Shown in pieces: positions 1 to 64,000 of a stretch of 64,000 nucleotides of DNA. Position 1 is the stretch's first letter, and every line of letters begins with the position of its first letter. Source of the DNA: an uncultured Methanobrevibacter sp. (GTDB lineage: Archaea; Methanobacteriota; Methanobacteria; Methanobacteriales; Methanobacteriaceae); NCBI RefSeq assembly GCF_902769175.1, contig NZ_CACXNW010000020.1, forward strand, positions 3,223 through 67,222, in the 5' to 3' direction. The notes beneath the pieces were generated by a model. It did no database searches and had not been told where the DNA came from. It was given only the letters and a program-made list of their open reading frames with translations. The position numbers and the translations under genes are program-made.

Positions 1-257
1 GATATTGATATTTTAATAAAATAAAATTAAAAAAATAGTCCTTTTTTTTTTTTTTTTTTAGTATATTAATAAAATAAAAAAATAGTCCTTTTAATTAAAA
101 ATTTTAAAAATAGTCTTTTTTTATAAATAGAATTTAGAATAATGGTTTTTTAATAAAAATAAGTTTAAATAGAATACTTAAAAAATTAAATAATTTTCCA
201 ATAAAAATAAGTTAAATAAAAAATTTAAAAAAAATAATGGTAAATAATAGAAATCTA
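1..257. other. AT-rich 3' flank of uvrA with T18 run
   Basis: No gene is visible here. The stretch is almost pure A/T, with an 18-base T run at 42-59 and an imperfect repeat of the block ending in AATAGTCCTTTT near 31-50 and 80-92. It lies downstream of uvrA, which reads leftward, so its homopolymer tracts could serve as an archaeal-type transcription end, but no hairpin was found. Confidence 0.5.
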
Positions 258-3161
258 TTATTTACTTGCATTTTCTTCAACTAATTCTTTTGCATGAGCA
301 GTTATATTCTCACTTAATACTTCTTTTAAGAAATCACCAGTGTAAGTTCCAGATTCTGAAACTTCTTCAGGTGTACCGCTAGCGATAACTCTTCCACCAC
401 CATCTCCACCTTCAGGACCTAAGTCAATAATGTAATCTGCTGTTTTAATAACATCTAAATTATGTTCAATAACAACTACAGAGTTACCTGCATCAGTCAA
501 TATATTTAAAACGCTTAATAATTTCTTAATGTCATCAAAGTGAAGACCTGTAGTAGGCTCATCCAATATATACAATGTTTGGCCTGTGCTTGATTTGGAA
601 AGCTCCTTAGCTAATTTGACCCTTTGAGCTTCTCCACCGGAAAGGGTTGTAGCAGGTTGTCCAAGCTTAATGTAGCCTAAACCAACATCATATAATGTTT
701 GAAGCTTTTTAGCAACTTTTGGAACATTTTCAAAGAATTCCAATGCTTCCTCTACAGTCATTTCCAATACTTCATAGATGTTCTTTCCTTTGTAACGGAT
801 GTCTAATGTTTCATCATTGTATCTTTTTCCCTTACATACTTCACAAGGAACATAAACATCAGAAAGGAAATGCATTTCAATCTGTATAATTCCATCACCA
901 CTGCAGGCTTCGCATCTTCCTCCCTTTACATTGAAACTGAATCTACCTGGCTTGTATCCTCTGGCTTTAGATTCTGGAGTTTCTGCAAAGAGCTCCCTAA
1001 TTGGAGTGAAGACACCAACATATGTAGCTGGATTTGAACGTGGTGTTCTTCCTATTGGAGTTTGGTCAATTCTAATGATCTTATCAACGTTTTCGATTCC
1101 TTCAATATAGTCATGCTTTCCAGGATGCATATATCTCTTGTTGATTATGGTAGACAATCCCTTATACAATACTTGATTGATCAAACTGCTTTTTCCAGAA
1201 CCGCTTACTCCAGTTACGCAAGTAAACATTCCTAAAGGAATATCCACATCAATATCCTTTAAATTGTTCTCCTTTGCACCTTTGACTGTAAGGAATTTGC
1301 CGTTTCCAGGACGTCTTTCAGTATTGATTGGGATAGTTTCCCTTCTTGACAAGTATTTTCCTGTAATTGAGTCTGGAGACTCCATAATCTCTTCTGGAGT
1401 TCCTTCAGCAATGATTTTTCCACCATGTTCACCTGCACCAGGACCTATATCAATAACATAATCAGCAGATAAAATAGTCTCTTCATCATGCTCTACAACT
1501 ATTAAGGTATTTCCTATGTCCCTTAAATGCTTTAAAGTGCCAATTAGCTTTTTATTGTCTCTTTGGTGAAGACCTATACTTGGCTCGTCTAAGATGTATA
1601 AAACACCTACCAATCCTGAACCGATTTGGGTTGCCAATCTGATTCTTTGGGCTTCTCCTCCGGATAATGTTCCGGAAGACCTTGACATAGTGATGTAGTC
1701 TAGTCCAACATCCACCAAGAACTTTAGCCTTGCCTTGATTTCCTTTAGGATTTCCTTACCGATGAATATCTGTCTTTCAGTAAGCTCAAGGTCTTGGAAG
1801 AACTGATAGCTGTCCTTGATGGACATGTCACAGACATCCATAATTGACTTGTCTCCAACAGTGACAGCCAATACTTCTGGACGAAGCCTTTTTCCACCAC
1901 AGACAGGACATTTGCGGTCACTCATAAACTTAGAGATATAGCTTCTGTTATAATTGGATTTTGTTTCAATATATAATCTTTCAAGTCTTGTGATAACTCC
2001 TTCAAACTTACGGTTAACTCTATAAGACCTGTTTCTTCTTTTAAATGCAAATGCAACCTTTTCATTTGAACCATAGAGGATTACATTTTGCTGCTCTGGA
2101 GTCAAATCCTTAAAAGGAGTATCCATACTAAAATTAAAGTGTTCTGCAACTGCCTTAAGCATTTGATAATAGTAATTTTCCCTTTTTGTTGACTTAGACC
2201 ATGGAACGATAGCACCATCGTTGAGAGAGAGGTTCTTGTTAGGAACGATTAAATCAGGATCCATTTCCATTTTAGTTCCAATACCGTTACATTCAGGACA
2301 TGCTCCTTGCGGTGCATTGAATGAAAACATACGAGGAGTCAATTCCTGGAAACTGATACCACAGTTAGTACATGCAAAGTCTTCAGAATATGTTTTTTCA
2401 TACTCTGTTTCATTTCCTTCATCATCCCTTTTATTAAACATTACTGTTACTAAACCTTCTGCAAAATTACAGGCGGTTTCTACTGAATCTGAGAGCCTTC
2501 TTTGGAAGTCAATTCCTTCACGAATGACAAGACGGTCAACTACCAATTCAATATTATGCCTAAAGTTCTTTCCAAGTTCGATTTCCTCATCTAATCTTCT
2601 TATCTCACCATCTACTCGGACTCTCACAAATCCTTTTTTACGGAAATCTTCAAAAATATCCTTATGTTCACCTTTACGGTCTTTAACAACCGGTGCCATT
2701 ACATGTATTTTAGTTCCTTCACCTTCTTCAATAATTGATTCTGTGATTTGCCCAATGGTTTGATGGGAGATTTCCCTTCCACATTTAGGACAGTGTGGAA
2801 TACCTATTCTAGCAAACAATAAACGCAAATAATCATAAATTTCAGTAATTGTGCCTACTGTAGACCTTGGATTTACTTTAGTGGTTTTTTGGTCAATTGA
2901 AATTGCTGGTGATAATCCTTCAATATAATCAACTTCAGGCTTTTTCATCTGACCTAAAAATTGCCTTGCATATGCAGATAATGATTCGACATATCTACGC
3001 TGCCCTTCAGCATAGATGGTATCGAAAGCAAGGGTTGATTTACCTGAACCACTTAAGCCGGTAACAACTACAAAGTTATCACGTGGAATGGATAAATCAA
3101 TATTTTGGAGGTTATGTTCTCTTCCTCCCTTCAGCACAATGTTTTTCCTTTCAACACTCAT
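258..3161 (-). CDS. uvrA: UvrA, excinuclease ABC subunit A
   Basis: UvrA is the damage-sensing ATPase of nucleotide excision repair; it loads UvrB at DNA lesions. The 967-residue protein shows the duplicated ABC layout: Walker [10 protein letters not shown] near residues 35-43 and GVSGSGKSS in the second half, two LSGGEAQR signatures, two LDEP Walker B segments, and zinc-binding cysteine pairs (CPKCG, CTNCG, CPVCGG, CEAC and CEVC). The start is supported by GGTGA just upstream of the ATG. The length is slightly above the common 940 because of a C-terminal tail of about 20 residues. No uvrB or uvrC lies next to it here. In methanogens UvrABC is generally considered to be of bacterial origin. 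Identification is secure. Confidence 0.97.
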
Positions 3162-3527
3162 TATTTCACCATAATTAGCAATATGTCAGTTTATTTGTAT
3201 CTCATTTCAATAAATAATTAGATATAATATCTTCTTATTTTATGAATTTGTTATATAATATATAAATCTTAGCAGTTAGAGCTTATGAAAACTAATAATT
3301 TAGTTTTTATTCATACAAACTAATATTAGTACATACTATTATATAAATATATTCATAAAATTAAAAATTATGTATTTTTATATTAAGAGACTGTACATTT
3401 TTATAGGCTGATTTTAATATTTTAGATTTCTTTATAAGTAAAAATTATATTTGATTATAAGCCTAAAGTTTTTTACAAACTCATAAATTAAGAAAAAATG
3501 AATTTAAATAAATTAAATAATAAAAAT

Positions 3528-3680
3528 TGTGAATTCATTTAAAATTATTAGTTTCTAAGAAGATATGGATTTTAAGAATTTATATTAAAAAAAATTATGA
3601 ATTCATTTAAATTTATAAGTTTCTAAGAAAGATATGGATTTTAATAAAATATATTAAAAATTATGAATTCATTTAAAAAT
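3528..3680. repeat. Tandem repeat, 2.3 copies of about 66 bp
   Basis: Within the 563-base gap between uvrA and the htpX-like gene, a unit starting TTRTGAATTCATTTAAA and containing GTTTCTAAGAARATATGGAT occurs at about 3528-3594 and 3595-3660, with a partial third copy from 3661. The rest of the gap (3162-3520) is plain AT-rich DNA in which I see no gene. The repeat lies just downstream of the protease gene. Confidence 0.7.
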
Positions 3681-3724
3681 TAAAAATTTAAAAAAATGGT
3701 TAAAAAAAGAAAAATAAAAAAAGA

Positions 3725-4687
3725 TCAGTTATTGTCAGCTAATTTTTTTATTCTTTTAAGCATATCTGGGTGTGTAGATAAAAGTTCCATCATTTTATTG
3801 GATGTTGAAACATTAACATTAGAATCCCTTAGGATATTAAGCTCTTCTCTACTGATTGTTCCATCATGATCCAAATCCAATTGAGCCAAATTGTTAATTT
3901 CCTTTCTGGCATTGGAAATGTCTGTTAAGAAAAATGCTTTTGTTCCTTCAATATCCTTGATTTCCTGTTGAGGAACTCTTGCTGCACCATAAACCAATTT
4001 ATATAATGCAGAAGCTAATTTTTCAGGTTGACAGCCTAAATCTACACTTCCTGCATCAGCGTAATATTCTCTTATTCTGGATATGGACAAGACAATCAAT
4101 TGGCCTAAGAAATAAGCAATCAATGCTATAAATCCTAAAATGGCACCACCATTGTCGTTATCTCCTCCACCTGAAAACATAAGGGAGAAAGACAAGTAGT
4201 AACAGATTAAAGGAATAGCGCTTACAATTGTTGTAATTGCCATATCATTATGTTTAATATGAGACATTTCATGGCCTAAAACTGCTCTAAGCTCTTCCTG
4301 ATCAAGCAATCCTAAGATTCCTTTGGTAACGCAGACATGTCCGCTACGTTTTGATCTACCGTATGCAAAAGCATTAGGAACCATAGTGTTTGAAATTCCC
4401 ACTTTTGGCTTAGGAATATTAGCTGCAGCAGCAAGCTCTGCCATCATTTGATGTAGTTCAGGTGCTTCAGCCTCACTTAATTGGTGAACACCCATTGAAC
4501 TTTCCACAATCTTTGGACCGAACAGGTATTGGAGGAATATGACAAATATTCCTGCAATTGCATAGAATCCATAAAAGCCTCCAAAGCCTAAGCAATTACC
4601 GGCTAGCATAATCAATACATACACTAAACCAAACATAACTGCCATAGAAAGCCATAATCTTAATTTGAGTTTCCAAGTTCCTTTCAT
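3725..4687 (-). CDS. htpX: HtpX-like M48 membrane zinc metalloprotease with EF-hand-like loop
   Basis: This is an M48 peptidase, a membrane-anchored zinc protease for quality control of membrane proteins. Of 320 residues, two hydrophobic segments lie near 12-30 and 36-56. The zinc motif HEMSH is in VLGHEMSHIKHND near residue 140. Further hydrophobic segments are near 152-172 and 182-202, followed by REYYADAGSVDLG, which supplies the third zinc ligand. The family's late STHP motif is at STHPDMLKRI. Just before that segment is DLDHDGTISREEL, a good match to a calcium-binding EF-hand loop, which is unusual for the family. The gene is monocistronic by position. Protease assignment is firm; calcium control is inference. 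Confidence 0.93.
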   Translation of the reverse strand: MKGTWKLKLRLWLSMAVMFGLVYVLIMLAGNCLGFGGFYGFYAIAGIFVIFLQYLFGPKIVESSMGVHQLSEAEAPELHQMMAELAAAANIPKPKVGISNTMVPNAFAYGRSKRSGHVCVTKGILGLLDQEELRAVLGHEMSHIKHNDMAITTIVSAIPLICYYLSFSLMFSGGGDNDNGGAILGFIALIAYFLGQLIVLSISRIREYYADAGSVDLGCQPEKLASALYKLVYGAARVPQQEIKDIEGTKAFFLTDISNARKEINNLAQLDLDHDGTISREELNILRDSNVNVSTSNKMMELLSTHPDMLKRIKKLADNN

Positions 4688-4797
4688 ATAAAAACCCCTT
4701 TTTTTTAATTATTAAAGCTATAAATCAGTGCCCTTATCAAGTTTTTTATTTTAAAAAATTGATTAAGGCATTTTATATTTATCATGTATTTTAATCA

Positions 4798-6369
4798 TTA
4801 AAAGCTAAATAAAGTTGTTTGACCTTTATCTAGTTTTTCTTCATCATCTTTTTTCTTCTTACTTGCTTTAGAATCTTCTTTTCTTAATTTGGTTTTAGAT
4901 TTAGCGCCAGAGTATTCGATTGCAATTTCATCCAGCTCATCATCATCAAAATCATCAAAAATATCTACTATAGTGGAATTATGAGCATCTGGCTCAACTA
5001 CAGCTTCTTCAACTATTGGCTCATCTCCAACCTTTTCCAAATCTTGAGGTGGGATTTCTCTAAAGATTCCTTCTTTAATGGAATTTCTCCATTCTTCTTT
5101 TTCTTCTTCTCGCATTTCTGCTTTAATATTTTCCATTTTTGTAATGACCTTTTTAGGAATCTTTTTCTTTCTGAAGAATTTGATTTCATCATCTTCCAAT
5201 TCTAAAAAGTCTGAAATCTCCCATGCCACTTCATCATTTTCAAACATGATTTCAAAGTATGGGAAAATGGTATAAGCCACAAGAAGTGATACATGCATCT
5301 TTTCTTCCATTTTGGTAGCAATGGCCTCTCTTAAGGCCCTTTTTCCACGGGTTCTGCCCATTAGGCTAAATGCCATAGGTCCCATTACCTTGCTGTACTT
5401 TCTATATGTTTCCTTTTTTGAGATGGATACTCCAACTCCCATAAAGTCAGATGCATATTTCCAGTATCCGTAATATTGGCTGGAACGAGTTCTTCCAAAG
5501 TATAAGTCAGCATTTGAAATCATTTCATAAGCTTTCTTGATTTCCTTATTGCTTTCATATTCCCTTGGAATATTCTCAGCAATATATTCCATTACAAGTG
5601 TAGGATCTTCATTATTTTCAAACATGGAACGTTTTACATGCTCTGGATTCTTGCTTTTTAAAACCCTTGTAACAGTGTCGAATATAGTACTTGTATTATC
5701 CTTTTGGCTTGTTGAATCCAATGCCTCTTCAGTAAGTTCTCCACCATTTTCAACAAGAGCCTGCAAGGTATTGATTGAGGAACGCAAGTCACCGCTTGAT
5801 CTTTTTGCCAATTTCTTTAAAACCTCTGGGTCCACTTCAATGCCCTCATTCTTTAAGACAACATCCCTTAAGTATTTATTGATGGTTGGAGATTTAATCT
5901 TATCCATCTTAATGACTTGGGCATTCTTTTTGATGGTGGTTAGCTTATTGCTGTAAAAATCATTAGCCATCATTACTATAGGCTGTTTGCTTTCCTTAAT
6001 GATTTTGTTTAAAGCTTTAGTTCCTCCCCTATCATTAGTTCCATGAATACCATCCACTTCGTCCATTATGATTAATTTACGATTGTTTCCAAAGAGAGAA
6101 TAAGTGTTTGCTGATTCCCCTATTGTTGACATTAATAAATCATGTGAACGCTTGTCACTTGCATTCAATTCTATATATTCAGAGAATTCATCTGCAATGA
6201 TATGAGCTATTGTGGTTTTTCCTGTTCCAGCAGAACCTATTAAGAGCAAGGGAGGTTGAGGTTCATTGTTTTTCCACTTTTCAACCCATGTTTGAATAAT
6301 CTTCTTTTGTTTTGCATTACCGGCTACATCCTCAAATCTTTTTGGCCGGTATTTATCAGTCCATAACAT
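4798..6369 (-). CDS. rfcL: Replication factor C large subunit
   Basis: This is the large subunit of the archaeal clamp loader, which opens and loads PCNA on primed DNA. The 523 residues begin [17 protein letters not shown], the RFC box. Walker [10 protein letters not shown] is near 45-53, Walker [10 protein letters not shown] near 100, and sensor-type [13 protein letters not shown] near 190. The tail is charged and ends in QTTLFSF, a PCNA-interacting (PIP) box at the extreme C-terminus. It is followed by no gene in the same direction for 110 bp. The partner rfcS lies immediately upstream on the same strand, the usual archaeal pairing. Identification is secure. Confidence 0.97.
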
Positions 6370-6452
6370 AATTTTACCTAAATAAAAATAAAATTCATAA
6401 AAAACTGCGATTATTTATAAATAATTTAAATCAATCATTCATTAAATAAGCC

Positions 6453-7397
6453 TTATAAAAATTTAGCGAGCAATGCTTCCAATTGGATTCTTGGATTAGC
6501 TCCTTCTCTAATTCTAAAATCGGTTTCAGCTATTGCACCGATTAGATTCATATAGATTTCACCATCCATGTTTCCTGCCATCACTCTACTTGATACCTCT
6601 TGGTAAATCTGATTGACCATATCCTCTCCGCTTGTACCTTGAAGTATCATCACTTCCCTTAGGATATCCCGGGATTTCATAAAGTCTCCCATTAATGCAG
6701 CATTAACCATATTTTTAATTTCCTGTGGCTTTGCCTTGGATACGACTTCAAACACATGGTCTTCTGTAATTGATCCAGTAGATGCTGCAGATTGGAGCAT
6801 GTTTACAGACTTACGCATATCCCCTTCAGCAAATTTAACTATTGTGGTTATTGCTTCATCTTCATATTGGCAGTGTTCTTCTTCTGCAATGTATTTTAAT
6901 CTGTTTTCAATCTCTTCAGCCTTGATAGGTGTGAATCTGAATATTGCACATCTTGATTGGATAGGATCAATGATTTTTGATGAATAGTTACAGGAAAGTA
7001 TGAATGATGCAGTTTTGGTATACATTTCCATTTCACGTCTTAAAGCGTGCTGTGCATCTTTAGTCATATTGTCCACTTCATCCAGGAATATTATTCTGAA
7101 TGGAGCTCCAACAGGTTTCAAACGACAGAAATTCTTAATGTTTGTTCTTACAGTTTCTATTCCCCTTGCGTCAGATGCATTTAATTCCAAGAAGTTTTGT
7201 CTCCAATATTCCCCAAGAATCCCTTTTACAAGAGCAAGGGCAGATGTTGTCTTACCCACACCAGCAGGACCTGTAAACATTAAGTTTGGCATGCTTCCTT
7301 CTTCTACATATTGCTTTAATCTGCTTACAATATGCTCTTGTCCAACAACATCATCTAAAGTTTGCGGTCTATATTTTTCTACCCATGGTCCTAACAT
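6453..7397 (-). CDS. rfcS: Replication factor C small subunit
   Basis: This is the small subunit of the clamp loader and forms the hetero-pentamer with RfcL. Motifs are [17 protein letters not shown] at the N-terminus, Walker [20 protein letters not shown], and the arginine finger motif QSRC in [11 protein letters not shown] place the start at the second in-frame ATG (7397; [11 protein letters not shown]). It is preceded by AGTGAT at about the right distance, and an upstream ATG at 7415 would add six residues not usual in the family. The gap to rfcL is 83 bp, so they are probably co-transcribed. Confidence 0.97.
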
Positions 7398-7856
7398 ATT
7401 ATCACTTATTATCATTAATTTAGTTTATTTATTTATTTTACTGAATTTTTTTAAGAAATTAGTTTATTTTATATTATTTAAACCTGTAATTCTTTTTTAA
7501 GAAATGGTTTATTATATTTAATTTAAACTGTTAAAATCTATTTTTAAGATTTATTTCTTAATGTTTTGAAAATACTTAAACTTAAATTTTTTATACAATT
7601 ATAATATGATTTTCATATTTTTTAAAACTTATTATTTTTATAATATATTATTTCAATTTTAGAAAATTTGTGCAAAAAAATCATTATTGATAACATTAAA
7701 ATTCATTGGTTTTCCAAGTTTAAAATAGGATTAATATAAGAATTTAAAGGTATATAATTTTTCTAACTTAATTTTGTAAAAAAAATATAAAAAAGAAAGA
7801 GAATATTCTATTTTTTTAAGAAATATTCCCTATTTTATTATTAAAAAACATTTTAA
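7398..7856. other. Intergenic, AT-rich, no gene seen
   Basis: The stretch holds the promoter side of rfcS and the 3' flank of the zinc-ribbon membrane protein gene. It consists of A/T tracts with TATA-like words and stop codons in all frames at short intervals. I see no RNA gene, repeat array or conserved motif. Confidence 0.5.
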
Positions 7857-9152
7857 CTAAATTTCTACTGATTTAGGCAAATCACCTGTTACGCCATAGT
7901 CTAATGTTGCTTGAGTAAATAACTTAAGCATCTTGTTTGGAGATAGATCTGCTTCTCCAGTTTGTGAGATTCCTACATAATTAGGAAAGCTGTCTTGTGA
8001 GCCCATCCAACTGTGGACTCTGTTTGCAATGCTTAGGTAATCAGACTTTTCAATGGATTGGCTGGAATCTTCTCCTGAAGGGTTTGATGCATCATCATAT
8101 TCCTTAACTTCAATTGAAGAGGATTTTCCATTTTCAACATTCAATATGTATTCGGAGAATATGTAGATGCATTGAGCTTCTGTATATTCATGGCCGTTAT
8201 AGTTTATAGTTGAAAATGAATAGCTGTTTTCATATACCTTTTGAGCAAGATTAGGCACATCTGTCATTGCTATTTCAAATGGTTCATCTTCGCTATCATT
8301 AGTATCATTACCAATTAAGTCTTCTGTATCATTTGCTACATCAGAATCGTTTAAATCATCAGAGTCATTAATAATATCATCAGACATATTTGAATCATCA
8401 GTGTCATTTTCCATATCATCACCATCTATAATGATTGGTATGATGCTTGAATTGTTGTCACTTTTCTTTTTATCGCTATTGTCTTTAGAACTTTTATCTG
8501 GACTGATTGAGTCACTGCCCTTATTATTAGGTTTTGTTTTGTTCTTATTATCAATGGTTTTTGATGAATTGTCTTTTGGCTTTATGTTATCAGTTGAATT
8601 TTTTGTTTTAGTATCCACCTTTTCTGTAATGGATTTTGTTTTGTTTTGAGTTTTTTGAGTAATGTTTTTGGTTTTGTTATCCACTTTTTCAGTAAGTGTT
8701 TTGCTTGTATTTGTATTATTCAATGTTTGATTGGTTTTGTTTGTAGCATTCTCTTCCATCTTCGCTTGAGTTGGCTCGCTATCCTCAGTGAAAATATTGC
8801 CAGTATTGTTGTCAGATGGAATCAATGTATTTAAACCATCATCTCCTCCTGAATTGCCGCTGAAGAAAGCCATTCCAGCAACTCCTCCAATTGCCAATAT
8901 GATCAATAGGCCACAGATTATTGGTACCTTATACATGCTAAAGAAAGATTGCTTAGTATTCTCTTCAATGATTTGTTTTCTGAATGTATTCACTGGAGTT
9001 AAAACAGTTCCACATTCCTTATAATATTTTGAATTTGAATCATTGGTTTGTCCACATTCTGGACAAATTCTGGAAGAATTCAATTGAAAACCACAATTTC
9101 TACAAAACTTTTCTTCATCACTATTAACAGTATGACATTTTGGACAAATCAA
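7857..9152 (-). CDS. Zinc-ribbon membrane-anchored protein with pseudomurein-binding-like C-terminus
   Basis: A 431-residue protein of unassigned function. Residues 1-50 form two zinc ribbons: CPKC with FCRNCG, then CPECG with YYKECG, in which one cysteine is replaced by tyrosine. One transmembrane helix follows at about 76-98 (VPIICGLLIILAIGGVAGMA). Residues 115-230 are a low-complexity linker of repeated NKTKN/TEKVD blocks, and residues 240-285 an Asp/Asn-rich acidic stretch. The last 140 residues include YLSIANRVHSWM, FPNYVGIS and the following MLKLFTQAT, which resembles the pseudomurein-binding repeat of Methanobacteriales wall proteins. The likely topology is cytoplasmic zinc ribbons, one membrane crossing and an extracellular wall-binding tail. 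It may link the wall to the cell interior; that role is inference. Confidence 0.75.
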   Translation of the reverse strand: MICPKCHTVNSDEEKFCRNCGFQLNSSRICPECGQTNDSNSKYYKECGTVLTPVNTFRKQIIEENTKQSFFSMYKVPIICGLLIILAIGGVAGMAFFSGNSGGDDGLNTLIPSDNNTGNIFTEDSEPTQAKMEENATNKTNQTLNNTNTSKTLTEKVDNKTKNITQKTQNKTKSITEKVDTKTKNSTDNIKPKDNSSKTIDNKNKTKPNNKGSDSISPDKSSKDNSDKKKSDNNSSIIPIIIDGDDMENDTDDSNMSDDIINDSDDLNDSDVANDTEDLIGNDTNDSEDEPFEIAMTDVPNLAQKVYENSYSFSTINYNGHEYTEAQCIYIFSEYILNVENGKSSSIEVKEYDDASNPSGEDSSQSIEKSDYLSIANRVHSWMGSQDSFPNYVGISQTGEADLSPNKMLKLFTQATLDYGVTGDLPKSVEI

Positions 9153-9554
9153 ATTTTCACCCCCATAAATAGGTTAAAACTGATTGTATGAATATAAAAT
9201 ACAATATAAATATCATCCCACTATAATTTTTGAATTATTATGTTTTATTTAATTATAAAATATATTCATCAATATTATATTAGTTAACTTATATTTAAAT
9301 ATTTATATTATTTCTTATTTCGGATGTTGATTTTTTCATAATAATAGTTAAAAAATAGTTAAAAAAGTAATAATATTGGTTTAAAATAGAAAAAAAGTTA
9401 AAAATTTTTAATCTAATGATGTTGAATAAATGTTAAAAAAAGTTAAAATCATTTAATAAGTTATTATCATTGATTAAATGTTGAAAAAAGGAAAAAAGAA
9501 ATAATTAAAGATAATAATTTAATAAAAATTTTAAAAAAAAGTTAAATAAAAAGT
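9153..9554. other. Intergenic, AT-rich, no gene seen
   Basis: About 400 bp between the zinc-ribbon gene and the PIN-like gene. It contains several loose copies of AAAAARTTAAAA from 9350 to 9545, giving a low-complexity 3' flank. No open frame, hairpin or RNA gene was recognised. Confidence 0.45.
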
Positions 9555-10025
9555 TTATAAATTCTTAGATTTGTCCAATAAACTTTCAAATTCCTTTTTA
9601 GATATCTTTTCAGATTTATATAAGCTCTTTATAATATCCTCTAAGCTAATGCATTTCAAATCATATTTGTCCAAGTATTCAGAAATCGCTGAAGGATTGT
9701 TATAAGCAATTGTACCTTTGTTTTTAATTGCTATTGCAATTGATGCAGCTTCTCCATCACCTAAAATTTGATTTTGATGATCATTTACAATTTGGTAGTA
9801 TATATCAAATGTTTCGGTGTTTAAGGAAATCTCTTCAACTTTAACAAACTCTTTATCAACTAAATCATTTAAATTATCTTTAATAAAATCAGGAATGCTT
9901 GGATTGTTTAAGGAATTAAAGACATTATTGGAAATTACAATCTTATCAAATTCCTTTTCCAACAAATCGGTTCTGTTAATCCTTAAAAAATACAACAAAC
10001 AGTCTATATCATAAATAATTTTCAT
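9555..10025 (-). CDS. PIN-like (DUF3368-type) putative toxin nuclease
   Basis: A 156-residue protein starting MKIIYDIDCLLYFL. An early acidic residue and the later segment GDGEAASIAIAIKNKGTIAYNN match the layout of DUF3368/PIN-fold proteins, which are predicted ribonuclease toxins. The start is set at 10025 because GGGTGA lies just upstream; an upstream GTG at 10040 is less likely. The gene ends a cluster of an XRE regulator, an ImmA-like peptidase and a small ORF reading the same way. The catalytic acidic set is not fully clear by eye (DID near the N-terminus, GE in the middle), so toxin activity is inferred from family resemblance. Confidence 0.65.
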   Translation of the reverse strand: MKIIYDIDCLLYFLRINRTDLLEKEFDKIVISNNVFNSLNNPSIPDFIKDNLNDLVDKEFVKVEEISLNTETFDIYYQIVNDHQNQILGDGEAASIAIAIKNKGTIAYNNPSAISEYLDKYDLKCISLEDIIKSLYKSEKISKKEFESLLDKSKNL

Positions 10026-10086
10026 ATTCACCCACTTCACATATGTTTTAATTCGAGTTTTAAAAACTCTTCCCTCTACTAAACCT

Positions 10087-10224
10087 TCACAATTTGTAAA
10101 TATAATATTTTAATTCATTTGTTAATAAAAACAAACCCTTTGCATATTTAATTTCTAAAAAATTCAAATCATCTTTCCTTAAATTATTCAAATCTTTTAG
10201 AACACCCCTTTTATTTAAAGTCAT
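10087..10224 (-). CDS. Small ORF, possible antitoxin, perhaps frameshifted
   Basis: A 45-codon frame, MTLNKRGVLKDLNNLRKDD and onward, starts one base after the stop of the ImmA-like gene. This suggests translational coupling. One base after its TGA a second frame continues with EGLVEGRVFKTRIKTYVKW directly into the PIN-like gene. The two parts together (about 68 residues) would be the size of a UPF0175-like antitoxin, overlapping the toxin start as such pairs often do. Either the gene is short, or a single-base change has split it. I cannot confirm a family. Confidence 0.35.
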   Translation of the reverse strand: MTLNKRGVLKDLNNLRKDDLNFLEIKYAKGLFLLTNELKYYIYKL

Positions 10225-10225
10225 T

Positions 10226-11008
10226 TTAGAAGAATTTATAAGTCAAATCACTTCTAAATGCATCTAACAATAATTCGTCACGTTTTCCAGGACTTATCTT
10301 ATTATCACTAAATGCCTTTTCAACTAATCTGATGTATTTGCCTAATGAGAAATATTTTTCAGAAGATCTTGATGGAGTGTATAGAACATCACTGAATCCA
10401 TTTATTTTAGCATTATATCCAATTTGAACATTCCTTAACTCTTTACATTCTTCTGCACTTATGAATTCATGCTCTTTAAGCCTAAATAACATTGCATGGT
10501 GGCTAATTTGGAAATATTGCTCTGCCCTTATGATATCTTCCAATGACCATTTGCTGAGATTATTGGTTTTTGCATATCTTTCCAATCCCTCATAGGTCAT
10601 GATTAGGTATGATGCAAAAATATTAGCCTCTATTTCTGAATCGTCATCATTTGAGGTTTCACAGATGATAATGTCTCTTTTATCCTCTTCAAAGAGCAGA
10701 TGGTATAGTTCATGAGCTAAAGTAAATCTTTGCCTGCCTTTGGACATGTTTGAATTAATGCAGATAAACATATCCTTTGAAGGGGAATCTTTATCTTGAG
10801 AAACATCCTTCATTTCTACCAAATCCATACCATCAATATTCTTTATGCACATGCCACTGGTATTGTCGGACATTGGATAAAAAAGAATGGTTAAATCAGG
10901 CAATTTAGACAATACAATTGAAAACAGATCAATTGGACTGTAAGGATTCAAGTCCCAATCCCTTCTTAATTCCACTGCAAATGAATTCAATTTAATTTTA
11001 TCTCTCAT
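10226..11008 (-). CDS. ImmA/IrrE-family metallopeptidase
   Basis: A 260-residue protein with the zinc peptidase motif HELYH in RQRFTLAHELYHLLFEE and downstream acidic residues (SEIEANIFASYLIM) that supply the third ligand. This layout defines the ImmA/IrrE family, whose members cut or release repressors. The C-terminal half, with EDIIRAEQYFQISHHAMLFRL, resembles the helical part of the family. The start at the second ATG (11008) is preferred because GGTG lies six to seven bases upstream; the ATG at 11020 lacks one. The neighbouring XRE regulator is the likely substrate or partner, as in ImmR/ImmA or HigA/RES-like modules. Confidence 0.85.
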   Translation of the reverse strand: MRDKIKLNSFAVELRRDWDLNPYSPIDLFSIVLSKLPDLTILFYPMSDNTSGMCIKNIDGMDLVEMKDVSQDKDSPSKDMFICINSNMSKGRQRFTLAHELYHLLFEEDKRDIIICETSNDDDSEIEANIFASYLIMTYEGLERYAKTNNLSKWSLEDIIRAEQYFQISHHAMLFRLKEHEFISAEECKELRNVQIGYNAKINGFSDVLYTPSRSSEKYFSLGKYIRLVEKAFSDNKISPGKRDELLLDAFRSDLTYKFF

Positions 11009-11171
11009 CAAATACACCATCAGATTAGAATTGGAATATTTTATTTAATTCATAGTTTTTAGGTAATAATATTTTCAATAATAGTATCAAATCATGCTAA
11101 GAACAAATTATCAAACCATATTAAGACAATATAAACATTAAATTAGGAAATCATCTTATGATTTAATCAAA

Positions 11172-11501
11172 TTATTCATCTTCATTTAGCTTATTTAAAA
11201 AGCGCATATTGAGAATTATCTTATGAACTGAAGAGATGCAGTCCAAATCCTCTCTTGCTGCATTTTTGGATCTAAATGAAAAGTTTATTGAATTATATTC
11301 ATCACTTTTACAAAGAATATAAGAGTCGCTGCAACCATATAATGAAGTCAGCTTATCCAATAGGGACAAGTTTAGATTACGGTTGCCTGATTCAATCTGA
11401 GACAATAAGAGCTGTGAAATCCCTAAATAATTTGCTAAATCAGATTGAGACAATCCTTTAGATTCTCTTAATTCCTGTAGTCTTTTACCTATTTCTTTCA
11501 T
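11172..11501 (-). CDS. XRE-family helix-turn-helix regulator
   Basis: A 109-residue protein. Residues 3-60 form a Cro/CI-type helix-turn-helix: IGKRLQELRESKGLSQSDLA, then YLGISQLLLSQIESGNRNL. The tail of about 45 residues has no motif I recognise. The start at 11501 is supported by AGTGAT upstream. It is the first gene of the XRE / ImmA-like / small ORF / PIN-like group, so it probably represses the group and may be the target of the ImmA-like peptidase. The 163-base gap to the next gene leaves room for a second promoter. Confidence 0.88.
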   Translation of the reverse strand: MKEIGKRLQELRESKGLSQSDLANYLGISQLLLSQIESGNRNLNLSLLDKLTSLYGCSDSYILCKSDEYNSINFSFRSKNAAREDLDCISSVHKIILNMRFLNKLNEDE

Positions 11502-11750
11502 GGAAATCACTATAATATTCCTACTATTAGTTTTGTAATAATGAATATATAAAATTTACTTTTTTTATATTACAATATTGAAAAATTATTGTATTTTTTA
11601 TTTTTTTTAAAAAATTTTTTTATTATAATTTTCTTTAAAAATAAGAAATAATTAATATAAATTACTTTTTTTAAGAAAAAATAAATTTTATTAATATAAT
11701 TCTATAAATTTATATTTTCTTAAATAAATTATTAAAATTAGATTATAATT

Positions 11751-11882
11751 AATCTTTATTACAAAACATCATATTTTTCCAATAGCCCTTTTTTCATTAA
11801 ATAAGGAAATCAATATAATCTTTATTACAAAGCATTATATTTTTCCAATAGCCCTTTTTTCATTAAATAAGGAAATCAATAT
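11751..11882. repeat. Tandem duplication, 2 x 66 bp
   Basis: The unit beginning AATCTTTATTACAAA and containing TTTTTCCAATAGCCCTTTTT occurs at 11751-11816 and again at 11817-11882 with only about two differences. It sits in the 485-base gap between the divergent XRE gene and the Mrr_N-SHOCT gene, upstream of the latter by about 100 bp. The remaining gap (11502-11750) is plain AT-rich DNA. Confidence 0.85.
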
Positions 11883-11986
11883 TGAAATATAAGTTTAATG
11901 ATAAAATAGAAATTTAGATAATTAATATAAGTTTAAATAATAAACTTAATAAACATATTATTGAAATAAAATAAAGAGGAGAAATT

Positions 11987-12730
11987 ATGGCTGTTCCAGA
12001 AGCTTATGATTTGGTTTTACCATTGCTTGAAATAATTAAGGACAAAGACGAATATAAGGTTAAAGAGGTTATAGATGAAGTTATTGACTATATAGAAATC
12101 ACAGTTGAGGATAAGGAGATTAAATTGCCTAACAATGAACCTTTGATTGATTCAAGAATCAGCACTGCAAACACTTACCTTAAAAAGGCTGAATTGATTG
12201 AATCCAATCGTTTCATGTACTTTAACATTACAGAAGAAGGATTAAAGGTATTGGAAGACAATCCAGATAAGATAACTGAAGATGACTTGATGGAATATCC
12301 TGGCTTTAAGGAATATAAGCAAGTATTTATTCATGATGACACTAAAGACCTTGATGTAAATGAATTAAACCCTACAGACGCTTTAAGGGAAAGCTTTGCA
12401 AAGCAAATGGAAGATGTTAAAAGAGAAATAGAGGAAGAAAGGATGAAGGATACTCAAACAAGAAAAGAAGAAAACATTTTCCAAGCAAAGGAATATAAGG
12501 ATTCTGATGAATATTATGGCATTAAGGCTCATAGAAAAGACAAAGATTCAAGATGCCATAAAAAAGGCAAATGCCACCATCATAAGCATAAAAAACTTGT
12601 AATCAATATTGAATTTTCACCTGCAGAAGAATTAATGACTTATGCAGAGCTCTTAGAAAAAGGTTATATAACTAAAGAAGAGTTTGAAAAGAAAAAAGAA
12701 GAATTATTAAAGATTGATTATTCCTTATAA
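11987..12730 (+). CDS. Mrr N-terminal-type winged-helix protein with SHOCT tail
   Basis: A 247-residue protein. Residues 1-110 (MAVPEAYDLVLPLLEIIKD, then DSRISTANTYLKKAELIE and FNITEEGLKVLE) match the Mrr_N winged-helix domain that usually precedes a restriction endonuclease domain. That nuclease domain is absent. A charged helical stretch follows (130-165), then a Cys/His-rich patch (CHKKGKCHHHKHKK, about 186-199) that could bind metal. The end has a SHOCT-like motif, YAELLEKGYITKEEFEKKK. AGAGGAG precedes the ATG. It is probably a DNA-binding or oligomerising regulator rather than an enzyme; the role is unknown. Confidence 0.7.
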   Translation: MAVPEAYDLVLPLLEIIKDKDEYKVKEVIDEVIDYIEITVEDKEIKLPNNEPLIDSRISTANTYLKKAELIESNRFMYFNITEEGLKVLEDNPDKITEDDLMEYPGFKEYKQVFIHDDTKDLDVNELNPTDALRESFAKQMEDVKREIEEERMKDTQTRKEENIFQAKEYKDSDEYYGIKAHRKDKDSRCHKKGKCHHHKHKKLVINIEFSPAEELMTYAELLEKGYITKEEFEKKKEELLKIDYSL

Positions 12731-12915
12731 TCAATTTTAATAATTAATTTTTATTTTTAAGATTGATCATTATTTGGTCAATCAAATGCTTTTTTTAAAT
12801 TTTTTATTATTACTTAATGCAATACATTAATTAATTTTTTTTTACGTTAATTATTTTGCTTAATGCAATAAATTTATTAATTTTTTAAATCTTACCTATT
12901 TTTTTATGTTTAATA

Positions 12916-14109
12916 TTAAAGCATTTCACAGTCGATATTTACTGCATTCTTGACCATTTCCTCCTTGGATTTATTATAGGCATCCTCTAAATAGAATGAA
13001 ACTTCAGTTCCTTCATAGACATAATCCTTATCATCCATAAATTCACGGGTATTGAAATAGTAGGATTTTCCATTAGCCTTAATGAATCCAGCATTTCCAT
13101 CTTCAAGTACTTTGTCAATTACTCCATATGGCCTTTCCTGACCAAAGAACTTTAAGCTTACCCACATATTCTTATATTCATTGAATACTGACTTATAGTC
13201 CTTGTTTTCCAAATCAAGACCATAATTGGATAATAAATCCTTCAAATCATCATCAATGCTCCATTCTTTAGCATTTCTAATAACATAAAACATGTACTTA
13301 TTGATTACAGATTCATCTTCAAATCCTTTCATTTCCAAAATGTCTCCAACTAATGAGAATAATTTGACCTTGCTTTCCAATTTTCCATCAGGAGCCAATA
13401 TTGCCTTAGCAGCCCATTTTAGAGATTCATTGTATTCTTCCTTGAAGAAATAGTTTTCAGCTAAGTCTCTGTAAATGTACCAGTCATGCTTGGTTTTGGT
13501 GATGTCCTTTAAGAACTCAATGGAATCATCATAATCCCCCAATTCCTTATATGATTTGGCTATTCTCAATTTAAACCAAATGTCATTGTTGTTATTGAAC
13601 TTAGGAATGTTTACCAATGCATCTTGACAGACCTTAATGGTTTGATCGTAATTTTTCACTTCCATCAAGGCTTTTGTTGTTTGAAGATAATAGTTTTCCT
13701 TGTTTAAATTCATGGTAACTTCGTCATTAGGCTTAAACTGCTTATTGCTTAATAATTCTGGCTTTATTTTAGATGCCCAACGCAATAGGTCAAAATAGTT
13801 TTCGTTTTCAGAGCATAATTTCATCAAATATAGTGATGTTAAAGTGTATGGGCATGGCTTGTTTCCCTTGGAATTGTCTATTTGGCTAACATTATTAACT
13901 ATTTTTGTAGCGCTTTCCTCCAATTCCCTGCTAAATGGATGGTCCTTGATCTTTACAAAGTATAGGTCCCAAGCGTATTTTTCCTTATCTCCTTTTGTCA
14001 ATTCTCCTCCTTCCTCAATTGCAGCCTCATACATCTCTAAAGATTGAGAGTATTTTTTAATTTTATTGTATTCCCTTGCTTTTTCCAAATTCAATTCTGC
14101 GCTAGACAT
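12916..14109 (-). CDS. TPR-repeat protein with cold-shock-like C-terminal domain
   Basis: A 397-residue soluble protein. Residues 1-310 are helical repeats of the TPR type (for example SQSLEMYEAAIEEG, YDDSIEFLKDITKTK, YNESLKWAAKAILAPDGK). Residues 325-395 form a small beta-rich domain: YGVIDKVLEDGNAGFIKANG, then YYFNTREF and VSFYLEDAYNKSKEEM. Its pattern of G-x-I, GFI, YYF and VSF strands fits a cold-shock/S1-like OB fold. A ribosome site AAAGGGG precedes the ATG. The combination suggests a protein scaffold that touches nucleic acid, but I know no function for it. It is flanked by accessory genes. Confidence 0.65.
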   Translation of the reverse strand: MSSAELNLEKAREYNKIKKYSQSLEMYEAAIEEGGELTKGDKEKYAWDLYFVKIKDHPFSRELEESATKIVNNVSQIDNSKGNKPCPYTLTSLYLMKLCSENENYFDLLRWASKIKPELLSNKQFKPNDEVTMNLNKENYYLQTTKALMEVKNYDQTIKVCQDALVNIPKFNNNNDIWFKLRIAKSYKELGDYDDSIEFLKDITKTKHDWYIYRDLAENYFFKEEYNESLKWAAKAILAPDGKLESKVKLFSLVGDILEMKGFEDESVINKYMFYVIRNAKEWSIDDDLKDLLSNYGLDLENKDYKSVFNEYKNMWVSLKFFGQERPYGVIDKVLEDGNAGFIKANGKSYYFNTREFMDDKDYVYEGTEVSFYLEDAYNKSKEEMVKNAVNIDCEML

Positions 14110-14132
14110 GTTTTTGCCCCTTTATATGATAT

Positions 14133-14278
14133 TACAAATATTATTTAATTTCTTAAATTTTGATTAATTCTTTAAGTACAAATATTATTTAATTTCTTAA
14201 ATTTTGATTAATTCTTTAAGTACAAATATTATTTAATTTCTTAAATTTTGATTAATTTTTTAAGTACAAATATTATTA
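14133..14278. repeat. Tandem repeat, 3.3 x 44 bp
   Basis: The 44-base unit TACAAATATTATTTAATTTC... repeats at 14133-14176, 14177-14220 and 14221-14264, with a short partial copy after that. The units are nearly identical. The array lies in the divergent intergenic region between the TPR gene and the helicase gene, 20-170 bp upstream of the TPR start, so it may also affect that promoter. Confidence 0.88.
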
Positions 14279-14404
14279 TATTTGTTTTATATAAATATTA
14301 TTGTTTATGAAAATCTTTAAATATGACAAAATCTTATTTAATGTAAATTAACTATTTTTCTAATCATAATCATTTATATTTTAAAAAAAATTAAAGGGGA
14401 TAAT

Positions 14405-17400
14405 ATGGAAATTGAACCTAATGAAATTGAAATTACAGAAGATAAACTGGAATTAAATAAAAATCAGCAAAATGCTGTTGAATATTTTGGAGAAAAGCCA
14501 TTATTAATTGAAGCAGGACCTGGATCAGGTAAAACAAGAGTTATTGTAGAAAGAGTAGATTTCCTAATCAATAAAAAAGATTTGGATCCATCCTCATTTT
14601 TAATAATAACATTTACCCGTAAGGCAGCAAAGGAATTAAGGATCAGATTAAAGGAGTATCTAACTGATGAGCAAATAGACAAAATGCAAATATCAACCAT
14701 TCACTCATTTTGCTCACAATTGCTAAAGGAATCAGATGAAAAGCTGAAAGTCTTGGATGATGATTATTATATTAAAAAAGCAATGTTTATTTATGACCAT
14801 AAACAGGAATTAGGCTTTGATAAGGAACTTAAATTAAAATTAAGCAAAGTTAGAGGAGATAGTAGGCTATTTTAATGAATTTTCAACCTTTAAGCTTATT
14901 CCATCAAAATTAGAGGAATATGTAAAGTCTAATTTCCCAGTCAGTCAGGAATATAAAGACTTTGTTAATTATGAACTTGAAAAGAACGGAAGATTTCCTG
15001 AAAGGAAAATAAAGGATTTCAAGAAACTTGAAGTGATAGATGATCCTGAAGAATTGGATAAGCTTAGTCCCGAGGAATTAGCTGAAAATGAAAGAAATAG
15101 GGAATTGAAGAAATATCAAAGCTATTGGGACAACTCCATTCTTTTACAAACAATTAAGGCATATCCAGAGTATTTAAGAATCTTAAAGGAATACAAGTTT
15201 TTAGATTATGGCATTTTGCAAACTGATGTATTGGCATTTTTGGAAAAAAAAAACCCTAACACCCAATATAAAAATGTTTTAGTGGATGAGTTCCAAGACA
15301 CAGATCCAATCCAATACAGGATATTTGAAATTCTTCTAAAAGAGATTATTAAGGAAAACAAGAGTCATCCTAATGAGATTACATCTACTTTTACAGTTGT
15401 TGGAGATATAGACCAAAGCATATACAGATTCAGAGGAGCTTATGAAGACTATTTCGCTTCACTTGAATCCCTTGACTTTACTGATGTTGAAAAAATATTC
15501 TTGGATGTGAACTACAGGTCTACAAAAGAGATAATTAGGTTTTCAGACAATTACATCAAACATCAAAGGGATAGAATTGAATTAAAGCCTAATGAGAAAA
15601 AGATCAAATCAAGGGAAATATATTATTTGGAAAATGCTGACAGAGATGATGAAGCTGCAAATATCACTGAGATTGTTTTAAAATTAAAGAAAGAGGGAAT
15701 AATAAGGGAATATAAGGATATTGCAATCTTATTTAAATCAGTTACTCAAGACTCTAAAAAGGTAAGAAAAGCATTTGATGAAACCAATATTCCATATCAG
15801 GTATCTGAAATGAAGGAACTGGAAAAAAGGGATGAAATTAAGTTTATCCTAACAATGATGAACTTCATCATAGATAGGGAATCTGATTATATTCCTGTAA
15901 TTGCAGACAATAAGCTTCCATGGCTTAGATTAACTGGATTTAATGATGATTCCAAAGCTATTTTTAAAATATCTGATGATACTAAAGATAAATTAAAGGA
16001 GTATCATAAAGAATTTGAAAAAGAAGTAGTTAAAAATGGAAAAGCAGCATATGAAGAAGTACATGATGAGAAATCACCTAATGTTAGGGCTATTTCAGGT
16101 GTTCTCAAATTTGACGAAGAAGTATTGATAAATACATTTAAAGAAGTTGATATTCCACTTCTTACAAACGAAGAACTGGATGAACTTGAAATAACAAATG
16201 AAAAGGATTTAAAATTCTTTAGGCAATTGAACGAAATTAAGGATAATATATTTAATCAAGACTATGAAGATAGGTACACTATTTTAGAGATTTACTATAA
16301 ATTGCTTGAAATCGCAGGCTATTTGAATTATGAATTTGTAAGCGATGAATCCAATGCTGATGTGATAGATAACCTTGCATTGCTTTCCAATATTATTTAT
16401 GATTATGAGGAAACAGTTTCCAGAAAGAACATCTTTGGCCTTTATTTCTACTTGGTTTCAAATATGAGACACATTGGAAAAGACAGCACAAGCAAAACTA
16501 GAGTAAATCTGATGACTGTCCATAAGGCAAAAGGATTAGAGTTTCCTGTTGTAATCATTGCAGGACTCAATGACAATAAGTTCCCTAAGGATTACAATTA
16601 TCTAGCCAAAAAGTCTCCAGAGATATTCAATATTCCTAATGACTGTTTGGAATATAAGAATGAAACTGAAGATGAAGAGCTTTTAAACCATAATAAAGAG
16701 GAAGAAAGAGTATTGTATGTTGCCATGACCAGAGCTGAAGACCTATTGATTCTTTCAAAGGATGTTGATGTGAATATGAGAAAGAAAGACATCATCTCCA
16801 TCTTTGATGAGGAATTGGAAGAATTAAACTCATTAGAGCCAACTGAAGATGTCATTAATGAAATCAATTCATTAGAGGAAAACAAAAGACTTACAATTGA
16901 ACATAAGAAACGCTTAAACAATCTAATTGATAATAGCGATTGCGTCATCAAAATTGATGCTGAGGAAATGGATCAATTGGATTTCAAGCCTCCAATCAAA
17001 TCAAAGAAAAGGATGATGGAAAGAAAACCCTTTTGTATTTAAGTCACAGTAAAACAAGCCATTATGAAAAATGTCCTTTCAGCTATTACTTAAGCTATAA
17101 CTTTAATCTTAAGTGCTCTGCAAATAAGGGAATGGAATATGGTACCATAAACCACAATACATTAGAGGACATTAACAATCTAATCATTTCTGGAAAGGAT
17201 GTGGAGATAAACAGAGAATTGATACATTGCATTGTTGAAAAATATGTCAAGGAATATGACTTTGATAAAGATGCTATTGAATCCATCACTGACAATCTCT
17301 TGTACTATTGGGATGAAATAGGAAGCAAAATTGAAGTTTTAGAGTCTGAATATGATTTCAGATTAATTAAATCAAACCATATACTTAATGGAAGCATTGA

Positions 17401-17764
17401 TTTAATTTATAAGCAAGACGATAAGATTCATATTTTAGACTATAAAACTGGGGAAATTGATGAAGAGTTTTCTGAAACATATAAAAACCAGTTATATACA
17501 TATGCTCTTGCTTTAAAAGATGATCCTAAGTATAAGGATTCTGACTTTGGAAATCTTCAAATATATTCCATAAATAAACGTAGTACATTCAACATTGAAT
17601 TGGAAGAAGATAAATTAACCAAAAGAGCAGAAGAAATAGAAAAAGTTGCTGAGAGAATCTTAAATAATGACTTTAAGGAAAGAGCATATAAAGGTGGAGA
17701 AATACCTAAAACATGTAGCAAATGTATGTATAAGTTTATGTGCATTCCTAAAAATCAGATATAA
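14405..17764 (+). pseudogene. UvrD/Rep helicase fused to RecB/Cas4-like nuclease, two frameshifts
   Basis: Read across three frames this is one protein of about 1,119 residues. Part 1 (14405 to about 14850) has the Q motif and Walker A GPGSGKT. Part 2 (to about 17030) has VLVDEFQDTD, VGDIDQSIYRFRGA, VHKAKGLEFPVV and YVAMTRAEDLL. Part 3 (to 17764) is a PD-(D/E)XK domain: LSHSKTSHYEKCPFSYYL, GSIDLIYKQDD, HILDYKTGE and an iron-sulfur-type cysteine set (TCSKCMYKFMC). The first shift fits an extra A in an AAA run near 14850, where frame 3 continues EEIVGYFNEFSTF. The second fits a lost T in the TTTT run at 17031-17034. Such architecture belongs to AddAB/AdnAB-like DNA repair or defence enzymes. 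It is a pseudogene unless the two indels are sequencing errors. Confidence 0.85.
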
Positions 17765-17889
17765 AATTAAAATTGTTTTTTTAAAAAAAGCTTAAATTAA
17801 AATAATTAGAATAATTGAAAAAATTATTCTAATATAATTTAAGTGATAAAATTAAATCACTATTTTTGAAAAATTTAAATATAAAAATT

Positions 17890-17991
17890 AATCTACTTAT
17901 TTTAATAATAAATTAAGCAAATCACATCCAGCCATTCTATAATCTACTTATTCTAATAATAAATTAAGCAAATCACAGCCAGTCAATTCAC
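17890..17991. repeat. 51-bp tandem duplication of the apgM 3' end
   Basis: The unit starting AATCTACTTATTYTAATAAT occurs at 17890-17940 and 17941-17991. The second copy contains the last codons and stop of apgM. The first lies just downstream and still encodes a near-identical tail (GCDLLNLLLK then stop). The duplicated gene end makes a clear scar of slippage or repair. Confidence 0.85.
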
Positions 17992-19156
17992 CTAATGCAC
18001 CATTTTTTACACTGTCTTCATCATAAACAGAAACAGCATCTGCTTCATCTTTAGATGAATAGATAGCAATAGGAACCATATCTCTTGTATGTGTGCCAAC
18101 ATCTATTGGAGTAGGATGATCAGGTAATACAGCTATTTTAAAGTCTCCATATTTAGGAAGAGCTTCCATTAAAGGTTCTAAAATCCATTTATCAATATTT
18201 TCAATTCCTTTAACCTTTTCCTTTAAGTCTTTAGCATGTCCTGCTTCATCTGGTGCTTCTACGTGAACAAATACGATGTCATTGTCTTCAAGTGCATTTA
18301 CTGCATATTCTCCTTTTGCCTTATAGTCAGTATCAAAGAATGCAGTTGCTCCTGGAACATCTAAGTTTGTGCATCCTGAACAGACTCCTAAACCTTTAAT
18401 CAAGTCTACACCAGTGATTACAGCACCTTTAAGGCCGTAGACTTCATCCATCTTAGGCATGTCTGGCATTGTTCCTTGTCCCCAGAACCAAACCATATTG
18501 CATGGCTCTTTTCCATCTTCAATTCTCTTTTGGTTTACTGGATGGTCAGCTAATGCTTCCTTGGATTCCAACATTATTGCCTTGACTTCATCTGCAAAGG
18601 AATCAAATTCAAGCTTGTCTTCAATGGTCTCACCTACAAAGTCATGTGGAGGAACCATATCAAGCTTTGCAAGTTTTTCTGCATTTTCATTATCATTGTA
18701 TACAAATAAGTGTCTGTAGCTTACGCCAGGATAGAATTTTCCTTTAAAGTCAGGATATTTGTCATTAAAGTACTCATTTAAGTATTCCATAAGTTCTGCA
18801 GATTCCTCTGATGAAATATGGCCTGCATTAGAACTTGCCATTAATCCATCCCTTTCAGTAATTGTATTGCAACGGAATACTACATCTCCTTCTTTTGTTT
18901 CCACTCCCATACTTGCAGCTTCAAGTGGGCCACGACCTGTATAATACTTAAGAGGGTCATAACCGAATATGCTCATATTAGCTACATCAGAGCCAGGAGG
19001 TAAGCTTTCAGGTACATTTTGAATTAAACCAGTTTTTCCTTCTCTTGCTATTCTATCTAATACTGGTTTATTTGCTATTTTAAGTGGAGTTTTTCCATCG
19101 ATTTCCTCTATGGGATAATCGCTTGCTCCATCTTCAATTACAATAACGTATTTCAT
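17948..19156 (-). CDS. apgM: 2,3-bisphosphoglycerate-independent phosphoglycerate mutase (archaeal type)
   Basis: ApgM interconverts 3- and 2-phosphoglycerate in glycolysis and gluconeogenesis. The 402-residue length and the motifs fit the archaeal alkaline-phosphatase-superfamily type: the N-terminal VIEDGASDYP with the metal-site Asp, PPGSDVANMSIFGYDP with the catalytic Ser region, RCNTIT, HVEAPDEAGHAKD and PDHPTPIDVGTHTRDMVP. AAAGGAG precedes the ATG. The homoserine dehydrogenase gene lies 255 bp upstream on the same strand. Its 3' end is duplicated just after the stop. Confidence 0.95.
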   Translation of the reverse strand: MKYVIVIEDGASDYPIEEIDGKTPLKIANKPVLDRIAREGKTGLIQNVPESLPPGSDVANMSIFGYDPLKYYTGRGPLEAASMGVETKEGDVVFRCNTITERDGLMASSNAGHISSEESAELMEYLNEYFNDKYPDFKGKFYPGVSYRHLFVYNDNENAEKLAKLDMVPPHDFVGETIEDKLEFDSFADEVKAIMLESKEALADHPVNQKRIEDGKEPCNMVWFWGQGTMPDMPKMDEVYGLKGAVITGVDLIKGLGVCSGCTNLDVPGATAFFDTDYKAKGEYAVNALEDNDIVFVHVEAPDEAGHAKDLKEKVKGIENIDKWILEPLMEALPKYGDFKIAVLPDHPTPIDVGTHTRDMVPIAIYSSKDEADAVSVYDEDSVKNGALGELTGCDLLNLLLE

Positions 19157-19411
19157 TATAAAACTCCTTTAAATCTTTTAAAGTTATTAAATAAGTATAA
19201 TCTGTAAATCTTTATCGTTTAATCTATAAATTAATCTGTAATATTAATTTATTTAATCTTTTAATCAGAAATTAAATCTGTAATATTAATCTATTTTAAT
19301 CTTTTATAATCTAAAATTAATCTGTAATATTAATCTAAAATTGACTAAAAAGTAAAATATCGATTAAAAAGAATAAAAAAAGTAAAAAAATAAGATTAAA
19401 TTAAAATTTTA

Positions 19412-20428
19412 TTATTTGTTCTTTATAATATTAATTAAATCTGTAAGCATTGCAGAAGCAGTTTCTAAAGATCCTGCACCTTTGCCCATTACAGTAATGT
19501 CATCTGCCAAGTCAGTGGTAACATTTGCAAGGTTTAAAGTACCATCGATTGCATATGGACTGTTTTTCTTAACAAGTCGTGGAGATACTTTCAATTGCTT
19601 TTCAGATACTCCTCCAATTAATTTTACAAAGTATCCTTCTTCCTTAGCAAGTTCAATAGCATCTAATGATACATCAGAGATTCCTCTGACTTCAACATCG
19701 CTGTAGGTTGCATCGATTCCTAAAACGGAATTAGCTAAAATGACAACTTTACATGCTGCATCAATACCTTCAACATCTTGTGTTGGGTCTGTTTCAGCTA
19801 TTCCTAATTGCTGTGCTTCAGCTAAGGTGTTTTCATAGCTCATTCCTTCAGTTGTCATTCTTGACAATATATAGTTAGTGGTTCCATTTAGGATACCTTT
19901 AATTGAGCTGATTCCACAGCTTGCAAGGGTTTCCTGACATAGGTTTATGATTGGCATAGCTCCACCAACAGATGCTTCAAACTTAAAGTCTACACCTGCA
20001 GCCTCTTTAGCTTCAATCAATTCCTTGTAGAATAATGCTAAATGTCCTTTGTTAGATGTAACTACATCCTTTCCATCTGCAAATGCCTTTAATGTTAATG
20101 ATTTAGCAGGTTCTGCATCCTTAATGTTAGTTGGAGTTGCTTCAATCAAGATGTCATAATCAACAGCATCCAATATTTCAATGCCTGATAATTCACTGCC
20201 ACATTCTGGGTAGTTAGCTAATTTGCAAGTTTCTTCTTTGGTTTTAAGGAGTAATTCTTCATCCAATCCATCTTGACAGATAGCAGATGTAGATGAATCA
20301 GCAGCTGCTACAATTTTTAAACTAATTCCATATTTCTCATTGACCATATCCTTTTTCATTTGGATAGCCTTAGCCACACCTTTGCCTACTGCTCCAAAAC
20401 CCATTAATACAAGTTTACATTCCTCCAT
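19412..20428 (-). CDS. hom: Homoserine dehydrogenase
   Basis: Homoserine dehydrogenase reduces aspartate semialdehyde to homoserine on the way to threonine and methionine. The 338 residues show the nucleotide-binding loop [10 protein letters not shown] at the N-terminus, SNKGHLAL, the conserved [25 protein letters not shown] and EADP-type sequence [17 protein letters not shown]. There is no C-terminal ACT domain. Instead a separate ACT protein is encoded 11 bp upstream, so regulation is probably in trans. AGGAGG precedes the ATG. Identification is secure. Confidence 0.96.
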
Positions 20429-20439
20429 TTAAAATCCTC

Positions 20440-20925
20440 CTATACCTCATCAATAACTAAGTAGTCCTTCTCCTTAGCTATTTCCATAATTTTATTGTAT
20501 GCAATTTCCCTTTTTCCTATATCAAGTTCAATTGTAATCAATGCAGTGGATTCCAGTTCACCATTTAATTTTATTTGTAAATCACTGACAACAAGACCAT
20601 CAACAGCATTGATTCTATCAAAGGTATCTCTTAAATCCTTATCAATGATATGTCCGTAGAGGATAGCGCTTAGCTTTTCTTTCCTAACTTTATCATCCAC
20701 TTCAATGAGATTAACTCCCATTTCCTTGAACTTATCAATGACAGCTTGTAGGTTTTCCCTTTCTCCTTCCAATGCTATTTCAATAGCAGCCTTAGATTCT
20801 TCTGCTTTGATTTCTCTTTTATGGACAATAGTAACTACATTTGCTCCAAGTTCGCTTATAGGATTTAAGATAGAAACCAATTGTCCAGGAATATCCAATA
20901 CTTCAAGAATTAAATTCATTCTCAT
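20440..20925 (-). CDS. ACT-domain amino-acid-binding regulator
   Basis: A 161-residue protein whose first half (LILEVLDIPGQLVSILNPIS, then ANVVTIVHKRE) is a typical ACT domain with the DxPGxL turn. The second half (LSAILYGHIID, TALITIELD) may be a second, looser copy. ACT domains bind amino acids and feedback-regulate enzymes. The gene ends 11 bp before hom, so it is very probably the detached regulatory subunit of homoserine dehydrogenase, sensing threonine or methionine; the ligand is inference. AGGGGAAA precedes the start. Confidence 0.88.
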   Translation of the reverse strand: MRMNLILEVLDIPGQLVSILNPISELGANVVTIVHKREIKAEESKAAIEIALEGERENLQAVIDKFKEMGVNLIEVDDKVRKEKLSAILYGHIIDKDLRDTFDRINAVDGLVVSDLQIKLNGELESTALITIELDIGKREIAYNKIMEIAKEKDYLVIDEV

Positions 20926-21120
20926 AATATTTCCCCTTGTTTACAATAAAATTATCTGCTTAAATGATTTTAAATAAATTTAAATACTTTTTTGTAATGA
21001 TTTTAAATAAATTTAAAAAATCTATCAATATGATTTTAAAAAAGTTTAAAAAAATCGATTAATTGATTTCAAATAAGATTAAAAAAAACAATTTTTCGAT
21101 TTTAATAAGTTTTAATCTGA

Positions 21121-21336
21121 TTATCCAGTCCATTCAGCCTTTTTCACAACTACATTACCATCTTTGTCGGTTCTTGCGTTTCTGACTATTTTAGCTGAAT
21201 CGTTTTGTACAGATTCGTCTTCACGGTTTAAGTTAAGGTTATCAGTAATATAATAGGTTCCTTCCAATTCAGGAACAGTATCTAAGGTTTTTGAAAATTC
21301 TTCTAAGATCTTTTCTGCATCTTTTTCAATTACCAT
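21121..21336 (-). CDS. GatC-like small protein (Asp/Glu-tRNA amidotransferase C subunit-like)
   Basis: A 71-residue protein. The segments LEEFSKTLDTVPELEGTYYI, NLNREDE and the tail NARTDKDGNVVVKKAEWTG follow the pattern of short archaeal GatC proteins, which stabilise the amidotransferase that makes Asn-tRNA or Gln-tRNA. AAGGAG precedes the ATG. The asparagine synthetase gene is 252 bp upstream and the ACT/hom pair downstream, so it sits among aspartate and asparagine genes. No gatA or gatB is in the window. The name is a motif-level call and could be wrong. Confidence 0.6.
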   Translation of the reverse strand: MVIEKDAEKILEEFSKTLDTVPELEGTYYITDNLNLNREDESVQNDSAKIVRNARTDKDGNVVVKKAEWTG

Positions 21337-21588
21337 AATAATTCTCCTTGAAATTTGTTTAATTCGATTAATTTGATTTTAATGCTTTTACAGCATTTTA
21401 AAATTTAATTTTAAATAAACATAAGTTTATATTATGATAATATATGTTTATTTATATTAATATACTTTTATAAATTAACAATTATTTAAATGGAATATTT
21501 TAATTGAAATAATGAAAAAATGAATGTTTTTAAAAAATAGAATGAAAAAAAATTAATTAAAAAAAAGCAAATACCTAATTAAATTATC

Positions 21589-23187
21589 CTAATTATTATT
21601 TTGATTCTTTAAAGAATCAATAAACTCTTCCATATCAAAAGACCTTAAGACTTTCTTTTTAAGTATCTTATTGATTCCAGAACCATATTGGGCTGCCTTT
21701 TTAGGTCTGTCTGCAATATAATCAGGAACTCCAATTGATTTGGCAACATCCCTTAGAATATGCTTTCTTAAAAGATCTTCATTATTCTTTATCTTATATT
21801 TTCCAGGAATATCCAATGCCAAGCTGATTATGTCCTTATCTAAAAATGGAACTCTAAGCTCTACTCCATTTGCCATTGAAACAGCATCATCACGTTCAAG
21901 ATTAACATGATACATATTTGCAATGTCATGATATATCTCTTCATCAAGTGCAAAATAGGCATCAAACAAACTGTTTTCTTCAAAGTGCTTTAAATAGCGA
22001 TTATATCCTCCGAAAAGCTCATCTGCTCCCTGACCTGATAACGCTACCTTAATTCCATATGCTTTCATAGCCTTTGCTGCAAGATATATAGTCATTCCAA
22101 CTCCTAATTTCATAACATTATCATCTTCAATTGCAGTTAAAACTGGCTTGATTGATTCCTTTACTGTATCCTCATCAATTATGATTGTCTTTAGAGGAAG
22201 ACCTAAGTCATTAGCTATTTCCTTGCTGAACTTTATATCCTGTGAGTTTTCCACTCCAACTGAGTATAATCTAATGTTTAAGGATATTCCATTATCCTTT
22301 TTTCTCTTTTCAGCTATTGATTTTAGCAAAACCGCTAAAATTGTGCTATCAACTCCACCTGAGAATATTAACCCGATATCACTTAATTTTTCCACTCTTT
22401 TTTCAACAGCAGAGTATAGGTCATCCATTAATAACTCTTTATAGATTTCATAGGAGTCCTTGGTTTCAAGATAATCCTTGTAGTCATTATATTGGGATTT
22501 CAATTCCTTAAAATCTGTATTTATGATTCTATTGATTAGATTATCCTCTAAATCAACAATTTCCCAATTGTATAATATGGATCCTGGACTTAAGTCATGT
22601 ATATCTTCATCATCGATTCCAGCATTCCAAAGAGCTTTTTTCTCTGATGCGAAAGCTTTTAAGTCATTAGATTTATTGTTTCCATAGAATAATGGCTTGA
22701 CACCAATCTGGTCTCTTGAAATAGCCAAATCTCCAGTTTCCTTATCATAAACAGCAAAGGAATAGTCACCATCCAATTGTGGAAGAACTGATTTAAGTGA
22801 TTTCAATAATGCTTTTTCATTATTTTCGCTGTTTAAATTGTAATAATATGAAATTAGATTAGCCAATAATTGGCTATCGCTTTTTGACTCTTTATAAGCA
22901 TTATTATTTTCCTTTAGGAATAGTTCAAGCTTGTTGAAATTATAGATTTCTCCATTGAAAACCATTACAAGATTATCTAATATGATTGGTTGCTTATTCT
23001 CTTCAATGTTGTCATTGCTTTCATTGAATAGATTGAAAATAGACAATAAGCTATGGCCTAATCCTATCTTATTTTCCTCATCAAAGTATAATCCAGAGTG
23101 ATCTTCTCCTCGATGCTTGATTGATTTTAAGGTAGAATCCAGCAATTCTCTATTAAAATTACCTGCCATACCTACTATTCCACACAT
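21589..23187 (-). CDS. asnB: Asparagine synthetase, glutamine-hydrolysing
   Basis: AsnB makes asparagine from aspartate, ATP and glutamine. The 532-residue protein starts MCGIVG, with Cys2 as the glutaminase nucleophile. The glutaminase half has VFNGEIYN and the SDSQLLANL segment. The synthetase half has the PP-loop IGLIFSGGVDST near residue 270, then LSGQGADELFGGYNRYL and VELRVPFLDKDII. GGTGAG precedes the ATG. It heads a minus-strand series with the GatC-like, ACT, hom and apgM genes. Identification is secure. Confidence 0.96.
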   Translation of the reverse strand: MCGIVGMAGNFNRELLDSTLKSIKHRGEDHSGLYFDEENKIGLGHSLLSIFNLFNESNDNIEENKQPIILDNLVMVFNGEIYNFNKLELFLKENNNAYKESKSDSQLLANLISYYYNLNSENNEKALLKSLKSVLPQLDGDYSFAVYDKETGDLAISRDQIGVKPLFYGNNKSNDLKAFASEKKALWNAGIDDEDIHDLSPGSILYNWEIVDLEDNLINRIINTDFKELKSQYNDYKDYLETKDSYEIYKELLMDDLYSAVEKRVEKLSDIGLIFSGGVDSTILAVLLKSIAEKRKKDNGISLNIRLYSVGVENSQDIKFSKEIANDLGLPLKTIIIDEDTVKESIKPVLTAIEDDNVMKLGVGMTIYLAAKAMKAYGIKVALSGQGADELFGGYNRYLKHFEENSLFDAYFALDEEIYHDIANMYHVNLERDDAVSMANGVELRVPFLDKDIISLALDIPGKYKIKNNEDLLRKHILRDVAKSIGVPDYIADRPKKAAQYGSGINKILKKKVLRSFDMEEFIDSLKNQNNN

Positions 23188-23438
23188 AAGCTCACCAATT
23201 AATTTTTTTAAATTAAAATTTTATTACAATAAATATTATTATTTTAATCACTTTTATAATTAATTATTTGCAATTTTAACTATAATTATATCATGTTTTT
23301 ATCAAATTCCAATTAGAATATAATATTTCTTTAAAATAAAACTTTTAAAAATAAAAAGATTTAAATATTTAGGTATACATAAATATTTGTGTAAACATAA
23401 ATAATTGTTTAAAAAAATCGATTTATAGGTGTAAAAAT

Positions 23439-23705
23439 ATGGCAAAGAAAAATACATACCTGGTGATGATATTATCATTATTAGTTCCAGGTTTAGGTTT
23501 AGCATACGATGGTGTAATGAAAAGATTTATACCATATTTAGTTCTTGGTATAATCTTTTGCGGACTCTGGATGTACTTCGGCATGCCTTTAGATGCTGAA
23601 ACAAACAATACCGGTTTCTGCTGTTATTTAGCTTATATAATTATTTGGATCTTTGGTCTTTATGACACTTTAAGAACCACTATCGATGTAAATAGGGGAA
23701 TTTAA
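23439..23705 (+). CDS. Small two- or three-helix membrane protein
   Basis: An 88-residue protein with hydrophobic segments at about 6-22 (TYLVMILSLLVPGLGLAYDG), 30-47 and 62-78. The first segment with its PGLGLAYDG turn resembles small membrane proteins of the TM2/DUF5683 type. GGTG lies upstream of the ATG. It is transcribed divergently from asnB. Function unknown; no partner is evident. Confidence 0.75.
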   Translation: MAKKNTYLVMILSLLVPGLGLAYDGVMKRFIPYLVLGIIFCGLWMYFGMPLDAETNNTGFCCYLAYIIIWIFGLYDTLRTTIDVNRGI

Positions 23706-23939
23706 GTAATTTCTTAAATTAAGATTTAACTTCTTTCCTCCTTATATTAATTTAATATTTTTTTATTTTTTACTATTTTTTAACAAAATTGATTTTATTT
23801 CTTTTTTTATTTTTTATTTTTTTACTATTTTTATTAAATTATTATAAAATTTTTTTTTCAATGAGAATAATATATTAATAGTTTAAAAAGAGAAAATAAC
23901 TTTTTTTAAGGATTTATTAAAAAAATTAGAAAAATAGAG

Positions 23940-24138
23940 AAATATCCTTAAAATTAATAAAAATTAAGATTTTATCATTAAAATAATAAAAAAATTATGA
24001 AAAAGAAATATCCTTAAAATTAATAAAAATTAAGATTTTATCATTATAATAATAAAAAAAATTATGAAAAAGAAATATCCTTAAAATTAATAAAAATTAA
24101 GATTTTATCATTTAAATAATAAAAAAAATTATGAAAAA
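23940..24138. repeat. Tandem repeat, 3 x 66-67 bp
   Basis: The unit beginning AAATATCCTTAAAATTAATA and containing AAGATTTTATCATT occurs at about 23940, 24006 and 24073. It lies in the 498-base gap between the small membrane protein and the telA-family gene, at the 3' sides of both. The rest of the gap (23706-23939) is T- and A-rich with no gene. Confidence 0.88.
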
Positions 24139-24203
24139 GCAGTTTTAAAAAATGATAAAAAAATTAAATTTAAAAAAAAAGAAAAGAAGAAAACTAAATA
24201 ATT

Positions 24204-25328
24204 TTATTTAGTTTCTATTTTATCAACAACTCTTTGTCCTTCTTCAGCCATTTGACTGAAAGCAGTGATTTGCTCTTGCATCTTAGGAAGTGCTTGGTTT
24301 TTATAATTGCTTACATCCTCAATTGCTGCGAGAGCTTCTTCAAAGGATTGCTTAAGGACTTCAGGAGAAATCATGGTTTCAGCACTTTGCTTTTGGATTT
24401 GATTTCCTTGCTCCCTTAACATTCTTGAAGTGGATTCAATTACCTGTTCGGTAGTAGTGTTAAGTGCTTGGATCTTTTTGATAACAACTTGCTGATTGTA
24501 TAATGCGCTTGCAACCATAATACCATTTCTAAGTGCAGTTACAGTTACATTCTTAGCACGGCTTACACCTCTAATCAATTCCTTGTTGTTTCTTCTTACA
24601 ACATTCAAAGAAATAATTCCTTGTTGGTTAACAACAATCATCTGTTGCATATCCATGATTCTTTGTCTTAGAGGGAACAATACCTCTTCACGTACAAAGT
24701 CAATTTTGTATTGGTCAACCCCATTGATTTCAGCTTGTCTGATTTGCTGTTCAATGGAAGCATCCATTTGCTTACCAAGTTCAATGTCAGCCATAAGCTT
24801 TTTAGTCAATTCCCTTAAGTAGGACTCTTCTGCAAGAAGGGTTGTATTGTCATTTTGCAATACCTTGCTACTTGCATCAAGGGAAACGAGAATATTGTTT
24901 ATCGCTTCATCAGCTTGCTCATATTTGTCAAAGTAATTTCTGATTGGCTTAAGGAGCTTTCCTAAAAATCCGGATTTTCCAAATTCAATTGATGCAGGAT
25001 CCAGATTTCTTATTTCCTTATCCAATTCCTCCAATTTGTTTCCAACATTGACAGCTTCATCTCCACCTTTAGCAAGGTCCTTAAATCTTGCATTCAATAG
25101 ATTGTTTTTGTTTGCAGATCTATTGATTGCATTTAGACCAAAGTCATCTAAAGGCTTCAAGATGTTTTCTCTTGCTGCCACATCATCAAAATTAGCTTCA
25201 AAGATTGCTTCAGCATTATCGTCTGCTTGCTTTTTAATTTCATCATTAGGTAAACTTTCTTCTTGTTCTTTAAGACTTTTTTCTACGTCTTCTTGAATTT
25301 CTTGTACATCAAGTGAAAATTCAGCCAT
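24204..25328 (-). CDS. TelA/KlaA-family protein (toxic anion resistance)
   Basis: A 374-residue helical protein without membrane segments. The segments GFLGKLLKPIRNYFDKYEQA, SIEQQIRQAEINGVD, LFPLRQRIMDMQQM, VTVTALRNGIMVASALYNQQ and the closing coiled parts match the TelA family, associated with tellurite resistance and with cell-envelope stress but of unknown biochemistry. I take the start at 25328 (MAEFSLDVQEI) because GGTGAT lies six bases upstream; an ATG at 25337 has no such site. The zinc-ribbon protein gene lies just upstream on the same strand, probably a functional partner. Confidence 0.88.
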   Translation of the reverse strand: MAEFSLDVQEIQEDVEKSLKEQEESLPNDEIKKQADDNAEAIFEANFDDVAARENILKPLDDFGLNAINRSANKNNLLNARFKDLAKGGDEAVNVGNKLEELDKEIRNLDPASIEFGKSGFLGKLLKPIRNYFDKYEQADEAINNILVSLDASSKVLQNDNTTLLAEESYLRELTKKLMADIELGKQMDASIEQQIRQAEINGVDQYKIDFVREEVLFPLRQRIMDMQQMIVVNQQGIISLNVVRRNNKELIRGVSRAKNVTVTALRNGIMVASALYNQQVVIKKIQALNTTTEQVIESTSRMLREQGNQIQKQSAETMISPEVLKQSFEEALAAIEDVSNYKNQALPKMQEQITAFSQMAEEGQRVVDKIETK

Positions 25329-25453
25329 AAATATCACCCAATTTTTATTTTATAAAAATTAAATTTATATAAATACATGTGTCATATAATCTTATGACAA
25401 ATCTTATTTATAAAGTTTTGCATTTATAGGAAAAAACTATAATAATTAAATAT

Positions 25454-25521
25454 AAAATTGAATTTTAGAAACCATTCAGAGTAATAATTTAATACAAAAT
25501 TGAATTTTAGAAACCATTCAG
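25454..25521. repeat. 26-bp direct repeat, 42-bp period
   Basis: The sequence AAAATTGAATTTTAGAAACC plus ATTCAG occurs at 25454-25479 and 25496-25521 in the gap between the zinc-ribbon gene and the telA-family gene. This is the promoter side of telA, so a regulatory effect is possible, but the copies resemble other slippage repeats in the window. Confidence 0.7.
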
Positions 25522-25591
25522 TAATACTATTTAAATGATTTTTATGAAATAAGAAAAATAAAAGGAATAAATCATAAAACAATAAAACCAA

Positions 25592-26230
25592 TCATTCATA
25601 ATCCTTGACGGAATTGATCAATTCATTCATTTCTTCAATAAGGTTCTTAATCTCCTCATCACCATCATCAACCTCATTGCTTATGCTGATAATGAGTTCG
25701 CTTTGCAAATCACCTAACTTTCCAACAATGGACTGTAAAGTCTTGATTTTGTTCTTTAATTCATTTGCTATCTTATCGGAATATTCATCAGACAATTCAA
25801 TCATACTCTCAGCAGCTTCCGCTTCCTTAAAGAAGCTTACTCTACAGCTGTCCACTTCACCCTTAAACATATAGTATGACATTTGCCCTGATGGGAATTT
25901 CTTTTCAAGAAGTTCCAAAACCTTTTTCTCCTTGGTTTCAAAGCTTTCCTTTAGCTTTTTGATTTGATTTTTATAATATGTATAGTCTGGAGTGGTTGTT
26001 GCATATGTGGTTTTAGACTTGGTTGAACTTGAATAGAAATCACTCTGTGCCTTTTTAGCCTTATTTACCTGTGACAAGTCAATGCCGTCAACTACCTTGT
26101 TTGGCTCATATTTTGAACTTTTAGCTTGTGCATTAGGCCCTTCATCCAATCTTTTTCCACAATTTGGACAAAAATGGTCCTCTGGAAAGAGTTTAAATCC
26201 ACAGTAAATGCAAAAATTATCCTTCGCCAT
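25592..26230 (-). CDS. Zinc-ribbon coiled-coil protein, TelA partner
   Basis: A 212-residue protein starting MAKDNFCIYCGFKLFPEDHF. The zinc ribbon CIYCG with CPNCG occupies residues 6-27. A Ser/Lys-rich linker follows, then helices from about 85 to 210 (YKNQIKKLKESFETKEKKV, LKNKIKTLQSIVGKLGDLQS). The start at 26230 is favoured by a GTGAGG site. It precedes the telA-family gene on the same strand. Zinc-ribbon proteins beside TelA suggest a complex, but the job is unknown. Confidence 0.72.
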   Translation of the reverse strand: MAKDNFCIYCGFKLFPEDHFCPNCGKRLDEGPNAQAKSSKYEPNKVVDGIDLSQVNKAKKAQSDFYSSSTKSKTTYATTTPDYTYYKNQIKKLKESFETKEKKVLELLEKKFPSGQMSYYMFKGEVDSCRVSFFKEAEAAESMIELSDEYSDKIANELKNKIKTLQSIVGKLGDLQSELIISISNEVDDGDEEIKNLIEEMNELINSVKDYE

Positions 26231-26507
26231 AATCCTCACTCACATAATTTAAAAATCAAAAAATTTCAAGTTCTAATTAATAATTAAAATCTGAATATAT
26301 ATAAAAGTTTTCAATTTAATCCCATAGGGTTATATTGCTTATCTAATCTCTTTTAATCAATTCAATAAAAACAATAAAAAAATAAGGGAATTTAAAATCT
26401 TTGAATATTTGATGATTTTAGTAAAAATAGATGATTTAATTTAAAATGATTTGAATAAAATTCAAAATTCTTATTTTTATATATAAGCCTCTTTATTGCT
26501 TTCAATT

Positions 26508-26527
26508 ATGCAAGCAAGTGCTTACAT
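26508..26527 (+). promoter_or_regulatory. 20-bp palindromic operator, site A
   Basis: ATGCAAGC-AAGT-GCTTACAT, an inverted repeat with one mismatch between half-sites and a 4-base spacer. It ends 77 bp before the ATG of the small secreted protein at 26605. A TATA-like TTTAAATAT begins about 10 bp after it. The same arrangement is found at four more sites in the window. Confidence 0.8.
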
Positions 26528-26604
26528 TCGAGAATCTTTAAATATCTTACTTAATAAATTAATAATTAGTGACTTTACACTAAAAAATTTGAGGGAGGCT
26601 AGAT

Positions 26605-26856
26605 ATGAGAAAAGAGATACCAGTGTTATTCATATGCTTAATATTAGCATGTTCACTTGCATCTGCTGTTGCAGCACGTGAGATACACGACCCACGTGAG
26701 CTTAAGGTCCCAACTCCATATTCTGAGTGGGCTCCTATGTATAGAACATATGAAGCACAAATCCATGGCAAACACTTGATCCGTGAAGAAGTTGTCATCA
26801 GAGAATATGAATCTTGGTGCAGACATATGAATTTCGAACCGGATTATCTAAATTAA
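26605..26856 (+). CDS. Small secreted protein, palindrome-controlled
   Basis: An 83-residue protein. Residues 1-24 are a classical signal peptide (MRKEIPVLFICLILACSLAS, cut after AVAA or nearby). The mature part of about 60 residues is charged, with RELKVPTPYSEWAPMYRTYE and EYESWCRHMNFEPDYLN, and matches no family I know. A strong site GAGGGAGG precedes the ATG. Site A lies 77 bp upstream. Its mature sequence differs from the neighbour at 27372 and from the three paralogues at 52-54 kb, but it shares their promoter layout. Confidence 0.8.
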   Translation: MRKEIPVLFICLILACSLASAVAAREIHDPRELKVPTPYSEWAPMYRTYEAQIHGKHLIREEVVIREYESWCRHMNFEPDYLN

Positions 26857-27280
26857 TTATCTTAAAACAATCATATTGAAATTGTCTTAAAATAATTAAA
26901 TTAAACTAATTTCTTTTTTTTTAAATTTTTTATCTATTTTTATTCAACTATTTTTAAGATTTTTTCTTGCTGAAATAAATTTGATTTAATTAAAATAATG
27001 ATTAATTAAAATGATATTTTTTTAAAATCTATTAAAATAATCAATTGTTTCTTTATTATTTGAAATAAATAATCTTAAATAATGGCATATTGATTTCTAT
27101 ATACACACATACACATAATTTAATTTTTTATAAAAATTTATTAGAAACCAAGAAAAAATTGAATATAAACTCTATTAAAAGATTATTTTTTAAAAATACA
27201 ATTGAAAATTGATTAAAAAATTAAATAAATTATTAAAATTTTTATAAATTTAAAAAAAAATCATTATTTGTTCTTTAATC

Positions 27281-27300
27281 ATGTAAGTAAGCACTTACAT
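27281..27300 (+). promoter_or_regulatory. 20-bp palindromic operator, site B
   Basis: ATGTAAGT-AAGC-ACTTACAT, a perfect inverted repeat with a 4-base spacer. It ends 71 bp before the ATG at 27372, and a TATA-like TTTTATATA follows about 8 bp after it. The rest of the 515-base gap from 26857 is plain AT-rich DNA. Confidence 0.85.
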
Positions 27301-27371
27301 TCAAGAAATTTTATATACTATTCTTTATAAATAATAATATAGTAATATTAAGAAAAAAAAGGTGGGGAAAA

Positions 27372-27602
27372 ATGCGTAAATTATTTTTATTGCTTATCTG
27401 TATTATGATGTTATGTTCAGTTGCATCTGTTAGCGCAGCTGATAATGAAACACAAATATCATCTGATCAATCTGTCGACCATCCTTCATTAAGTGATAAA
27501 GACAGAGAAATCATTCATAACATGATATCAAATTTTAATGGACCTGATATGGGTATAGTTATAAATTTCGGTAAAGACCATCCATTATCACTTAGAAAAT
27601 GA
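27372..27602 (+). CDS. Small secreted protein, palindrome-controlled
   Basis: A 76-residue protein with a signal peptide at 1-23 (MRKLFLLLICIMMLCSVASV, then SA). The mature part of about 53 residues is polar: DNETQISSDQSVDHPSLSDK, then DREIIHNMISN and VINFGKDHP. I do not recognise a family. AGGTGGGG precedes the ATG. Site B is 71 bp upstream, giving it the same control architecture as the genes at 26605, 52539, 53539 and 54717. Confidence 0.78.
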   Translation: MRKLFLLLICIMMLCSVASVSAADNETQISSDQSVDHPSLSDKDREIIHNMISNFNGPDMGIVINFGKDHPLSLRK

Positions 27603-29251
<1,649 letters not shown>

Positions 29252-29264
29252 AAAAATAGCAAAT

Positions 29265-29336
29265 AGAGGATAAAACCTCTTTAAAAAATTGAATAAGTAA
29301 AAATAGTAAATAGAGGATAAAACCTCTTTAAAAAAT
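29265..29336 (+). terminator. Duplicated weak hairpin downstream of metY
   Basis: AGAGG-ATAAAA-CCTCT followed by TTTAAAAAA occurs at 29265-29280 and 29312-29327, as part of a 47-base tandem duplication. The stem is only five base pairs. The position right after the metY stop suggests a role in transcript ending or stability. Confidence 0.5.
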
Positions 29337-29358
29337 AATTCTTTTTTTCTTTTAAATT

Positions 29359-30009
29359 TTAATATAATTGAGGACCTGTATACTCATTTTCTTCAGTATA
29401 TACTCTAATCAATGTATCTACTGTATCCTCATACATCAATCTATAACCTATAGCACCGCCAAACTTGCTTTCAAGATTATTAAGTGCCTTGTTTGCTCCT
29501 GGACTGCAGTTGTTGATTATGTACCACATTCCATGTGGAGTATAAATAAATAATTCTCCATAGCCATCTTCAGCACCATTCTTAAAGCCATCTGCAGGGT
29601 CATAGATTTTTGTGGAATGGATAGCAAGACGGCTTAAGTCTTGTTTAGGTTGAGTTCCATTCTTAAAGAGCATGGTAAGCCAATTGTAAACCTGGTCCTT
29701 GAACTGAACCTTCTTGATTGGATCAGACATTTTAGCTTCAATGTTTGCTCTTCTTTTAGCAAGTGTATTTGTTATTCCAAGTATTTCCTCAACCTTAGGA
29801 ACATCTTCCTCAAGGCATCTGTATCCTTCAGGACGTCCTGTAACCTTGATGTTTCCCTCTACAAAGTCCATTCTTTTCCATTTCCTCATGTATGGCTTAA
29901 CCTTTTCCCACTCTTCGTCAGGTATTTTCTTGTTCAATCCATAGAGATAGCCATATTCCATTGCATCATAGCATTTTGTTTCCAATTTCAAATCCTTATC
30001 TGGTGACAT
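29359..30009 (-). CDS. Hypothetical protein, 216 aa
   Basis: A soluble protein of 216 residues that I do not recognise. It is rich in charged and aromatic residues, for example MEYGYLYGLNKKIPDEEWEK, VEGNIKVTGRPEGYRCLEED and YGELFIYTPHGMWYIINNCS. No membrane segment, signal peptide or catalytic motif is visible. The start is supported by AGTGAT three bases before the ATG. It converges with metY. The gap between it and the next gene to the left on this strand has no operon partner. It is a real gene by codon pattern and ribosome site. Confidence 0.7.
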   Translation of the reverse strand: MSPDKDLKLETKCYDAMEYGYLYGLNKKIPDEEWEKVKPYMRKWKRMDFVEGNIKVTGRPEGYRCLEEDVPKVEEILGITNTLAKRRANIEAKMSDPIKKVQFKDQVYNWLTMLFKNGTQPKQDLSRLAIHSTKIYDPADGFKNGAEDGYGELFIYTPHGMWYIINNCSPGANKALNNLESKFGGAIGYRLMYEDTVDTLIRVYTEENEYTGPQLY

Positions 30010-30343
30010 CTTATCACTTTTTTGTCTTTGTTTATATTATATTAAACAAATTCGTTTATATATAAATTATGGTTTATCATTTAATCACATTATAGTAGGG
30101 CATGTAGTCTTCTGGTGTTGTTTACTATTTATGAAAAAATTATTGATTTAAAATTTAGAAAAATAGATACATAAATTGCATTGTTTTTGAATGAATTTTA
30201 ATTAAAAATAGCATTGATAATTTTAATGGTTGATTAAATTGTATTGATTTAATTAATCATCAAATTATATTAATTGATTTTGTGTAAAAAAATAAAAAAT
30301 AGAAAGATGTAAATCTACATCAAGTTAAATAAAAATAATAAAA
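30010..30343. other. Intergenic, no gene seen
   Basis: The gap is AT-rich, with scattered TTAATTGATTT-type words and no open frame with a ribosome site. It holds the promoter side of the 216-aa hypothetical gene. No repeat array or RNA gene was recognised. Confidence 0.45.
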
Positions 30344-30478
30344 TTATTCATTATCTTGTTCATAATCTACATCGCCGTAGTCATAGTTGTCACTGAATGA
30401 ATAATATTCTGGCTCTTCTTCAAAATCCTCATCACGGACACATCTTTTATTCTGTCTTCTGTGTTCCTTTTCATCCAT
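30344..30478 (-). CDS. Small acidic protein, 44 aa
   Basis: A short frame, MDEKEHRRQNKRCVRDEDFE, ending in a run of Asp, Glu and Tyr (YDYGDVDYEQDNE). It has a near-ideal ribosome site, GGTGAT, three bases before the ATG, the same spacing seen at other genes here. The N-terminus is basic and the C-terminus strongly acidic. Function unknown. The next gene upstream on this strand ends 27 bp away, so it may be co-transcribed with it. Confidence 0.6.
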   Translation of the reverse strand: MDEKEHRRQNKRCVRDEDFEEEPEYYSFSDNYDYGDVDYEQDNE

Positions 30479-30505
30479 GGTATCACCATGTAAAGATATG
30501 TCTTT

Positions 30506-30949
30506 TCAAGGTTTAAACTTTTCCGCATTGATTATTGCATTATCAATTCTATCAGGTCTATTGTTATTGATTATGAAATCAATTTGATCTTCTTTTTCAA
30601 GCCGTTTAGGAACTCCCAATTGAAATATTATGAAATTGAAGACATCATCTTCCAAAGCATTTAGCTTTTCAGTCCATTCCACAGGGTCAATTTTAGGAAC
30701 TTCCTTAACCTTGTTTGGTCTTTGTCTTTTTTCAGTTTTAACTGGTTTAGTTATATTTTTCACTGTTTTAACATGTTTACTTATATTATTCGCTGTTTTA
30801 ACAGGATGTGATACTTTATTTTCATTTGCAGTAGTGTTTGTTTTAAATCTATTTGGAGAGTCAAATATGCTTCTTCCAAATTTGTCATTGCCATAGAGAT
30901 CTACTCCCCAACCAACTACACGATTTGGAGGAGTCTCTTTTTGATTTGA
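30506..30949 (-). pseudogene. Lys-rich protein with SAP-like tail, start missing
   Basis: The open frame runs from a stop at about 30950 and has no ATG; only a GTG at 30763 is available, in the middle of a lysine-rich repeat (HPVKTANNISKHVKTVKNIT). The C-terminal 55 residues (FNFIIFQLGVPKRLEKEDQ, then FIINNNRPDRIDNAI) look like a SAP-type helical tail. This resembles the end of the degraded helicase at 31456-34784, which also has a Lys-rich linker and a similar tail. It may be the 3' remnant of a related gene, or a complete gene using an unusual start. Confidence 0.45.
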
Positions 30950-30970
30950 TTATCTATAAAATTCCTGTTT

Positions 30971-31261
30971 TTAATTTCCTATGTTTTCGCAAATTCTTTT
31001 TGGATAATTTTCAGCAAGATATCTTGTCTTTTCCGCACTTGTTGTACAATCATTGCATGGATTGAATTTATCATAGATAAATTCAAATTGCTCATCAGTG
31101 CAAGTGTTAAGCTTTTGCTCTGCATCTTCAATATACAACTTATTTATTCTTAGGAAGGTTTCCCTATCCCTTTGTTTCATCTTTGAAGATTCTACATTTG
31201 TTACTCTTTCCTTAAGTCTACGTTCCCTTTCTAATCTTTCAAACTTATCATCAATTGACAT
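30971..31261 (-). CDS. Hypothetical helical protein, 96 aa
   Basis: A 96-residue protein starting MSIDDKFERLERERRLKERV, with further charged helices and four cysteines (including the pair FNPCNDC) near the middle and end. GGGTGT lies just upstream of the ATG at 31261; an earlier start would add 14 residues without such a site. No family is recognised. It sits between the Lys-rich fragment and the duplicated gene end at 31335. Confidence 0.55.
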   Translation of the reverse strand: MSIDDKFERLERERRLKERVTNVESSKMKQRDRETFLRINKLYIEDAEQKLNTCTDEQFEFIYDKFNPCNDCTTSAEKTRYLAENYPKRICENIGN

Positions 31262-31334
31262 ATTACACCCTAAATACAAAAATTCAACAATTTTTTGCTT
31301 CAATATTATAATGTGTTAATCATTTATAAAGATT

Positions 31335-31434
31335 ATTGTTTTTCAAAGGAATTTAAGAAGGGGATTAGGTAAGTCAATTCTATAAGATTATATGATTCTT
31401 TCATGGTTTTGTTGTCATAAATGACATAACATAT
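31335..31434 (-). pseudogene. Duplicated 3' end of the 129-aa gene at 35158
   Basis: About 95 bp here match the 3' end of the gene at 35158-35547 (35157-35256), nearly identical over the first 80 bases, for example TTTTTCAAAGGAATTTAAGA and GGTAAGTCAATTCTATA. The fragment still encodes YDNKTMKESYN and LTYLIPFLNSFEK, but the stop has changed to CAA followed by a new TAA. The two copies are in direct orientation and bracket the degraded helicase. Confidence 0.8.
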
Positions 31435-31455
31435 TCACTTGCAATTTCACTTAGA

Positions 31456-34400
31456 TTAAATTTTATTTTTTTCAAAATCTTCAATTTCCTTTTTAATTCT
31501 AGAAAATGAATATTTTTTTGTAATAAGACCAATTAATTTATTATTTGAATTAATTTTAGGCATTTTTAATATTTTACATAACTCCTTAAATTCAGAATCC
31601 CCATGAATTTTTATAAATTCTGATAAACAAATTTTTGATTTTGCTTTATCTTCTTCACGTTTAATCCTATTTGGTGAATAAATGCCTATTAAATAAGCTT
31701 TTGCAGTTTTCACATCTTTAAAATCTAAATTAAGATTTTCACACATTATTTTAATAACTTCTTCATCATAAATTGATCCTTCTACTTTATTTTTATTTTT
31801 TGTCACAATATCCTTTTTCTTTGCACTTTTAACTGATTTCTTTATTGAATCAGATTTTTGATGTTTATCATTATCTTTTTTATTATTTAATGAACCTAAT
31901 TATTTATTTCTAGCTCTAAGTTGTGATATATAATCATTTTTTGTTTTTTCTTCATTTTCTTTAGCTTTTCTATCTAATTCTAACTTTTCTTCTTCCAAAT
32001 GTTGTTTTTTACTAGATTCATTAGTCAATTTAACATCTTTTTCTTTACGAAGTTTTTCCCTTTTTAACTCTAATAATCTTTCTTTTTCTCTGAATTCTTT
32101 TTCTAATTTTTTCTTTTCTAACTCTAATAAACGTTCTTTCTCTTTAAACTCTTTTTCAAGTTTTTCTCTTTCATAGTTAATTCTCATCTCTTCTTCATTT
32201 GCAATATTTTGGTTTTGCTTTTGTTTGGAATTTAATATATTTTGTTTTTTAAGATGTTCCTTTTCTCTCTTTTCTTTCTTAATTTTTACCCTTTCCGCTC
32301 TTTTAGCTATTTCCTCATCAGTTAACTCTATTGATTTTGACTTTGAATCTTCATCAATTTCATCATCGAATAAACCTGATTTGATTTTAACTTTCTTCTT
32401 TTTAGATTTATTCTTATTAGATTTACATCTCTTGTTAGAGCATATTCTATCTCCTTCATGATTAGTAAAAATAAAACCATTTTTACAATTAGGACATTTT
32501 TCAATATTATTTATTATTTCATCATCAACTATTTTTTCATCAATAAATGAACCACATTGTTCAAATCTTGAACAAGCCACATATTTTAATTCATTAATTG
32601 AATAAAGATTTATATGTCCTGTTTTACATTTTGGACATCTTAAATCACTTTCACCAATTAATTTTGCATATTCCCAATTATCTTTAATTATTGTCTTATT
32701 ATTATTATAAAATGGATTAAAACCAATTGGAGGTTGAAATTCTTTAACCTTAACTGCATTTTTATCAAGTTCATAAATAAATGGAGATTCCCTACCATCT
32801 TCAGCACATAAAAACACTTTATTTCTAGTTCTTGTTAATGCTACATAAAACAACCTTCTTTCTTCTTCACTTTGTTTTTCAGAATCATTATTAAAAATTA
32901 CAAAACGCATAAATCCATCTGTAGTAACTTTACTTGGAATTCCTTTTCCACTATTTACATGGTTAACATCTAAAAGGATTACATTTTCAGCCTCTAAACC
33001 TTTTGCAGTATGGAAAGTATTATATGATACATCAATATCAAATCGAACATCAATATATAAATCATCTAATTTTTCTTTTATAGACTCTAAATGATCATTA
33101 TACCGAGATAAGATCATCACTTCGGCATAATTTTCTCTAGATAGTTCTTTAATAATTTCATAAACTAGCAAATCTTCATTAAGTTCTTTTTCTCTTTTAT
33201 CTTTACCACTATATAATCTTAATTCAATTGGTTTACTTAAACTTTTTTCTGATTGTAAATTCTTAGAAATTAAATAATCAGCATCAATAAACTTACCTGC
33301 CGCATTTATTAATTGATTAGAAGCCCTATATGTCTCATCTAAATATATCTCTGTAAAATCATCAAAATAGTCACTAAAATTAGAGAAATATTTAACTTCA
33401 CATCCTGTAAATCCATAAATGGACTGCCAATCATCACCCACTACTATAAGTTTAGCAGCAGATTCATCCAGAATTTTCTTTAATAACTCAAAACGAGCTC
33501 CAGAAATATCCTGGTATTCATCTACAAGGACATAATCATAATCAATATTTTTTATTAATGGAGTAGCTTTAATAACCATATCTGCATAATCCATCAAATT
33601 ATTTTCTTCAAGATAATTCACATAATAGTCAAAATAATCGCATACGATAGGCAAAAAGAAGTTTTCTGAATTATTTTTCCTTCAAAAGACCTTAAATCAT
33701 CTGAAGTTAATTTTTTTTCTTTTGCAGATTCAACAAAATTGTTAAAGAAGAAGGTTACTTTCTTTAAATCTTCAAAAAATTGAGTTTTATATAAAATATC
33801 TGTCAAATCATCATCAGACATTTTATTTAAACTTACACCACATTTAATTAATTTATCCTTTAAATCTTCTAAATATTCTCTCTCATCCATCAAATAAGAG
33901 TTCACAAGAATTAATCTTGCACCCGTATCATCTTCAAGTATAGGAGTGCAATCATCGATAATTTCATCTAATTCATAATTAAATAATGATAATTTATAGT
34001 CAATTTGATCAATATACCTCTCTCTTTTTTCTTTACTTTTCAGCCAGTCAAGATTGTTTTTATTATTATACCTAATATCATATTCCGGTAAATAAAAATC
34101 AAATTTAAGTTTTTTATCATCATTATATATTTCACCATATTCCTTCATATAATTAAATTCAATTTTATGTAAAGTAAAAAAATTAGCAATTTCAAAATCC
34201 TGGACACTGTTTACAACAATTCCTTTAGTTAATGATTCAATTCTACCATCATGATTATCACTAAATTTACGTTTTTCAGCAATAACATTAGGATTATATT
34301 TAGGTAACTTATGCATATGTCTAAATGCCATATAAAAATAACGTCTGAATTGTTCATATAAATAAATATCTTCTAAAATACCTTCCCTTATAAAGTTTTG

Positions 34401-34784
34401 GAAGATATAATATAATTTTCCCCAATTGAAATCCTCTTTAAAAAAACTTTTTCCATAACTGTGAAAGGTGGAAACTCTTACTTTACCATATTCTTCACTT
34501 TTGGAAATTGGTATTTTTTGATTTTTTAATCTGCGGCTAAGGTCCTTTACAGACTTATTGGAAAATGATAAACATAAAATTTTAGAGGGGTCTACACCTT
34601 TTATTTCTATTAAGTATTTCACTTTTGCAATGAGAGTTCTTGTTTTGCCTGTTCCAGCCCCTGCAATAATTTGGAGACAGTCTTCATCAGTCACTACAGC
34701 CTCTCTTTGTTTATCATTTAAATTTAAGGAATCGAAGAAAGATTTATTTGATTTTAGTTCATTTTGAATATAATTATCAGAAAT
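31456..34784 (-). pseudogene. UvrD-like helicase with zinc ribbons and SAP-like tail, degraded
   Basis: Read through its defects this encodes a superfamily 1 helicase of about 1,100 residues. N-terminal LNLNDKQREAV is the Q motif, followed by AGAGTGKT and VSTFHSYG. Then come VLVDEYQDISG, VVGDDWQSIYGFTG, FHTAKGLEAENVILLD and YVALTRTRNKVFL. After it are topoisomerase-like zinc ribbons (CPKC, CPNC, CSNKRC), a coiled coil and, beyond an in-frame TAA at 31900-31902, a Lys-rich linker with a SAP-like tail. Defects: the start position 34784 is ATT behind a perfect GGTGAT, one base is missing in an A run near 33640-33670, and the TAA splits off the tail. The last 116 codons could still be translated from a GTG at 31806. 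Confidence 0.8.
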
Positions 34785-35157
34785 AGTATCACCTTTACAT
34801 ATATAATTATAATTTAATTTTTAAATTATTAAAACGTTTCATTGAAAAAAATCAATTAAGGAAAAATAATTTTTTTATTAATCTATGAAATAAATTTGCT
34901 TTCCAAAATTTAAAAAATTTGTATGATTGATTATCCGCAGAATCTAATATAAGAACTTCATTTTATATTTTTACCTTTTTTGAAATAGGAATTTATGTTT
35001 ATTTTCCTGTTTTAACATTCTCTTAATCTTATTTTCTTTAGGAATATATATTGTTTCGTTGGATATGCTCGTTGTGAATGAATAGTTAAAGGAATCATAA
35101 ATTCAGATTCAATTACTCAATTGGGAGGTGTCTTTTTCTGATCGGATATTATTATCA
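34785..35157. other. Intergenic between helicase remnant and 129-aa gene
   Basis: This AT-rich stretch contains the GGTGAT site of the helicase at 34788-34793. Near 35115-35145 it holds a coding-like fragment on the minus strand (DQKKTPPN) that resembles NQKETPPN in the Lys-rich fragment near 30940. It appears to be a scar of past rearrangement. No intact gene is present. Confidence 0.5.
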
Positions 35158-35547
35158 TTATTTTTCAAAGGAATTTAAGAATGGGATTAGGTAAGTCAAT
35201 TCTATAGGATTATATGATTCCTTCATGGTTTTGCTGTCATATACCACATCACATATTTCAAAGGATAGGTTTATCTCTTCATTTTCATCCTTTCCAAAGC
35301 AGACCCAAGTGTTCAGCTCTACAAAGTAGTTTATTTGGGGCACTAATAACTCGTCTTCCCCTTGGAATGTCATTTTATTGTTTAGTTCGTTGAACTCTTT
35401 TACTGTTGTCTTTAGAGTTGATTTTGCGTATAAACTATCTAATTCTATGTAATTGTTTTCATTTAGCCATAATACAAATTGGAATGTTATGTCGTCTAAT
35501 TCCAGTATTTCTTTAGTATCTAAGTTTTTAGCTATTGCAACTTGCAT
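35158..35547 (-). CDS. Hypothetical protein, 129 aa, third gene of K+ channel operon
   Basis: A 129-residue soluble protein: MQVAIAKNLDTKEILELDDI, WLNENNYIELD, INYFVELNTWVCFGKDENEE and a C-terminal ESYNPIELTYLIPFLNSFEK. I recognise no family. It begins 8 bp after the K+ channel gene on the same strand, so it is almost certainly translated from the same message. Its 3' end is duplicated at 31335, across the helicase remnant. Confidence 0.65.
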   Translation of the reverse strand: MQVAIAKNLDTKEILELDDITFQFVLWLNENNYIELDSLYAKSTLKTTVKEFNELNNKMTFQGEDELLVPQINYFVELNTWVCFGKDENEEINLSFEICDVVYDSKTMKESYNPIELTYLIPFLNSFEK

Positions 35548-35555
35548 GCTACCAC

Positions 35556-36404
35556 CTATTTCTCTTTAATTATTTTCTTTAATTCCTGTATTTCCTCTTT
35601 CAATTCATTTGTAGTTCTATTGGATTCTTCAACTTGCTTATTCATTTTTTCAAGCTGAATTTCATTGAAATTCATCTTTTGATTTAATATATGCAGGTTT
35701 TCCCTTAACTCTACATTCTCCTCTTTTAAAAGTTTATCAGTAAAGATAGAAGATATTGCTCCTGTAATTGTACTGAAAACAAAGACTCCTGTAATAATCA
35801 GCAATAGTGCAAGCAATCGTGAACTGAAATTTGTGATTGTGATATCTCCATATCCTACTGTTGTTAATGTAACAATTACAAACCATTGGCTTCTTAATGG
35901 ATCATGATGCATTTCAGCTGAAAAGAGATATAATAATATGGTAAATATTATAATAACGATTGCAACTGCAGATAAGATCTTATCCAAATAGGAATTTTTA
36001 AGAAATCTGCCGGCACTTGTAGAATATTTTCTGATTAAGACAGCCACTCTAACAAAACGGAATATTCTTAGGAATCTCAATACTGTTAAGCTGCCAAACA
36101 ATTCGAAATGTTTTGTAAATCCTAAGCCCATGAATATAACTGCAAATATTATATCAAAAGGAATTGATGCTATCAAATCAATTATATGATGCCTTGTATA
36201 CTCTTTTTTATTGGCAGCTTTAGAACAATTTACACCAAATTCTATAAGCATCAATATACAAACGATAAAGTCAAAAATGATTATTCTGATATTGTTTTCC
36301 AAGTTAATATTGAAAAATGCAAAAATCAGCAAAAAAATATCTATAATGATTAATATGTCCAATGTAAAAGTGATTAATTCCTTTTGTCTTTTAGATAAAT
36401 TCAT
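35556..36404 (-). CDS. Voltage-gated-type potassium channel
   Basis: A 282-residue channel subunit with six transmembrane segments. The fourth carries the voltage-sensor pattern RFLRIFRFVRVAVLIRK, arginine at every third position. The pore has the K+ selectivity filter TVGYGD in VIVTLTTVGYGDITI, followed by the inner helix. Residues 215-282 form a coiled coil (ENVELRENLHILNQK, NRTTNELKEEIQELKKII), likely for tetramer assembly. It is the middle gene of a three-gene operon: 12 bp after the zinc-ribbon protein and 8 bp before the 129-aa protein. Confidence 0.92.
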   Translation of the reverse strand: MNLSKRQKELITFTLDILIIIDIFLLIFAFFNINLENNIRIIIFDFIVCILMLIEFGVNCSKAANKKEYTRHHIIDLIASIPFDIIFAVIFMGLGFTKHFELFGSLTVLRFLRIFRFVRVAVLIRKYSTSAGRFLKNSYLDKILSAVAIVIIIFTILLYLFSAEMHHDPLRSQWFVIVTLTTVGYGDITITNFSSRLLALLLIITGVFVFSTITGAISSIFTDKLLKEENVELRENLHILNQKMNFNEIQLEKMNKQVEESNRTTNELKEEIQELKKIIKEK

Positions 36405-36416
36405 TAAATTACTTCC

Positions 36417-37397
36417 TCATTTAATTTTAGCTATTTGACCTAAAATAATAAACCGTATAATATTTCCTTCCAAAGTTAAGGTGCGCTCTCTTCCATCTAT
36501 TGCAAAAGAAAGTGTGTGACGATCTGTTCCACTGAAATAAATCACATCCTTATTATTTTCACTTATAATTGATATTCCATCCTTAAATACATTAATTGAT
36601 AATATTTTGATTAAGTCAATGCTTGTGGTACTATTTCCACCTACAAAAATCACTCGCCTATTTGTAATTATAAATGTTCCTGAATCAATTTCCATTAAAT
36701 TCTTTGGAGATGCACTTGCAGTCTTTCCTACACCTGACTTTAATGTAACACCTTTTGAAAGCTTAAATGAAGTTTCATAAATTGCATTTTTAGGCATTTC
36801 AGCTTCGCATAATTTAATGTTTGGAAGAGATACATATGCCACTTCATTATCCCTTAAATCTGTTGGAGAGTTAACAGTGCTTAAATTGATTTCTCCTTTA
36901 GACAAGCTTTGTGTAATGATTTCAATGTCTCGCTTCATTTCCAGTTGGAATAATTGTTCTCGCAAGGATTCTATTTCATCATTTTGCTTTTCTTGATCTT
37001 TAAGGGATAATCCTCCATTAACTATATGTTCCAAATCATCTATTTTGAATTGGCGTCCCCTATAGAGTTTCCACATATGATTGTTTCTATCCAGTATATC
37101 GACAATCTTAAATGAATTACCGCTCTTTTCAAGAGTGAGTCCACAGTTAGTGCAGAAATATACTGCCTTTTCTGAGAGCAATGCGCTTTTTTTAAGATGG
37201 ATTAATGAGTTTTGCCTACAGTTTAAGTAAGATGATTTTCCGCTTATATTGAATGTGTTATATTTTTTAGGGATTTCCAAAGGAGCATTTGCATCTAGAG
37301 GGGAATGGTCATATTCATCAAATGGAAGACCACAATCAGAACAGAAATTGGCGTCATCTAAATTTTCGCATCCACACTCAGTACAGTATTTAGTCAA
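36417..37397 (-). CDS. Zinc-ribbon protein with PH-like C-terminal domain
   Basis: A 326-residue protein without clear membrane segments. Residues 1-28 are a zinc ribbon (YCTECGCENLDDANFCSDCG); a second possible ribbon uses LNCRQNS and FCTNCG (about 60-88). A helical middle follows. The last 120 residues include GTFIITNRRVIFVGGNSTTS, IDLIKILSINVFKDGISI and DVIYFSGTDRH, the pattern of bacterial PH-like/GRAM-type domains. It leads an operon with the K+ channel, so it may sense or bind lipid or protein at the membrane for the channel; that is inference. Confidence 0.72.
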   Translation of the reverse strand: MTKYCTECGCENLDDANFCSDCGLPFDEYDHSPLDANAPLEIPKKYNTFNISGKSSYLNCRQNSLIHLKKSALLSEKAVYFCTNCGLTLEKSGNSFKIVDILDRNNHMWKLYRGRQFKIDDLEHIVNGGLSLKDQEKQNDEIESLREQLFQLEMKRDIEIITQSLSKGEINLSTVNSPTDLRDNEVAYVSLPNIKLCEAEMPKNAIYETSFKLSKGVTLKSGVGKTASASPKNLMEIDSGTFIITNRRVIFVGGNSTTSIDLIKILSINVFKDGISIISENNKDVIYFSGTDRHTLSFAIDGRERTLTLEGNIIRFIILGQIAKIK

Positions 37398-37488
37398 TGT
37401 ATCACCGAAGATAATATAATTAAATTTTCTTATTTTATTTTTTAAATTTTGATTGAATGATATGTTTTTCTTTTTTAAAAAAGTTTAC

Positions 37489-37599
37489 TTAATTATCCTT
37501 ATTTTAATAGACTACCTTTTGCAACTGGGAAATGACGGCAACATGAGATATGTAGTATATTTGCCACAATCCTTATTTTAATAGACTACCTTTTGTTAC
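37489..37599 (-). CRISPR. Two-repeat mini CRISPR, diverged repeat
   Basis: Two 37-base repeats at 37489-37525 and 37563-37599 share CAATCCTTATTTTAATAGAC and TACCTTTTG; they bracket a 37-base spacer at 37526-37562. They resemble the main array's repeat (same first part, altered second part). The left copy is degenerate at its outer end, as expected for a leader-distal repeat, and a leader-like sequence lies on the right, so transcription is leftward. Confidence 0.75.
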
Positions 37600-37940
37600 A
37601 GTATAAAATATTTCCTTTAAATGACTACATTTTAAAGTGTATTGCTTCTTTTGAGGTATGCTTGTGCAAATATAAAAATATGCTATGTATTTATATATAT
37701 CTGCACAATTTAAATAAATACTTTTCTAAAACAATAGAAATATAAAAATCTTTATTTTAATCATTAAGAAAAGAATAATGACAATTACTTAGAAATAAAA
37801 TTAAATAACTTATCTCATTAATTTAAAAGCACAATTATCACATTTTAAAAATTTAAAAAAATCTGTAAAAAAATAACATAAAATGAAAAAATATAGAGGT
37901 TTGCACAAAATCATAAAAATCAAAAGTCTTTAAAAATTTT
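37600..37940 (-). promoter_or_regulatory. CRISPR leader of the mini-array
   Basis: The segment has two blocks conserved with the leader of the main array. One is near 37675-37736 (GCAAATATAAAAAT ... CTGCACAATT ... AAATAAATACTTT). The other is near 37893-37920 (ATAGAGGTTTGCACAAAAT). Being conserved beside two arrays with different repeats and spacers identifies it as a leader. 37941-38145 is plain AT-rich DNA. Confidence 0.65.
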
Positions 37941-38145
37941 TAAAAAAGACTATAACAAATATATCATAAGTGATTTTAAATATTATTTTAAAAAAAAACT
38001 CTTAAACTAATTTTTAATGAATTAATACTCTAAATTACAGTAAATTCATTAAATAAAAAGAATTGAAATCAAATTTTTTTAAAAAAATTAATAAATTAAA
38101 ATATTCAATAATTATAAAAAGGAAGTGTCTATTGTTGAAAGTTAT

Positions 38146-38602
38146 ATGTCTCTAATCAGCAAAAAAGATTTTAAAATAAGAATCAAATCAATTCAAGATA
38201 ATGAAAAACCAAAACAAGTTATTAAAGCAAACATTTCACCTATAAAATCTGAAATATAAGACATAATCATTTGCCCTAAAAACAAAAAAACAGTTAAAAG
38301 TTATTAAAAAAGGATTATCCGACTTTAACAGAGTAGAATTGACATATATTCTCAATATAGATTCAGAACTCAATTTTGAAAAGGAAAAACCATTGAAAAA
38401 TAAAATAGCAAATACTCTAAACAAAGACAATTATGAGATATCTGAACTTAAAAACATTTCTGTAGATGAAATGAAAGAAAAATATGAGTATACTATGAAA
38501 AAAATTGATGATAAAAAAGTATTGAAAACAAATAAAAAAAAAAAAAAAAAAAATTTTATAGTTCTCCTAATTCTAGATACTACTACTTATATTGATATAT
38601 AA
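38146..38602 (+). pseudogene. Remnant of an unidentified gene
   Basis: A frame starting ATG at 38146 (MSLISKKDFKIRIKSIQDNE) meets a stop after 37 codons. Coding-like sequence continues after it and, with a one-base shift near 38295-38305, goes on as FNRVELTYILNIDSELNFEK and ISVDEMKEKYEYTMKKIDDK. It then runs into a 20-base A tract (38534-38553) and breaks up. I do not recognise the family. The defects suggest decay. Confidence 0.4.
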
Positions 38603-38641
38603 CAAAAGTTCGAAAAGCACATTATAATTGAAAAAATTTGA

Positions 38642-40558
38642 TTACAAACTAATAGTAATATTATCCACTGAAACATTATGTTGTAATTTACTTACCCTCT
38701 CTTTAAAATAGTTCTCTAAATTTGGATCTTCGCAATAGATATAACAACCTTTCATTCCACGAGTCATTAAAGTCCTATATGTATTTTTTATAATTTCATC
38801 AGCTAATTCTAAAGCTTCTTCAGGATTTTGCTTATATCTTGTTTTAATTCCTTTAAGAGACTGGTCTGTCTTTGCCCTTTCATTGAAATCTGTCACGATT
38901 TGTCCATTTTCATATCTAATGTCAAATCCTAAAATTACTCCCACGTAATCAAATTCAAGTCCTTGAGAAGTATGAATGCAACCTATCTCATTTACAGAAT
39001 CTTCATCTATTGCCCAAGTACTGCTGTTTCCAAGATTCCAACTCATTGAAAAGTCACCTATTTCAATATCATGAACATCAGTATTGTTTTTTCCTTCCTT
39101 AATCCAATTCCAACAGTATCCTGCAAGCAACCTAGCACTATTATTGATTTCATTCTTTTCAAAAATCAAATCTCTTAATTCTTTAGGACTATCCACAACT
39201 CTAAAATCATAATTAAAGTCAAATCCATCATAATTGGCAGTTTCTTCAATTTCCAATACCTCATTTAACCAAGACAGATATCCATCTGAACCATTGCATC
39301 TGAATTGAGATTCCAATTTAATGTGCTCAATTTCAGCACCTACATCATTGGCACATTTTTCTATTTCATCAATGCTACCAAAATCTTTTAAAGTAACTCT
39401 TTGATGCTTGTCAATAAAAAATATGGATGCTTTTGCAGCATTTATAATCTCTTTTACTTGATTTTCTCCTAAATTTCCAAATAAACCTGATTTTTCATTT
39501 AAACGATGTGCTTCATCTACAATCAATGCATCAAATTGATTTGTTTCAGATTCAGTGAATGATCCTGAACCTTTAAATAAGTTTTTTATAAAGCTTTGCT
39601 TGAAATGACCTCTAAGTCTTTCATAAAACACTTCACGAGGAGCACTATTCTTTGTTACATATAATGCAATCATATTCTGTTCTTTAGACAATATGTTCAC
39701 TAAAAGATTAATTGCAACAACTGATTTTCCGGTTCCAGGCCCTCCTTCAACAATTAAAACCCTTTTCTTATCATCCAAGTAAGATTTTCTAACTATCTCA
39801 AGAGCCATTTCATAAGCTACTTTCTGTTCATCAATCATTACGAAATAATCATTACCTTCAAGCATAGCAGATAAAGTATCTTGCAATTTCTTAGAGGGTC
39901 TAATTCTACCGCTATCAACCCTATAAAGAATATTGGTTGAATCACCAGATTTGACATATTTTTTTATGAATTCCCTAAGTTTCAGTGCATCTCTTTTACC
40001 ATATAATGGTACCTTAGCAGTATATTCCCCATAAATGTTATCTTTAAGAGGGTCATTAAATGGATCAAAATCATAGTTATGCAAGTAAGCGCAAGGATAC
40101 AAACCAATTGAATCATCTTCTACTGTTTCATTGAAATTTTTCAATAATGCTGCATAAGACCATGCTTGATAAGATGGGTGTGGTGTTTCTCTTAAGCCTC
40201 CTCCCAAATAGGTTGATACAAGACCATCTTTTCCTTCGACTTTATATGCTCTTGACCCTTGTTTTAGTTCAATAATTACAATAGAATCTTCATTGTTTTC
40301 ATTCAGGCCTGTTAAGGTGAAATCTATTCTTTTTGAAGTAGTTGGTATGGTAAATTCAATAGCTACTCCAGCATCATCAGGTATTTCATTATCTGATAAA
40401 ACTTTATACATGAATTCCATAGAATTTGTCCAGGAATCAATCTGAGATTGAGGTGATTTTCCTATCTTTTCCTGATATGCTGCATATATTTCATCTTTAA
40501 TTGATCCCATTAAAACAGAGTCTAAAAATTCACCTTTTGTAGCTTCATATACTAACAT
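38642..40558 (-). CDS. PD-(D/E)XK nuclease fused to DUF2075 helicase
   Basis: A 638-residue protein. Residues 1-130 include IDFTLTGLNENNEDS and IVIIELKQGS, the D and ExK pattern of a PD-(D/E)XK nuclease. From about 260 on is a DUF2075 superfamily 1-type helicase: Walker A EGGPGTGKSVVA, Walker B ALIVDEAHRLNEKSG, FFIDKHQRVT, ESQFRCNGSDGYLSWL, IHTSQGLEFDYVGVILG and the ending TYRTLMTRGMKGCYIY. AGGTGA precedes the ATG, directly after the MazG-like gene. Related proteins occur in defence islands. The coupling with MazG and the position between two CRISPR arrays suggest anti-phage function; no such test is known to me. Confidence 0.82.
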   Translation of the reverse strand: MLVYEATKGEFLDSVLMGSIKDEIYAAYQEKIGKSPQSQIDSWTNSMEFMYKVLSDNEIPDDAGVAIEFTIPTTSKRIDFTLTGLNENNEDSIVIIELKQGSRAYKVEGKDGLVSTYLGGGLRETPHPSYQAWSYAALLKNFNETVEDDSIGLYPCAYLHNYDFDPFNDPLKDNIYGEYTAKVPLYGKRDALKLREFIKKYVKSGDSTNILYRVDSGRIRPSKKLQDTLSAMLEGNDYFVMIDEQKVAYEMALEIVRKSYLDDKKRVLIVEGGPGTGKSVVAINLLVNILSKEQNMIALYVTKNSAPREVFYERLRGHFKQSFIKNLFKGSGSFTESETNQFDALIVDEAHRLNEKSGLFGNLGENQVKEIINAAKASIFFIDKHQRVTLKDFGSIDEIEKCANDVGAEIEHIKLESQFRCNGSDGYLSWLNEVLEIEETANYDGFDFNYDFRVVDSPKELRDLIFEKNEINNSARLLAGYCWNWIKEGKNNTDVHDIEIGDFSMSWNLGNSSTWAIDEDSVNEIGCIHTSQGLEFDYVGVILGFDIRYENGQIVTDFNERAKTDQSLKGIKTRYKQNPEEALELADEIIKNTYRTLMTRGMKGCYIYCEDPNLENYFKERVSKLQHNVSVDNITISL

Positions 40559-40562
40559 AAAT

Positions 40563-40868
40563 TCACCTATAATTTATCATATTTTGTGGAAATTCCCTTA
40601 GCTTTTTCAATGGATATTTTTTAGCAGTTTTTTCCATCTTATTTAAAACTATTTCTTTAACATTAACATCTAATTCATCAGCCATTAAAAAACAGTAATC
40701 GATTACATCTGCTAATTCATCTACAACTTCCTCTTTGTTGTATTCTTTGTTCCCTTGAAAATATTCGAGAATTTTTGCTGCTTCTATAGAAATGGATTTG
40801 GCTAAGTTTTCTGGATTGTGGAATTGTTTCCAATAGCTTTCAGTTTGAAATTTGATTATTTCTTGCAT
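40563..40868 (-). CDS. MazG-like nucleotide pyrophosphohydrolase, probably impaired
   Basis: A 101-residue all-helical protein matching the MazG-like family that hydrolyses NTPs: SISIEAAKILEYFQGN and EEVVDELADVIDYCFLMADE. Compared with the copy at 42719 (SIEAAELLEHFQ), the second metal-binding Glu of the ExxE motif is Lys. The C-terminus is also frameshifted: the ancestral PIEKAKGISTKYDKL reads PLKKLREFPQNMINYR after loss of one A. It ends 4 bp before the helicase gene and is surely co-translated with it. Activity is doubtful; folding and binding may persist. Confidence 0.8.
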   Translation of the reverse strand: MQEIIKFQTESYWKQFHNPENLAKSISIEAAKILEYFQGNKEYNKEEVVDELADVIDYCFLMADELDVNVKEIVLNKMEKTAKKYPLKKLREFPQNMINYR

Positions 40869-40986
40869 TAATTCTTCCTAGTAATATCCATTCTTACTAT
40901 GTAAATATATTAAAATTAGATTTTTTAGATGTTTCTAAATTATTGTTGTTTTTGTCTATTCTCGATAAAAATCGGAAATAGAATAT

Positions 40987-41873
40987 TAGTATTATCCTTA
41001 TTTTAGTGGATTTTAATTGCAATATTCGGAAACGAAACAGGCAAATGCAAGTAGATTGTATCGTAATCCTTATTTTAGTGGATAACCCTTTGCAATAGAA
41101 GAAGTAAAAGGCAGTTATACAACTGTTAGAGAGTCGCAATCCTTATTTTAGTGGATAACCCTTTGCAATAAGAAACTGAACCAATAACAAAAGAAATATA
41201 CACGTCGCAATCCTTATTTTAGTGGATAACCATAACCCTTTGCAATATAACAATCATCATCAACGTTTACTTCCACCTGAGTCGCAATCCTTATTTTAGT
41301 GGATAACCCTTTGCAATAAAGAACATATTACATAGAGCAAAAAGGGAATAATGTCGCAATCCTTATTTTAGTGGATAACCCTTTGCAATAAGAAACTGAA
41401 CCAATAACAAAAGAAATATACACGTCGCAATCCTTATTTTAGTGGATAACCAAATGATGGATGTCATAATTTCAATGTCGCAATCCTTATTTTAGTGGAT
41501 AACCCTTTGCAATATGATATAATATGGTTTTGAAATTTAAGAACCGTAGTCGCAATCCTTATTTTAGTGGATAACCCTTTGCAATATTATACTCTCAATC
41601 AAACCAAAATATGTTGAAAAGTCGCAATCCTTATTTTAGTGGATAACCCTTTGCAATCTGAAAGAGAATTTCAAGATGATTGAAAAAGAATTGTCGCAAT
41701 CCTTATTTTAGTGGATAACCCTTTGCAATAAAAGGAGGCAAAAAAAATGATAATAAACATAAACAGTCACAATCCTTATTTTAGTGGATAACCCTTTGCA
41801 ATAATGACAAGAGTAATGATAAAAAATCCTGTAAACGTCGCAATCCTTATTTTAGTGGATAACCCTTTGCAAT
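40987..41873 (-). CRISPR. CRISPR array, 13 repeats, leader on the right
   Basis: A 37-base repeat starts GTCGCAATCC and ends ACCCTTTGCAAT. Copies are at 40987 (degenerate), 41060, 41133, 41204, 41281, 41353, 41424, 41477, 41549, 41621, 41693, 41766 and 41837. Spacers are mostly 34-36 bases. The copy at 41204 is 43 bases, with a tandem ATAACC insertion. The copy at 41424 is cut to 28 bases and followed by a 25-base segment. Spacers at 41170-41203 and 41390-41423 are identical. The degenerate left repeat and a conserved leader on the right show leftward transcription; the transcribed repeat begins ATTGCAAAGG. No cas operon is in the window. Confidence 0.97.
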
Positions 41874-42200
41874 AGCACCCAAATTTTTCTCTAAAAACAA
41901 AAATACTGGATAATATTGCAGGAATTTTAAGACCTAATTTGCAAACATAAAAATTAGGCATATATTTAAATATATTTGCAGAATTAAAATAAATACTTTA
42001 CTGATAAAATAAAAAATTAAAAACATTATAATAGTTATTTTAATTAATTTTATATAAAATAAATAAAAAATAACAAAAAATAATGTTTAAATACAAAATA
42101 ATAATTTTATAACAATTTTAAAAAATGAAAAATTTTATAAAAAATATAAAAAATTTTAAAAAAATAGGAGGTTTGCAAAATTCTAAAAAAAAATAAAATT
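41874..42200 (-). promoter_or_regulatory. CRISPR leader of the main array
   Basis: The segment resembles the leader at 37600-37940 in two blocks: near 41941-42001 (GCAAACATAAAAAT ... TTGCAGAATT ... AAATAAATACTTT) and near 42165-42190 (ATAGGAGGTTTGCAAAAT). TATA-like words read leftward lie in the first block. Its position after the last intact repeat marks it as the leader. Confidence 0.7.
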
Positions 42201-42718
42201 AAATAAAATATAATTAAATCACAATATTCTAAATAATTATTACCAATATCTTGAAAAACCAACATATTAAGATTTATTAGTTAAAAACTTAGCCATAAGT
42301 CTTCTTTTATACATAATAATGCCAAAATAAGACATTGATTTCTATTAAATTCAACCTTGTTATTCAGCTTATCCCAAATCTTTGCAATTGCCATACTGTG
42401 CTAACTTTTCATCTTATATTATCTGCTAAAAACTATTTTAAAGTTATGTGATAACAATATTTTTTTTGTCTTCCTTAAAACAATTGAGATAAAATCTATT
42501 TTTTTGAAGTGGAATGGAAAATTCAAGAACTACTCACATACCTTAAAATCCCATTTTAGGCATACATAATGAATTAATTCCATTGATAAGTCTAGAAATC
42601 AATCTAAGTTTGAAGTGATTCCTCAATTTTATCGTATAAACACATATATTTCTTCAGGTATGGTTACATTTAAACATAATCCAAAATTTCACGTTTTTGA
42701 TACTAACATAAAATCCAA
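42201..42718. other. Unassigned region, possible decayed gene
   Basis: About 500 bp with no intact frame. Base composition from about 42260 is less AT-biased than true spacers here. Short coding-like stretches occur on the minus strand (for example MAIAKIWDKLNNKVEFNRNQ near 42330-42390), suggesting remnants of an old gene, perhaps a transposase. No terminal repeats were found, so the identity remains open. Confidence 0.3.
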
Positions 42719-43033
42719 TTATAATTTATCATATTTTGTGGAAATTCCTTTTGCTTTTTCAATAGGATACTTTTTAGCTGTTTTTTCCATCTTATTTAAA
42801 ACTATTTCTTTAACATTAACATCTAATGCATCAGCCATTAAAAAACAGTAATTTAAAACATCAGCCAATTCATCTACAACTTCCTCTTTGTTGTATTCAT
42901 TATTCCATTGGAAGTGTTCTAATAATTCCGCAGCTTCAATAGAAATCGATTTTGCTAAGTTTTCTGGAGTATGAAATTGTTCCCAATCCCTCTCTGTTTG
43001 AAATTTGATTAATTCCTGCATTAATTCTTCCAT
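42719..43033 (-). CDS. MazG-like nucleotide pyrophosphohydrolase, intact motifs
   Basis: A 104-residue MazG-like protein: FQTERDWEQFHTPENLAKSI, SIEAAELLEHFQWNNEY, EEVVDELADVLNYCFLMADA and the tail YPIEKAKGISTKYDKL. The metal motif ExxE with a later ExxD is complete. AAGGAG precedes the ATG. It is about 75-80% identical by eye to the copy at 40563. It lies downstream of a broken GIY-YIG/DUF2075 gene on the same strand, so this cassette has the helicase first and MazG second, the reverse of the other. Confidence 0.88.
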   Translation of the reverse strand: MEELMQELIKFQTERDWEQFHTPENLAKSISIEAAELLEHFQWNNEYNKEEVVDELADVLNYCFLMADALDVNVKEIVLNKMEKTAKKYPIEKAKGISTKYDKL

Positions 43034-43223
43034 TTTAATTCTCCTTAAAAATATTAAATTTTTTCAGAACTTTTAAAATCCTTGATAAGATATTATCCTT
43101 TGTTATTAATATTTATTCTTAATTTTATTGATAATTTCCATATCTTTTCTAAATGTTTCTTAAAATACTTTCAATTTATTTCAATTCCAAAAAATCACCA
43201 TATTCATTGTCCGAGATATCATA

Positions 43224-44997
43224 TTACACAATTTCCAGAACATCTTCATATACTTTCTAAAACCTTCATTTTCCCAAAAACCTACACGAATACCATCGAT
43301 ATCTCTTTAAGAAGAACATAATACTGATTTAAGATGTAGAGTGTAAACTCATACTGGTTGTCAGGTATTTCCATCTCTTCAATCGAGAATTTATTATTAG
43401 TGTTGTTGTGAGTATCGGGTACTGCTTCAAGCTTACCCTCATCGTTTACCTTGATATCTGGACCAATCATGACACCAACCTTATTAAGGTCTATTCCCTG
43501 TACCGCAAATATGGAACCTATTTGATCTTCTGCATCATCATCTTTTATGTTTATCCAGTTCTCTTGAGTAGAGTTCCATCTCCTGTCAAATCCATCTTCG
43601 TGGAAATGTGTAATTGATGGATCTCTGCCGTGAGCGATAGCCCATATATCAACTGTATCGCAACAGAACATTCCTGATAAGACTCTATTGATATGCTCTG
43701 GATTAAAATTCCTATCGTCTTCTATCCAGTCAAATAACTGGCGCATTGGCTTACCATTAACATACCCAAAATATGCATCCAAATCATTATCTCTGAAAAC
43801 ATCACGATTAAATAAAGGATCATAATTGGTTAGTGCAGAACTTAAAAGTCCTGTATCCTTATACAAAAGGTATTTGATACCATTAACATAATCATCGGAA
43901 GTATATGACTTTCCCTTCGGCGCTTGTATTCTGAATTGTGTTTTCAAGAATCTCTTCTCATAATTCTTTGTTAAGTCTTTAAACATCTCCCTTGTAACAT
44001 TTGCGGGCCGTATTGCTTGAAGCACATCATACATAAGGATGACTTGTGTTCCAAGTTTTTTGATTATCTCAAGGTGTGATTCGCAATTTTCGTTTCCAGG
44101 TATCTTATATACGGCATTAAATGAAGGGGTGTTGCTTACCATATTTACGTGATAACTTATGTGACTCATCTACAATTATGACATCATACTTTTCATCATT
44201 GTTAATGAGCTTTGATGATGTAAGGACATTAAGGGAACTGCTGTTCATCCCATATATCCGGAATATCTCCTCAGCAGTCTTTTCCCAGTTTGGCTGAACC
44301 ACAACAGCTATCCGTGTTTGAGGTCGTTCTATGAGCATATTTGCGACAAGATGAGTCAAAAGGACAGTTTTACCAGTTCCAGCATCCCCATTGATGACAA
44401 AGTTTGTGGTAGGATTATTTATTATTTCATTAATGAGTAGGCCCTGTTCAGGAGTCAAAATTTTAATTGGACTATATTTTACAAGTGCTTGGGCTCTAAG
44501 TTCATCAAGAGTTGGAGTTTTAACCCAACCTTCATTATACAAAACCTCTTCCCAGAACGGCAATATTACTTCAGAAGCAACTTTTTCTTTGTCTGCATAA
44601 TCGTTGACACTGTTACCTCCAGTCATGTTCGTAACTTCAGCTGTATCAAATTCGATTGTGACTCTTCTTGATTTTGGATTATCTGCTTTAAAGTAAGTGA
44701 TCAACTGACTTTCTACATCATCTAATGCTGAACGGTTAAAGTATTGTGAAAATACTACTAAGACCTTATTAAAGCCTCCTGTGTTGAACTTTTCTTCATT
44801 TCCATTATAATGCTGCTTGTGACGTTCCGTAAAATGAGCTGTCTGACCAATATATATATCTTCTGTGTCTTTGTCCCTCGGTAGATATATATTGCATTCT
44901 GTGTCGAAAGGGCATTTCTTTCCACATCACGAAGATTTTCAACACCTATTAAATCTTTTCCATTTATATTCAAACGTACTACACTATATCTTGCCAT
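43224..44997 (-). pseudogene. GIY-YIG nuclease fused to DUF2075 helicase, multiply frameshifted
   Basis: Reconstructed across frames, the protein starts MARYSVVRLNINGKDL and continues into a GIY-YIG domain: AIYIYRGTKTQKIYI, then GQTAHFTERHKQHY in another frame. The DUF2075 helicase follows: NGDAGTGKTVLL, VIIVDESHKLSRKYG, FNAVYKIPG, FAVQGIDLNKVGVMIGPDI and LYILNQYYVLL. Shifts lie in a TA repeat near 44850, near 44140 in the segment after RKYG, in an A run near 43305 and near the end. The residual tail still encodes IDGIRVGFWENEGF. It pairs with the MazG-like gene at 42719. Several independent indels make it a true pseudogene. Confidence 0.83.
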
Positions 44998-45391
44998 TGA
45001 TATTGCCTCACTATTTGCAAATGTTATCCCTATGCATAATCTGATATATTATACAATTGATATTTCAACATCAATCACATTTTTTCATTGTCTTATTTCC
45101 AATCTGTAGACAATTTTAGTAAAAAAAGAAATAGGATTATGCTCTTTTCCACTTGTAGGAATCCGCTCTATCTACATTTATTTCAATTCCCTTTAACATT
45201 TTGGTTTACTATATTAAACTATATATAAAAAACTATTAAAATTTTTTGAAAATTGAATAATAATAATAAAATAAAATGGAATGAATAGAAAGCATTAAAT
45301 AAAATTGAAAATGAAAATATAATTTACAAAAAAAATTAATTTTAAATTAAAAATTAATAAAAAAACATACCAAATAAAGGAGAAAAAACAT
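44998..45391. other. Intergenic, no gene seen
   Basis: The gap separates the divergent GIY-YIG pseudogene and DUF4041 gene. It is AT-rich, with a loose TATA-like run before 45392 and no repeat or RNA gene that I can recognise. Confidence 0.45.
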
Positions 45392-46846
45392 ATGGAATTG
45401 AAAGAAAATCTTGGTTTAATTTTAATCATTTTAGGTTTACTGATTTGTCTAACAATGGTTGGTGCATGGATAGGAGTACCAATTGCAGCAATAGGAGTAT
45501 ACCTATTAAACAAGAAAGTCAAGCAACAAGAAGAGAGTGTATCTGAAGAGCTTCAAGCAAAGAAAGATGAAATAGAAAATATTGATGCAAAGCTCAAGCA
45601 AATGGAAAAAGACAAGGAAAAAGAGATTAATCAAAAATTAGCAGCCAAACAAAAAGAACTTGATGGCATTGATGAAACTTACAAAAGACTTGAAAAGTCT
45701 AAAAACAGTGAACTTGATTTGAAACTCAAAGACAAAAGAGATGAAATCAATAAGTTAGATCAAGAACTTAAGTCACTTCAAGAAGAGTTAGACCTTGCTA
45801 AAGATGAATCTGAAATGCAAGTATACGGATTATATGAACCTAAATATAATTTTGTTGATTCCATCTCATATAAAGAAAGATTGGATGCAGTCAGAAAACA
45901 ACAAAAACAAATGATTAAGGATAAAACTGCAGCTGTCGGAGCGACAGACTGGACAATTGATGGAAGCAAATCAAAAGGAAAAGCATTCATAAATGCAAAC
46001 ATTAAACAGATTCTACGAAGTTTCAACAACGAAACTGAAGTAATAATCAACAAGGTGAAACATTCTAATTTGGAAAGCAGTGAAAAGAGAATCCAAAAAT
46101 CATTCAACACATTGAATAATCTATACTCTAGAGAAAAAGTACATATCACTCAAGGATATTTAAACTTGAAATTAGATGAAATGTACCTTGCTTATGAATA
46201 CGAAGTTAAAAAACAAGAAGAAAAAGAAATTCTTGCAGAGGCTAGGGAAAGAGAAAGAGAAGAGAAAAAACTACAGAAAAAACTTGAAAAAGAAAAGAAC
46301 AAATTTAATAAAGAGAATGATAGAATCAATGATGAACTTGAGAAAGCAAAAGAAAAAATGCAAGCTGCTAATGATAAAGAGAAAGCAAAACTTGAAGCAG
46401 AAATAGCAAAATTCAAGGCTGCACTTGAAAAGAACAATGAGGAAATTGAAAAAATTGATGAATGGAGAGAAACACCTGGAGCATGATATGTATATATCAT
46501 TTCAAACATTGGTAGTTTTGGAGAAGAAGTTTTCAAGATTGGTGTTACACGGCGTGATGATCCTGAAGAAAGAATCAGAGAACTAAGCAATGCATCAGTA
46601 CCTTTCAAATATGATTCACATGTATTCATATTCAGCAAGGATGCATATACTCTAGAATCAAACCTGCATGAAAGATTTGATAAAAAGCGTGTTAATAAAA
46701 TAAATCGTAGAAAAGAATTCTTTAACATAACTATTGATGATGTCAAGAAGATTGTTGAAGAGAATAAGGCAAGTGTTCATATTTTCGTTGAAAAACCTGA
46801 AGCTGAAGAATACTATGACAGCCTTAAATTAGCTGAAATGCAGTAG
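45392..46846 (+). pseudogene. DUF4041 / T5orf172 (GIY-YIG-like) protein with in-frame TGA
   Basis: One 484-codon frame is interrupted only by TGA at 46484-46486. Residues 1-35 hold a hydrophobic segment (LGLILIILGLLICLTMVGAW), then a long coiled coil, then DUF4041 (YGLYEPKYNFVDSISYKERL, VGATDWTIDGSKSKGKAFIN). A second coiled coil ends at ETPGA. After the stop the same frame continues YVYIISNIGSFGEEVFKIGV, RRDDPEERIRELSNASVPF and NLHERFDKKRVN, the T5orf172 nuclease domain. The family usually has AGYVYIISN here, so the TGA is probably a GGA-to-TGA change. AAAGGAG precedes the ATG. The truncated 364-residue form may still be made. Confidence 0.87.
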
Positions 46847-46880
46847 TCAAATTATTTTGACTACTAAAACTTTTTTTATA
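46842..46880 (+). terminator. Hairpin with T tract after the DUF4041/T5orf172 gene
   Basis: AGTAGTCAAA-TTAT-TTTGACTACT (46842-46865) is a perfect 10-bp stem overlapping the stop codon. It is followed by AAAAC and a T7 run. It looks like a transcription terminator, and it separates the gene from the adhesin fragment. Confidence 0.7.
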
Positions 46881-46892
46881 ACTTTTTTTATT

Positions 46893-49224
46893 AATAGATC
46901 TAGATGGAACTCCAACATACTAACATATTGAAAACGGTCAGGTTGAATACTTCAATCAATTGGAAGAAGGCAGTTACAATGCACTTGTAGCATATTTAGG
47001 TGATGACAGATTCAATGCAAACAGCACAAACTTTAGCTTTGACATTAAGGACCGTGAATTGAAAAACACTTCAATAAGCGCTGAAGCAATTGTAAATGGA
47101 AACTATGTTGAAGTCACTGCAGAAGTGGATGAAGATGCTGAAGGATACATTGCATTTACCATCAATGGAACCACCTACAATATTGAACTATACTTTGGAA
47201 AGGCTGTATTCAACGGCTATTTCCCAGAAGGCAATTATGAAATGGAGGTTGAATATTTAGGTGATGAATGGTTTAACGGCAATTCAACTGCTGTCAATTT
47301 CACAATCAACAAAGCTGAACTTGAAAACACAACCATTGATATCATAAGCAACATCACTGATGATGAACTTGAATTGATCCTGCATCTTAACAGCAGAACA
47401 AATGGCTTTGTATCAATAGAGATTGATGATGATATAGATTATGTGAAGGTAAACAACGGTTTAGCTACATACAAAACAAGATTGGCATATGGAAACTATA
47501 CTGCAATCGTTAAATACTTAGGTGACGATAAATTCAACCCAGCTGAAGCAAAGATAGATGTAAGCATTCCAGATATAGTCTTGAAAGACCCTGAATTTGA
47601 GCTTCTTACAGAAGTTTCAGACAACATTTTGAAAGTCAATTTCAACATCAACCCTGAAGCAACTGGATTTATCCAATTGCACATCAATAATACTGTGGTT
47701 AACATTGGAATATCTGATGATCCGGATTTTGTTGGATATTATGCATATTTACCTAATGGAACCTACAATATAACTGCTATCTATTCAGGTGACAAGTATT
47801 TCAATTACACCACTAAAGAGAAAATCGTTGAAATAGTCCCTACTGAAAACACTACTGTATCTGCAAGTGCATCTGTAGATGGAAATATCGTAACAGTCAC
47901 TGCAGAACTAGGTTCTAAAGCAACTGGATTTGTTGAGTTTGAAATCGCTGGCAAAAAATACTATGCTCCAATAATCGACTCTAAGGCAAGTTTCACCAAC
48001 ACTTTTGATGCTGGAGTCTATTTAGTCAAAGTCACATACCTTGGAGATGAAAGATTCAATACTGCAAACACCAGCTGTAATTTCATCATAACCGAAGATA
48101 TTCCTGAATTGAAAAACACAACAATTGAAGCAGAGATTGATGTAGATGGAAATGATGTAACCATTACTGCTAAAGTAAATGAAACTGCAAACGGATTGAT
48201 TGCATTTGACATTGATGGAGAAATAATTTATCTTCCAGTAAACAATGGAGAAGCAGTTGGATGCTTTGTATTGCCAATTGGAAGCTATAATGTAAAAATA
48301 ACCTATATGGGTGACAGCCAATTCAATTCCGCTAAATTAAACAAGGAATTTGAAGTGACTGAAAACACCAAGGTTGAACCCATTATGGAATTTGTATTCA
48401 ACAAGAATGCAACAGGAAATATCACAACAACTGTCAATGGAGTAAACTACACTGCTGAGATTATTGATGGAGTGGCTAAAATGACAATCAGCAACTTAAA
48501 TGTCAGCGGCGATGAAATCAAGTTCAATTTCAATGATGTAAACATCAATGAGCTTATTAAGGTTCTTGTTGATGGCGTTGAATATGAAGTTCCTCTTACA
48601 AATGGAACTGCAAGCATTGAAACAAAGAGAACAGCTACAGTTATAGAGTATGAGGATATGGTTACAAAAACCATTGATACAAAGATAGATGGAAGAAATG
48701 GAGAATACTTCTATTTCACCCTTAAGGATGCAAATGGAAAGCCTATGGCAAACACTCCTATGCAAATAGGGTTCAATGGTGTAATCTATGATGAGGAAGA
48801 CGGCATAGTCACTGATGAAAACGGAACTGCAAGACTCCAAATCAATCTCGGTTATAAAGGGGTTTACACATTTGCAATCTGTTACTTAGGTGATGAAAAA
48901 TACAATGCAAGCTTTGCTGTAGCTAAGATTACTGTAAATGTTCAGACTCCTACTTTAACTGTTCCAAACAAATCCTATAAGGTAGCTGCCAAGATTAAAA
49001 CCCTTACTGCTACATTAAAGGATTCCTATGGAAAATTGATTCCGAATAAGATTGTTACCTTTACAGTAAACGGCAAAACCTATAAGGCAACTACCAATGC
49101 TAAGGGATTAGCTAGCGTTAAAGTAAGCTTGTCTGCTAAAAAGATATACAGTTTCACTGTAAAATATGCTGGAGACAGTACATATTCTGCAGTTAAAAAG
49201 ATAGCTAAAGTTGTTATAAAATAA
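46893..49224 (+). pseudogene. Adhesin-like Ig-repeat protein, 5'-truncated
   Basis: The coding sequence begins abruptly near 46893 (IDLDGTPTY), meets a TAA at about 46917, then continues open from HIENGQVEYF to 49224. It has no start with a ribosome site and no signal peptide. About eight Ig-like beta units of 80-100 residues are marked by YLGDxxFN-type motifs (YLGDDRFNANST, YLGDEWFNGN, YLGDERFNTANT, YAGDSTYSAVK). Such proteins in gut methanogens are secreted surface adhesins. Here the 5' part is lost, perhaps by recombination, so surface display is unlikely unless a partner supplies it. Confidence 0.8.
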
Positions 49225-49300
49225 AATTTAGACTTTTATAAGTCTTTATTTTATTTTTTTTATTTTTTTATTTTTTTGAGTTTGTAAAAAAGTTTAGACT

Positions 49301-49435
49301 TAAAATCATAATACTAATTTTTACTTATAAAGAAATCTAATAAAATCAAAATACTAATTTTTACATATAAAAAAGTCTAATAAAATCATAATACTAATTT
49401 TTACTTATTAAGAAGTCTAATAAAATCAAAATAAG
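49301..49435. repeat. Tandem repeat, 3.4 x 40 bp
   Basis: The 40-base unit TAAAATCATAATACTAATTT... recurs at 49301-49340, 49341-49380 and 49381-49420, plus a partial copy. It lies in the 423-base convergent gap between the adhesin fragment and the nuclease-like gene. The rest of the gap is AT-rich without genes. Confidence 0.88.
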
Positions 49436-49647
49436 CTATAAAAAGTACATCATCTTATTTTAACAAAAAGTCCCATTTTAATTTCAATAATTTTCATTTA
49501 AAGTTTTATTGCAATTATTTTAAAAAAAATAGCTTGTATTTTAATTATTAATATTAATTACTTTTTCATAATTTGATAAAATATAATTTTAAATATTATT
49601 TTCATTATTTAAAAAAAAGAAAGATAGGCAAATTAAGAAATAATATC

Positions 49648-50385
49648 TTAAATCCTATCCAAAAAGAACTTAAACTCATTATGATCCATTATTTCAACTA
49701 TTTCAAAGAGTCCTAAATCTCTTAATCTGTCAAAAGGCTTTCTTAAGATAAACCTATATGAGCCTACCCTATCTGCAGTAGGATTCCGCTTATCTGAAAT
49801 GGCTACAACAATATAAACCTTCTTCATATTAGATAGGAACTCCCTAATATCGATCATATCCTCTTTAGAAATATTGTTCTTAATGCAATAATCCTTATAG
49901 ACATTAGGCAAAGCCAAATCAAGTGTTTCAAATGGCTTCAATCTTAGCTTAAATGCAAGCTCATCCCCAGTATTATTGTAAATCCTCTTCAATCTATTAT
50001 AATACTTTTCCTTACATGGACTGTCATTGCTAATATAACGCAATACATTATTAAGCTCTTTTCTCTTGTTGTTCCAATCGATTATAACACCTTTGAACTC
50101 AATGAAATATAAAACTTTTCTCTTTTTATCCAAATATAAGGCATCACATGTAGATGGCAGGTTACAAACATTTATAATATCAGTAGTCCTACAAATATCG
50201 TCAAAGGAATACATCATGAAATCACTACTTACAAGAGGTTCCTTGTTTTTGCTTACACATTCCTGCTGTTTCCTTGAAGGACAATTCTTATCATGAGTCG
50301 GACATGGCATTGATATCTCTGAAACCGGCTGATAGTACTTATTGTATGATGATAGAAACTCATCAAACTTTTCAATATCGTTCAT
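49648..50385 (-). CDS. Nuclease-like partner of the AAA ATPase
   Basis: A 245-residue protein. The centre has TCDALYLDKKRKVLYFIEFKG, the D and ExK spacing of a PD-(D/E)XK nuclease core. An N-terminal cysteine cluster (CPTHDKNCPSRKQQEC) could bind metal. The end contains DRVGSYRFILRKPFDRLRDL. The ATG follows the ATPase gene immediately, and the ribosome site GGTGAT is inside the ATPase's last codons, so the two are translationally coupled. The pairing suggests an ATPase-nuclease defence module, but I cannot assign it to a named system. Confidence 0.65.
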   Translation of the reverse strand: MNDIEKFDEFLSSYNKYYQPVSEISMPCPTHDKNCPSRKQQECVSKNKEPLVSSDFMMYSFDDICRTTDIINVCNLPSTCDALYLDKKRKVLYFIEFKGVIIDWNNKRKELNNVLRYISNDSPCKEKYYNRLKRIYNNTGDELAFKLRLKPFETLDLALPNVYKDYCIKNNISKEDMIDIREFLSNMKKVYIVVAISDKRNPTADRVGSYRFILRKPFDRLRDLGLFEIVEIMDHNEFKFFLDRI

Positions 50386-51348
50386 CTAATCACCATCTAA
50401 CTTCTTAAACATCAATTCCATCTTGATTTCATCCAAAATGTCATAAGGCTGACCAAGGTTTCTGTATATTTCCTCAAGATTATTGGAATCAATATTGATT
50501 ATATCATACTTTAAATCTTCAGATGGCTGTGTCAGGAAGAAAAAGCATTCATCAATAAGGCCATAGTATTGAGAATATAATTCAATTGCTTCAATGAAGA
50601 ATGGGCTATGGGAAGCAACGAAAATTGCAAGCTCCAATTCCTTAGACAAAAGAACAAGAATCTTTGCAAACTCAACCTGCCATTCAGGGTGGAGATTGAC
50701 TTCAGGCTCATCCATAATGAGAAAGCTGTGTTTCGTCAATTCACCGTTTCTAAGAAGTGTTTGGAATAGGGCAAGCTGCTTGATTCCTGAAGATGTGTTT
50801 TTCATTCGGGTCTTCAATCCGTTCTTTCTTAGGAAGAAGAGTTCTCCATTCTCTTCCTGCATATATCCTCCAAGGATTTCATTGAGGATCCTTTCCACTT
50901 CCAAATCATTTTTAGGCTTCTTATCATTATCTATTATTAGGGCATCTTCCAATGCCTTTACATGCTCCAGGAAGTATGTGCCTCCTGACCTATTGTCAAA
51001 CAATGAGAATGAATCAAAGTAAAACACTTTAGTGAATTCAACATCCCCGTTTTTGATGAACTCATAATTCTTGAAGTCAATTTTATATGAAAAATCCAAC
51101 ATTTCTACGTGGACACATGCACAGTCCCTATCCTCTTGAGGACCTGTTATGTCAAATTCAGATTCCATCAGACCATTTAACGTAGAATCATTATGAGCTG
51201 AGATTGCCCTTATGAAACAGTACAGCAGATTTGTTGCTGTGGATTTTCCTGTACTATTCTTTCCGCCTATAACATTGATTCTACCCATATCCATATCCGC
51301 TTTTCTTATTGAGCCTACATTCTTGATTTTAAAATTGAAGATTGACAT
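50386..51348 (-). CDS. AAA ATPase of the SMC/OLD type, defence-associated
   Basis: A 320-residue ABC-type ATPase: N-terminal FKIKNVGSIRKADMDMGRIN, Walker A GGKNSTGKST near 28-37, the signature region TSSGIKQLALFQTLL, Walker B SFLIMDEPEVNLHPEWQ, and the H-loop VASHSPFFIEAIE. This is the AAA_15/AAA_21 pattern found in OLD nucleases, Septu, PARIS and Gabija-like systems. No TOPRIM domain is fused; the nuclease-like protein downstream is the probable effector. AGGGGAAT precedes the ATG. Confidence 0.8.
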   Translation of the reverse strand: MSIFNFKIKNVGSIRKADMDMGRINVIGGKNSTGKSTATNLLYCFIRAISAHNDSTLNGLMESEFDITGPQEDRDCACVHVEMLDFSYKIDFKNYEFIKNGDVEFTKVFYFDSFSLFDNRSGGTYFLEHVKALEDALIIDNDKKPKNDLEVERILNEILGGYMQEENGELFFLRKNGLKTRMKNTSSGIKQLALFQTLLRNGELTKHSFLIMDEPEVNLHPEWQVEFAKILVLLSKELELAIFVASHSPFFIEAIELYSQYYGLIDECFFFLTQPSEDLKYDIINIDSNNLEEIYRNLGQPYDILDEIKMELMFKKLDGD

Positions 51349-51479
51349 AAATATTCCCCTTGTATGAACTTTTAATAGTAGTATGTTTTTAAAAAATTTA
51401 AATCTATTGAAATTTTTTTGTTGAAATTGTACATATGAATAAGAATTTTCAAAATATTTTTAAATTGAAAAAAGCAGAT

Positions 51480-51786
51480 GAAAAACTAAAATTAAATTTT
51501 AAATAAGAAAAACAGCCAGATAGATTAAAATAAAATTCCAAATAAGCTGAAAAAATAACTAAAATTAAATTTAAATAATAAAAACAGCTAAAATTAAATT
51601 AAAATAATAAAAACAGTCAAATGAATAAAAAATAAAATTCCAAATAAGCAGATTAAATTAACTAAAATTAAATTTTAAGTAAGAAAATTAAGCAAAATAA
51701 TTAAAATAAAATTTAAAAAAAATCCTTGAAAAAAAGCCAATAGAAATCACATCTTAATAAAAAAAAAAAAAAAAAAAAAAAAAAAA
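51480..51786. repeat. Degenerate tandem repeats ending in an A28 tract
   Basis: Units containing AAATTCCAAATAAGCWGA and AACTAAAATTAAATTTWAAT, with AAAACAGYYA words, alternate between about 51480 and 51715. A run of 28 A at 51759-51786 follows, just past the stop of the secreted-protein gene. The long homopolymer is a likely slippage site. The rest of the 456-base gap (51349-51479) is AT-rich with no gene. Confidence 0.7.
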
Positions 51787-51804
51787 TAATTATTGGATTT
51801 TAAC

Positions 51805-52539
51805 CTATATATCACCAATAATGTAATCAGAAAGTTGTTCGTTCCTTGAATTCATATCACGGCCAAGGAATAATCTTTTATAATCAGATCCATAACGTCC
51901 TGAATTGATTTGCATAACTTTATCTAAAACCTGTTCATTATATGCACCTAACTCTTTAGCAATTTCTTCAATGGTTGCACTACCATATAATCTGTAAACG
52001 TTGTATGTGAATTCATCATCGCCAATAGGTGTAAAGAGATATCTGTCTACAACATTCTGAGTTTGATCAACAGTCATATTTACTTTTTCAGCAATTTCTT
52101 TACATCTGAAACCGTATTCATACATGCAATTGATTTCATCAAGGACAGAATCAATATATCCAACATTCAGTTCATTGTGTTTGTTATAACTAGTGTCGTA
52201 GTAAAGGTTAATCAAGTCATAATTGCTTATTATATATTCACTGTATTCTACAATAGGTTCTGTTTGGTTATCAACAAGCTCATTATCCCCATCAACAGGT
52301 TCTGTTTGGATAGAATTTACATCATCATACCTCATGACAGGCTTTGGGTCATCTGCAGCAATTTCATCAACATCATTTACATCAGCAATTGAATCAGCAG
52401 TGTCATCTACAACAACCACATTATCAATATCATTGATTTCAACATCATCTACAGTGCCGTTATCAGCAGCTGAAGCTACACTTAGCCCAACAAGGGCTAT
52501 AATCATAATAGCAAAAGCAATTAAAATATTCCTAGTCAT
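51805..52539 (-). CDS. Secreted protein with acidic linker and HTH-like C-domain, paralogue 1
   Basis: A 244-residue protein. Residues 1-24 are a signal peptide (MTRNILIAFAIMIIALVGLS). An Asp/Val-rich acidic linker follows (about 25-95). The last 140 residues have two similar helical units: CKEIAEKVNMTVDQTQNVVD and ATIEEIAKELGAYNEQVLDK, which look like helix-turn-helix segments, then GRDMNSRNEQ and the ending IIGDI. I choose the ATG at 52539 because AAAGGGG precedes it; an earlier ATG at 52605 overlaps the promoter. Site C lies 80 bp upstream. It is paralogous to the next two genes. Function unknown. Confidence 0.78.
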   Translation of the reverse strand: MTRNILIAFAIMIIALVGLSVASAADNGTVDDVEINDIDNVVVVDDTADSIADVNDVDEIAADDPKPVMRYDDVNSIQTEPVDGDNELVDNQTEPIVEYSEYIISNYDLINLYYDTSYNKHNELNVGYIDSVLDEINCMYEYGFRCKEIAEKVNMTVDQTQNVVDRYLFTPIGDDEFTYNVYRLYGSATIEEIAKELGAYNEQVLDKVMQINSGRYGSDYKRLFLGRDMNSRNEQLSDYIIGDI

Positions 52540-52619
52540 TAAATCCCCTTTATAAAAGTTTTTAGTGTATAAAACACTTGATATAATTTTTGTAAAAGAC
52601 ATCATATAAAGATTTTTGC

Positions 52620-52639
52620 ATGTAAGTACTCACTTACAT
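52620..52639 (-). promoter_or_regulatory. 20-bp palindromic operator, site C
   Basis: ATGTAAGT-ACTC-ACTTACAT, a perfect inverted repeat. In the direction of the gene at 52539 it is followed by GCAAAAATCTTTATATGA, a TATA-like box about 10 bp away. It lies 80 bp before the ATG. Confidence 0.85.
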
Positions 52640-52783
52640 CTTTAAATTAAAAAATAAATATTTAGATTTCTTAAAAATAAAAAACAAATAATAAACATTA
52701 TAATTAATAAAAATAGACAATTTATAATAAAAAAAATATAGTTTAAAAAAAAGAATTAAAAAAAAGAAAAAGTAAAAGTTTTT

Positions 52784-53539
52784 TTAGGCAAATAAAGTCC
52801 AATCAATACAATCGACGTGTAAATCACCGATAACCAATTCTGGATGATTTTCGTTTAATGAATGCATATCACGACAGAGGAATAAGTCTTTATAAGTTTT
52901 TCCCAAAAATCCTGATTTGATAAAAATTACCTTTTGAAAAACTTGTTTCTTATCTACACCTAACTGATTAGCCATTTCCTCAAGGGTTAAAGTACCGTAT
53001 AATTTGTAAACGGAATAGCTGAAATGATCTCCTCCAAGAGGATCGAAATAATATTTGTCTATAAGGGTTTGAACTTCATCAGCAGTCATGTTTGTCAATT
53101 CTCCAATTTCTTTACAGGACTGTCCTGCTGAATACATTTCCCCGAGACTATTAATTATAGGAACAAGGTGGATAATATCCATTTCATTGTGCTTATCAAA
53201 AGTGCCTAAGAAGTAAAAGCTAATCAACTCATAATTTCTTGTTTTTTGACTATTTTCTACAACAGGAACTGTTTGTTTTGTGATAACATCATTTTCATCT
53301 GGACCAACTTCAGTTTGGTTGGAAATATGATCATCTTCCTCGATTATAGGAATTTCATCATCTGAAACAACATCATCTACATCGTCAATTGAATCAACAG
53401 TGTCATCTACAACAACCACATCATCAATATCATTAATTTCAACATCATTAACAGTGCCGTTATCGGCAGCTGAAGCTACGCCAAGCCCAATAAGGGCTAT
53501 AATCATCATAGTAAATGTGATTAATATATTTCTATTCAT
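52784..53539 (-). CDS. Secreted protein with acidic linker and HTH-like C-domain, paralogue 2
   Basis: A 251-residue protein with a signal peptide at 1-24 (MNRNILITFTMMIIALIGLG). The acidic linker begins DNGTVNDVEINDIDDVVVVD, nearly identical to paralogue 1. The C-terminal domain has CKEIGELTNMTADEVQTLID, LTLEEMANQLGVDKKQVFQK, LFLCRDMHSLNEN and VIGDL, then a short extra tail (HVDCIDWTLFA). Site D lies 81 bp upstream of the ATG. The near-identical signal and linker with a diverged C-domain point to recent duplication and selection on the C-domain. Confidence 0.78.
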   Translation of the reverse strand: MNRNILITFTMMIIALIGLGVASAADNGTVNDVEINDIDDVVVVDDTVDSIDDVDDVVSDDEIPIIEEDDHISNQTEVGPDENDVITKQTVPVVENSQKTRNYELISFYFLGTFDKHNEMDIIHLVPIINSLGEMYSAGQSCKEIGELTNMTADEVQTLIDKYYFDPLGGDHFSYSVYKLYGTLTLEEMANQLGVDKKQVFQKVIFIKSGFLGKTYKDLFLCRDMHSLNENHPELVIGDLHVDCIDWTLFA

Positions 53540-53620
53540 TATATCATCTTTATTTAAAAAAAAATTTTTATTCTTAACTCAATTAATTATTTGTTAAAGA
53601 GATTATATAAAGATTTTCGC

Positions 53621-53640
53621 ATGTAAGTGCCTACTTGCAT
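53621..53640 (-). promoter_or_regulatory. 20-bp palindromic operator, site D
   Basis: ATGTAAGT-GCCT-ACTTGCAT, an inverted repeat with one mismatch. Downstream in gene direction is GCGAAAATCTTTATATAA. It lies 81 bp before the ATG at 53539. Confidence 0.82.
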
Positions 53641-53986
53641 CTTAAATTAAAAAATAAAGTCATATAATTCTTAAAAATAAGAAATAAATTAAATTTTAAT
53701 TTATTTAAAAAAATAAAGATTTTATATTATAATAAAAATTATAAAATTATACCAAGGATCTAAGGAAAAAAAGAAAAATGATTCAAAAATTATATTATAT
53801 TATATTATATTAAATATCTAAAAAAATAGTTATTTTTTTAAAAATCATACATAATAAAAAAATCTATTAAAAAAAATCTACTTATAAAAAAGTAAAAAAT
53901 AAAGAATTGGATAAATAATTAATTATTATATAACAAAAAAAACTATTAAAAAAAAGCAAAAAATAAAGAAATGGATAAAAAATTAA

Positions 53987-54717
53987 TTATATATCCCCAA
54001 TAATAAATTGGGTCTTGTTTTCAGATAACAAATGCAAGTTACGGTTATGGATTATGATTTGATAAACTCCTCCGAAAGTTCCATTTTTTAAATGATGAGA
54101 TAAGAAATAAGTTTTGTTGTACCGGTTCCTAATTCATCAGCCATTTGTGCAATGGTTTTGGTTCCGTATGCTTTGTAAACATAATCTGCTTTCTCATTGG
54201 TAATAGGCACGACACAAAGTTCATCTACAGCACTTTGTACTTCATCGGCAGACATGTTAAACTCTTTACCAATTTCAATGGTTGAGTATCCTGACATATA
54301 CATCATATTGATTTTCAAAAAGATACCAACATCCAAATCCTTAGGGTTATTGATTTTAGGACCATGATCGTTTTCATCCTTAACAACATCATCAACAGGA
54401 GTTTCATTATCTATGACATCATCATGACCAATAACATCAGTACTGTTGTTTTCATCAACAGCAGGTACATCAGCACTAATGTTTTCATCTTTAACAGGAA
54501 CATCACTGATGTTTTCATCACCAACAGACACATCAGCACTAATGTTTTCGTCAACAACAGATACTTTATCGATGACTATATTATCACCAGTGGTGAAACT
54601 TACATTATCATTTTGACTTACATTATCTGCAGCGCCACAATCAGCTGCAGAAACCATACCTAGCCCTACAAGGGCAATAATCATTAAAGTAAAAACTGTA
54701 AATATATTTCTTTTCAT
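53987..54717 (-). pseudogene. Secreted protein paralogue 3, frameshifted near its end
   Basis: The first 209 codons are open from 54717: signal peptide MKRNIFTVFTLMIIALVGLG, then an acidic linker with repeated DENISADV units, then STIEIGKEFNMSADEVQSAV and TIAQMADELGTGT. There a one-base change in the AACAAAA segment near 54105-54115 gives an early stop at 54088. In the other frame the family ending continues: NGTFGGVYQIIIHNRNLHL and FIIGDI with the stop at 53987. The frame thus lost about 45 residues of the C-domain. Site E lies 81 bp upstream. The shortened secreted protein may still be made. Confidence 0.8.
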
Positions 54718-54798
54718 TTATACAACCTTTTTAAAAAACTTGTGTTCTTAACACACTTAATAATTAATATGTTAAAGGCCATTTATAAAGATTTTCGC

Positions 54799-54818
54799 AT
54801 GTAAGTGCTCACTTACAT
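54799..54818 (-). promoter_or_regulatory. 20-bp palindromic operator, site E
   Basis: ATGTAAGT-GCTC-ACTTACAT, a perfect inverted repeat. Downstream in gene direction is GCGAAAATCTTTATAAAT. It lies 81 bp before the ATG at 54717. Confidence 0.85.
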
Positions 54819-55052
54819 CTTTAAATTAAAAAATAAGACTTTTTAATCATTAAAAATAAAAAATAAGTCAATATAGTTCTTAAAAATAAAAAAAATAAAA
54901 AATAATCCTTCTTATTTAATAAAAATAAGAATTTTATAATATGAAAAATTTTCAAAAATCCAATATATATTATTACAAAACAGTTATATATTTCCATGAG
55001 CATAAACTTGTTAAATCGAATATATATTAAAAACATAAAAAGGAGGAATTTA

Positions 55053-55694
55053 ATGACAACAATTATTCCAAGAGAAATAAAATGTCCAGTATGTGGATAA
55101 GAAATAACAGCCACCTTGATTGGAAGTACAAATGCCATGGGCTATGCTGATTTGGATTTGAGACCACCTGAAATGCAAAGAAGCACAATGTATCAATCCA
55201 CATGTATGTGTGAATGCGGTAATGTATTTGAATCTGCATCCAATGGATGTTCAAGAGAATTGGTTGAAAGTGAAGCATATCAAAGCTGTGATGGAATAGA
55301 CTTTAACTCTGAAAAAGCGTTTATGTTCTATAGGGCTTATATGATTGACAGAGAGTCCAATCCAAATGATTTGGCATCAAACTTTTTCCATATCCTACAT
55401 GCTGCATGGGCTTGCGATGACTTTGATATGGAAAATGCACGTAAAATGAGACTGATTGGAATTAATCTGCTTGAACAAATCATTAATGATGAGCAATATG
55501 AGCATGTGAAAAATGACAATCTTTTGATGGAGGCGGATCTATTGCGCAGAAACGGCAAGTTTGACTTGCTTATAGAAAAGTTCAATGACATTAAATTTGA
55601 GGATGAAATCTATCAGAAAATAATCGATTTCCAATTAAAAAAGGCAAGTCAAAAAGATGATTCACGATATACTGTTGGAGATGTGATTGGATAA
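55053..55694 (+). pseudogene. DUF2225-like zinc-finger protein with in-frame TAA at codon 16
   Basis: A strong site AGGAGG precedes ATG at 55053. The protein starts MTTIIPREIKCPVCG, meets TAA at 55098-55100, and continues in the same frame with EITATLIGSTNAMGYADLDL to 55694 (213 codons in all). The cysteine pairs CPVCG and CMCECG with DLDLRPPEM are as in DUF2225-like proteins; the rest is helical (NLLEQIINDEQYEHVKNDN). AAA-to-TAA is the simplest origin, since Lys is common after CPVCG. A downstream TTG at about 55116 could restart translation, but it would lose the first zinc knuckle. Confidence 0.75.
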
Positions 55695-55758
55695 AACCGA
55701 TTCAATCTCCTTTTTCTTTTTTTGTAAGCTTAAAATTTTATAGGCTATTTAAATTTTT

Positions 55759-55884
55759 AATCATTTCAATTATAAATTAAGGAATTTAAATTAAAAACAC
55801 CCTTTTTTTAATCATTTCAATTATAAATTAAGGAATTTAAATTAAAAACACCCTTTTTTTAATCATTTCAATTATAATTTTTAG
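55759..55884. repeat. Tandem repeat, 2.4 x 51 bp
   Basis: The unit AATCATTTCAATTATAAATT... with AAATTAAAAACACCCTTTTT recurs with a period of 51 at 55759, 55810 and 55861 (partial). It lies in the convergent gap between the DUF2225-like pseudogene and the CARF gene. Confidence 0.85.
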
Positions 55885-55911
55885 AAATTTAAAGGTAAAA
55901 GACCGTTATAA

Positions 55912-56018
55912 CCTATTCAATTTAAACTTCAAAACATACAAAGCAAACCTTATTTTCCATTAAAACCTATTCATCTTTAACTTCAAATCATACTTGGCAA
56001 ACCTTGTTTCATTCAAAA
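55912..56018. repeat. Duplicated 3' end of the CARF gene
   Basis: The segment about 55912-55964 (CCTATTCAATTTAAACTTCA ...) is a diverged copy of 55965-56018 (CCTATTCATCTTTAACTTCA ...), which encodes the last 18 or so residues of the CARF gene. The outer copy is no longer coding. This is another case of a gene end duplicated next to its stop. Confidence 0.65.
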
Positions 56019-57249
56019 ACCTTTTCATGTCCTTGTCTAGTTTAAGTGCAAGACATTCAACTAGTTCTTCAAACTGATCGAAATCTTCCTTATCCAATGA
56101 TTCAAGGCCATGAGCTAAAATGGAATTGTTTCTTTTAATGGTGAGATTGTTGATTCTGTTTCTGTTTTCTGCAAAGTATTTTCCCAAATCATCATCCAAT
56201 TCATATAGAAGTTCAAAGTCCTTAATCAATCCTATCCTTATTTTACCTTCAGACCTTGTTTTTTCAAGGGTTTCAATGAAATCCTTGCTGATGTTTTTCT
56301 CCTCAAGAACACCAACATCAATATCTGAACTTTTAAGCCCATAATTGCCAAGGCTTATCTGTGCAATAAGCTCAAATGCCCTATATAGACGAGCGATTGC
56401 ATCATCATACTTGTATTCCTCTGCCCTTCTTATTGAATTGTTGATTATGCTTGCAAGGATATAGCAGTACTTCAGCTTCTCATGAGGAGACCTTACAATT
56501 GTGCCAAGTGCCTTAAGGTTTATCTTCAATTCATCCCTAATGTCATTGAAGAAAATGCTGTCATGATTTACCTTGGTCATATAGTCGTATGCAATTTCAA
56601 AATCCATATTGTCCCATGCATAATATGCCTTAACAAGGTTTAAAAGGTCTTCCTTAGGAATATTTTCATCAACAATCGTATCCAATATCTGACTTGCAGT
56701 GTAGAATCTGTTTTCATTGAAATGGCTTCGCATCCTCATGATTGAAAACCTGTCATAGACTTTGTAGAGATTCTGAAACTGTATTGATTCGGTTCCAGGA
56801 GAAACAACCCCTCTCTTTCTATCTCCACTAACAGTTATAAGGTCCTTTGAATAGAACATTCCACAGCAGGCCATAGCTGCAGACATGGTTTTGGTTCCGG
56901 AAGTGTAATCCATGATAATTTCATTCTTTTCTTCAGAGAGTATATCCAATTTCCATATTTTAGCTTCAAAGGCTTCAAAGCAGGAATTGAAATTGTCAAT
57001 ATCCTCTAAAATGACAATTTCATAATCTTGTCCTTCAATGAACTCATCATCATCCGCTTCAAATAGCTCCTTAACAAAATCTATAGTGCCTTTGGATAAT
57101 TCAGATGCAAAAAATATTATATAATCCGGATAGATCTTGCTTATAGATGAATAGATTCCCTTGGCCAAATGTTGAAAGCCTTCTATGTCTGAATTTGGAT
57201 TAACTCCTGTTCCAACTGTCATGAATAATGTTTTGATTTTCCTTCTCAT
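55960..57249 (-). CDS. CARF-HEPN protein (Csm6/Cas02710-like CRISPR ribonuclease)
   Basis: A 429-residue soluble protein. Residues 1-170 fit a CARF domain of the TIGR02710 type: LFMTVGTGVNPNSDIEGFQ and the ligand-loop motif IIMDYTSGTKTMSAAMA. The middle is helical. The C-terminal part has RLYRAFELIAQISLGNYGL and the RX6H motif RNNSILAH near residue 375, as in HEPN ribonucleases. In type III CRISPR, cyclic oligoadenylate binds CARF and switches on HEPN RNA cutting. No other cas gene is in the window; the CRISPR array is 14 kb away. Domain assignment is by motif only. Confidence 0.8.
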   Translation of the reverse strand: MRRKIKTLFMTVGTGVNPNSDIEGFQHLAKGIYSSISKIYPDYIIFFASELSKGTIDFVKELFEADDDEFIEGQDYEIVILEDIDNFNSCFEAFEAKIWKLDILSEEKNEIIMDYTSGTKTMSAAMACCGMFYSKDLITVSGDRKRGVVSPGTESIQFQNLYKVYDRFSIMRMRSHFNENRFYTASQILDTIVDENIPKEDLLNLVKAYYAWDNMDFEIAYDYMTKVNHDSIFFNDIRDELKINLKALGTIVRSPHEKLKYCYILASIINNSIRRAEEYKYDDAIARLYRAFELIAQISLGNYGLKSSDIDVGVLEEKNISKDFIETLEKTRSEGKIRIGLIKDFELLYELDDDLGKYFAENRNRINNLTIKRNNSILAHGLESLDKEDFDQFEELVECLALKLDKDMKRFLNETRFAKYDLKLKMNRF

Positions 57250-57603
57250 AATACCACTGCAAAATAAGTAAAATATTGTTAAAAATAGTCTATTTATAGA
57301 ATTATTTATAATTATCTAATGAAAATATTATTAAATTTCTTATGGTTAGTTGATTTAAATCAATTTGATTGATTTAATGTGATTTATTTGTTTTGTAATA
57401 AAATAACAAATTAATTATAGTTTACTATATCTAATAAAATCTCTTAATTTATCTTTAAAATTAATTTAAATAAAGGATATTTAATTAAAAAATAGATAAG
57501 TTTATATGCTATTTTTTAAAAGAAATTAATGAGTATTAGAGTTTATTTGAAAAATAATTTGATATTGAGTGGAATTAAATTTGATAAGATAGGAGAAAAA
57601 ATA
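57250..57603. other. Divergent intergenic region, no gene seen
   Basis: The gap lies between the CARF gene and the gene at 57604 and should hold both promoters. It is AT-rich, with TATA-like words. An open frame runs back to 57529 in the frame of the next gene, but without a ribosome site. No repeat array was recognised. Confidence 0.45.
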
Positions 57604-57942
57604 ATGTATAGAATCATAAATGAAGATAATTCACTTGTAAAAGAATATCCTGCACCAGAAATCTATGAAACATTAACTGATGAAGAAAAGAAGAACATTT
57701 TCACATTTAAAAAGGAAATAGAAAAAATCACAATAGCAAAAGGATTGGGAAGAGTGTCAGTGATTATATCATATGATGGATCTTATCGTGAAAAAGAATT
57801 TATTATCAAATATTCTAAGGGATTTACAAAAGAGCACTATGAAAAGGAAATTGAGAAAATTGATGAGCATATGCTAAGTTTTTCAAAAAAGAACAATCTT
57901 TATGATTTTTTCCTTGACAGTTATATAATGTTACGTGATTAG
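57604..57942 (+). CDS. Hypothetical protein, 112 aa
   Basis: A 112-residue soluble protein, MYRIINEDNSLVKEYPAPEI and onward, with LTDEEKKNIFTFKKEIEKIT, VSVIISYDGSYREKEFIIKY and a C-terminal FFLDSYIMLRD. I do not recognise it. GGAG lies upstream of the ATG at 57604; the frame is open further up to 57529 but without a ribosome site. It is divergent to the CARF gene. Confidence 0.6.
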   Translation: MYRIINEDNSLVKEYPAPEIYETLTDEEKKNIFTFKKEIEKITIAKGLGRVSVIISYDGSYREKEFIIKYSKGFTKEHYEKEIEKIDEHMLSFSKKNNLYDFFLDSYIMLRD

Positions 57943-58014
57943 AGCATTAGATTTAGAATATTATTTTAAAGAAAAATGGTTAAAATTGAAAAAAAAAAGA
58001 AAAAATGAGATTAT

Positions 58015-58287
58015 TTAAGCATAGTACTGAAGAGGTTTGTCATCATCGACCTCTTCTCCTAAGCCAAATAATGCTTGGAATAATTCAGAGATGTCTTCAA
58101 CAGGACCAATTCCCATTTTTAGACAAGCACCGATGTATAATTTTTCTATGTCCTCATCTGCAATTTTATCCCCATTTTGTGATTTGAGATAACCTAAGAA
58201 ATATGCAGCCATAATAGGACCAATATCGATATTAGGCACTTCTCTCTTTTGTTCTGGTTTCTTTAAAATATTGCTTTTTTCAATCAT
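58015..58287 (-). CDS. Hypothetical protein, 90 aa
   Basis: A 90-residue soluble protein: MIEKSNILKKPEQKREVPNI, then IMAAYFLGYLKSQNGDKIAD and CLKMGIGPVEDISELFQALF. The start has GGTGAT three bases upstream. The helical region MAAYFLGYLKSQNG... recalls small acid-helical proteins but matches no family I know. It converges with the gene at 57604. Confidence 0.62.
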   Translation of the reverse strand: MIEKSNILKKPEQKREVPNIDIGPIMAAYFLGYLKSQNGDKIADEDIEKLYIGACLKMGIGPVEDISELFQALFGLGEEVDDDKPLQYYA

Positions 58288-58403
58288 GATATCACCGGAC
58301 TAATACTATAAACTTCGTCACTTATAAATGTTTGCTATATTAAACCCCATATGAAAATAAATTTTGATAAAATATCATGAAAAATAAGATAAAAAAATAA
58401 AAA

Positions 58404-58570
58404 ACGATAAAATTATTTGTTTACTACAATACAATTCCAAATCACAAAAAAGTAAAAATCGATAAAATTATTTGTTTACTACAATACAATTCCAAATCAC
58501 AAACCAAATCACAAAAAAGTAAAAATCGATAAAATTATTTGTTTACTACAATACAATTCCAAATCACAAA
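58404..58570. repeat. Tandem repeat, 3 copies of 55-67 bp
   Basis: Three copies of a unit containing CGATAAAATTATTTGTTTAC followed by TACAATACAATTCCAAATCAC lie between the 90-aa gene and the MFS gene end. The third is offset by an extra 12-base CAAACCAAATCA-type duplication. The array directly precedes the 54-bp dispersed repeat. Confidence 0.85.
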
Positions 58571-58574
58571 AAAA

Positions 58575-58628
58575 GTGAAAATATTTTTGGTCAAGGTTTT
58601 TGAGGCGAAGCCTCAAAAAGCTTGGGTT
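58575..58628 (-). repeat. 54-bp dispersed repeat with perfect hairpin, copy 1
   Basis: This segment is identical over 54 bases to 60880-60933. At 58597-58619 it holds a perfect 10-bp stem, TTTTTGAGGC-GAA-GCCTCAAAAA. It lies 25 bp downstream of the MFS stop. A/T tracts flank the GC-rich stem on both strands, so it could act as a terminator in both directions. Nearby, AAAGCTTGG occurs three times. Confidence 0.88.
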
Positions 58629-58652
58629 CAAAAGCTTGGACGTAAAGCTTGG

Positions 58653-60035
58653 TTAAGTTTCATATTCCACATCAGATCTTAAACCGACCAATGATGCACA
58701 AACTGCTATAACACATAAAATAGCTGAAACAATACAGGAAATCCTTGAACTTGCCATCAGCAATGGATAATTTTCTGGAACGATAGGAACATTTCCCATA
58801 ATATAAGCAAAAATAACTGTCAACAATCCAATGCTTAATGTTTGACCAATCACTCTCATAGCTGCTAATGAAGCAGAAGCAGTTCCTGTTTCCTCTTTTG
58901 GAACAGAACTCATGATTGCATTTGTATTTGGAGTTGAAAACAATCCATATCCTAATCCCTGCAGGAACATTGCAATTATAATCAGATACAATGGAGTGGT
59001 CTCATCCAGGAAGCATAAGATCAAAATAGCTACAGTTACAAAACCCATTCCAATAGCTGCAAGCTTTTGAGGATCTATCTTATCTGATATTCTTCCTGAA
59101 ATAGGTGCTATTATTGCCATCATTACTGGAGTTACTATTAGGAGTAGGCCAGACATTTGGGAGTCAAGACCCATAATGTACTGAAAATGATAGGTCACTA
59201 TGTATGTAATTACAAAAGTTGCCAAATAACTAATCAAGGATGCTAAATTTGAAGAGGAGAACCTTGCATTCTTAAACAATCTTACTTCAAATATAGGATT
59301 ATCAATCCTCAATTCAATATACGCAAAGCAAATCAGCAATGCCAAACCGATGACTAATAATATTATTCCCAAACTTGTATTTATTATAGTGAATCCATAA
59401 ACAAAGAGCAATATTCCAAACATGTAAATAAGGGATCCAAGCTTATCGATGGAACCATCATACATTGTCCATTCATCATCCAAGGCATAGCATAGATATG
59501 CTGAAACCAATAAAAATGGCAGCATAACATAGAAAACGCTTTGCCAACCGAGATAATAGATTACAAATCCACCTATAACAGGAGCTGAAGACAATCCTAT
59601 GTAAACTCCTGCAATATTCAATCCTAAAGCCTGTTCACGGGTTTCAGGAGGTACTGCTGAAACGATTAATGCCATTGAAGCCACATTTATTATTGCAATC
59701 CCTATTCCTTGAACAACCCTTGAAAACAAGAGCATATAGCTTGTATTTGAAAAGCAGGAAATGATAACACCGATTAGAGTGAATATTATTCCAATCAGCA
59801 AGGATTTCTTAAGTCCATATTTACTTGTCAGCTTGCCTAAAGGTATGGATAATGCAGCAATTGAAAGCAGGAATATGGTTGCAACCCAATTTTGAAGAAT
59901 ATTGCTCATTGCAAGTTCACGGGCAATAAGTGGAAGAGCTACAGATATGTTAGCTAAAAAAGCTCCTACATATGAAACGACTGCAGCAAGCAGAATTACT
60001 GATTTTTCTAAACCTAATTTATTGACAATCCCCAT
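58653..60035 (-). CDS. MFS drug-type exporter (DHA2/EmrB-QacA-like)
   Basis: A 460-residue integral membrane protein with about 14 hydrophobic segments, the number of the DHA2 subfamily. Marker sequences are LAAVVSYVGAFLANISVALP, LSIAALSIPLGKLTSKYGLK in the first loop, LFSRVVQGIGIAIINVASMAL and the late FLQGLGYGLFSTPNTNAIMS. It probably exports small toxic compounds by proton exchange; the substrate is unknown. No regulator gene is beside it. The upstream region is unusually long (about 900 bp) and has a perfect palindrome at 60639. Confidence 0.9.
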   Translation of the reverse strand: MGIVNKLGLEKSVILLAAVVSYVGAFLANISVALPLIARELAMSNILQNWVATIFLLSIAALSIPLGKLTSKYGLKKSLLIGIIFTLIGVIISCFSNTSYMLLFSRVVQGIGIAIINVASMALIVSAVPPETREQALGLNIAGVYIGLSSAPVIGGFVIYYLGWQSVFYVMLPFLLVSAYLCYALDDEWTMYDGSIDKLGSLIYMFGILLFVYGFTIINTSLGIILLVIGLALLICFAYIELRIDNPIFEVRLFKNARFSSSNLASLISYLATFVITYIVTYHFQYIMGLDSQMSGLLLIVTPVMMAIIAPISGRISDKIDPQKLAAIGMGFVTVAILILCFLDETTPLYLIIIAMFLQGLGYGLFSTPNTNAIMSSVPKEETGTASASLAAMRVIGQTLSIGLLTVIFAYIMGNVPIVPENYPLLMASSRISCIVSAILCVIAVCASLVGLRSDVEYET

Positions 60036-60638
60036 TATAAAAACCTATTTTAATGATAATAATAATTATAATTTGGATTTAATATAAATTTTTATATAAT
60101 TTTTTAAAATAAAAACCGGATGAAAACAGATAAAGAATACTAAAAAAACCTAATGGAAGCAGATTAGGAATACTAAAAAAACCTAATGGAAGCAGATTAG
60201 GAATACTGAAAAACAGAATTTAAAGAGTATTTTTAATAATTAGTAAAATCAGAACTTAAAAAAAAAAATAATATGGAGGATAAGAATTATAACAATTTGC
60301 AGAAGAGATTGCTATATAATGTTTTGTGATTTAGAAATTTTGTTAAATAATATTTGGATTGTAGTGATTTTTAAGATTTAAATAAACTTTTGCCTGCAAA
60401 TCATTATAATCTTATCCAAATGCATTAAGGAGAGAAAATAAGTAATACACTTATTATCTTTAAACACAATATCATTTAATAAATTTTTATGTTTCTAACT
60501 TTTAGGTAACAGAGCGATAATTAAATTTTTAAAATAATAAAAATTTACTAAAAAGTAATATTATGTCATTTAATATATTGTAGTAATAATCATATAAACT
60601 TTATCTTAATACAAATAGCCCTAAATTCTTTAAATTAG
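60036..60638. other. Long intergenic region upstream of the MFS gene
   Basis: About 600 bp with no gene. It contains a tandem repeat of about 34 bp at roughly 60120-60207 (AAAAACCTAATGGAAGCAGA with TTAGGAATAC) and several AGTAATA words at 60441, 60553 and 60584. The remaining sequence is AT-rich. It probably holds the MFS promoter near 60040-60100. Confidence 0.5.
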
Positions 60639-60662
60639 TAATACTCTTTATAAAGAGTATTA
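60639..60662. promoter_or_regulatory. 24-bp perfect palindrome
   Basis: TAATACTCTTTA joined to TAAAGAGTATTA is perfectly self-complementary. A second pair of arms, AGTAATA and TATTACT, flanks a 60686-60722 segment. Both lie far upstream (about 600 bp) of the MFS start. Either a protein-binding site or a stem in an RNA is possible; I cannot tell which. Confidence 0.45.
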
Positions 60663-60879
60663 TTCTATTAATAAGAATCTTTAAGATAGTAATAATAAAA
60701 AATTTTAAAAAGTATTACTTTTAATTAAAAATAGGATTAAAATAAAAAAATAGGATAAAAATAGGATAAAAAACCAAAAAAATAGAATAACAAAATGTAA
60801 AATAATAAGATAAAAAAATAATGAAAAAAGAAAAAAATTAATTTGTTTTATGATATTCGATTCCAGCCACTAAACAACA

Positions 60880-60933
60880 GTGAAAATATTTTTGGTCAAG
60901 GTTTTTGAGGCGAAGCCTCAAAAAGCTTGGGTT
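60880..60933 (-). repeat. 54-bp dispersed repeat with perfect hairpin, copy 2
   Basis: This copy is identical to 58575-58628, with the 10-bp hairpin at 60902-60924. It overlaps the stop codon of the DUF2207 gene by two bases, so the hairpin begins right after that gene's stop. The 217 bp between the palindrome and this repeat are AT-rich with no gene. Confidence 0.88.
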
Positions 60934-62716
60934 AGAAAGCTCCTCCACCTCCACCACCGGAACCTCCTCCAATTCCTCCAATGGAGTCATTGTTAGCAGA
61001 GGAAATAGTGGAAGAAGCTGTAGAGAATGAACTGCCAACATGATTATAACCACCAAGATAATAGAACATAAACAGATCATTAGTGGTATAGCTATAATCG
61101 TTCAATCCACCATATACATGCATTTTCATAGCTTCATAAACCTTATCTGCAACTCCAAGAGCTGTAGCATAGACCAAATACTCATTCCAAATTGCAATTG
61201 ATTCAGGAGGATGTTCCTTTATCAAGGAATAATCTTGAAGGAACTTTTTAAACTTGCTCCATTTCTCTGCATACAATTTTCCCTTTAATGTGTATTTGCC
61301 TGGAATTCCAGATGGCATTAATAAGCATGCAATACCTATAATAACCATAATCACCCCAATAGTTAGGGTCAGGAAACTATTGGTGAAATCAAATAGGAAT
61401 GAAAATACTACAAGAATGATGCCTAATATCAATGCACCAATTCCTGAAAAGAGCATATAATCGGCACCGCTTTTGTCAAAGTATTCTTTCAATACTTCAT
61501 CAGGCAGATATTCATTCTTAAAGTTTTCACACCAATTATTGTATCTGTCTTGGAAAGCCCTTGCATGATACTCTGAACGTAAGCAATCCTGCATATAGTT
61601 GAAGCTTATTCTGCCATTAAGCTCATATGCCCTTAGGATGTCTATCAATTCCCTTTCGAATCTTAAAAGACCTTCTGTGTCTTTCACTGTAAGGAAAGTT
61701 GTTTTGGTAAATTCAGTATCTTCCTCAGAGTCTACACCAAGCTTGCCTCTATTGATTAAATCAATGATTGTAGCTTGGAAAGCCTGCTGGTTTAATTCCC
61801 CAACATTCTTAGACATGCTTTCCATTAATGCATTGACAAATGCAGGAGGGTCATGGGTTGGAGGCTCATGTTCATAAATGGCCTGATAATCTGTTTTAGG
61901 CTCTCTTCCAAATTTCAAGTATATTCCAAGAGGAATGGCAACTACAAGTGCTAAAAGATAATTGAAGAAGGACCCAATGCTATTCAGGAATCCTTGATGG
62001 CTTTCTGCATCATTTTGAATCTTTTCTATCTCCTTTTTTGCATTCTTATTGATATGCTGAGCAAATGGTGCCCCATCACTGAATTCACTTAAAGGAATGA
62101 TGGCTCTAGCTTCAACATAATGTCCAGATGGAATCCAGCCGTTATTGATGTATAAGACATTATCATCCCATTGGGCTTTTGCATCACTTGAAGGAGGATT
62201 GATCCAGTATTCAAGCTTTTTATTGTCTGGGAATGTGATTGTAGCACTTAGTGATTCTAAATCCTCATCCCATTCATCACCCCAAACCTTATACTGTATC
62301 TCTCCAACGTCATTATAGACCTTGATTACTTTAGGCATTTCATATTGGAGATATAATGTTATATCAGTTCCGGAAGTAATCTTTTTGATTTTGGCAGCAT
62401 CCCTATAGAGATAAACCTTTACCCTATAGGTATTTCCTTGAGGGATAACAGTATATTCACAATAGGCTCCCTTAACATAAACATGAAGGTTTTGTACTGA
62501 TTGCCCATTCTTTAGGCGAATATCCCTATAAACACCATTAGCTGATGAATCAAAATGATAATTGATTTCCTCAGCTACATTAAGCATTCCATTATCCTGC
62601 ACTTCCAAGTCCATATGTGCACTTGTCAATGAATAATCAACTGCAGAGGCAGAAGAAACTGATATGAATATCAATGCAAAGAGAAGAAGAAGCAATCCTG
62701 TATTCTTTAAATTCAT
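60932..62716 (-). CDS. DUF2207 membrane protein
   Basis: A 594-residue protein with a signal peptide or N-terminal anchor at 1-25 (LKNTGLLLLLFALIFISVSS). An extracellular beta-rich domain follows (DNGMLNVAEEINYHFDSSAN, VYRDIRLKNGQS) as in DUF2207. One transmembrane helix is near 247-265 (FFNYLLALVVAIPLGIYLKF), and a pair near 430-475 (LFSGIGALILGIILVVFSFL, LTIGVIMVIIGIACLL). The end is Ser/Gly-rich and finishes GGGSGGGGGGAF. The lemA gene follows upstream on the same strand; LemA and DUF2207 proteins are often neighbours. Function unknown; probably in the envelope. Confidence 0.88.
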   Translation of the reverse strand: MNLKNTGLLLLLFALIFISVSSASAVDYSLTSAHMDLEVQDNGMLNVAEEINYHFDSSANGVYRDIRLKNGQSVQNLHVYVKGAYCEYTVIPQGNTYRVKVYLYRDAAKIKKITSGTDITLYLQYEMPKVIKVYNDVGEIQYKVWGDEWDEDLESLSATITFPDNKKLEYWINPPSSDAKAQWDDNVLYINNGWIPSGHYVEARAIIPLSEFSDGAPFAQHINKNAKKEIEKIQNDAESHQGFLNSIGSFFNYLLALVVAIPLGIYLKFGREPKTDYQAIYEHEPPTHDPPAFVNALMESMSKNVGELNQQAFQATIIDLINRGKLGVDSEEDTEFTKTTFLTVKDTEGLLRFERELIDILRAYELNGRISFNYMQDCLRSEYHARAFQDRYNNWCENFKNEYLPDEVLKEYFDKSGADYMLFSGIGALILGIILVVFSFLFDFTNSFLTLTIGVIMVIIGIACLLMPSGIPGKYTLKGKLYAEKWSKFKKFLQDYSLIKEHPPESIAIWNEYLVYATALGVADKVYEAMKMHVYGGLNDYSYTTNDLFMFYYLGGYNHVGSSFSTASSTISSANNDSIGGIGGGSGGGGGGAF

Positions 62717-62777
62717 ATTTTCTCCTAATTAATGGATGAATGAGGATTATTCATTAATAATCCATCTATTCCATTAA

Positions 62778-62892
62778 TATGAATAAAAATTTAATAATTA
62801 AAATTCAACTTAACGTAAGATGAATAAAAATTTAATAATTAAAATTCAACTTAACGTAAGATGAATAAAAATTTAATAATTAAAATTCAACT
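62778..62892. repeat. Tandem repeat, about 3 x 41 bp, derived from the lemA 3' end
   Basis: The unit ATGAATAAAAATTTAATAAT with TAAAATTCAACTTAACGTAAG recurs with a period of about 41. A related stretch, ATAATTAGAATTCAACTTTA, is the 3' end and stop of lemA itself (62915-62935), so the array looks like an amplified gene end. It fills the gap between DUF2207 and lemA. Confidence 0.8.
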
Positions 62893-62919
62893 TTATCTAC
62901 GATAAATAAATTTTTATAA

Positions 62920-63474
62920 TTAGAATTCAACTTTAGGTACTGATCTTGCTTCGCCAGCAACTTCAAAGAAGTCTGCTTCCTTAAATCTAAACAAGTTAGC
63001 AATGATATTGCTTGGGAATGTTTGGCATTTGTTGTTGTACATTAAGACAGTGTCATTGTAGAACTGTCTGGAGTAAGCGATTTTATCCTCTGTTTGTGCT
63101 AATTGGCTTTGTAATTCCTTGAAATTTTCATTAGCCTTTAATTCAGGATAGTTTTCAGCAACAGCAAATAATGTTTTTAAGGTGCTTGACAATTGATTAT
63201 TGGCATCACTTATTTCCTTAACGCCATTTGCATTCATCAAGCCTGCTCTTGCAGCAGTAACATCTTCAAATACAGATTTTTCATGACCTGCATATCCTTT
63301 AACTGTTTCAACTAAATTAGGAATCAAATCTGCTCTTCTGTTTAATTGAACATCAATTTGAGCCCATGCGTTTTTAACTTTATTTCTTGAAGTTACAAGT
63401 CCATTGTAAAGAAGGACAAGAGCTACGATTATTATAAGAATTATAACTATTAATATTATGATTGTTATACTCAT
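62920..63474 (-). CDS. lemA: LemA family protein
   Basis: A 184-residue protein with one N-terminal transmembrane helix ([20 protein letters not shown], about 4-24). The LemA core follows: [75 protein letters not shown] and [20 protein letters not shown]. LemA proteins are membrane-anchored helical bundles of unknown biochemistry that often sit beside DUF2207-type proteins, as here. AGGTGAAA precedes the ATG. Confidence 0.95.
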
Positions 63475-63803
63475 AGTTTCACCTACGAAATTGTTTTATA
63501 TTGCTTATAATCATTTGACTTATATAAATTTAGGAAATATTGATTTTTTCAATGATTTCTTTTAAAAATGCTATAAATCAAGATTATAATTGATATAAGA
63601 ATATTTATAGTCTTTTTTATATTTATTATTTTATGCTTACATTAATATTTTAATAAAGTATATTATATTTGATTTAATTTTGATGAAATTAATTTATTAT
63701 GATTATTTTAACTAAAAAAAGACAATAAGTTAAAATTTTTAAAAAAAAACACAATAACAATTATTTTTATTAAACAAAATAAGAAAATATTTAGAAATAA
63801 TGC
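63475..63803. other. Intergenic, promoter side of lemA
   Basis: An AT-rich gap with TATA-like words near 63590-63625. No open frame with a ribosome site, repeat array or RNA gene is visible. It also holds the 3' flank of the partial MFS gene. Confidence 0.45.
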
Positions 63804-64000
63804 TTATTTTTTAAGTGCAAAGAACGCTATTGGCAATGCAAGAAGTGTAATGAATGAAGATATGAAGTAAACAGGAGCATATCCACTAGTTGCAGTAACA
63901 AAAGAACCAAGCAAAGCAGGTCCAAAGCCCATAGTTCCATCACAAAAGATGAAAAATGTTGAAATTGCATAAGGACGACGATTTGCAGTTGTATTCCTTG
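63804..64000 (-). CDS. MFS transporter, C-terminal part (cut by window edge)
   Basis: The last 64 codons of a gene that continues past the right edge: NTTANRRPYAISTFFIFCDG, then MGFGPALLGSFVTATSGYAP and the final helix FISSFITLLALPIAFFALKK. Two hydrophobic helices joined by a loop, with the ANRRPYAISTFFIFCDG motif, fit the last segments of an MFS protein of the YfcJ/bacillibactin-exporter kind. It is not the same protein as the one at 58653. The substrate cannot be told from this part. Confidence 0.8.
   Translation of the reverse strand, partial: RNTTANRRPYAISTFFIFCDGTMGFGPALLGSFVTATSGYAPVYFISSFITLLALPIAFFALKK

Follow-up and report, generated by a model that had tools for sequence, protein, structure and literature searches.

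A Csm6-type CARF-HEPN ribonuclease conserved in Methanobrevibacter genomes that mostly lack Cas10

What might a Csm6-type ribonuclease respond to in a genome where no Cas10 is detected? The question is raised by a gene in a stretch of 64,000 nucleotides (the window, analysed as a whole) from an uncultured Methanobrevibacter sp. An earlier note, made from the letters, had described a CARF-HEPN protein with a TIGR02710-like CARF motif and an RX6H HEPN motif, RNNSILAH, and with no type III genes beside it within 64 kb. Both motifs are present (DYTSGTKTMSAA at residues 114-125 and R373-x6-H380), the domain assignment is upheld by profile searches, in which TIGR02710, PF09670, PF22205 and PADLOC all agree, and the absence of type III genes extends to the whole assembly. 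That the gene belongs to a widespread, conserved and largely vertically inherited clade was not visible from the window alone.

The open reading frame starts with ATG and encodes 429 amino acids (Table 1). The translated sequence belongs to the TIGR02710 family with a score of 199 bits (E 1e-58, cut-off 83.9), and the PADLOC model CARF1--CARF_HEPN gives 467 bits. Two domains of Csm6 are over their cut-offs, the HEPN domain PF09670 at 108.6 bits (cut-off 27) and the 6H linker PF22205 (Csm6_6H) at 38.1 bits (cut-off 27.6). The Csm6 CARF profile PF22208 is matched partially, at residues 75-140, and its 24.4 bits are slightly under the cut-off of 27.5; despite this, an AF2 model with a Rossmann-like sensor (mean pLDDT 90.8), the fold match and CARF motifs I and II agree on a predicted CARF domain. 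The best solved fold matches of the model (Foldseek) are structures of Thermus thermophilus Csm6 (TtCsm6), either without ligand or in complex with A2>p or cA4, with E about 1e-13 to 1e-12 and TM 0.62-0.72 (by query length). TtCsm6 is also the sole significant solved relative by sequence alone, its entries giving E 6e-4 to 5e-3.

Table 1. Positions in the window of the CARF-HEPN gene and of the domains and motifs of its product
Feature	Position	Strand	Basis
CARF-HEPN ribonuclease gene (TIGR02710/Csm6-type)	55960..57249	(-)	Profile matches, AF2 model, PDB fold match
CARF (Rossmann-like) sensor domain, residues about 1-160	56770..57249	(-)	Alternating strands and helices in model; PF22208 partial; Foldseek CARF matches including Cam1 and Csa3
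CARF motif I VGTG, residues 12-15	57205..57216	(-)	Invariant in 29 aligned orthologues; follows strand 5-11 like motif I of TtCsm6, matched by position rather than by pairwise alignment (PMC10897365)
CARF motif II DYTSGTKTMSAA, residues 114-125	56875..56910	(-)	K120 aligned to cA4-binding Lys137 of TtCsm6 (PMC10897365)
GTE of ligand-covering loop, residues 152-154	56788..56796	(-)	Invariant in 29; E154 aligned to adenine-contacting Glu179 of TtCsm6
6H linker domain, residues 165-235	56545..56757	(-)	PF22205
HEPN ribonuclease domain, residues 258-399	56053..56478	(-)	PF09670
HEPN catalytic motif RNNSILAH (R373-x6-H380)	56110..56133	(-)	R373, N374 and H380 aligned to R415, N416 and H422 of TtCsm6

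Residues T133, G135, K137 and E179 of TtCsm6 map to T116, G118, K120 and E154 of the window protein, and E332, R415, N416 and H422 map to E293, R373, N374 and H380. In TtCsm6, K137 binds cA4, E179 contacts adenine and E332 holds the catalytic arginine (PMC10897365). All mapped pocket and catalytic residues are invariant in 29 orthologues except K120, which is kept in 28 and is Arg once; R373, N374 and H380, which have the R-x4-6-H spacing of Csm6 HEPN domains, are also invariant in 13 cas-linked relatives. Csm6 proteins cleave single-stranded RNA as dimers upon activation by a cyclic oligoadenylate; for this activity the comparison covered residues. The intrinsic ring-nuclease pair of TtCsm6, Y161/N164, is replaced by T139/G142, and a ring-nuclease off-switch is therefore not predicted; the two columns are Thr, Ser or Cys and Gly throughout the clade, and the cas-linked relatives are likewise without the pair. 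At the column of K30, a His is found in 9 of 13 cas-linked relatives and in none of the 29 orthologues, a loss that may hint at a changed ligand or changed ligand handling.

The assembly that holds the window is a draft archaeal genome of 3.12 Mb in 65 contigs, 88.5% complete, from the genus that includes M. olleyae (here g1). Neither Cas10 nor type III RAMP proteins were detected in it, near the gene or elsewhere, with absence of Cas10 called by TIGR02578 and an independent RAMP search; most of the genomes compared are metagenome drafts. By its sequence the window protein is a TIGR02710/Csm6 member, but it lacks the genomic company that defines a type III effector. The CRISPR content detected is of another type, a type I-B locus on contig C4 with Cas6, Cas7, Cas5, Cas3, Cas4, Cas1 and an array of more than 100 repeats, where a 685-amino-acid protein without family assignment sits in the Cas8 position.

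Among 139 genomes of the Methanobacteriaceae, a PF09670 protein is found in 60, RAMPs in 26 and Cas10 in 24. In a maximum-likelihood tree, the window protein falls into a 30-member clade with 100/100 support; each carrier genome has a single member, and the clade spans two Methanobrevibacter genera, that of the window and a second (g9). Members are 58-80% identical to the window protein, over those aligned. The clade is nested next to Cas10-linked relatives, the closest of which are 37-43% identical. Cas10 is absent from 26 of the 30 carrier genomes, eight of these 26 being at least 95% complete, and RAMPs are absent from 25. Cas10, RAMPs and Cas1 are altogether missing from 21 carriers, nine of them 93-99% complete. 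Within the two genera, the orphan tends to be commoner in Cas1-less genomes (p=0.04, with relatedness ignored).

Pairwise distances between orphans correlate with those between the CCA-adding enzymes of their hosts (r=0.76; none of 999 permutations was as high), the 40 enzymes used being a single-gene proxy for the species tree. The clade thus broadly tracks host phylogeny and is largely vertically inherited, although several losses or transfers must be assumed to explain where the gene occurs. At the expected empty site of non-carriers, contigs end nearby or the anchor match is weak. Carriage by phages or plasmids was considered and rejected; no relative was found in viral_contigs or phage records, and four distant plasmid matches (22-27% identity) are all bacterial.

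Orphans of g1 have a common gene order of LemA, DUF2207, an MFS transporter and a 90-amino-acid gene, followed by the orphan, and those of g9 have a few recurring contexts of their own. No neighbour is common to both genera throughout, and a fixed operon partner was rejected. Several other features lie in the same part of the window. A two-gene unit at 49648-51348 (-) encodes an OLD/AAA_15-type ATPase of 320 amino acids and a 245-amino-acid partner with a PD-(D/E)xK-looking stretch (YFIEFKG); it resembles the HEC-02/AriA/PD-T4-4 defence ATPases and is near the CARF-HEPN gene in five g1 loci. Three related small proteins (266, 251 and 209 amino acids) with signal peptides and acidic low-complexity stretches are encoded in a row at 51805-54717 (-). 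A zinc-ribbon-like gene at 55053-55694 (+) has an in-frame TAA at 55098-55100, directly after the first CPVCG, which is either a nonsense change or a sequence error. Short direct repeats, read by eye, are found in non-coding DNA at 55760-55870 and 58390-58500 and flank the region.

The explanation favoured here, with moderate confidence, is that the protein is a domesticated, CRISPR-independent, ligand-gated ribonuclease, activated by an oligoadenylate-like molecule that Cas10 does not make. Encoded on the chromosome and passed on largely by vertical descent, this Csm6-type ribonuclease would have arisen within a type III-associated family and become independent of CRISPR. As in the rest of the family, the protein would dimerise, binding of an adenylate in the composite CARF pocket would remodel the HEPN dimer, and the HEPN sites would then cut cellular single-stranded RNA, with growth arrest as the result. 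The least certain step is the source of the activator, which is presumed not to come from Cas10. Foremost among the candidates is a linear, A-rich RNA end with a 2',3'-cyclic phosphate (A4>P type), as might be left when toxins or stress nucleases cleave RNA or in the course of an infection; alternatively, an unrecognised synthase might make the activator. Linear A4>P is reported to activate TtCsm6 (Niewoehner 2017, cited in PMC10897365), and the divergent CARF domain of RtcR binds tRNA halves that end in a 2',3'-cyclic phosphate (PMC7790460). RNA ends would be a remaining Cas10-free source of activator. Counted against this explanation are the frameshifted copies and the many species without the gene, described below, the loss of the K30-column His, the four carriers that have Cas10 and the incompleteness of the window's own assembly.

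Known producers of nucleotide signals were searched for in the same 139 genomes. The c-di-AMP synthase domain DAC was found in none of them, whereas 11 of 14 controls, including M. jannaschii and other archaea, were positive, and c-di-AMP was rejected as the ligand. For mCpol there was no match over cut-off, with a single sub-threshold match in another genus, and it was rejected as a signal source. GGDEF domains, likewise rejected, are present in eight genomes, none of which carries an intact orphan. The SMODS match in the window's own genome is the CCA-adding enzyme, and nearly all other SMODS matches, having the same size and profile position, were taken to be this enzyme as well; a CD-NTase signal was rejected on this ground. 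Carrier G075 alone has a second SMODS protein, probably a true CD-NTase. A true SMODS/CD-NTase of 88.9 bits was also seen in a non-carrier of the window's genus (G029:C17:56558-56923, locus L095). Neither mCpol nor a CD-NTase, by which a Panoptes/CBASS-like effector would be recognised, was found beside the window gene or in its genome.

These results leave part of the earlier suggestion of another nucleotide-signalling system standing. The named producers mCpol, DAC and GGDEF were not found in clade genomes and a true CD-NTase in just one, but such a pathway may still operate. The earlier note had also regarded a genome with no signal producer as evidence against its reading. In the window's genome known producers were indeed not found. 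The sensor is nevertheless conserved, and this points to an activator of another kind rather than to a lack of function. A complete signalling pathway, in which a genuine cyclic oligoadenylate is made by an unrecognised cellular synthase, is unlikely but deserves consideration: the cA4-type pocket is retained, including K120 and E154, and because mCpol, DAC and GGDEF are negative in carriers and the SMODS proteins are presumably CCA-adding enzymes except in one, any synthase would need to be a novel type of enzyme. Against such a pathway, no candidate synthase is found beside the gene and the neighbours differ between the two genera.

An improbable reading is that the gene is a degenerate relic, left behind by a type III system since lost, and retains little function or none; VC1899 of Vibrio cholerae is a precedent (PMC7969007). 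Four genomes have frameshifted copies (L120, L122, L123 and L124) and presence is patchy, with many species of both genera lacking the gene; it is therefore dispensable. However, every close pair has a dN/dS of 0.08-0.16, and the value is 0.09-0.16 where both genomes are without a detected CRISPR gene; judged by these ratios the clade is under purifying selection. The pocket and catalytic residues also stay invariant over 29 species, with the K120 exception given above, unlike those of an eroded CARF in a third genus, g12. There, PF09670 proteins (L061-L072) occur in genomes without Cas10, and motifs I and II are eroded or the CARF domain is largely missing, which leaves proteins of about 300 amino acids; the RX6H motif of HEPN survives in 12 of 13 Cas10-less g12 family members. 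An unused sensor thus decays in the PF09670/TIGR02710 family while HEPN is kept, whereas in the g1/g9 clade the sensor is intact. This contrast, drawn from the alignments, is the strongest argument that the orphan may still sense an adenylate-like ligand. The g12 proteins appear to represent a second and different fate of an orphaned CARF-HEPN protein, in which the sensor is lost and the ribonuclease motif retained.

Still more improbable is an ordinary type III effector served in trans by a Cas10 encoded at another site of the genome or within the 11% that the assembly does not cover. The incomplete assembly leaves room for it, sharing in trans among type III loci has been suggested (PMC11229360), and four clade members are in genomes with Cas10 (G017, G019, G038 and G087). 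The closest distance between orphan and Cas10, 12.6 kb, is in G019, where the flanking genes match those of other g1 orphans. Yet for incompleteness to have hidden Cas10 in all 26 Cas10-less carriers has, by a simple estimate, a probability of about 1e-30. Other family members are tightly linked to Cas10: in Cas10-bearing genomes, distances were measured for 32 further PF09670 proteins, of which 28 are 0.1-7.4 kb from Cas10 and four are on different contigs. The orphan clade shows no such association, Cas10 being present in 4 of 30 carriers and 8 of 56 non-carriers of g1 and g9 (Fisher p=1). The proposal in the earlier note of a distant type III partner is therefore not supported for a gene that occurs independently of Cas10 in its two genera.

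The weakest alternative is a ligand-independent, toxin-like ribonuclease that a partner protein or low expression keeps in restraint. It draws on a small protein, containing the HEPN-like stretch RAYYSAY, that is encoded upstream of the orphan on the opposite strand in five g1 species (e.g. L040:7076-7501 (-)). This protein has no Pfam match, however, and does not occur next to the window gene or at any g9 locus, and constitutive activity would leave the invariant CARF pocket unexplained.

It is conceivable, although this is offered tentatively, that Methanobrevibacter has a conserved cellular oligoadenylate signalling pathway outside CRISPR, CBASS and Panoptes, in which an enzyme or an RNA-damage process makes the ligand for an intact Csm6-type ribonuclease. 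A CARF protein that lies outside any type III locus is often dismissed as a relic. Here a Csm6 clade can be traced over 30 species with sensor and ribonuclease intact and the known signal-making enzymes mostly missing. With the contrast between g1/g9 and g12, what a CARF domain senses without Cas10 becomes a question open to direct testing, both in rumen methanogens in culture and on the purified protein.

CARF homologues outside CRISPR are acknowledged as abundant (PMC12669027), and the orphan can be set beside several known systems. Like RtcR, a CARF-AAA transcription activator, it is a CARF protein without Cas10 (PMC7790460); the CARF of RtcR is divergent and there is no HEPN domain, whereas that of the window protein is of the canonical Csm6 kind and is joined to HEPN. 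VC1899 (DUF1887) is an orphan CARF nuclease with another effector domain, described as cast adrift, a weak RNase without regulation by cA4 whose pocket has been lost (PMC7969007); its pocket is unsuited to cA4, whereas the orphan clade keeps the pocket. The Cas10-linked TIGR02710 CARF-HEPN proteins of the Methanobacteriaceae are of the same family and have motifs I and II, the GTE loop and HEPN in common with the orphans, but they differ in their proximity to Cas10 and in the K30-column His. The likeness to TtCsm6 (PDB 8jh1, 8jbb, 5fsh) extends to the CARF-6H-HEPN order, the fold, the cA4-pocket residues and the HEPN catalytic residues; the differences are an identity of about 20%, the replaced Y161/N164 pair and the lack of a detected type III locus in the window genome. 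No paper with both Methanobrevibacter and TIGR02710 was found in the literature searched, and as far as that search reached, a deep, single-copy, selected clade that keeps its pocket without Cas10, together with an eroded case in another genus, is new.
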